Positions 1 to 25,440 of a stretch of 25,440 bases of DNA are shown here, piece after piece (within the stretch, counting starts at the first letter, position 1; every line of letters begins with the position of its first letter). Location: positions 1 through 25,440 of IMG/VR virus record IMGVR_UViG_3300025759_000633; one strand, 5' to 3'. The DNA is from a virus. The translations under genes were made by a program, and so were the position numbers. The notes beneath the pieces are model-generated. The model was not told the origin of the DNA, searched no databases, and worked only from the letters and a program-made list of their open reading frames with translations.

Positions 1-234
1 GGCTTCATCTTTCTTGAGTTCCCAATAAACTTCTACAGGTGGAAGTATGCCACCCTGCAAAGCACAAGCCATCCAATTAGGGTCAGGGTGTGTAACCTTT
101 GCAGGTTCATCAGGTGTCTCTGGGTCTTCCCATACGACACAGTATTCTGTTCTGTGTGGCTCTAGCTTTTCTTTTGCCCAACACAATCTATCCCAAAGAT
201 GTGTGCCTTGAAATTCTGGTGTTTCTATTGTCAT
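1..234 (-). CDS. Partial conserved hypothetical protein at end of fibre cluster (C-terminus outside window)
   Basis: An open frame starts at ATG 234-232, overlapping the TGA stop of the preceding gene by an ATGA junction. It runs 78 codons to the window edge with no stop. The product begins MTIETPEFQGTHLWDRLCWA, and the visible part ends in a stretch rich in W, P and acidic residues. I do not recognise a domain. It is the last visible gene of the tightly overlapped fibre/tip cluster, so translation is probably coupled to the gene before it. It could be another tip or chaperone-like protein, or the start of an unrelated module; the sequence does not decide. Confidence 0.72.
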   Translation of the reverse strand, partial: MTIETPEFQGTHLWDRLCWAKEKLEPHRTEYCVVWEDPETPDEPAKVTHPDPNWMACALQGGILPPVEVYWELKKDEA

Positions 235-614
235 GCTAAATCTCCGTGAATTATAGAACCTACTGGGTTTAAATCTATCAATGTGCTATCGCTTCCTGTA
301 TATGTTTTGACTTGCGTAGAAGATGATGTTGCCCATGAAATTGTATCATTCCAATCAGCACTTGGTTGTGTAGCACCTGAATGTGCTAAAGTATCCTTAC
401 TAGAAAAAGCAGCAGTTGTGTTAAACCAACATTGCCCTGTAGCATCATCTGTTAAAGAAGCAAGATTTAAAGAATCAACAGAAATATGCTCTGCTCTATG
501 TACCCATGCCTTCGCACTACCATTCACAACATAATCTGTATCCACAGACTTAGCTGTGCCTGTTATCTGTCCACTTGTCTGTAATGTATCAAATGCTATT
601 GTTCCGTTTGCCAT
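231..614 (-). CDS. Small tail fibre/tip protein, paralogue B
   Basis: The frame can be extended upstream to 644, but ATG 614 is preferred: it overlaps the stop of the previous gene as TAATG and gives MANGTIAFDTLQTSGQITGT, 127 aa. The centre (GSAKAWVHR, then SLNLASLTD) and the C-terminus (SIIHGDLA) match the neighbouring 154-aa product (GKVWVNF, SFNIASLTD, CIVVHGDLA), so the two are tandem paralogues. The composition is rich in S, T and N, as in extracellular beta-structured fibre parts, and there is no signal peptide or TM segment. Its position after the fibre genes suggests an accessory fibre or tip component. The biochemical role is unknown. Confidence 0.8.
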   Translation of the reverse strand: MANGTIAFDTLQTSGQITGTAKSVDTDYVVNGSAKAWVHRAEHISVDSLNLASLTDDATGQCWFNTTAAFSSKDTLAHSGATQPSADWNDTISWATSSSTQVKTYTGSDSTLIDLNPVGSIIHGDLA

Positions 615-1078
615 TATGCAAGGTCTCCATGTACTACTATACAATTCTCTTTAAAATCATAATGTGTATTTGCTGTTTGTCCTGCTGTGTCTAATATAGT
701 TTTAGAAGTTGTTTTTGCAGTATTAACACTGGCAACACCTAAAGCTCTACTATTGTTAAATTGCTCACCATTATCTCCAGTGCCTTCAACTTGTGCAAAA
801 TCATCATTAGACATATTTGTTGTAAAGTTTTGTATTGAACTTCCAGTCTGTACATCAGTAAGTGACGCAATATTAAAACTGTCATATATACTTGTTGAAT
901 TAGCCATATTAAAGTTGACCCAAACTTTACCCAACCCTTGCTGAATACTTGTCTGATTGCTACCCTCACCTCTAATAGTCATAGAGTTTGCACTTGCACT
1001 AACTACAGGTGTTGAGCCAATGGTTATGGTTGTTGCAGTGGACTTGCCTGTGATTGTGTCTAGTATTACTTCACTCAT
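614..1078 (-). CDS. Small tail fibre/tip protein, paralogue A
   Basis: This 154-aa product has a clear AGGA Shine-Dalgarno upstream of ATG 1078. Its N-terminus, MSEVILDTITGKSTATTITI, resembles that of the next upstream product (MSEIRVDTLKNRAGTSTIT), which suggests a shared docking or oligomerisation segment on the virion. The middle and C-terminus (GKVWVNF, SFNIASLTD, VVHGDLA) are shared with the downstream gene. The low-complexity S/T/N composition fits a beta-rich trimeric fibre part. The stop overlaps the next start by one base (TAATG). Assignment to the fibre module rests on composition, repeated termini and position rather than on a recognised named domain. Confidence 0.82.
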   Translation of the reverse strand: MSEVILDTITGKSTATTITIGSTPVVSASANSMTIRGEGSNQTSIQQGLGKVWVNFNMANSTSIYDSFNIASLTDVQTGSSIQNFTTNMSNDDFAQVEGTGDNGEQFNNSRALGVASVNTAKTTSKTILDTAGQTANTHYDFKENCIVVHGDLA

Positions 1079-1079
1079 A

Positions 1080-1586
1080 TTATAATCCTATTAGTTTGTA
1101 TGCACCAAATGTTGAATAATTACTTGCTTCTATAATTGCACTTCCAGAAGCGTCAGCAGCTTGAGCAAAGGCTTCAATGTAATCATCGCTATCAAAAGTT
1201 ATTATAGCGTTCATATTAACAGTTCCAAAACGAGGATTATTAGCAGCAAAATTAAAGTGAGAGTGTTTTACAATATTTCCATTTTTCCTTAAAATAGCAT
1301 ATATATTCTGTAGTTCTGAATCTGCTCCTGCACCTATTCCTAAACTTAAATAAACAAAATACTTACCTGCTATAGTCGGAGTAAATCTATAATTTGTGGA
1401 AGAGTCGTACTTGCTATCAGTGTCAAAAATCTCAGTAGCAAAATTAACTTTAGTTGATGTATTGTCTGATATAGTTTGATTGCTAGATAACTGTGCTTCA
1501 AACGCAGGTGTATTTGTTACATCAGCAGTTGTTATTGTAGACGTACCTGCTCTATTTTTTAATGTATCTACTCTAATCTCACTCAT
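1080..1586 (-). CDS. Fibre protein with C1q/TNF-like jelly-roll domain
   Basis: The 168-aa product has the short MSEIRVDTL N-terminal segment found on several small phage fibres. From about residue 28 it continues as a C1q-like jelly roll: PAFEAQLSSNQTIS, then TKVNFATEIFDTDSKYD, then the hallmark FTPTIAGKYFVYLSLGIG, and later AILRKNGNIV. C1q-like domains are trimeric beta-sandwich heads common at the ends of phage fibres and often bind receptors. The start overlaps the preceding stop (ATGA), implying coupled translation. The receptor is unknown. The domain call is by motif pattern and fairly secure; the receptor-binding role is inferred. Confidence 0.82.
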   Translation of the reverse strand: MSEIRVDTLKNRAGTSTITTADVTNTPAFEAQLSSNQTISDNTSTKVNFATEIFDTDSKYDSSTNYRFTPTIAGKYFVYLSLGIGAGADSELQNIYAILRKNGNIVKHSHFNFAANNPRFGTVNMNAIITFDSDDYIEAFAQAADASGSAIIEASNYSTFGAYKLIGL

Positions 1587-2032
1587 GATATCACCAACCT
1601 TCCACCACTGTTCACTGTCAATGTTACGCTACTGTCTATTGTAAACGGACCAGTTACCTGTGCATTTTCTGTGGCTAATATTGTTGTATCAGCAGTTAAG
1701 TTTTGTGCATTGGTTCTAAACAAACCACCTGCCTTAAAGTTACCTTTGTTCTCGGCTGCAGGTGTAACAGAACCTCTAGTAGACTCAAGGAAGTACACAA
1801 AGATATTGTTAGTACCACTTGAAGGTGCTGCACTAAATGTCAACGTAGAACCATCAGGTACAGTGTAAGAAGATGTATCTTGTACGACACCATCTACACT
1901 TACAAGTATCTCTTGTACAGAGCCTATAGTTCTCCCTAGAGCAAACGTAGTATCACTTCCGTCACCATTAAATCTTACGACTGCAGGTGGTTGTTGAAAT
2001 GCTACTGCTAGAGGATTACCTAACAATGCCAT
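1583..2032 (-). CDS. Tail fibre/tip protein with beta-structured N-terminus
   Basis: The 149-aa product has GGAG upstream of ATG 2032. The N-terminal half has a pattern recurrent in phage fibres: RFNGDGSDTTFALGR, EILVSVDGVVQD, then YTVPDGSTLTFSAAP and NNIFVYFLES. The C-terminal part (DTTILATENAQVTGPFTIDS, then VTLTVNSGGRLVIS) looks like one turn of beta-helix or a tip motif. No enzyme motif is visible. It sits between the 115-aa gene and the C1q-like fibre and shares their promoter. It is probably a structural fibre adaptor or tip; the precise role is unknown. Confidence 0.8.
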   Translation of the reverse strand: MALLGNPLAVAFQQPPAVVRFNGDGSDTTFALGRTIGSVQEILVSVDGVVQDTSSYTVPDGSTLTFSAAPSSGTNNIFVYFLESTRGSVTPAAENKGNFKAGGLFRTNAQNLTADTTILATENAQVTGPFTIDSSVTLTVNSGGRLVIS

Positions 2033-2033
2033 A

Positions 2034-2381
2034 TTATGTTATCTCCATGATTGATACTGTTATATCTGTAGCACCTGATGCTGTAAGTTTAAGTACATCA
2101 GTTGCTTCCATAACGACTTTGTTACCTGCGAGTAGTTCAAGGGATGAACCTACAGGTACAGGAGCATTGGTAATTAACTCAACGTCTTGGTTCGCTTCGT
2201 TGTTTGCACCTGCTCTGTTTGATGTGTCTGAACTTAGGGTAACTGTGGCAGTAACTTGACTCGTTGTTGTATTACCGAGCATGATTCCTAGTACAACTGT
2301 TGTTGTTGAACCTGCTACAGTATAAATGACATCTTCGCTAGTTACTCCTGCTTTAGTTACTACTTTAAATGTATTTGCCAT
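2034..2381 (-). CDS. Small structural beta-protein, first gene after internal promoter
   Basis: The product is 115 aa with an AAAGGA ribosome site 7 bases before ATG 2381. It is all-beta in character (alternating V/T/S, e.g. STTTVVLGIMLGN, then VTATVTLSSDT) with no Cys and few charges, like small decoration or tail-associated subunits. A consensus sigma70-type promoter lies just upstream, so this gene heads a separately boosted transcript for the small fibre genes, perhaps because these parts are needed in many copies. No family name can be given from the sequence. Confidence 0.8.
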   Translation of the reverse strand: MANTFKVVTKAGVTSEDVIYTVAGSTTTVVLGIMLGNTTTSQVTATVTLSSDTSNRAGANNEANQDVELITNAPVPVGSSLELLAGNKVVMEATDVLKLTASGATDITVSIMEIT

Positions 2382-2400
2382 TTGTTTTTCCTTTTATATA

Positions 2401-2429
2401 ATTATACTCGGTTTTGCCTAATTTGTCAA
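2401..2429 (-). promoter_or_regulatory. Consensus sigma70-type promoter (TTGACA-N17-TATAAT)
   Basis: On the minus strand, TTGACA (2429-2424) and TATAAT (2406-2401) are separated by exactly 17 bases. Transcription would start near 2394, inside the short gap before the 115-aa gene. Both hexamers are perfect consensus. Confidence 0.85.
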
Positions 2430-2437
2430 GCATTTTT

Positions 2438-4663
2438 TTAACCTAAAGCAATTGCTAATGCAGTTGGGTCTTCTGTTGAGAACCCTGCACTAGACAAGTA
2501 TGTTTTAACATCTGACAATGCTACCTGTTTCATTGTACCATTATCATTTGTTACCACTCTGTCTGCATCAGCTAATGTTGTAGAAGTGGCAGACGTATCA
2601 CCATCCATGATGTTTAGCTCTGTTGCTGTTGCAGTCACACCATCTAAGATGTTTAATTCAGCAGCAGTTGATGTAATAGATGTTCCTGCTATCTGTAATG
2701 TTGTTGCATTTACTTCACCACTAGAACCATATATAACTGCTTTGCTGTTTGCTATTGTACCTGCAGATGAACCATCAACTAAGTTTAACTCTGATGCAGT
2801 TGATGTAACACCATCTAATATGTTAAGTTCTGAAGTTGTAGATGTTACTCCATCTAATAGGTTTATCTCTGTTGCAGTTGCAGTTACTGCTACATCTTCA
2901 TTTATCTTTGGACTTGTTAGTGTCTTGTTAGTTAGTGTAGCAGTTGATGTTGTTGAAACTAATCTAGCATCACCCCCTGTACTAGGTAGTGTTAAAGTGT
3001 TTGATGCACTTTCTGAGTGTGGAGCACCCTGTACTGTTTGTGCGTGTGCGTTTGATGATTCACAATAAAATTTAATCTTGGAGACTGCACCACTGTTCTT
3101 TAGGTCAATCAATCCACTTTGAATATCTACGTTACCATCTAGTCTTACAACACCACTTCCGTTTGGTGTAAGTGTAATATTACCATTTGATACAGATACA
3201 ATATCTTGTCCATTAACATCAAGTGAACCACCTAACTGTGGTGATGTATCTGCTACAACATCAGTAATACCACCTAATCCTGATGATAATGTTGCAAGTG
3301 TAATCTTTTTTAGTCCACTAGCACTTGCATCATGTAGAAGTAATGTATCATTAGATGTATCTAAAGATGTCTCTGCAGATTGTCCACTAATAACATTTGC
3401 ATTTAACATTGCAGTCTCTACTGCATTATTAGCTATAGTCACTGCACCTGTATTTGATATTGTAACATCGCCTGATACTGCTACAGGATTAAAGTTAGTT
3501 CCATCTGCAACCATGATGTGACCACTAGTATTAGTACCCATAGTTAAGTCATCACCTGATATGGTTAAGTCACCTGCTATTGTTACAGAACCATCTGCTA
3601 AAGTTATTAGGTCTGTATCATCTGTGTGACCTATAGTTGTTCCATTTATAACAACGTCATCTATATCTAAAGAACCACCTGTTATCAAACCTGTAGTTGT
3701 GATTGTAGATGAACCTATATCAATATTACCAAAGCCACTTGTAATACTACCTGAGTTTAATGCACCTACTGTTGTAGCAGCAGTGGTTACAAGATTAGGC
3801 ATTGCAGTTATTTCATCGTCAAAGTAAGCAGCTAAGTCTGTGACTGCTACTTGCTTCATTGTTCCTGCGTCGTTTAGTACAACTCTATCAGCATCTGCTA
3901 CTGTAGTTGATGTAGCACTTGTGTCTCCATCCATGATGTTTAATTCTGCAGTAGTTGCAGTAACACCATCCATAATATTAAGTTCAGAAGTAGTAGCAGT
4001 TACACCATCAAGTATGTTTAATTCATCTGTTGTAACTGTAGCACCATCTAGTATCTCTAGTTCTGCTTCAGATATACCTGCAGAACCTATTGTTACTGTT
4101 CCTGCAAAAGTTACGTTAGCACCATCAAATGTCATGGCAGTTGTAGTGCCTGACTTAATTATTAAATTACCACTAGTATTTGTAAGAGAAGCAAACTGTG
4201 TTCCACCATCTTTGAAGAATACATCTCCACCATCTGCATCTAAAGTTATATCACCTGCAGTGTCTACAAGAACTGCACCATCTGCTACTAAATCTAATTG
4301 TCCATCTGTACTTGAACTGATGTGTATAGCTGTATCTCTGAACTGTAACTTCTCTGTAGAAGCAATAAGTATGTCATCACTAAATTCAAAATAATCCTCG
4401 TCTTCTTTCCATGTCAAAACACCATCATTTGATTCACCATCAAATGTTACTGCTATATCTGTGCCTGCAGTGCCATCACCTATCGTGATTGCAGTTCCAA
4501 GTAACTTAGTAATAGCACCACCTTCTCCTGCAGTACCATCATGTGTGTGTCCTGTACTTGCAGCAAATGCGTTAACTAACTGATTAAACTCATCATTACT
4601 ATGAGCAGCAGTTATTATGTCTCCATCAGTAAATGTGGATTGTCTAGTGTATGTAGCTCCCAT
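2438..4663 (-). CDS. Long tail fibre protein with repeated ELNILDG units
   Basis: The 741-aa product has the N-terminal segment usual for podovirus-type fibres (YTRQSTFTDGDIITAAHSND, residues 5-24; then GHTHDGTAGEGG, residues 38-49), probably the part docked to the tail. It is followed by a long S/T/G/D-rich shaft. Nine copies of an E-(L/I)-(N/E)-(I/L)-x-DG unit with a VTAT or VTST spacer occur in two clusters, residues about 198-247 and 590-720. Each cluster leads into a related ADADRVV...GTMKQVA segment, so the C-terminal part looks like a duplication of the central one. No chaperone or autoprotease is visible. The stop falls just upstream of an internal promoter. The fibre assignment is secure; the receptor is unknown. 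Confidence 0.92.
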   Translation of the reverse strand: MGATYTRQSTFTDGDIITAAHSNDEFNQLVNAFAASTGHTHDGTAGEGGAITKLLGTAITIGDGTAGTDIAVTFDGESNDGVLTWKEDEDYFEFSDDILIASTEKLQFRDTAIHISSSTDGQLDLVADGAVLVDTAGDITLDADGGDVFFKDGGTQFASLTNTSGNLIIKSGTTTAMTFDGANVTFAGTVTIGSAGISEAELEILDGATVTTDELNILDGVTATTSELNIMDGVTATTAELNIMDGDTSATSTTVADADRVVLNDAGTMKQVAVTDLAAYFDDEITAMPNLVTTAATTVGALNSGSITSGFGNIDIGSSTITTTGLITGGSLDIDDVVINGTTIGHTDDTDLITLADGSVTIAGDLTISGDDLTMGTNTSGHIMVADGTNFNPVAVSGDVTISNTGAVTIANNAVETAMLNANVISGQSAETSLDTSNDTLLLHDASASGLKKITLATLSSGLGGITDVVADTSPQLGGSLDVNGQDIVSVSNGNITLTPNGSGVVRLDGNVDIQSGLIDLKNSGAVSKIKFYCESSNAHAQTVQGAPHSESASNTLTLPSTGGDARLVSTTSTATLTNKTLTSPKINEDVAVTATATEINLLDGVTSTTSELNILDGVTSTASELNLVDGSSAGTIANSKAVIYGSSGEVNATTLQIAGTSITSTAAELNILDGVTATATELNIMDGDTSATSTTLADADRVVTNDNGTMKQVALSDVKTYLSSAGFSTEDPTALAIALG

Positions 4664-6175
4664 TTATCTTCTTGCTCCTACTTGATATTCTAATCCAAAA
4701 CCTCTTAATGCATAAGGTGCTGATGTTCCATCATCATTAACTCTTAATGCAACAGTAAAACCTGAACCTTCAACTGACTGTCTAAGCAATGGTTCTGTCT
4801 GTCCACCATACGTTGCCACACCATATGTAGCACTTCCGTAAACTGCCACGATATCTGCTGCAGATAATGAATAAGCAGCAGGTCTTGGTGAATCGGGGTC
4901 TTCATAGTCGTACCTTAAAAACAAATCAGCATTCACTGCTGCTTCAGGTTTATAACTCACAAGCACACGTTGTAAATGTTTACGTATACCTGCATCACCA
5001 AAACTTAAATCAGGACTTCTGTATTTAGCATTTACAGCAGTTCCATCAAAATCATTACCACTTTCTTGTTGGTAAACGTATCCATCTGCACCACCATGAA
5101 CAATAGTTGTTCCTGATGTCGTTACCTGTATTCCTGTAGAGGTTGGTTTAATACCTTGTAACTTACCAAACTCAAATTGTTGACCTCTGAGAGAGCAAAC
5201 AACTCCGTTTGTATTAGCTTCTGTTACACCTGACTTTGAGAAAAACAGTCTATATTGTGTTTTATTAGGTATAACAACAGACCTAAATGCGTCTGAGTTT
5301 GCTATGTTATCATTAAACACAGTTTGAATAGGGGTGCTAATTGTTCCTAATTCAACGTCACCAATTCTTGCAGTACCTGCAACTGTACGTAATCCATCAG
5401 GTGCTAAAAATATTAAGTCACCTGAAAATTCCTGAATCGTCTGTCCATTTATACAACCAATGTTTCTTGTTACGTCTGCTATTGTAAAGTCTGAAACAGA
5501 AGACCCTGCTAACTTAAATATTCTGTTTTCACAAAAGATAAATAAGTTATCTCGGAAAACTTTAATGCCTGTTATAGAAGCATCAACTGCTATGCTTCCT
5601 GAACCTGAACCACTTGAAAAGTTATCTTCATCAAATGGCTTACTAAATACAAGCTCTTGAGGTGTGCTAGACATACCTGCATAGAACATATGGTCTCTAA
5701 ATGAAGCTACAAACTTAGCTCCTGCTACTGAAGAATCACTTACATCTGTTGCTGCAAATGAAGTATTAAATACTGTTGGTGCATTATTACCATCTGCTAC
5801 AATAAACTTTAAATTATTATCAAAGTTAAATTCTTCAAATGTATAAACACCTGCACTTGTACGACCTGAATCTATCTCTGTCCAAGCTGTTGAACCACTA
5901 GTAGACCTAAATATCTTCTCACCTCTAGCAGCAATAATCTTATCATTAAAGAATGTAGACATTAATACTTCTTCACTAGAAGCACTTGTTTGGGGTACTA
6001 TATTAGTATTATACTTACTAAAACCATTTATTCTTCTGTAACCACCTTCAATATCAGGCTCAAAGTTAATTAGTTCTAAGGCTTCACCCGGTTGCATAGC
6101 AAATGTAGATTTATTTAAAACTAACCCACCTTGCAAAGCAAAGTTTACAGGTTGTACTTGAGACCCATCTGCCAT
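4664..6175 (-). CDS. Tail nozzle/hub-like structural protein
   Basis: This 503-aa product starts at ATG 6175, overlapping the stop of the adaptor gene (TAATG). The N-terminus (NFALQGGLVLNKSTFAMQPG, then LELINFEPDIEGGYRRINGF) is typical of the long beta-rich protein after the adaptor in marine podovirus-like phages. The rest alternates short hydrophobic strands with G/N/D turns (FRDHMFYAG, FRDNLFIFCENRIFKL, GDLIFLAPDGLRTV), compatible with a beta-propeller as in tail nozzles of the P22 gp10 or T7 gp12 type. There is no TM segment or signal peptide. Position and fold style support a nozzle or hub; homology to a named protein is not proven. Confidence 0.8.
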   Translation of the reverse strand: MADGSQVQPVNFALQGGLVLNKSTFAMQPGEALELINFEPDIEGGYRRINGFSKYNTNIVPQTSASSEEVLMSTFFNDKIIAARGEKIFRSTSGSTAWTEIDSGRTSAGVYTFEEFNFDNNLKFIVADGNNAPTVFNTSFAATDVSDSSVAGAKFVASFRDHMFYAGMSSTPQELVFSKPFDEDNFSSGSGSGSIAVDASITGIKVFRDNLFIFCENRIFKLAGSSVSDFTIADVTRNIGCINGQTIQEFSGDLIFLAPDGLRTVAGTARIGDVELGTISTPIQTVFNDNIANSDAFRSVVIPNKTQYRLFFSKSGVTEANTNGVVCSLRGQQFEFGKLQGIKPTSTGIQVTTSGTTIVHGGADGYVYQQESGNDFDGTAVNAKYRSPDLSFGDAGIRKHLQRVLVSYKPEAAVNADLFLRYDYEDPDSPRPAAYSLSAADIVAVYGSATYGVATYGGQTEPLLRQSVEGSGFTVALRVNDDGTSAPYALRGFGLEYQVGARR

Positions 6176-7113
6176 TATAATGCCCTAATGTCTACACTAC
6201 CTGAATTATATACTCCTGTTCTTGGTATGAAAGTTGAACGCAAATAAGAAAACTTATTAACTAATAAGGTTTGCATATTTTTAATACCTTGTTCAAAGCG
6301 TTGCATATTTAATTGATACTGTTGAGTTTCACCTCGGTATTGATAAACAAACGCTGTAGCACCATCAATAATCACTGGAGCAAATCTATCAGGTATAGTT
6401 GTTGTATCATCTTGTGCTGATAAATCAGTAGGAAAAGTGTAATAATCAAACTTAATTACATAAGATTTATTTGGGAAAGGATAAAGAAGATAATTATTAT
6501 CAGGTGTCCTTACTACATATTCAGGAACACCACCTCTATCAAATTGAGCAACAGTTATTCCACTCGCTATGGAAGCTGCTGTGGTACTTCCTGCACCTCT
6601 TGTACAACCTGTAAATGTTGTACTAGTAGTTCCTGTATAGGTTATAGTTTCATTTCCTATAACTATTGTTCCCGCACTATCAAATCCTGTAGTGCTTACA
6701 ACTGTAATTGTAGTTACACTATCTGTATGTGTTGTACTAGTAGTTGTAGTATTTATTTCATCTTCTTGATTTACAACTCTATTTATGTAATCATTATAAT
6801 CAAGCATTCCTAGTTTGTATCCACTATTACCTAAATCACTATCTTTAACTATTCTAAATGTATTATAATCTACTGTTTTAGTAGATGTGGGTAAATCATA
6901 TCTAACAACACCTGCTGTTAGTGTCTTAGTTTCTGTAGCATGATTAAATGGATAATTAAATTCTCTTTGATTAATATATCTAATTGATTCATTAACTGCG
7001 TTTTGGCATTGAACTTGTATACCCCTAGCACTAGAAAAAGTTGAAGAAGTTAATACAACCTCGTTCAATCTTGCTATTACTTTATTTGTTAGTGTTAGGT
7101 AAGTTTCTGCCAT
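6175..7113 (-). CDS. Head-to-tail adaptor (tail tubular protein A-like) with inserted domain
   Basis: The 312-aa product begins with a helical region (LTLTNKVIARLNEV; NAVNESIRYINQREFNYPFN, residues 39-58) and has FRIVKDS and LGMLDYNDYINR (residues 101-112), which match adaptor proteins of the T7 gp11 / P22 gp4 type. These form the ring below the portal. GVPEYVVRTPDNNYLLYPFP and VIKFDYYTFPTDLS (residues 195-231) complete the core. Between them, residues 121-190 form a very T/S-rich beta segment (FDSAGTIVIGNETITYTG, TFTGCTRGAGSTT) of a kind usually seen in fibres. It interrupts the adaptor core and is probably a surface domain. The start at 7113 follows a short gap; the stop overlaps the nozzle start. 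Confidence 0.86.
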   Translation of the reverse strand: MAETYLTLTNKVIARLNEVVLTSSTFSSARGIQVQCQNAVNESIRYINQREFNYPFNHATETKTLTAGVVRYDLPTSTKTVDYNTFRIVKDSDLGNSGYKLGMLDYNDYINRVVNQEDEINTTTTSTTHTDSVTTITVVSTTGFDSAGTIVIGNETITYTGTTSTTFTGCTRGAGSTTAASIASGITVAQFDRGGVPEYVVRTPDNNYLLYPFPNKSYVIKFDYYTFPTDLSAQDDTTTIPDRFAPVIIDGATAFVYQYRGETQQYQLNMQRFEQGIKNMQTLLVNKFSYLRSTFIPRTGVYNSGSVDIRAL

Positions 7114-7167
7114 AATAATTCCTATAAAGTGTAGGAGAGCAAGTTGCCCTGCTCCCCTAGAAAAAGT

Positions 7168-7662
7168 TTAAGCTAAAGTGTCTCTGTCAACCTCGTTGGC
7201 AGCCAAGTCACCTTGGTCATCAACATTCATAACGACAGCAAACATTCTGACTTTACCACCAGTAGTAGTACCAGTCATTGCTTGAATTTCAATATCAATA
7301 GTATCAGAAGTACCACCAATAAGAACAGGAGTTTGTCCTGCCTTAAATGCGTAGTCACCTACTGATGCACCATCAAAATCAAAACCATCAACAAAGTTAT
7401 CTAAGTCACCACCGGTAATACCAAAGTCAAAGTCAGTGTCTGTAGAAGTACCTGCGTGAGCTTCAGTAACTTCTAGACCTGCTGCTAAGATCAAAGTATT
7501 AGCTGGAATAGTTAAACCCGGAATAACATCGTTGGCTGCTAGAGCAGTACCTTTATCTGAAGCAGCAGTAGCAAAATTAAGCTCATGCTGAATCATATAA
7601 GGTTGCCTTCCTCTAGCACTATTACCTCTTGCTGGAGAAGTAGTATTATCACCTAAAGCCAT
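7168..7662 (-). CDS. Putative head decoration / capsid-associated protein
   Basis: This 164-aa acidic protein is encoded directly after the capsid gene, with AGGAG overlapping the end of that gene. The N-terminus carries a short basic, flexible segment (SPARGNSARGRQPYMIQHEL). The rest is beta-rich and acidic (TDTDFDFGITGGDLDNF, DGFDFDGASVGDYAF) without Cys or TM segments. Small acidic beta-proteins in this position are often capsid-stabilising decoration subunits, but a connector or other minor head role is possible. The ribosome site and context make it a secure gene; the function is inferred from position. Confidence 0.78.
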   Translation of the reverse strand: MALGDNTTSPARGNSARGRQPYMIQHELNFATAASDKGTALAANDVIPGLTIPANTLILAAGLEVTEAHAGTSTDTDFDFGITGGDLDNFVDGFDFDGASVGDYAFKAGQTPVLIGGTSDTIDIEIQAMTGTTTGGKVRMFAVVMNVDDQGDLAANEVDRDTLA

Positions 7663-7674
7663 AATTAAATCTCC

Positions 7675-8751
7675 TTATGCTATATTATAAATTGCAGTCA
7701 CGATTGCTTCAGGGCGAAGAATCTTTCTGCCATACAAATGCATACCACGAACAATATCGGCAAAAGAATCAGGGTCTCTATAAGTCTCTGTCTTATTGAT
7801 TTGCTCGGCAGTTGCTACTGATGAACTATGACCAGCTACAATAATACCATAGTTAGAAGTATTAGATGCAGCCGCAGTTGCAGGACCAGTTCCCACGGCG
7901 GGAAGATTATTGGATTGATATACCTTAAAACCGTGTAAGCTATTTAATACTAATCCATTTTGAAGTCCAGTTCCACCCCAATCTGCTTGGAATAATCTTG
8001 AATCTTCATCTTTTAGCATTTCAATAAATACAGGGTCAAGTACAAGCCAACGACCATTAGTGTCTACATTCTGCTGATCTAGCTTTCTTGCCATTCTTGC
8101 AATCACAGTCAATGGAAAAGTGCTTCCTGCTGCAGGAGTAGCATCAGTTGCTCCACCTGTTCTAGGTTGAATAATAATACTATTACTTGCACTTCCTGCA
8201 GTTCCTGAACCATCGGTAAAGTCAGAAGCATCTAACTTCATTGAAGATAATAGTTCGTCAGAACCTGCTGTAGATACTGCCTTTGCACCATTAACAGTTG
8301 TATTAGCTGTATCTGCTGTACCGTGTATTGCTGATTGCTTGAAACCTGACATATAACCAAGTACGTCTTGGTCAAATTGGTCAGCAAGTCTATAAGCTGC
8401 TCTATCAGACGCTAACTGCTGAAAGTTAATGTGAGAGTGAGCCTCTTCAATATCATCCACTTTAAATGCAAAGTAGTTAGCTTTGTCAATAGTAAGTGAA
8501 AACTCTTCATCGTCAAGGTCTTGAGGAGTAATAGTAGTTCCTCTAGAATATGCCTTAACTGTAATCTCTGGCTCTTTAATAACCTTAACGGAATCGCCCA
8601 TATTTGCAATTTCACCAAAGTAATCATTATTGGTGATTGCTTCAACAACAGAACCCTTACGGAATGCAAGTTGTACCTGTTTGCTGTAAATAATAGGACT
8701 AAAATTACCGTTAGGGAGGTTACCATAGCCAGCCGCTGCTGTAAATGCCAT
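7675..8751 (-). CDS. Major capsid protein
   Basis: The frame is open from ATG 8769, but ATG 8751 is chosen. It gives MAFTAAAGYGNLPNGNFSPI, 358 aa, and has AAAGGAG 7 bases upstream, while the earlier ATG has no ribosome site and would place that AGGAG inside the gene. Typical coat-protein features are an N-terminal IIYSKQVQLAFRKGSVVEAI, VKVIKEPEITVKAYSRGTTI with DLDDEEFSLTIDKANYFAFK (extended beta/E-loop-like region), then YRLADQFDQDVLGYMS. ARMARKLDQQNV and WLVLDPVFIEMLKDE follow. This pattern fits HK97-fold coats of podovirus-like phages. It lies directly after the scaffold, has its own promoter and a leader hairpin, and is probably the most highly expressed gene here. Confidence 0.93.
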   Translation of the reverse strand: MAFTAAAGYGNLPNGNFSPIIYSKQVQLAFRKGSVVEAITNNDYFGEIANMGDSVKVIKEPEITVKAYSRGTTITPQDLDDEEFSLTIDKANYFAFKVDDIEEAHSHINFQQLASDRAAYRLADQFDQDVLGYMSGFKQSAIHGTADTANTTVNGAKAVSTAGSDELLSSMKLDASDFTDGSGTAGSASNSIIIQPRTGGATDATPAAGSTFPLTVIARMARKLDQQNVDTNGRWLVLDPVFIEMLKDEDSRLFQADWGGTGLQNGLVLNSLHGFKVYQSNNLPAVGTGPATAAASNTSNYGIIVAGHSSSVATAEQINKTETYRDPDSFADIVRGMHLYGRKILRPEAIVTAIYNIA

Positions 8752-8778
8752 TTTTATCTCCTTTAACATTTATCTAAT

Positions 8779-8796
8779 GTGCATATAGTTATGCAC
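8779..8796 (-). promoter_or_regulatory. Leader hairpin upstream of the capsid ribosome site
   Basis: GTGCATA-TAGT-TATGCAC forms a perfect 7-bp stem with a 4-base loop about 20 bases before the capsid AGGAG. It has no U tract, so it is not an intrinsic terminator. It may protect the 5' end of a processed capsid mRNA. The rest of the roughly 200-base leader (8797-8959) shows nothing else clear. Confidence 0.5.
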
Positions 8797-8959
8797 TATC
8801 TTTTAGTCATTTTACTTTATAAGGACCATTCATGCGTTGAGGTTGTACATAAAGATAGCTAATCTTTTGTAGGCTCACATAATTGGGTAGTCTATTAAAG
8901 TTGTGTAGATGTAGCATAAGTGTCCAAAAGGGGTTACACTACACCTCTAGTTATCTATA

Positions 8960-8987
8960 GTTATACTTAGATTTAAAACTTTGTCAA
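8960..8987 (-). promoter_or_regulatory. Sigma70-type promoter before the capsid gene (TTGACA-N16-TATAAC)
   Basis: On the minus strand, TTGACA (8987-8982) is followed after 16 bases by TATAAC (8965-8960). It shares the CTTGACAAA context with the promoter at 2429. It lies just downstream of the scaffold stop and would start a transcript with a leader of about 200 bases before the capsid gene. Confidence 0.72.
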
Positions 8988-8991
8988 GCTT

Positions 8992-9876
8992 TTATCTAGC
9001 ATTACCAGAGACATCATAAATAAAGTTACCACTACGGATAGCTTCCATTATACTTTCTGATTTTTTCTCATACTCTTTAGCACTCATTTTTTGAACTGCT
9101 GACTCACGGATTTTGTTACTACTCCCTTCAGCATCAATATTTGTTCTTGTGCTTTGAGTATTAACTGCTTTAGCAGCAGTCTTATCACTCTTTGTCTTAG
9201 TTCCCTTGTTAATACCTCTATCTGCTTTGTAGAGATCAATTGCTCTTGCTGCTGATCTTGCATCATTATCATTCTCATATAGTGCGTCTTGTACCCATTT
9301 AGGCTGTTCTTCTGCCCATTCGTGAAAATCATCACTTTCTCTTATATCTGTAAAGTCTGGATGTAGCGACAATAATTGTGCTTCAGCTTTATCTTTTACA
9401 GCATTGTGTTGCATTTCATCTATTTGCTTAACACGTTCTTCTAAAGCTTTAGATTGCTCCATAGCTTTCTTCATAGCTATTGTTTCTACAATCTTTGCAA
9501 CATCAGGGTAATCTTTTGCCCATGCCTCTATATCTTCATCAGACTTTGGCAATTTCATTTCTTTCTTAGTAGCTTGTTCTAACTGAGTCTTTAACTCATT
9601 TAGCTGATTTTGAAATTGCTTTTCTTTCTCTTGGGTATGTCTGCGTAAATCTCCGTATCGCTTCTTGAAAGTTTTTTCTTCAGCAGAAGTCGGTTCTGCT
9701 TCACTTTCCTCTTTCTCCTCGCTAGTCTCTTTTGAACCTTTTTGCTCTTCAATGAGCCTTGCAAGTTCTTCTTCATCTTTCTTTAATCTCTCTTCTTGAG
9801 AATAAGGTCTGCTTATAAATGCTTTTTTAGTTGGTGTAGCATCTTTCACCATTACGTCTTTAGCTGGTTCTGCCAT
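8992..9876 (-). CDS. Capsid scaffolding protein
   Basis: The 294-aa product is extremely charged (E/K-rich), lacks Cys, and is mostly predicted coiled coil: EERLKKDEEELARLIEEQKG, then TFKKRYGDLRRHTQEKEKQF near residues 68-87, and a long LEERVKQIDEMQ helix. The tail is a basic, flexible segment ending NFIYDVSGNAR. It lies immediately before the major capsid gene, where scaffold genes of podovirus-like phages sit, and has AGGAG 7 bases before ATG 9876. Scaffolds direct procapsid assembly and leave or are lost on maturation. Sequence divergence is normal in this family, so the call rests on composition plus position. Confidence 0.87.
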   Translation of the reverse strand: MAEPAKDVMVKDATPTKKAFISRPYSQEERLKKDEEELARLIEEQKGSKETSEEKEESEAEPTSAEEKTFKKRYGDLRRHTQEKEKQFQNQLNELKTQLEQATKKEMKLPKSDEDIEAWAKDYPDVAKIVETIAMKKAMEQSKALEERVKQIDEMQHNAVKDKAEAQLLSLHPDFTDIRESDDFHEWAEEQPKWVQDALYENDNDARSAARAIDLYKADRGINKGTKTKSDKTAAKAVNTQSTRTNIDAEGSSNKIRESAVQKMSAKEYEKKSESIMEAIRSGNFIYDVSGNAR

Positions 9877-9939
9877 TTTATTTCTCCTAGGGTTAACGTA
9901 GCCATGTTGGGGGTTAAGTAAGCTAGTTCTAAATGGGGA

Positions 9940-11706
9940 TTACTTTTTAGAAGCTAATCCACCTCGCTTCATCTTTTTAACTTTTGTTTTCTTTTTACCT
10001 GCAAGTCCACCTATGTTGAAGTCTCCCATGCCACCCATTGATCCTTCACTAGCTCCATATGATCCGGGATCTTCTTCTGAACCTACATCATCTACGGAGG
10101 TATCTTGTTGTGACGAGCTTGTTCCACTATCGCTAGGCGAATCATCATAACCTATTCCAACAGGATCGTCATAGACAATGCCACCAGCAACTTGTGTACC
10201 TTTGTCACCTTTTGTAAAAGTATCATCATCGCCTTGTAAGGTAGGTGTTTCATCACCAATTTTCTGTGAGGTAATTCTTTCTGCTCTCTTTTCTTGTTCT
10301 TTAGTAAACTGAGAATCTTTTATGTTTTGAGCTATCTGTTCAGGTGTAGTACCTAAGTTTGATAATTCTTCATAAGTTAAATCTCCAGCATCAAAGTTTT
10401 CCATAGCAGATAAAGTTGTTGCTAAATCATTTGCACTTTGACTTGTTATACTTGTCCTCTTTACACCTTTTCTATCTGTAATAGTTTTAGCATTTTGATA
10501 AACTGATGCTGGAACATTCTTCACTACACCACCAACAGGTCTTCCATTTTTATCAAGAGTTTGAAAGTTAAATGTTGTGCCTTCAGGATAATTACCAGTA
10601 ATACCACCAGCTATCATTTTACCCATAGTTATAACATTTATACCCATACCTTTTGGTGGATTGACACTAAAAGCAAAAGACTTAGCACCTGTTACCCTGC
10701 CATCAGGTCCTATTGAACCACCTAAACTTACAACAGATTGAGAATCTCGTGGATCGCTGTCACCACTCTCTTGCTCTACACGTGCTGTTTTAGTTTTTGT
10801 AGTCTGTGTTTTAGCTGTGTCTACCTTTTCTGTCTTTGGTTTATATCCTTCAGGTATTGTAAACCCAGTCATAACTTTACCATTTTTAAACGGAACTTGT
10901 ATTTCTGCACCAGCATCATTTACATACGTTCTGTATTCATCTGCCGCACCTGCCTCTTTAAAAAGTTGGTCAAAAGACAATTTACCTTTTTTAACAGCTT
11001 GTTGTGATCCATATTTAAATCCACCTTTAGGTGCTGCAGTCGGTATTGGTGGTGGTGTATATTTTTTAGTAGGCTGTGTTCTAGTTGCTGTATTACCAAA
11101 GTTAGATGCTCTACTTCCTAACTGTTGAGTAGCTGTTGTTGTTCCAGCAAAACCTGTAGCCGCATGAACTACTCCACCTTCTGCCATTTCTTTTTCATCA
11201 CTATTATACTCTTCATCTTCATCTATGTCAAGGTCTGTCATATCAAAAGGTAAATCATCAGGTATTGTAGCCTCTTCACTATTACCCATCTGACCCATAT
11301 CTTCCATCATTTTAAGACCTTGTTTAGCTTCTTGTCTCATCATCATCAATTTCTCTAGACCAATATATCTAACTACATCCGCAGGAAATACAAACTCACC
11401 CTCACTTAATTGTGCTGGTATATCATCACGTACTTCTTCTTGTGTTGAACCCGGAGGAACATCATTACCTGATATAGGATCTACTGTGTTACCCTCATCT
11501 TTGAGTCCACCATCTTCAAACATTTCCATTTGACCATCTATATTCCCACCTTTTGCTTTTCCTATGCGTTTCATCTCATCTTTCATTTGTTGTTGTCTAG
11601 CTTCTATTTGCAATCCTATCAAAGCAGTTAATTCAGCTTCTGATAAACTAGGATATTCTTTTGATGCCGCATCTAATAATTTTTGCATTGGTATCATATC
11701 TGTCAT
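9940..11706 (-). CDS. Conserved 588-aa phage structural-type protein of unknown function
   Basis: The N-terminal third has a block I associate with marine podovirus-like phages: FEDGGLKDEGNTVDPISGND, then PAQLSEGEFVFPADVVRYIG and LEKLMMMRQEAKQGLKMMED (residues about 62-136). An acidic linker (DLDIDEDEEYNSDEKE) follows. The centre is low complexity with KPKTEKVDTAKTQTTKTKTA, and the C-terminus is S/G/D-rich, ending with basic KKKTKVKKMKRGGLASKK. No enzymatic motif or TM segment is present. It lies between the metalloprotease-like protein and the scaffold. AGAGGAA lies 9 bases before ATG 11706. A role as internal virion or assembly protein is plausible from position but not shown. Confidence 0.8.
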   Translation of the reverse strand: MTDMIPMQKLLDAASKEYPSLSEAELTALIGLQIEARQQQMKDEMKRIGKAKGGNIDGQMEMFEDGGLKDEGNTVDPISGNDVPPGSTQEEVRDDIPAQLSEGEFVFPADVVRYIGLEKLMMMRQEAKQGLKMMEDMGQMGNSEEATIPDDLPFDMTDLDIDEDEEYNSDEKEMAEGGVVHAATGFAGTTTATQQLGSRASNFGNTATRTQPTKKYTPPPIPTAAPKGGFKYGSQQAVKKGKLSFDQLFKEAGAADEYRTYVNDAGAEIQVPFKNGKVMTGFTIPEGYKPKTEKVDTAKTQTTKTKTARVEQESGDSDPRDSQSVVSLGGSIGPDGRVTGAKSFAFSVNPPKGMGINVITMGKMIAGGITGNYPEGTTFNFQTLDKNGRPVGGVVKNVPASVYQNAKTITDRKGVKRTSITSQSANDLATTLSAMENFDAGDLTYEELSNLGTTPEQIAQNIKDSQFTKEQEKRAERITSQKIGDETPTLQGDDDTFTKGDKGTQVAGGIVYDDPVGIGYDDSPSDSGTSSSQQDTSVDDVGSEEDPGSYGASEGSMGGMGDFNIGGLAGKKKTKVKKMKRGGLASKK

Positions 11707-11707
11707 A

Positions 11708-13684
11708 TTATTGTTCCTCTATGTTAGCTACTATATCAACGTCTTGATCCAACGTCTTATCAGGCTGCCCTCTATACACATTGTATCGGCTAGGCTTTAT
11801 ACTTCTAAATATTCTTTCTTTAGTTTCTGCGTCAAAATCTTGATTAGGTTTTAGAATACCTTTTTCTCTTGCCTCTTTTACTTTTTGGGTATATATCTCT
11901 TGGTCACTCTGTACTTTTCTAGCTTGTTTTTCACCTATAACATTTTCATACATTATGTGTGCTTGTTTTTCCATTATGTTTTTATTTCTAACTTGACGTT
12001 CTAACACAAGACGTTGACTTATATAATATAAAAAGTCATCATTTTTAACAAGGCTACTAATTAATTGTTCTTCATCTTTAGTAAATTTAACAGTTCTGAG
12101 ATTATAACTTTCATAATTTTTAGTAGAATCAACTATAAACTCTCCTCTATCAGTTATTTTAGGATACTGATCCACAGGTATAGGGTTATAGTATTGTCGT
12201 GTTCCTTGTTTTGCATCAGCAAATGTTTTATTAAATTTTATAAGCATTAATTTATCTACAGCAGAATCAAAGTTTTCATTAATTTCTAAAAACCCTTTTC
12301 CGAGTTTCTGTTCACCTATTGAATAATTAAAAAAACCATCTGTGTTAGTAAAATCATCTTTTAAAATTTTAGTTTCTTTAGCTATGTTGTCTACTAAATC
12401 TACATACGCAGCACCAAATTCTGTTTTTTCATTGTATAAAAAGTCTTCAGGTGCAGCTCCTGTAGGATGACCTTCTCTTCTTTGGATTGCATGTTGTATT
12501 TCGTGTAATAAATCACTTTTAACTTCATTAAGTTTGCCACTAGATACAAATATAGTTTCTACTTCACCATTTCTAGCATATATAGCTCTTGTACCACTGT
12601 TTCTAAATTTTTCTATTTGTTTTTCATTAAAGCCTCTTTCTTTGATATAAGTATCAAAGTTTTTAACTTTTATATCTTTTAATATACCATACTGAATCTC
12701 TTTTGTATTGTCTGTTCTTTTTCTTAAATTAGAAGCTAAATTAGGATATTGATTATATAAATCTTTAAAGTTTAATACTTCTTCTAGTCTAAGACCCTCT
12801 GTGGGTAAATTATCTGCATTAAAAAAATCACGTTTACTTATTACATTTATTTTAGGATTAGATAAAAGTCCTACGTTTAATTGAGCATCAGCAGTTGGTA
12901 TTTTATATTTTAAAAAACCCTCTGCATCTCTATACGCACCTGTCATATAATACATATTGTCTTTAATTTCATTAGGTATTTTATCTTTGCTTTTATAAAG
13001 CTTTAATGCCCTATTCTCCATTTCAACATAATCAGCTTGTCCTTTTTTTCCTGCTACTGTATTACCACCTACTTCATTTAAATTTATAGTAGGTTTACTA
13101 AAAGTATCTACTTCAGGAACTTTTGTAATAGCACCTATGTTAGCACCTTGTGGTTGTAACTGTGTAGTTTTAACAGAGGCTGTAACTTCATCTAATAAAT
13201 TTAAAGCATCTTTAGATAATTTAGCAACGGTCTTTGCGGCAGGACCATAAAAAGCCGGTGACATCATTTCACCAGCAATTTGATTTGGATTCTTGGGATC
13301 AGACTTTATACCCATAGCTTTTATTAATTCTTCAAACCCGGGTCTTCCTACAAATTCATTAATTGTTTTAAGTCCATCCGCTGCATTAGCTAAATTTGGA
13401 AATAAAGCAGATAATAATTCATCATTATTTACAAACTGGCTTGTTTCATTTGCTAAAGACACTGCATCAGATGGAAGTGCTGCACTACCTATTGCCATGC
13501 CTGTCATGTGTGATTTTATTCTTTCGTCTGCATCAGGCTTATCAACAAAGACTTTGCCCTCACCTCTATCTTCTGCACGTAACTTACGTTGAACTTTTTC
13601 AAAACCTGAAGGCATTTTAGTTGTAGTATCATCTGTATAGCTACTGCCTAACATCTCATCCATTTGTTCATTTACATTAGCCAT
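11708..13684 (-). CDS. Large head-module protein with HExxH polyvalent-type metallopeptidase domain
   Basis: The product is 658 aa. Residues 240-275 (EIKDNMYYMTGAYRDAEGFL, then KYKIPTADA), 301-345 (EEVLNFKDLYNQYPNLAS, then ILKDIKV) and 385-412 (LNEVKSDLLHEIQHAIQRRE, then GHPTGAAPEDF) match, by recall, the domain order of large polyvalent-protein associated domains with a zinc-peptidase-like core. HEIQH is at 394-398, with a candidate downstream Glu in NEKTEFGAA. The N-terminal 200 residues are helical (GSAALPSDAVSLANETSQFV; FYGPAAKTVAKLSKDALNLL), and the C-terminus has Lys-rich coiled coils. It starts at ATG 13684, overlapping the previous stop by 8 bases. It may be packaged and delivered with the DNA, or act in the head; activity is untested. 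Confidence 0.82.
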   Translation of the reverse strand: MANVNEQMDEMLGSSYTDDTTTKMPSGFEKVQRKLRAEDRGEGKVFVDKPDADERIKSHMTGMAIGSAALPSDAVSLANETSQFVNNDELLSALFPNLANAADGLKTINEFVGRPGFEELIKAMGIKSDPKNPNQIAGEMMSPAFYGPAAKTVAKLSKDALNLLDEVTASVKTTQLQPQGANIGAITKVPEVDTFSKPTINLNEVGGNTVAGKKGQADYVEMENRALKLYKSKDKIPNEIKDNMYYMTGAYRDAEGFLKYKIPTADAQLNVGLLSNPKINVISKRDFFNADNLPTEGLRLEEVLNFKDLYNQYPNLASNLRKRTDNTKEIQYGILKDIKVKNFDTYIKERGFNEKQIEKFRNSGTRAIYARNGEVETIFVSSGKLNEVKSDLLHEIQHAIQRREGHPTGAAPEDFLYNEKTEFGAAYVDLVDNIAKETKILKDDFTNTDGFFNYSIGEQKLGKGFLEINENFDSAVDKLMLIKFNKTFADAKQGTRQYYNPIPVDQYPKITDRGEFIVDSTKNYESYNLRTVKFTKDEEQLISSLVKNDDFLYYISQRLVLERQVRNKNIMEKQAHIMYENVIGEKQARKVQSDQEIYTQKVKEAREKGILKPNQDFDAETKERIFRSIKPSRYNVYRGQPDKTLDQDVDIVANIEEQ

Positions 13685-13919
13685 TGTTTGAGTTTACTTC
13701 ATCCCTAAGTCTTTTTAGTCTGCGTAATAATGCAACAGCACCTTGTGCTCTATGCATTGTAATAGTATTATCTGTTTGTTCTAATAGCTTATGCTGTTGT
13801 GCTATTAGGTAATCAACGTAATCACTGAAGCTGTTCAGGAGCTTGAGGTTGTTGACCAGCGGCTTGAGGTTGCTGAGTATTTGCTGTTGATTGCTGTTGT
13901 TGTTGCTGTTGTTGTCCAT
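13677..13919 (-). CDS. Small conserved protein overlapping the portal 3' end
   Basis: The frame is open from a GTG at 13949, but ATG 13919 with AGGA 11 bases upstream is preferred, giving 80 aa. After a Q/N-rich start that overlaps the portal gene's Gln-rich tail in another frame, the product is helical: FSDYVDYLIAQQHKLLEQTD, then HRAQGAVALLRRLKRLRDEV. This helical part lies mostly beyond the portal stop and carries the conserved-looking sequence. It is probably a small head-assembly or virion component made together with the portal. The overlap of about 98 bases is unusually long and ties evolution of the two low-complexity tails together. Confidence 0.75.
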   Translation of the reverse strand: MDNNSNNNSNQQQILSNLKPLVNNLKLLNSFSDYVDYLIAQQHKLLEQTDNTITMHRAQGAVALLRRLKRLRDEVNSNNG

Positions 13920-16008
13920 CTTGAGGTCTTCCTGTAAATCCTTGCTCACCCGGAGTTGGTGCTACTCCAGTGCCAATAGTTGCTCCTCCTGCCCCCGTGG
14001 GGTCCATAGGGTCTGTACCCGCAGGTGGTTGTTGTTGCTGATTGTCTAGGGGTGCTTGGAATTGTTTCATAAGCTCTGCTTGTAAAGAGGCTTCATCCAT
14101 GTTGTTTGTAACTTTGTCTGGGTCTAAGTCCATAGCTTTTGCTATCTCTCGGATAACATACTGAAACTTAGCAAAAGGTGCAAGAACAGGATTAGACGCT
14201 ACTTGTAAGAACTGCATAAGTCTTTGACTTCTAACTTCATTAGCCATTAGACTTTCTGTTCCACGTGCCTTAACCTCTAAGTCACCTTTTATATTTTTAT
14301 CATAATCAAACTGCATATTAAATCTAAATAATCCTTCACCTAAAGGTTTAAGTAAATAATCATCTACGTTTTTAATAACAGTTTTTATACTACCACTTGC
14401 TGCATTCATAAGCATTGATATACCACTAGCAGTTCTACCTACTCCTGATACACCCGTTTGTCCATGTGCAAATGATGGCAGTCCTGTACTTTCATCTGCT
14501 AGTTGTCTAGCTTTGTCAAACAGTTGTAAATTTTCTTGTGACACATTTGGAAACTTAGTGCCAAATATAGCTTGACCCGGTGCTCCACCTTGTCTTCTAA
14601 ATACTTTTCCCGGATATACAGATAAGTCTTGACCCGGAACTAAATTTGTTTCATCTACCTCTATAAGTAGATTACCTGATAATACTGCGTTGTCCACTGA
14701 CATTCTCATAAAACCATTCATAAGAGTTTGAGTATCATCCATGTTTTCAGCAATACCTACACCAAAGAATGAATACGGATTCAATTCATATGGTGCAGCC
14801 ATGTATGGGATTGTTGATGGCTTGAAAGGATTAAGAACCATTCTTAGTAATTTGCCATTGCATATCCATACATTAACTTGTAACTCGTCTAACTTCTCTA
14901 ATTCTTTTGGTATCTCTACCTCTTGATCTAATAACATTGCAGTATCACACATACCCCAATATTCAAGAACTTCAAATCTTTCTATACCATGTTCAGGTGC
15001 ATAGTCAGATAAATCATCTTCCCATGACTCTTTTGTGTAGTTTTCACCTTCAGCTATAGCAGCTTCTATAACTTCACCTCTAAAGTGAGGTCTCTTTTTT
15101 AAAGCTCTTAATTGAGAACGTGACATCTTATGTCTTTCAATCACGTATTGTGCTTCATCCATATTGTTTGCATCAGGGTCTGGATAAAAGTTCCAAACAG
15201 ATACATGAGATACTTGTGGCACAGTTTTTAATGTAGGATCATATTCGCCCTCTTCATCCCAACTAGGATATTCTTTGTCAACAGCGAAAGGTCCTTTCAT
15301 AACACCTGTTCCAAACAATGCCATCTCAAAGGCTGTGCTACGTAAATGTTTACTCGCTCCAGACTCTTCTAATTGGTCGTGGATTTTCTTTTCCATATTT
15401 TTTGCCGCAACCATCGCAGGACTAAACGTAACTGCTGTGGTAGTTTTACCAGCTTCTGCTTTAAGGTTTTCAACATCTTTAAGCTTGTCTTCCAAAGGAC
15501 CAAGCATACTTTCCAAAGTTTTTGCAGTAGCACCTTTAGGTAAGTCTTTACCATCTCCTTTAAAGCCATAAGGTGAGGTTGATAAACTAGTGCTTCCACG
15601 AAGGCTGTCACGTAATTCTTCAGGTTCTTTAGGATCAAAACTAACATCTTTTACTACTCCTTCTGGTAGTTCCGTAGGGTCTACACTCAACGGAAATCTA
15701 TTGTTAGCAAATAAAACATCAACAATTTGCCCATAGGCTGCTAATGTTTTTGTCTTTGTTACTTTAATAAAAACACGAGATTTTTCAGCTTCAGTAAATT
15801 GCACATCTGAGCCATATAAACCTCTATAATTTCTGTAGGCTCTTAGCCATCTTTGTTCATCTAGTTCTCTGTAATCGTCTGCACGATAATATCTTTCCAT
15901 GACAAATGGTATTATGTTTGTGGTATTTACATCAGTAGTGTTTGTGTCTTCAGAATCTTCTAGTGATACTGCTTCACTTTCTACTATTATTTCTTCATTT
16001 TCATCCAT
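13822..16008 (-). CDS. Portal protein
   Basis: The 728-aa product has the expected size and features of podovirus-like portals: an N-terminal YYRADDYRELDEQRWLRAYR with NYRGLYGSDVQFTEAE, VFIKVTKTKTLAAYGQIVDV, HVSVWNFYPDPDANNMDEAQ (central domain) and VIERHKMSRSQLRALKKRPH. Then come IPYMAAPYELNPYSFFGVGI, AENMDDTQTLMNGFMRMSVD and TGVSGVGRTASGISMLMNAA. The C-terminus is P/Q-rich with a run of seven Gln near residues 702-708, probably a disordered tail in the capsid. AAGGA lies 7 bases upstream of ATG 16008. The gene directly follows large terminase. Portals form the dodecameric DNA channel at one capsid vertex. Confidence 0.94.
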   Translation of the reverse strand: MDENEEIIVESEAVSLEDSEDTNTTDVNTTNIIPFVMERYYRADDYRELDEQRWLRAYRNYRGLYGSDVQFTEAEKSRVFIKVTKTKTLAAYGQIVDVLFANNRFPLSVDPTELPEGVVKDVSFDPKEPEELRDSLRGSTSLSTSPYGFKGDGKDLPKGATAKTLESMLGPLEDKLKDVENLKAEAGKTTTAVTFSPAMVAAKNMEKKIHDQLEESGASKHLRSTAFEMALFGTGVMKGPFAVDKEYPSWDEEGEYDPTLKTVPQVSHVSVWNFYPDPDANNMDEAQYVIERHKMSRSQLRALKKRPHFRGEVIEAAIAEGENYTKESWEDDLSDYAPEHGIERFEVLEYWGMCDTAMLLDQEVEIPKELEKLDELQVNVWICNGKLLRMVLNPFKPSTIPYMAAPYELNPYSFFGVGIAENMDDTQTLMNGFMRMSVDNAVLSGNLLIEVDETNLVPGQDLSVYPGKVFRRQGGAPGQAIFGTKFPNVSQENLQLFDKARQLADESTGLPSFAHGQTGVSGVGRTASGISMLMNAASGSIKTVIKNVDDYLLKPLGEGLFRFNMQFDYDKNIKGDLEVKARGTESLMANEVRSQRLMQFLQVASNPVLAPFAKFQYVIREIAKAMDLDPDKVTNNMDEASLQAELMKQFQAPLDNQQQQPPAGTDPMDPTGAGGATIGTGVAPTPGEQGFTGRPQDGQQQQQQQQSTANTQQPQAAGQQPQAPEQLQ

Positions 16009-16017
16009 GTTATATCC

Positions 16018-17586
16018 TTAATATCCAAATGTAGCATCTGCTACTGGCATAGAGTGTGTTGGAACACCTCTTGGGTCATAGTCAAATAAGCTAAACCGTG
16101 GTCTTGACATTATACCATATCTTAATGCATCATACAAGTGATCTTCTGATAATGTGTCAATATCTTCAGGATTCTTCTTATCAATAGGCAAAGATGGTAA
16201 TTGTGCAGTTATATTAGTGCAGTTATTAAAAAATACCAATCTTGGCTCTTCTGTAAACTCATCTACTTGCAAACGTCTGTGTATCTCGTTTTTACCTGCT
16301 ACACGACTACCTTTACTTCTGTCTGATGGTCTCCATCTACACCCTCTTTGTATCATTTGTTCTGCCAATGAAGGTCCTGTATCTCCACGTTTGTGCCATA
16401 AAGAGCTATCTAATACTCCGTATCTCATGCCACCATCGTTCTCTTCTAGCTCTAATATCATATCTGCCAAATCTGTGGCAAGGACTTTGCTAACATAGAG
16501 CTCTCTGTAGACAATGATTTGTTCAGAAGGTGATACAGCGAACCACAAAACACCAGACTTACTACCATAACCATAATCACATGCTCTAAACTTAACCCAA
16601 TTACTTGGTATAGCAAAAGGCTCAACAACGTGAATATTCCTATCAAACTCAGTAAATGCAGCACCTTCCTTAATATCCCAATCGCCATCAAGTAATTGAC
16701 GTCTTTGTTGTTCAGGTAATGATAATAGCATTGCCTCGTAATCCCCTTGCTCTGCAAGGTAAGGATTGTCTGATAATCGTGCAGGGATAAATCTCCTTTT
16801 AAATAAAGGTTTACCAGCCTTTGCATGTCCTGCTGGGTATCTAAGCACCTCTGTTGTTTCAATATCTGTAGCATCAAACGAGTTTCCATATGGAGCTGGG
16901 TCTATAAACATTTTTTTAACCCAGTGATGACCTCTACCTCCCGGGTTTGTTGTTGCTCTCATAAATATTGGTAAGTCTTTTGCTACTGACCTCAATCTAG
17001 AACGCATATAATTCCATGCGTATGGTGTTGCCCATTGTGTTAATTCATCAAAGCCTATCCAACTAAATGCTAAACCTTGATATCTTAATACGTCATCGTC
17101 TCTATCTAGATAAGACATCCACAACCTTGCACCTGATGGTGCTACCCATTGCATTTTTCTTTCTGACCATTTAATTCCCGGATATATCTTTGGATATAAC
17201 TCTTGAGATTTAAATATCAATTCTCTTAATTCTTCAGTTGTGTGTCTTAACAACAGACCACTAAATGATGGATGACTCATATATCTTAATGGGTCTGCTA
17301 ACATGGCATAACTTTTGCCACCACCAGCACTTCCACCATAAAGCACTTCTCGTTCTCCAGCTGCTAAAAATTCTGTCTGAGGTCCTTCATTTGGTTTAAA
17401 TATAACATTGTGCGTTTGCTCAATGGGTAGTTCTTCTATATCTTCAACCTCTTGGACTTTAGACTCAAGAATAGGCTTTTGCACCTGTTCTTTCTTCTTC
17501 AATTTCTTTCGCCTTGGAGATCGCCGCTTCTGCATACTCTGCCCACTTGCGTAGGCTTCTAGCTTGGTTCTTACGTCTTTGCTCAT
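16018..17586 (-). CDS. terL: Terminase large subunit
   Basis: The 522-aa protein carries the full packaging motor signature. The ATPase has Walker A GGSAGGGKS (84-92), Walker B SWIGFDE (175-181, D180/E181) and a coupling TTNPGG (212-217). The RNase H-like nuclease has acidic residues at ACDYG (D337), GVLDSS (D393) and EDHLYDAL (D482/D486). The basic N-terminal 35 residues (SPRRKKLKKKEQVQK) overlap the upstream 139-aa gene in another frame; M18 (17535) is an alternative start. TerL cuts concatemeric DNA and pumps it through the portal. All key residues are present, so it should be active. It lies directly upstream of the portal. Confidence 0.96.
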   Translation of the reverse strand: MSKDVRTKLEAYASGQSMQKRRSPRRKKLKKKEQVQKPILESKVQEVEDIEELPIEQTHNVIFKPNEGPQTEFLAAGEREVLYGGSAGGGKSYAMLADPLRYMSHPSFSGLLLRHTTEELRELIFKSQELYPKIYPGIKWSERKMQWVAPSGARLWMSYLDRDDDVLRYQGLAFSWIGFDELTQWATPYAWNYMRSRLRSVAKDLPIFMRATTNPGGRGHHWVKKMFIDPAPYGNSFDATDIETTEVLRYPAGHAKAGKPLFKRRFIPARLSDNPYLAEQGDYEAMLLSLPEQQRRQLLDGDWDIKEGAAFTEFDRNIHVVEPFAIPSNWVKFRACDYGYGSKSGVLWFAVSPSEQIIVYRELYVSKVLATDLADMILELEENDGGMRYGVLDSSLWHKRGDTGPSLAEQMIQRGCRWRPSDRSKGSRVAGKNEIHRRLQVDEFTEEPRLVFFNNCTNITAQLPSLPIDKKNPEDIDTLSEDHLYDALRYGIMSRPRFSLFDYDPRGVPTHSMPVADATFGY

Positions 17587-17884
17587 TCTTTAACCTTTTT
17601 CTTAGTCCTACATGAGAAATGTATCTTCCTGTTTGTGTTGTTAGCCAATTAGCTACTTGTCTATAGGAATATTGCTTAACATAATTTCTAGCCATTTCTA
17701 ATTTATCTAGTTCATCTTTTATAGGATTAAGGGTTTCAGGGTCTTGTTCATCTTGGATGTAGCCAAACGGTACTGTTCTAGCTATACGTGGTATTTTAAT
17801 CCACTCATCATCTTTTTTTAAATCTGTTGGTTGGGGTAGTTCCCAAGTTCCTATACTTCTATTATTCATCTTCTGTTTGTACAT
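17465..17884 (-). CDS. Conserved protein with HTH-like helix, between small and large terminase
   Basis: The product is 139 aa (or 134 aa from ATG 17869, which overlaps the small terminase stop by 8 bases and sits after AGAAG). A central segment (ARNYVKQYSYRQVANWLTTQ, then TGRYISHVGLRKRLKNEQRR) has the look of a helix-turn-helix that reads a repeat or DNA end. It is followed by a basic, then acidic amphipathic helix (WAEYAEAAISKAKEIEEERT). The last 122 bases overlap the large terminase start in another frame. Position suggests a packaging role, for example a second DNA-recognition subunit, but it could be a regulator. Existence is well supported; function is inferred. Confidence 0.75.
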   Translation of the reverse strand: MYKQKMNNRSIGTWELPQPTDLKKDDEWIKIPRIARTVPFGYIQDEQDPETLNPIKDELDKLEMARNYVKQYSYRQVANWLTTQTGRYISHVGLRKRLKNEQRRKNQARSLRKWAEYAEAAISKAKEIEEERTGAKAYS

Positions 17885-18236
17885 TTTTCATAGGCATAAG
17901 CATAACACCACCTGTAGATTCTACTTGCATCTTCTCTGTCTTCACTAGACCTGTTCTGTCAAGTAATTCTTTTGCTGCTGTCATCTTGTCTCTGATTCCT
18001 AGCTCTGTAGGATCATTAATACCACTAACCATTGCGACTGCTGCTTTAGGTGCGTTACGTGCCATAAACATTTGAGTAGCCTCTAGAACCTCCTCTTTTA
18101 TGCCTCTGACGATGTCAGACGTAGAACTGGTAGGTGCATAGCCTGCAAGTAGTTTCGCCTGTGTAACATCCCCATTTGCCTCATCAAAGAGTACATCTAA
18201 AAATTTACGTTGCTTTTCTGTTAGTTCTTTTGCCAT
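17862..18236 (-). CDS. terS: Terminase small subunit
   Basis: The 124-aa product begins MAKELTEKQRKFLDVLFDEA with VTQAKLLAGYAPTSSTSDIV, the N-terminal helix-turn-helix of phage small terminases (the TEKQ..F...L....GD...A....GY pattern). It then has a helical oligomerisation region (MFMARNAPKAAVAMVSGIND, IRDKMTAAKELLDRTGL) and a short linker to a tail of about 20 residues that would bind the large subunit. ATG 18236 overlaps the upstream stop (TAATG). Small terminase recognises packaging sites and regulates the motor; recognised sites are not visible here. The pattern and the adjacent large terminase make the call strong. Confidence 0.9.
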   Translation of the reverse strand: MAKELTEKQRKFLDVLFDEANGDVTQAKLLAGYAPTSSTSDIVRGIKEEVLEATQMFMARNAPKAAVAMVSGINDPTELGIRDKMTAAKELLDRTGLVKTEKMQVESTGGVMLMPMKNVQTEDE

Positions 18237-18421
18237 TATACTTTCTTCTTTGGTTTTTTCTTTTTCTTAACAGGTATTACACCTACTTTAACTTTTGTAA
18301 TACTTGCTACAGTTACAGGTTTTTTCTTTTTCTTTTTTACAAAATTAGTGATTTGGCTTTTTTTAAGCTTTGGATACATCTTAGCTATAGCCTCAATCAT
18401 TTTATTATCAGATGCTGACAT
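18236..18421 (-). CDS. Small Lys-rich protein between endolysin and terminase
   Basis: The product is 61 aa with runs of Lys (VKKKKKKP; PVKKKKKPKKKV) after a short helical N-terminus (NKMIEAIAKMYPKLKKSQIT). Start and stop overlap both neighbours by one base (TAATG at 18421 and 18236), which supports real translation. No domain is visible. The basic C-terminus suggests nucleic-acid or membrane-phosphate contact. Function unknown. Confidence 0.68.
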   Translation of the reverse strand: MSASDNKMIEAIAKMYPKLKKSQITNFVKKKKKKPVTVASITKVKVGVIPVKKKKKPKKKV

Positions 18422-18876
18422 TATACTGGTACTCCTAATGCTTGTATGCGAGATATCAATCTCTCTGCTCTCGCAGTTGTTTGATTATACCATCTGCTGT
18501 CTTTCATTTCATCTGCTGCAAGTTCCCAATCTTGTTCTTTAACTGCCGCAATAAATTTCTTAAATTTAGATAGCCTTGGTCTTCCTAATTGAAAACACAT
18601 ATTTGCAATTACTAGTTGTGCTTCTTCAGGCAAAGAATCAAACTCTTCAAAAATAATTTTACAATCACTTATTGTAACGTCTATATCTTTTTCAAACCAA
18701 TCATTAACTTGTTCATTTGGTACAGGATATCCTATAGGTTTACCATAGTAATCTACATCCCATTCTGTAATAAGATGCCCAATACCCCCGGTTAAATGAT
18801 TTTCTGAGCAAAGATATAATTCATATTTAATCCCCTCATCATTTGCTAATTCATCTTGCAGTTTTATTAAATTCAT
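18421..18876 (-). CDS. Endolysin, GH24 (T4-type) lysozyme
   Basis: The 151-aa product has the GH24 signature ELANDEGIKYELYLCSENHL with TGGIGHLI. Aligned on T4 lysozyme, Glu14 matches the catalytic E11 and Thr29 matches T26, with the same 15-residue spacing. Cys23 lies at the position of D20; E-(8)-D/C-(5)-T is the family pattern, and a Cys there is known in other phage endolysins. It has no signal peptide, SAR segment or binding domain. The C-terminal part (QLVIANMCFQLGRPRLSKFK, then MKDSRWYNQTTARAERLISR) is the usual helical lobe. It hydrolyses peptidoglycan at lysis, released by the nearby holin candidate. GGGAGAC before ATG 18876 supports the start. Confidence 0.92.
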   Translation of the reverse strand: MNLIKLQDELANDEGIKYELYLCSENHLTGGIGHLITEWDVDYYGKPIGYPVPNEQVNDWFEKDIDVTISDCKIIFEEFDSLPEEAQLVIANMCFQLGRPRLSKFKKFIAAVKEQDWELAADEMKDSRWYNQTTARAERLISRIQALGVPV

Positions 18877-18885
18877 TTGTCTCCC

Positions 18886-18981
18886 TTACATGCATAAATC
18901 TTGATACTTAGTTGTGTGTAGTCTGTGTTTAGATAAGTCTCTATTAGGACTAGTAAATAGCCATTTAAAAAAGTTTAACAT
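18886..18981 (-). CDS. Tiny 31-aa ORF between holin and endolysin
   Basis: ATG 18981 overlaps the holin stop (TAATG) and the frame closes at 18886, giving MLNFFKWLFTSPNRDLSKHR followed by 11 residues to a final Met. The N-terminal NFFKWLF is aromatic and hydrophobic, the rest polar and basic. The TAATG junction and its position inside the lysis cassette suggest a real small lysis-related or accessory protein. It is short enough for chance to remain possible. Confidence 0.5.
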   Translation of the reverse strand: MLNFFKWLFTSPNRDLSKHRLHTTKYQDLCM

Positions 18982-19373
18982 TACTTTTTCCTTAACATCT
19001 TTGCAGCTTGACCCACACCTTTAATTCCAAAAGATGCAGATATGGCTATATACAATAGGTACTGATACCAATCAGGCAAAGTTGCTAGTACCTCAAAACC
19101 ACTTTGCACATATTCTCTCATACCCGGAATGAAGACTAGTATCGCAGGAGCTAGTAGGACTACTAACGCAAACTCGTCTTTCCAAGAATCCACTGTTGCA
19201 TCTGCCATCTTACCTTCCCATGCAACCTCGCCTGCTGCAACTTTCTCTGCAACAGTAGCACGAGCTTTAGCCTCTGCAACTTTAGCCTCGCCATCTGCTT
19301 TTGTTTTGGCAACTTTGTTTTCAAACCATGCACCTGCTAAATTAGCTATAGGTCCTATAAGTGCTTGTATCAT
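18981..19373 (-). CDS. Holin-like membrane protein (3TM/GTA-holin type)
   Basis: The 130-aa product has an N-terminal IGPIANLAGAWFENKVAKTK, an Ala/Lys/Glu helix (residues 24-60), then WKDEFALVVLLAPAILVFIP (TM, about 66-83), a loop, DWYQYLLYIAISASFGIKGV (TM, about 102-120) and a basic C-terminal tail. This order matches the small 3TM-family holins found in gene transfer agents and marine phages. It sits two small genes upstream of the endolysin, as expected for a lysis cassette. The first N-terminal helix may insert as a third segment. Functional evidence is lacking, but the pattern and context agree. Confidence 0.82.
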   Translation of the reverse strand: MIQALIGPIANLAGAWFENKVAKTKADGEAKVAEAKARATVAEKVAAGEVAWEGKMADATVDSWKDEFALVVLLAPAILVFIPGMREYVQSGFEVLATLPDWYQYLLYIAISASFGIKGVGQAAKMLRKK

Positions 19374-19382
19374 TATAACCTC

Positions 19383-19544
19383 TTATTTCCTTCTTTTTTT
19401 TGTCTTTGCCTTAAACATATCACGTGTTTCGTCATAAGATAATTGCCAATCTTTAGAAAAGGCTTTGCTATTGCTAGATATATGTTTTCTTTTCTCATCT
19501 AATTCTTTCCTTTTCTTATCTAAATCTAGCCGTTTTTCTTGCAA
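19383..19544 (-). CDS. Small basic coiled-coil protein, start uncertain
   Basis: The frame is open from 19703, but most of that overlaps the 81-aa gene. A TTG at 19544, near the end of that gene, would give about 53 aa: a coiled-coil KRLDLDKKRKELDEKRKH followed by WQLSYDETRDMFKAKT and a Lys/Arg tail. No ATG is available in this part of the frame and there is no strong ribosome site, so initiation is by coupling or the gene is not real. The downstream half does not overlap other genes, and its charged helix looks protein-like. The neighbouring holin gene starts 9 bases after its stop. Function unknown. Confidence 0.5.
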   Translation of the reverse strand: MQEKRLDLDKKRKELDEKRKHISSNSKAFSKDWQLSYDETRDMFKAKTKKRRK

Positions 19545-19761
19545 TCTTTTTGGGCTGTTTAGATACCTGTCTACCTGCTCTAGTTGCTTTGCGTTTAGCA
19601 GCCGTAGAGGCGGCGTATTCTTGGGGAGATAAAGCTTTAATTGCCGCTTCAGGTAAATAACGCTCACCGGTAGCTTTTGACCCTTGTGTACTAGGTTTAC
19701 CACTTTTGGTTCTCCATTTTTGTTTTGTCCATTTTGCTAGTGATCTTTGTGGTGCTCTCAT
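19516..19761 (-). CDS. Small basic conserved phage protein (MRAPQRSLAKW type)
   Basis: The 81-aa product, MRAPQRSLAKWTKQKWRTKS then GERYLPEAAIKALSPQEYAA, is a sequence type I recall from phages of marine bacteria. It is very basic (about one third K/R) with a T/S-rich centre and a tail of KQPKKIARKTARFR. It overlaps the DUF1289-type gene by 65 bases upstream and the coiled-coil candidate downstream. Basicity suggests interaction with DNA or RNA. It shows no catalytic motif, and I assign no function. Confidence 0.75.
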   Translation of the reverse strand: MRAPQRSLAKWTKQKWRTKSGKPSTQGSKATGERYLPEAAIKALSPQEYAASTAAKRKATRAGRQVSKQPKKIARKTARFR

Positions 19762-19861
19762 ATGCTTCCTTAATTTCTTCTATGGTTCTGTCACATCCTA
19801 TACAAATATTATCTTTTAATGTACATACACCTATGCAAGGTGTTAAAATCTTCCTACCCAT
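19697..19861 (-). CDS. DUF1289-type Cys protein (54 aa)
   Basis: From ATG 19861 the frame reads MGRKILTPCIGVCTLKDNIC, then IGCDRTIEEIKEAYEST and a Lys-rich tail to a TAA at 19697. The C-x3-C-x6-C-x2-C pattern (C9, C13, C20, C23) followed by an RT-x-EEI helix is the DUF1289 signature (SPCIGVC...CxGCxRTxxEI). The Cys quartet probably binds a metal; the family's role is not established. It overlaps the coiled-coil/TM gene by 19 bases and the 81-aa gene by 65 bases. The signature region itself lies mostly outside those overlaps, so it is under its own selection. It is easily missed by length cut-offs. Confidence 0.85.
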   Translation of the reverse strand: MGRKILTPCIGVCTLKDNICIGCDRTIEEIKEAYESTTKITSKMDKTKMENQKW

Positions 19862-20286
19862 TTACCTATAAACCAAGCCATTAATCCTGCAAAAAATAAT
19901 ACAACTACAACAGCTATTCCATAACCAAGATATTCCATCAATTCTTCTTTACGCTTTTGCTCCATCTTTTCTTGATAGCGTCTTGACTTTCTAGCCTCTG
20001 CTTGGAATCTTTGCCAATCTTGCCAAAGACCCGGTCTGCCTAGATATATCATCATCTGCTTGAGTTCTTCTTCTTTTTCTCTTATCTGCTCAAGAGCCAT
20101 GAACTCTTCTAAGTCTCCACCTCCCACACCTTTAGCTTTTTTCTTTTTAAGGTTTTTCTCTATGGCTTCTTTAGAAAAAACAAAATCAGATATTTGTTTA
20201 GCACAACCTGTAAGCTCTTTTCCATTTGAGACGAAACTTTTTATTATTCCAAAAGCTGCATTTGCTGCGGCAAGTTCTGCTAACAT
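19843..20286 (-). CDS. Coiled-coil protein with C-terminal transmembrane helix
   Basis: The 147-aa product has an N-terminal helix (ELAAANAAFGIIKSFVSNGK), a basic linker (LKKKKAKGVGGGDLEEF), and a long charged coiled coil containing MMIYLGRPGLWQDWQRFQAE and ARKSRRYQEKMEQKRKEEL. It ends in one TM helix, YGIAVVVVLFFAGLMAWFIG (residues 122-141), and a short basic tail. Position next to the holin and endolysin makes a spanin-like, antiholin or membrane-anchoring role possible. I recall similar proteins in marine phages without assigned function. TAATG couples it to the 60-aa gene. Topology is probably N-in, with the C-terminus crossing the inner membrane. Confidence 0.8.
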   Translation of the reverse strand: MLAELAAANAAFGIIKSFVSNGKELTGCAKQISDFVFSKEAIEKNLKKKKAKGVGGGDLEEFMALEQIREKEEELKQMMIYLGRPGLWQDWQRFQAEARKSRRYQEKMEQKRKEELMEYLGYGIAVVVVLFFAGLMAWFIGKWVGRF

Positions 20287-20468
20287 TATCTTTTCCTTAT
20301 GGGTTTACAATATGCAGTTATTTGTAAGTTAGGTCCTTCCTCTTGTGGTATTGAAGGTTGCTTGTTTAACCTCTCTGCAAAATACAAGCATCTGTCTACG
20401 TCTTCAAAGGTTTGTGTTTGGTCTATTACTCTTAATCCCATCATAAACACAAGCACAAACTCAATCAT
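20286..20468 (-). CDS. Small hydrophobic-start protein, two-Cys type (60 aa)
   Basis: The product begins IEFVLVFMMGLRVIDQTQTF, a short hydrophobic stretch that could act as a signal or membrane anchor. It continues DVDRCLYFAERLNKQPS with a second Cys near the end (ITAYCKPIRKR). The layout (hydrophobic start, then C-x(3)-A helix, then a C-terminal Cys) resembles the 101-aa product at 23529-23834, so the two may be distant paralogues. The start overlaps the Cys-rich mini-gene (ATGA), and the stop overlaps the next start. Periplasmic or membrane location is possible; function unknown. Confidence 0.72.
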   Translation of the reverse strand: MIEFVLVFMMGLRVIDQTQTFEDVDRCLYFAERLNKQPSIPQEEGPNLQITAYCKPIRKR

Positions 20469-20584
20469 ACAGGTGCTCCTAACACCTCGTCTTCTTGTTC
20501 ATCGTGGCAGTCACAGTTGCAATCTTCACAGTCACAGTCGTAACATTCACAAGTATCACATCTTTTTTTATTTTCTTTTGTCAT
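20465..20584 (-). CDS. Cys-rich, metallothionein-like mini-protein (39 aa)
   Basis: ATG 20584 gives 39 residues to a TGA at 20465. After a basic start (TKENKKR), residues 9-26 carry eight Cys in the array CxxCxCxxCxCxxCxCxC, then His27 and an acidic tail (DEQEDEVLGAPV). The density and spacing are like metal-thiolate peptides, so binding of zinc, iron or copper is a reasonable inference. It overlaps the upstream gene by 17 bases and the downstream gene by ATGA, so it fits the operon's coupling pattern. It is below usual gene-finder limits. A chance Cys-rich frame is unlikely given both junctions, but no homologue is known to me. Confidence 0.75.
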   Translation of the reverse strand: MTKENKKRCDTCECYDCDCEDCNCDCHDEQEDEVLGAPV

Positions 20585-20864
20585 GTTGTCTCTTTAATTG
20601 TTCTTTAGCTTTTTTAAATATACTAACAACTTCAGTCTTGCCCATTACTTTAGCTCGTTGTTCAGCGACTGTAAGTATCTGTATCTTTCTCGCATAAGGC
20701 TTATTGATTTTTTTAACTTTTGCAACGGTTGCTCTTGCATCTGTTGGGGTCGCAAACTTGATGCTAACTGTGTCTTTAGGGTTTTCATCTGTGTATAAGC
20801 GTCTGCCTGAACCTTTTGGTTTTTTTCCTGTACCAACTTTAGGATCTTTCTTCTTCTTTGCCAT
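20568..20864 (-). CDS. Small basic conserved phage protein (GTGKKPKGSGRRLYTDENP type)
   Basis: The 98-aa product begins MAKKKKDPKVGTGKKPKGSG and RRLYTDENPKDTVSIKFATP, a sequence I recall from many cyanophage and marine phage genomes without a function. The middle has a folded-looking segment (DARATVAKVKKINKPYARKI, QILTVAEQRAKVMGKTE), and the tail is Lys/Arg-rich. ATG 20864 overlaps the upstream stop by one base. It is probably a small nucleic-acid-binding or head-associated protein; this is inference from charge only. Confidence 0.82.
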   Translation of the reverse strand: MAKKKKDPKVGTGKKPKGSGRRLYTDENPKDTVSIKFATPTDARATVAKVKKINKPYARKIQILTVAEQRAKVMGKTEVVSIFKKAKEQLKRQHDKRK

Positions 20865-21190
20865 TAGCCTCTATATCCACCACCTGCTTTTTTATAAGCT
20901 GCGGCTAACATCTGAGCTTTTCTAGCTGACCATTGTCCGGGAGCACCACCTTTGCCACCTGCTTTGATACGGTTAAATAATCTTTTACGCATTTCAGGCT
21001 TTGTATAATTACCAGCTTCATTAACTCTGCTTTTAGATTTCTTTTTTGTTGTTTTTTTCTTTTTCTTGACAGAGCCACCTTTTTTTAATTCAATAGCTGA
21101 CAAAGTTTTTGCTTGTCCTGCATGAGCTTTACTAGCTTTTTTTAGCTTACTTGCTACTTTTTTTATTGTCTTTTTTGCTTCCTCTGCCAC
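20864..21190 (-). CDS. Small basic conserved phage protein (GQWSARKAQ type)
   Basis: The start is taken as GTG 21190, which has GAGG 7 bases upstream and gives 108 aa beginning with a Met-read Val, then AEEAKKTIKK; ATG 21202 is the alternative. The C-terminal half, NYTKPEMRKRLFNRIKAGGK with GGAPGQWSARKAQMLAAAYK, is a conserved basic helical domain that I recall from cyanophage and algal-virus genomes as a domain of unknown function. The linker carries KKKKKTTKKKSKSR. It overlaps the 233-aa gene by about 44 bases. Probable DNA- or RNA-contacting protein; no catalytic residues are evident. Confidence 0.78.
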   Translation of the reverse strand: MAEEAKKTIKKVASKLKKASKAHAGQAKTLSAIELKKGGSVKKKKKTTKKKSKSRVNEAGNYTKPEMRKRLFNRIKAGGKGGAPGQWSARKAQMLAAAYKKAGGGYRG

Positions 21191-21848
21191 TGTTATCCTC
21201 ATATAAATTATTAAACGTAGTATATGGATCTAAATAAGATTCGTGTGCCTCTGCTGAGTGTGTCCATTGAGATGGCATAAAATCAGGAGCACCTTCTCCT
21301 GTAACCCACAATGCAGGACTTGTTGCTCTAACTCTGTTGTTAGGTAAAGCTACAATATTGCCTGTCCATTTACCTGCATCCAACAAATATAAAACATGTG
21401 ATTGTTTATGTTGTGCTGGATCATCTGCTATGTCACTATCTGTGTAGTCTACAGTAAACATGTATTTAGCTGTATAAAACTCATTAGCTATTTTGCAAAT
21501 CCACGGAGAAGAACTAACTCTATCCATGACAATTACACTATGATGTCTTGACTCACAATCCCAAGGTTGACACAAATGATCTTCCATTGGTTCTGCCCAT
21601 TCATCTACAGGTATATCTGCTACAAGTGCTTGTATAGGCATTCTTGCCCACATCGCACCACCATGTACATTTTCTTTTTCATCACAGCCTGTGAACACAA
21701 CTTGAAAGCTTAGTGATCTATCAGGTATAGTATTAACTGCAAAAGCTAATGCGTGAAGGTATTCACCATGATAATCCATATGATTACAAGTGAACTCTTT
21801 ACGTACCCAACATTTAAAATGTGGCACGTTACTTATAAGATAAGACAT
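21147..21848 (-). CDS. Conserved 233-aa phage protein of unknown function
   Basis: The product is a full-length globular protein with a distinctive sequence: PHFKCWVRKEFTCNHMDYHG, EYLHALAFAVNTIPDRSLSF, VHGGAMWARMPIQALVADIP, CQPWDCESRHHSVIVMDRVS and GKWTGNIVALPNNRVRATSP. It is rich in H, C, W and D, so metal binding is possible, but I see no known enzyme motif. I recall related proteins in marine podovirus-like phages without a function. The last 20 residues are a basic, disordered tail overlapping the next gene. ATG 21848 overlaps the 42-aa gene stop (TAATG), which supports the start. Confidence 0.85.
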   Translation of the reverse strand: MSYLISNVPHFKCWVRKEFTCNHMDYHGEYLHALAFAVNTIPDRSLSFQVVFTGCDEKENVHGGAMWARMPIQALVADIPVDEWAEPMEDHLCQPWDCESRHHSVIVMDRVSSSPWICKIANEFYTAKYMFTVDYTDSDIADDPAQHKQSHVLYLLDAGKWTGNIVALPNNRVRATSPALWVTGEGAPDFMPSQWTHSAEAHESYLDPYTTFNNLYEDNSGRGSKKDNKKSSK

Positions 21849-21976
21849 TATCTACGTCTAGCAGCTCCACCACGTGAGTACATCTTGCTTTTCTTAGCGG
21901 CACCACCTCTAGACATATACTTAGTTTTTTTCATGCCGCCTTTGGACATATACTTAGTTTTCTTTTTCATTGCCAT
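21848..21976 (-). CDS. 42-aa basic repeat protein (KTKYMSKGG repeats)
   Basis: ATG 21976 has AAGGAG 8 bases upstream and the frame closes with TAA at 21848, overlapping the next start (TAATG). The product is three copies of an 11-residue unit: KKTKYMSKGGM, KKTKYMSRGGA, then KKSKMYSRGGA, with an RRR tail. At DNA level a 17-base direct repeat (21912-21928 and 21945-21961) lies exactly 33 bases apart, i.e. 11 codons. The motif MYSxGG also appears in the 98-aa product at 23009-23305. It is too short for most gene finders. Function unknown; positive charge suggests DNA or capsid contact. Confidence 0.82.
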   Translation of the reverse strand: MAMKKKTKYMSKGGMKKTKYMSRGGAAKKSKMYSRGGAARRR

Positions 21977-21988
21977 TTATGTATCTCC

Positions 21989-22276
21989 TTATGCATACGG
22001 ATTTCTTTTCTTAGCAGTTCTAGTACGTGCAAAGGATCTATTCTTAGATTTTTTTTGCACAGTTAGATTGCTAGGTCTATTATCATTAGGATTGCCATTT
22101 TTATGTGCAACATCTTTACCGTCACCCTTTTTAACAATCCCTTTTTTCTTGGCAATATTCCGAGCAGCATTACGTTTGTCTCTACGTTTTATCTGCTCTT
22201 TTTTACCATGATAATTGTCATACTCCTTACGGTAATTCCGTTTGGTTTTCTTTTTCTTTTTTTCAGTCGAGCTCAT
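21989..22276 (-). CDS. Basic HNH-like mini-protein (95 aa)
   Basis: After a Lys-rich start, the product reads YRKEYDNYHGKKEQIKRRDK, RNAARNIAKKKGIVKKGDGK, DVAHKNGNPNDNRPSNL and then a basic tail. The D-V-x-H-x-N-G-x3-D-N-R-x2-N-L pattern (H58, N60, D65, N66, N70) resembles the core of HNH_3-type nucleases, but only one His replaces the usual HH and the flanking Cys/His are missing. It may be a reduced DNA-binding derivative or an active nicking protein with a divergent site. It is closely linked to neighbouring basic genes. I recall related phage proteins; activity is unproven. Confidence 0.78.
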   Translation of the reverse strand: MSSTEKKKKKTKRNYRKEYDNYHGKKEQIKRRDKRNAARNIAKKKGIVKKGDGKDVAHKNGNPNDNRPSNLTVQKKSKNRSFARTRTAKKRNPYA

Positions 22277-22280
22277 TAAA

Positions 22281-23006
22281 TTATGTAGAACCCATCATTC
22301 TCTTACGCATTCTATCTCTTTGCAGTTTAGTAGGCGTAATGTTAGTACCCTTATATTTCTTAGGGGTTTTTGTAGACATAACTTTTGTTCCAAGTCCAGT
22401 CTTAGATGTTTTCTTAGTTTTATTAACCAATGCTTTTTTAAAGTCATCAACCATAACTTTTTTGCCATTTTTCTTAGGCACGTTTGGAGATGTCATAAAC
22501 TTTTTCATTGCAGCTCTTGTCTTAGGACCCATAACACCATCAGCCTTAATTTTAGCACCCTTCTTTATCAATCTGTTTTGTAGAGCTAAAGTTGAAGCAT
22601 AGTTCTTTGTATTCGCTGCTGTTGCTTTTACCTTACCACCAGTTTTAGTTTTAGTAGAAGAGCCAACCTTTTTCTTAGCCATTGTACTACCTTGAGATAC
22701 ATTGCCTGTTGTAGATGATTTCTTTTTATTCTTTAATGCTTTTTGTAAACCGGGATCTACTTTGCCTTTTTTCTTTGGTCTTTCTACCCCTTTAGTTCCT
22801 GTTGCCACAAGTTTATCTTTTTTATCTTTCTTTAGTGACATCATGCCTTTTGGGTCACTATCCACACCCATAGCTTTACTTTTACCAAATATATCATTCA
22901 GAAGTCTTTGTGAGATTGATTGACCTATATTTTTACTAGGAGAAGTTTTTTGAAATCTTCTCTTCATGTCTGCCATTCTTTTGTCTTTTGCCGACATTTT
23001 TGCCAT
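22281..23006 (-). CDS. Very Lys-rich protein with PG_binding_1-like domain
   Basis: The product is 241 aa with strong AAAGGAGG upstream of ATG 23006. Residues about 136-171 (YASTLALQNRLIKKGAKIKA, then DGVMGPKTRAAMKKF) match the peptidoglycan-binding PG_binding_1 pattern (LQ..L...G....DG..G..T..A...F). The rest is low-complexity and basic, with Lys runs and SKNIGQSISQRLLNDIFGKS near the N-terminus. No catalytic domain accompanies it. It could hold a virion part to the cell wall during entry or help lysis. The very high charge could also reflect DNA packaging in the capsid. The domain call is by eye. Confidence 0.78.
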   Translation of the reverse strand: MAKMSAKDKRMADMKRRFQKTSPSKNIGQSISQRLLNDIFGKSKAMGVDSDPKGMMSLKKDKKDKLVATGTKGVERPKKKGKVDPGLQKALKNKKKSSTTGNVSQGSTMAKKKVGSSTKTKTGGKVKATAANTKNYASTLALQNRLIKKGAKIKADGVMGPKTRAAMKKFMTSPNVPKKNGKKVMVDDFKKALVNKTKKTSKTGLGTKVMSTKTPKKYKGTNITPTKLQRDRMRKRMMGST

Positions 23007-23008
23007 AA

Positions 23009-23305
23009 CTAGTTCCCTCCTTTAGTTATCTTATTGTATGCCTCCAAACCTTTAGGTCCAGAGTTCTTTAGTGCTAGTAATCCTTTATTTGCTTGTACCG
23101 AACCACCTGCTGAATACATATGACGTTTACCATTTACTGTACCCCCATATGCCATTTGAGCTTTTTTAGCTGTTTTTTCTGTTTTCATAACATTACTTCC
23201 ACGTTTTTTTGTGAAGTTTTGAATGACTTCTTTAGCTTCTTCTACAATAGCTGGACTATATGTAGAACCTTTTTCTAATATTCTTTTAGCTTCACTTAAA
23301 GTCAT
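23009..23305 (-). CDS. Small basic protein (98 aa) with MYSAGG motif
   Basis: The product begins MTLSEAKRILEKGSTYSPAI with VEEAKEVIQNFTKKRGSNVM, a short helical pair. It then has a Gly-rich basic region containing MAYGGTVNGKRHMYSAGGSV and ends GLEAYNKITKGGN. The MYSxGG motif links it to the 42-aa repeat protein. ATG 23305 follows the previous stop directly (TAGATG) with GGAAG upstream. No domain is recognised. It is probably a small structural or DNA-associated phage protein. Confidence 0.72.
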   Translation of the reverse strand: MTLSEAKRILEKGSTYSPAIVEEAKEVIQNFTKKRGSNVMKTEKTAKKAQMAYGGTVNGKRHMYSAGGSVQANKGLLALKNSGPKGLEAYNKITKGGN

Positions 23306-23620
23306 CTAACACTTCCACCTTCTTCGTGCTTGTCTAAGTCTACTGTTTGGATTTGCAGCAGCTTTAGGGAACTTTTTCATTTGTCCAGCACTTCTCGCAC
23401 AAAAAGACTTCCTTCTTTTAGCTCTTGCTTTTGAAGGCTTGTCCTCAGTCACAGCAGTTTTCAATTTACTACCGGGATTCTCTCTACGGTACTTAGCCAC
23501 ACCTTTGGCTGTCATACCTGCACCCTTTTTAGTAGGTCTCTTGTGTCCACCCTTTATGGAGTGACCCTTCATTCCAGTGCTTTTGCGTTTCTTTTTGGTT
23601 TTTTTCTTGGTCTCTGCCAT
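23306..23620 (-). CDS. Small basic conserved phage protein (SFCARSAGQM type)
   Basis: The 104-aa product has a Lys-rich start (AETKKKTKKKRKSTGMKGHS), then a conserved block: GMTAKGVAKYRRENPGSKLK, TAVTEDKPSKARAKRRKSFC, ARSAGQMKKFPKAAANPNSR, ending LRQARRRWKC. I recall this block (TAKG..KYRRE..GS.L...V.......RR.SFCAR...) as a phage domain of unknown function. Two Cys (SFCAR and terminal KC) may bind metal or form a crosslink. The first 92 bases overlap the 101-aa gene in another frame, and no ribosome site is obvious, so initiation may be coupled. Function unknown. Confidence 0.8.
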   Translation of the reverse strand: MAETKKKTKKKRKSTGMKGHSIKGGHKRPTKKGAGMTAKGVAKYRRENPGSKLKTAVTEDKPSKARAKRRKSFCARSAGQMKKFPKAAANPNSRLRQARRRWKC

Positions 23621-23834
23621 AATTTGTGTTTATTCTACCTTTGGAATCACTACCTACAGAACATTTATATTTAATAGCTACGTAATTAGGCATATATTCA
23701 GGCAATTCCATTGCTATTTCATATGCTCTACTTACACACTGCTTTTCTGTAGTGTATGGTCCTTCTAAATCTTGTAAAGTGTGACATGTATCGGCTGAAC
23801 CAATCAAACACACAAATACAAATGCTTCAAACAT
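23529..23834 (-). CDS. Small protein with hydrophobic N-terminus (101 aa)
   Basis: The product starts MFEAFVFVCLIGSADTCHTL, a short signal-like hydrophobic segment with a Cys that might be lipidated or cleaved. It continues GPYTTEKQCVSRAYEIAMEL and YMPNYVAIKYKCS. Three further Cys (C17, C33 and C58) may form disulfides if it is periplasmic. After residue 60 the sequence is polar and overlaps the next gene by 92 bases, so the last 40 residues may be an unselected extension. Layout resembles the 60-aa product at 20286-20468. ATG 23834 follows the previous stop directly (TAAATG). Function unknown. Confidence 0.65.
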   Translation of the reverse strand: MFEAFVFVCLIGSADTCHTLQDLEGPYTTEKQCVSRAYEIAMELPEYMPNYVAIKYKCSVGSDSKGRINTNYGRDQEKNQKETQKHWNEGSLHKGWTQETY

Positions 23835-24038
23835 TTAATCTGTCCACCCTTCTGCTCTCATTGCTGTCTCAACATGCTTCAGAGTAAAAGGTCTACCGTA
23901 ATGAGCCTCTACTGCTGCTCTTACGTAATGGACATCACTATGTGGTATGTGCAATTTATCTACTTTGTTATCACGGATAGCAAGATAAAAAGCTTCTAGC
24001 ACATTATCTGTATATAGTTTTACTGATTTTTTACTCAT
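23835..24038 (-). CDS. First gene of the leftward block, 67-aa hypothetical protein
   Basis: A TTG at 24044 extends the frame, but ATG 24038 is preferred, giving MSKKSVKLYTDNVLEAFYLA, then KLHIPHSDVHYVRAAVEAHY, GRPFTLKHVETAMRAEGWTD. It is a compact alpha/beta-looking protein with several His and a terminal WTD. It follows the consensus promoter by about 110 bases, with a weak ribosome site. I recall similar sequences in marine phages but know no function. As the first gene of the transcript it could be a regulator or simply a small conserved phage protein. Confidence 0.72.
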   Translation of the reverse strand: MSKKSVKLYTDNVLEAFYLAIRDNKVDKLHIPHSDVHYVRAAVEAHYGRPFTLKHVETAMRAEGWTD

Positions 24039-24149
24039 TGTCAAGTTTATTTCTAATTTGGGAAATTACGTAGTACATTATAAATGTATTTTTATATATA
24101 TTGTATATAATATTAAATGTTAACACTTTCAATGTACTAGTTATACGTA

Positions 24150-24178
24150 ATTATATCATGTATTTTTTAGTCTGTCAA
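24150..24178 (-). promoter_or_regulatory. Consensus sigma70-type promoter for the leftward block
   Basis: On the minus strand, TTGACA (24178-24173), a 17-base spacer and TATAAT (24155-24150) are a perfect match to the bacterial consensus. Transcription would start near 24143, about 105 bases before the first gene. It is the obvious driver of the small-gene, lysis and packaging genes that follow with no other strong promoter until 8987. Confidence 0.87.
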
Positions 24179-24390
24179 GACATTTTATATGTAAGCACCC
24201 CGCCGCAGTCATTTTATGTATAATTAAGGCTATTTAAAGACACTTTTATGTATATTTTTATCACTTATTATTGTGGTTAACACCTAAAATTCCTAATCTG
24301 TGTATTTATACATATATATAACGTAGTACGGGGGGTGTGGCTGTGGCGTAGTGGCAAAAAAAGATAGTAAATTCAATATTGCAAGTGATT

Positions 24391-24447
24391 TTGATAACAA
24401 TTCTCATTATCATTTGCATTAAGTTATTGATAATGCTTATCATTTTC
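24391..24447. promoter_or_regulatory. Fur-box-like sites 1 and 2
   Basis: Site 1 is TGATAACAATTCTCA (24392-24406), 13 of 15 to the Fur 7-1-7 box TGATAATNATTATCA. Site 2 is TGATAATGCTTATCA (24428-24442), 14 of 15, with perfect 6-base arms. Match counts treat N as matched. They lie left of the first sigma54-like element. Confidence 0.68.
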
Positions 24448-24479
24448 ATTTGCAACAACTGATATAACAACAGTTTTCT

Positions 24480-24495
24480 TGGCATCATTCTTGCA
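24480..24495 (+). promoter_or_regulatory. Sigma54-like -24/-12 element 1
   Basis: TGGCATCATTCTTGCA matches TGGCAC-N5-TTGCW with one mismatch, and the invariant GG and GC are 10 bases apart as required. Confidence 0.6.
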
Positions 24496-24497
24496 AT

Positions 24498-24513
24498 AGC
24501 ACAAACCGTGCCA
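24498..24513 (-). promoter_or_regulatory. Sigma54-like element on the minus strand (weaker)
   Basis: On the minus strand, TGGCACGGTTTGTGCT has a perfect -24 half and GTGCT at -12 (one mismatch), again with 10 bases between GG and GC. It could fire leftward or be part of an inverted TTGGCA/TGCCAA pair with element 1. Confidence 0.35.
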
Positions 24514-24543
24514 AATAAAAAAATATTTATGTAGGAGCATAAC

Positions 24544-24559
24544 TGGCACGATTCTTGCT
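24544..24559 (+). promoter_or_regulatory. Sigma54-like -24/-12 element 2
   Basis: TGGCACGATTCTTGCT is a full match to TGGCAC-N5-TTGCW with correct GG-to-GC spacing. It lies 11 bases before Fur-like site 3. Confidence 0.7.
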
Positions 24560-24569
24560 ACTATCCTAG

Positions 24570-24646
24570 TTGAGAATGGTTCTCAAAGGGAGAGTGATAA
24601 TCATTATCAACTTGAGAACCATTATCATATTGAGAATGATTCGCAG
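24570..24646. promoter_or_regulatory. Cluster of Fur-box-like sites 3 to 6
   Basis: Four sites with centres at 24578, 24602, 24620 and 24638 (24, 18 and 18 bases apart). Site 3, TTGAGAATGGTTCTCAA, has perfect 7-base arms. Site 4, TGATAATCATTATCA (24595-24609), is a perfect 15/15 7-1-7 box, and with flanks matches 17 of 19 bases of the classical Fur box. Site 5 is TGAGAACCATTATCA and site 6 is TGAGAATGATTCGCA. The array lies directly upstream of sigma54-like element 3. Confidence 0.78.
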
Positions 24647-24655
24647 GTAGAAAGT

Positions 24656-24671
24656 TGGCACGGCAATTGCA
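24656..24671 (+). promoter_or_regulatory. Sigma54-like -24/-12 element 3, nearest the rightward gene
   Basis: TGGCACGGCAATTGCA is a full match to TGGCAC-N5-TTGCW with the GG and GC 10 bases apart. A start near 24682 would give a leader of about 70 bases. I see no convincing sigma70-type promoter for this gene. Confidence 0.72.
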
Positions 24672-24711
24672 TATATTATGGGATACGTCACTTTATTGAC
24701 ATTAACCAAAA

Positions 24712-24726
24712 ATCCCAAGTTGGGAT
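24712..24726 (+). promoter_or_regulatory. Palindromic operator-like site, copy 1
   Basis: ATCCCAAGTTGGGAT is a perfect 7-1-7 palindrome located between the putative transcription start and the ribosome site of the rightward gene, where a bound repressor would block elongation. Confidence 0.6.
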
Positions 24727-24750
24727 AAAACATAAGGAAAGACTAAAACA

Positions 24751-25335
24751 ATGCTAAATTATAATGATCTAATAGTTAATACTTTAATTGAGACATCTAC
24801 AACAAATCTTTTAAAAGTTGTAAATTATGAAAAAACATCAGAAAATAATAAAGCAAAAAAAGTTGAAGAATTTGCTTTTAATATTTGTCATGTTGCAGAA
24901 AATGTATATTTTGCTGATTGTGAAATTAAGCAATATAAAGGCAAAGACAAAAAAGCATTTAAAATTGCAACTTTTGAGAAATATAAAATTGATGTTATTT
25001 TATCCCAAGTTGGGAAAAATGACGTTAAAGCATTAAAAATAATTGGTGAAAATGCTGAAACATTTTTTAATGAGTTTCAAAATAGTGAAACCAAAGCAAA
25101 TTCAATTCGTGGTTTTGCCAAACTTGTTAAAAAAGAAAATGAAGAAAAAACTTTGCAACAAAAAATTGAGGCTTTTATTAAATCAAATACTACAAAAAAA
25201 GCTGACGATAATAAATTATCAATTGCTGAATTTACTAAAGAATTTTCCCAAGTTGCAGAAAAAATGCTTAAAGAAAATAATAAAAATATAGTTGATTTTT
25301 TACCAACCAAAGAAGAAATAGAAAAAACTGGATAA
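24751..25335 (+). CDS. Rightward 194-aa protein of unknown function under unusual control
   Basis: ATG 24751 has AAGGAAAG about 10 bases upstream. The product, MLNYNDLIVNTLIETSTTNL onward, is very rich in K, N and E, with no signal peptide or TM segment. An N-terminal mixed alpha/beta part (EFAFNICHVAENVYFADCEI, then KKAFKIATFEKYKIDVILSQ) is followed by a helical, charged C-terminal half (ENEEKTLQQKIEAFIKSN; IAEFTKEFSQVAEKMLKENN). I recognise no family. It is the only rightward gene in the window and more AT-rich than the structural genes. Its gene contains a second palindrome and a partial third. A role early in infection or in the host response is inferred from position only. Confidence 0.85.
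   Translation: MLNYNDLIVNTLIETSTTNLLKVVNYEKTSENNKAKKVEEFAFNICHVAENVYFADCEIKQYKGKDKKAFKIATFEKYKIDVILSQVGKNDVKALKIIGENAETFFNEFQNSETKANSIRGFAKLVKKENEEKTLQQKIEAFIKSNTTKKADDNKLSIAEFTKEFSQVAEKMLKENNKNIVDFLPTKEEIEKTG
25002..25016 (+). repeat. Operator-like palindrome, copy 2 (inside the rightward gene)
   Basis: ATCCCAAGTTGGGA is shared exactly with the copy at 24712 (14 bases) and keeps the palindrome TCCCAA-G-TTGGGA. A related partial copy, TCCCAAGTTG, lies at 25246-25255 in the same gene. Confidence 0.6.
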
Positions 25336-25352
25336 CATCAAAAAATTATATT

Positions 25353-25390
25353 TGAGGCAATTAATTTTGCCTCATTTATTTTTTTTTTCT
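25353..25390 (+). terminator. Intrinsic terminator after the rightward gene
   Basis: The stem TGAGGCAA/TTGCCTCA (25353-25360 and 25367-25374) with a TTAATT loop is followed by a long T run (25379-25388). It lies 18 bases after the stop. Confidence 0.88.
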
Positions 25391-25432
25391 TCACTACTAT
25401 CATAGTGGGGAGTGGGGAGTGATGCGTCAAGT

Positions 25433-25440
25433 TGGCACGG
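25433..25440 (+). promoter_or_regulatory. Start of a further sigma54-like element at the window edge
   Basis: TGGCACGG ends the window, in the same AGTTGGCACGG context as element 3 (24654-24663). The -12 half lies outside, so it cannot be confirmed. A GTGGGGA tandem duplication precedes it (25405-25418). Confidence 0.4.

Follow-up and report, generated by a model that had tools for sequence, protein, structure and literature searches.

Putative host sigma54-type promoters interleaved with Fur-type boxes at the start of the rightward arm of an HMO-2011-type marine podovirus, and related site arrays in unrelated phages

Introduction

Phage early transcription is usually ascribed to host sigma70 or to a phage polymerase. 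The window analysed here, a viral record of 25,440 bases studied at the level of its sequence, raises the question of which host proteins read the noncoding DNA that precedes its rightward gene arm, since a first-pass annotation had found there three elements resembling sigma54 promoters and had proposed that they form an array sensing the state of the host, adding that the use of sigma54 by phages is rare. The locus is described below together with its relatives and with comparable arrays in other viruses, and the promoter reading is then weighed against the explanations that compete with it.

Results

The phage and the layout of its arms

The window is a piece of the genome of an HMO-2011-type marine podovirus. 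Its large terminase gene (16018..17586, minus strand) belongs to a leftward arm and is 84.7% identical to that of HMO-2011 and 83.7% identical to those of roseophages CRP-1 and CRP-345, while further leftward genes encode an SU10-type portal, the major capsid protein and additional proteins of the virion (Pfam and PHROG, the portal and capsid by PHROG matches). It is the terminase identity, taken together with the portal and capsid genes, that places the phage in this group, with which it shares homologous core structural genes, a leftward structural module and a syntenic end. Subgroup I of the HMO-2011-type phages infects SAR116 and Roseobacter strains (PMC9038755). As regards other clues to the host, no tRNA genes were found in the phage, and a terminase search of genome contigs was discarded, its matches being only phage contigs, apparently mis-binned into MAGs of Flavobacteriales, Neomarinimicrobiota, Gammaproteobacteria and Planctomycetes. 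In two cases (L089/L090 and L091/L092) HMO-2011-type phage contigs with the same name and the same length were binned in MAGs of two phyla (Flavobacteriales and Neomarinimicrobiota).

The last gene of the leftward structural arm, which encodes 69 aa (23835-24044, minus strand), is separated by a 706-bp intergenic gap, AT-rich and dense in short repeats, from the first gene of the rightward arm, an orphan ORF of 194 aa (24751..25335, plus strand). The leftward arm is served by a perfect extended sigma70 promoter, TTGACA-N17-TATAAT (24150..24178, minus strand, 12/12 matches), kept in 8 relatives, whereas the best score for a sigma70 promoter on the rightward arm does not exceed 9/12. The 194-aa ORF is followed by an intrinsic terminator (25353..25374, plus strand), whose flanks align in L011, L014 and L016; neither this terminator nor the leftward sigma70 promoter had appeared in the first-pass annotation. 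The ORF has no Pfam or PHROG match, and six peptide patterns drawn from it retrieved no relative; it is 68% and 46% identical to its homologues in L014 and L016, respectively. The first-pass annotation had supposed that the gene served by the elements might be an early or lysogeny-type one; the lineage does have an integrase farther along.

Two further repeats deserve mention. A 13-mer, TCCCAAGTTGGGA, is found at 24713..24725 on the plus strand, with a second copy in the same orientation at 25003-25015 inside the 194-aa ORF, and may form a 5'-UTR hairpin or an operator. In L014 and L016 the pattern TCC[C/T]AAGTT[G/A]GGA, always with the central G on the coding strand, occurs in the 5' leaders of successive early genes; L016 has five copies and the form TCCTAAGTTAGGA, and the arms co-vary between phages, which fits either a hairpin in the RNA or recognition of the repeat as an operator by a phage-encoded protein. 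A G-tract, ACGGGGGGTG, lies at 24328-24340; it is also enriched near arrays in other phages, among the matches listed (many of L101-L220), where 9-10 of 65 loci have it and 0.5-1.5 would be expected to, and is possibly a packaging or genome-end mark.

Sigma54-type elements in the window

The window contains exactly three matches to TGGCAY-N5-TTGCW, all on the plus strand and each with GG-N10-GC spacing, just as had been described: P1 (TGGCATCATTCTTGCA, 24480..24495), P2 (TGGCACGATTCTTGCT, 24544..24559) and P3 (TGGCACGGCAATTGCA, 24656..24671), the last of which stands 79 bp before the 194-aa ORF. The weaker copy reported on the minus strand is real as well; this element, Pm (TGGCACGGTTTGTGCT, 24513-24498), has one mismatch and faces P1 at an offset of 18 bp, so that the two cannot be occupied at once. 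The half-site noticed at the window edge, designated P4 (TGGCACGG, 25433..25440, plus strand), is a -24 half cut by the end of the window, and extension to the right through relatives L014 and L016 completes it as TGGCACGGATATTGCA, with a score of 25. P4 is located immediately after the terminator and ahead of the next ORF, which is seen in the relatives; as P3 and P4 thus stand in front of two separate units, their placement is promoter-like.

In dinucleotide-shuffled versions of the 706-bp gap the TGGCAY-N5-TTGCW pattern occurred 0.002 times on average, with a maximum of 1 in 2000 shuffles, against the 3 observed, and the mean for the shuffled whole window was 0.083. When both strands were scored with a matrix built from other phages only, and not from the window, the four top sites were P3, P2, P1 and Pm (24.2, 23.4, 16.0 and 15.8, respectively), the next one scoring 8.5; scores of 16-24 on this other-phage matrix mean that the window sites also follow the extended consensus mrNrYTGGCACG-N4-TTGCWNNw.

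Relatives were collected using the 69-aa gene, and the closest of them (L010, L011, L012 and L014-L017) hold the elements at equal offsets as far as their contigs reach. P1 changes at only six spacer positions in seven relatives, TTGGCA and TTGCAATAG being invariant; variation in Pm is limited to three spacer positions; P2 is identical in all six relatives that cover it; and P3 is kept in L011, L014, L015 and L016, with two positions varying within the element, while the sequence of L012 diverges at the expected position. A fixed core with a variable spacer is the pattern expected of a putative -24/-12 element. In L016 a fifth exact site, a perfect TGGCACGTAAATTGCA identical to the P1 variant of L014, was observed at early-arm offset 3547 (locus 6441-6456, minus strand); it lies inside an ORF (KVARKLQ) and was treated as probably due to chance.

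The sigma54 reading of these elements is thus well supported as far as sequence can tell, given that spacing, core, flanks and conservation match sigma54 recognition and that the elements point into the rightward arm. They are very probably bound by host sigma54, and it is somewhat more likely than not that they would act as productive promoters. No convincing activator site was found in the window, and an enhancer-binding protein gene, which the first-pass annotation had suggested looking for, was searched for as PF00158 and counted 0 times across 13 phage records (this phage and 12 related records, most of them fragments). Window-style elements are, by matrix scoring, absent from HMO-2011, CRP-1 and other HMO-2011-type loci, and the sigma54 array is therefore a trait of this clade. 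Some other HMO-2011-type phages (L034, L074, L075, L079 and L082) have one or two Fur-type boxes, and no sigma54 sites, in the corresponding noncoding gap.

Fur-type boxes among the elements

About six Fur-type boxes, overlooked in the first-pass annotation, are interleaved with the sigma54-type elements. They were found by matching to the 15-mer consensus TGATAATNATTATCA, a 7-1-7 palindrome of GATAAT-type hexamers, one of them perfectly and the other five with 1-3 mismatches; four of the boxes have at most two mismatches, against 0.018 such boxes in shuffles. Array A (24392..24442) consists of TGATAACAATTCTCA (24392-24406) and TGATAATGCTTATCA (24428-24442), and array B (24571..24645) of boxes starting at 24571, 24595 (the perfect TGATAATCATTATCA), 24613 and 24631, which means that it begins approximately at the transcription start expected for P2. 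In the relatives array A is kept as an array with changes in its units, and counterparts of array B with rearranged units are present in L011, L012, L014, L015 and L016.

It is likely that these boxes are bound by a regulator of the Fur type; that Fur gates the promoters of the window is a more tentative suggestion. In an alphaproteobacterial host RirA or another reader of TGA-N9-TCA is possible, and the boxes could then be read by an iron regulator other than Fur. Since a Fur-box array accompanies the sigma54-type elements, the sensing of the host state that had been proposed for the locus becomes more plausible.

Sigma54-type arrays in other viruses

When viral contigs were scanned for pairs of sigma54 sites separated by 35-65 bp, at least 120 loci matched, as compared with 0 for a scrambled motif in the same pattern; the loci hold at least 572 sites, as compared with 0 in a reversed-sequence control. 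The view that phages rarely use sigma54 is accordingly not supported, paired sigma54-type sites being present in at least 120 viral contigs. The matches listed fall into at least 52 unrelated clusters, the largest with at least 62 members, and their GC content ranges from 0.30 to 0.64. The flanks of 497 clustered sites among the matches listed, which lie outside the query, read A, R, A, G, Y before TGGCA; these unsearched positions fit the extended sigma54 consensus published on the basis of 186 promoters (PMC2725144).

Among the matches listed, the spacings that recur are 25-29 bp for sites on the same strand and 18-21 bp for sites placed face-to-face, as in the window, where P1 and Pm are 18 bp apart. 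Up to 10 sites occur within 300 bp, often overlapping or face-to-face; 23% of the sites have a same-strand neighbour at most 40 bp downstream and 22% an opposite facing site at most 25 bp away; and the nearest codirectional ORF is found at a median of 229 bp downstream, against 410 bp in the other direction. Among the matches listed, arrays of the large family around L140/L180 are directed away from the side on which the packaging and lysis genes lie in 47 of the 53 non-tied loci with TerL and in all 41 with the endolysin, although these loci are related and therefore represent fewer independent polarity events than the counts suggest. The largest cluster (L102-L220) corresponds to a family of uncultured phages in which the start of the late genes is conserved (orf128, endolysin, TerL), and in its array the number and spacing of sites vary while the polarity is mostly kept.

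IHF-like sites were found near 13 of 65 arrays, against 4.4 expected, which may in part reflect noncoding composition, and NtrC-like sites were slightly enriched near other arrays, both among the matches listed. Several arrays have canonical sigma70 promoters downstream, those of the TTGACA-TATAAT type in 7 of 65 against 1.4, again among the matches listed; with sites so crowded and facing, and with sigma70 promoters following them, the arrays need not be the main promoters. No RpoN-like DNA-binding domain was found in 50 array-bearing records. The sigma54 pair pattern was absent from all 299 Pseudomonadota genomes scanned (approximately 1 Gb), a result which is suggestive only and from which no rate ratio between viruses and bacteria is claimed.

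Pairing of sigma54 and Fur sites, and T5-like phages

Of the 120 arrays among the matches listed, 13 have a Fur box with at most two mismatches no farther than 300 bp away, compared with 0.6 in shuffled sequence and 1.9 elsewhere in the loci. Sigma54 sites with a Fur box at a distance of 5-35 bp were sought in two scans, both complete, which returned 37 and 28 stretches belonging to 19 unrelated clusters, of which the clade of the window is one, and the scrambled-sigma54 control returned 0; one sigma54-then-Fur pattern tested in Pseudomonadota genomes was found in 0 of 299. A composite of fixed geometry, with sigma54 sites 8, 10 and 28 bp from a single Fur box, was observed in L154, L250, L253, L256, L261, L267 and L269 (also L244 and L246).

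Cultured carriers include the T5-like Vibrio phages VPT02, VPG01 and pVp-1 and the Aeromonas phage AhSzw-1. In VPT02 and VPG01 the start of a Fur-type box precedes the sigma54 site by 39 bp, within a long noncoding gap that also contains DnaA boxes, and the stretch homologous to this gap is annotated as the left terminal repeat in phage VF16. In phage T5 itself (AY543070, L287) the annotated injection stop signal contains two Fur-type boxes, at 9658 and 9699, together with a DnaA box, but the first 10.2 kb of the genome are free of sigma54 sites; a further Fur-type box is located at 233, near the left end. The injection stop signal has been described as having many repeats, palindromes and DnaA boxes, to which components of the host may bind (PMC13250531).

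Discussion

Taken as a whole, the region from 24.35 to 24.70 kb would be a control region opening a rightward, early-type arm. What the sequences show directly are the sites, their conservation around variable spacers, the lack of a good sigma70 promoter on this arm when the opposite arm has a perfect one, and the return of the sigma54-Fur pairing in unrelated phages. Binding by sigma54 and Fur, promoter activity, its timing and the identity of the activator are what we infer from the sites and their arrangement, and the sequence of events would be as follows. The coding strand would carry at least four elements for host RpoN, with P1, P2 and P3 standing ahead of the first gene and P4, past the terminator, ahead of the second, while Pm is reversed. 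Host RNA polymerase carrying sigma54 would bind them as closed complexes, which a host enhancer-binding ATPase would open under a certain nutrient or stress state of the host, giving early transcription, and iron-loaded Fur, or a Fur-like regulator, seated on array B over the start region of P2 and on array A, would lower it. In this way the phage may read the nitrogen or stress status and the iron status of its host jointly. To this whole explanation, in which host-RpoN promoters serve the early arm and are probably modulated by Fur, we assign a probability of about 0.55. The polarity of arrays in one phage family, the shorter distance to codirectional ORFs downstream and the enrichment of IHF-like sites speak for promoters; the mutual exclusion of P1 and Pm, the failure to find an activator gene in the records searched and the absence of the elements from other HMO-2011-type phages speak against.

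The most serious rival takes the sites to be decoys which, on a replicating genome, titrate host sigma54 and Fur and so damp stress, motility or nutrient responses, with no need for any promoter to fire. Such a sponge is physically possible, because RpoN can bind promoter DNA without core polymerase (PMC2725144), and it would account for the crowding of up to 10 overlapping or facing sites within 300 bp among the matches listed in other phages, which lowers the pure promoter reading, as well as for the gathering of sites for two global host regulators in one noncoding region, to which T5-like phages add DnaA boxes. A passive sponge, however, does not need the strong array polarity kept in one phage family, which lowers this reading in its pure form, and the window holds only four or five sites, with P3 and P4 placed singly before genes and P4 past a terminator. 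For the window the promoter reading is favoured by these few, well-placed and conserved elements, while the dense arrays found elsewhere keep titration a serious competitor; as an explanation of the present locus we consider it rather unlikely. A role in entry control, in which host proteins on the sites would act as roadblocks or landmarks while the DNA enters the cell, a role of the kind suggested for the injection stop signal of T5, draws on the long noncoding gaps with DnaA boxes of the T5-like Vibrio and Aeromonas phages, on the terminal-repeat annotation in VF16 and on the two Fur-type boxes and the DnaA box inside the T5 signal itself. The beginning of the T5 genome is nonetheless devoid of sigma54 sites, and HMO-2011-type podoviruses are not known to deliver their DNA in two steps, so that this role is improbable here.

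The first-pass annotation had also named the outcome that would overturn its reading, namely that the elements prove to be replication iterons or repressor sites. An array of operators or iterons read by a protein of the phage, with a likeness to sigma54 sites that is incidental, would suit sites that are repeated, dense, sometimes inverted and near packaging genes, and the overlapping and facing sites of many other phages are indeed something that plain promoters do not need. A private operator, though, should drift between lineages, whereas at least 52 unrelated clusters, over the whole GC range given above, agree with the host consensus in the core, the 4-bp spacer and the flanks, and in the 50 array-bearing records searched, with their lack of an RpoN-like domain, there is no obvious phage protein to bind it; we regard this explanation as slightly more improbable still than entry control. 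Chance resemblance, for which an AT-rich region full of short repeats might seem to offer room, is effectively refuted by the shuffled sequences and by conservation in the relatives. Host-RpoN promoters remain our preferred reading of the window.

The breadth of the arrays across phages and their pairing with Fur boxes make the locus more interesting than had first been thought. There is perhaps an even chance that they represent a widespread and undescribed class of phage control region, in which arrays of sigma54 and Fur sites, sometimes with DnaA boxes, occupy early or entry-side noncoding DNA and act as a two-input sensor or as a sponge. The full-text literature searched, the coverage of which leaves out most subscription journals, yielded no paper that describes arrays of sigma54 sites, or of sigma54 and Fur sites, in phages; a weak sigma54-like phage protein has been reported once (PMC7693777), which is a separate matter from arrays of sites. 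If at least 120 contigs in at least 52 unrelated clusters carry sigma54 arrays, in many cases next to Fur boxes, the timing of infection in sea and fresh water may follow nitrogen, stress and iron status, or, alternatively, phages may disarm the sigma54 and Fur regulons by titration. Both readings are directly testable, because sites are carried by cultured T5-like phages of Vibrio and Aeromonas and, in the case of Fur, by coliphage T5.

Among known systems, the -24/-12 promoters of host RpoN share with the phage elements the TGGCAY-N5-TTGCW core, the GG-N10-GC spacing and the mrNrY flank, and the phage elements differ in being clustered, in some cases overlapping or convergent, and in having no identified activator site. 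Bacterial promoters regulated by Fur boxes resemble the window in their overlapping arrays of 15-bp TGAKAAYNATTMTCA palindromes, but not in the pairing of the boxes with sigma54 elements in noncoding DNA. Within the phage's own group, HMO-2011, CRP-1 and CRP-345 have a terminase approximately 84% identical and the same layout of arms, and yet the early regions inspected in HMO-2011 and CRP-1 contain neither a sigma54 array nor one of Fur boxes. The T5 injection stop signal is similar to the regions with sigma54, Fur and DnaA sites in T5-like Vibrio and Aeromonas phages in being noncoding DNA of the first-entering end that holds sites for host proteins, although T5 itself has no sigma54 sites there, and the phage of the window, a podovirus, is not known to enter in two steps. 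Cyanophage genes under host PHO boxes are another instance of a phage tied to a nutrient-sensing regulator of its host, with different regulators, no alternative sigma factor and control of single auxiliary genes as opposed to the control region of an early arm. In its architecture the array recalls early promoters A1-A3 of T7, where three tandem promoters for the host polymerase stand at the start of the early arm: a tandem triple would open the arm here too, its members being of the sigma70 type in T7 and of the sigma54 type in the window.
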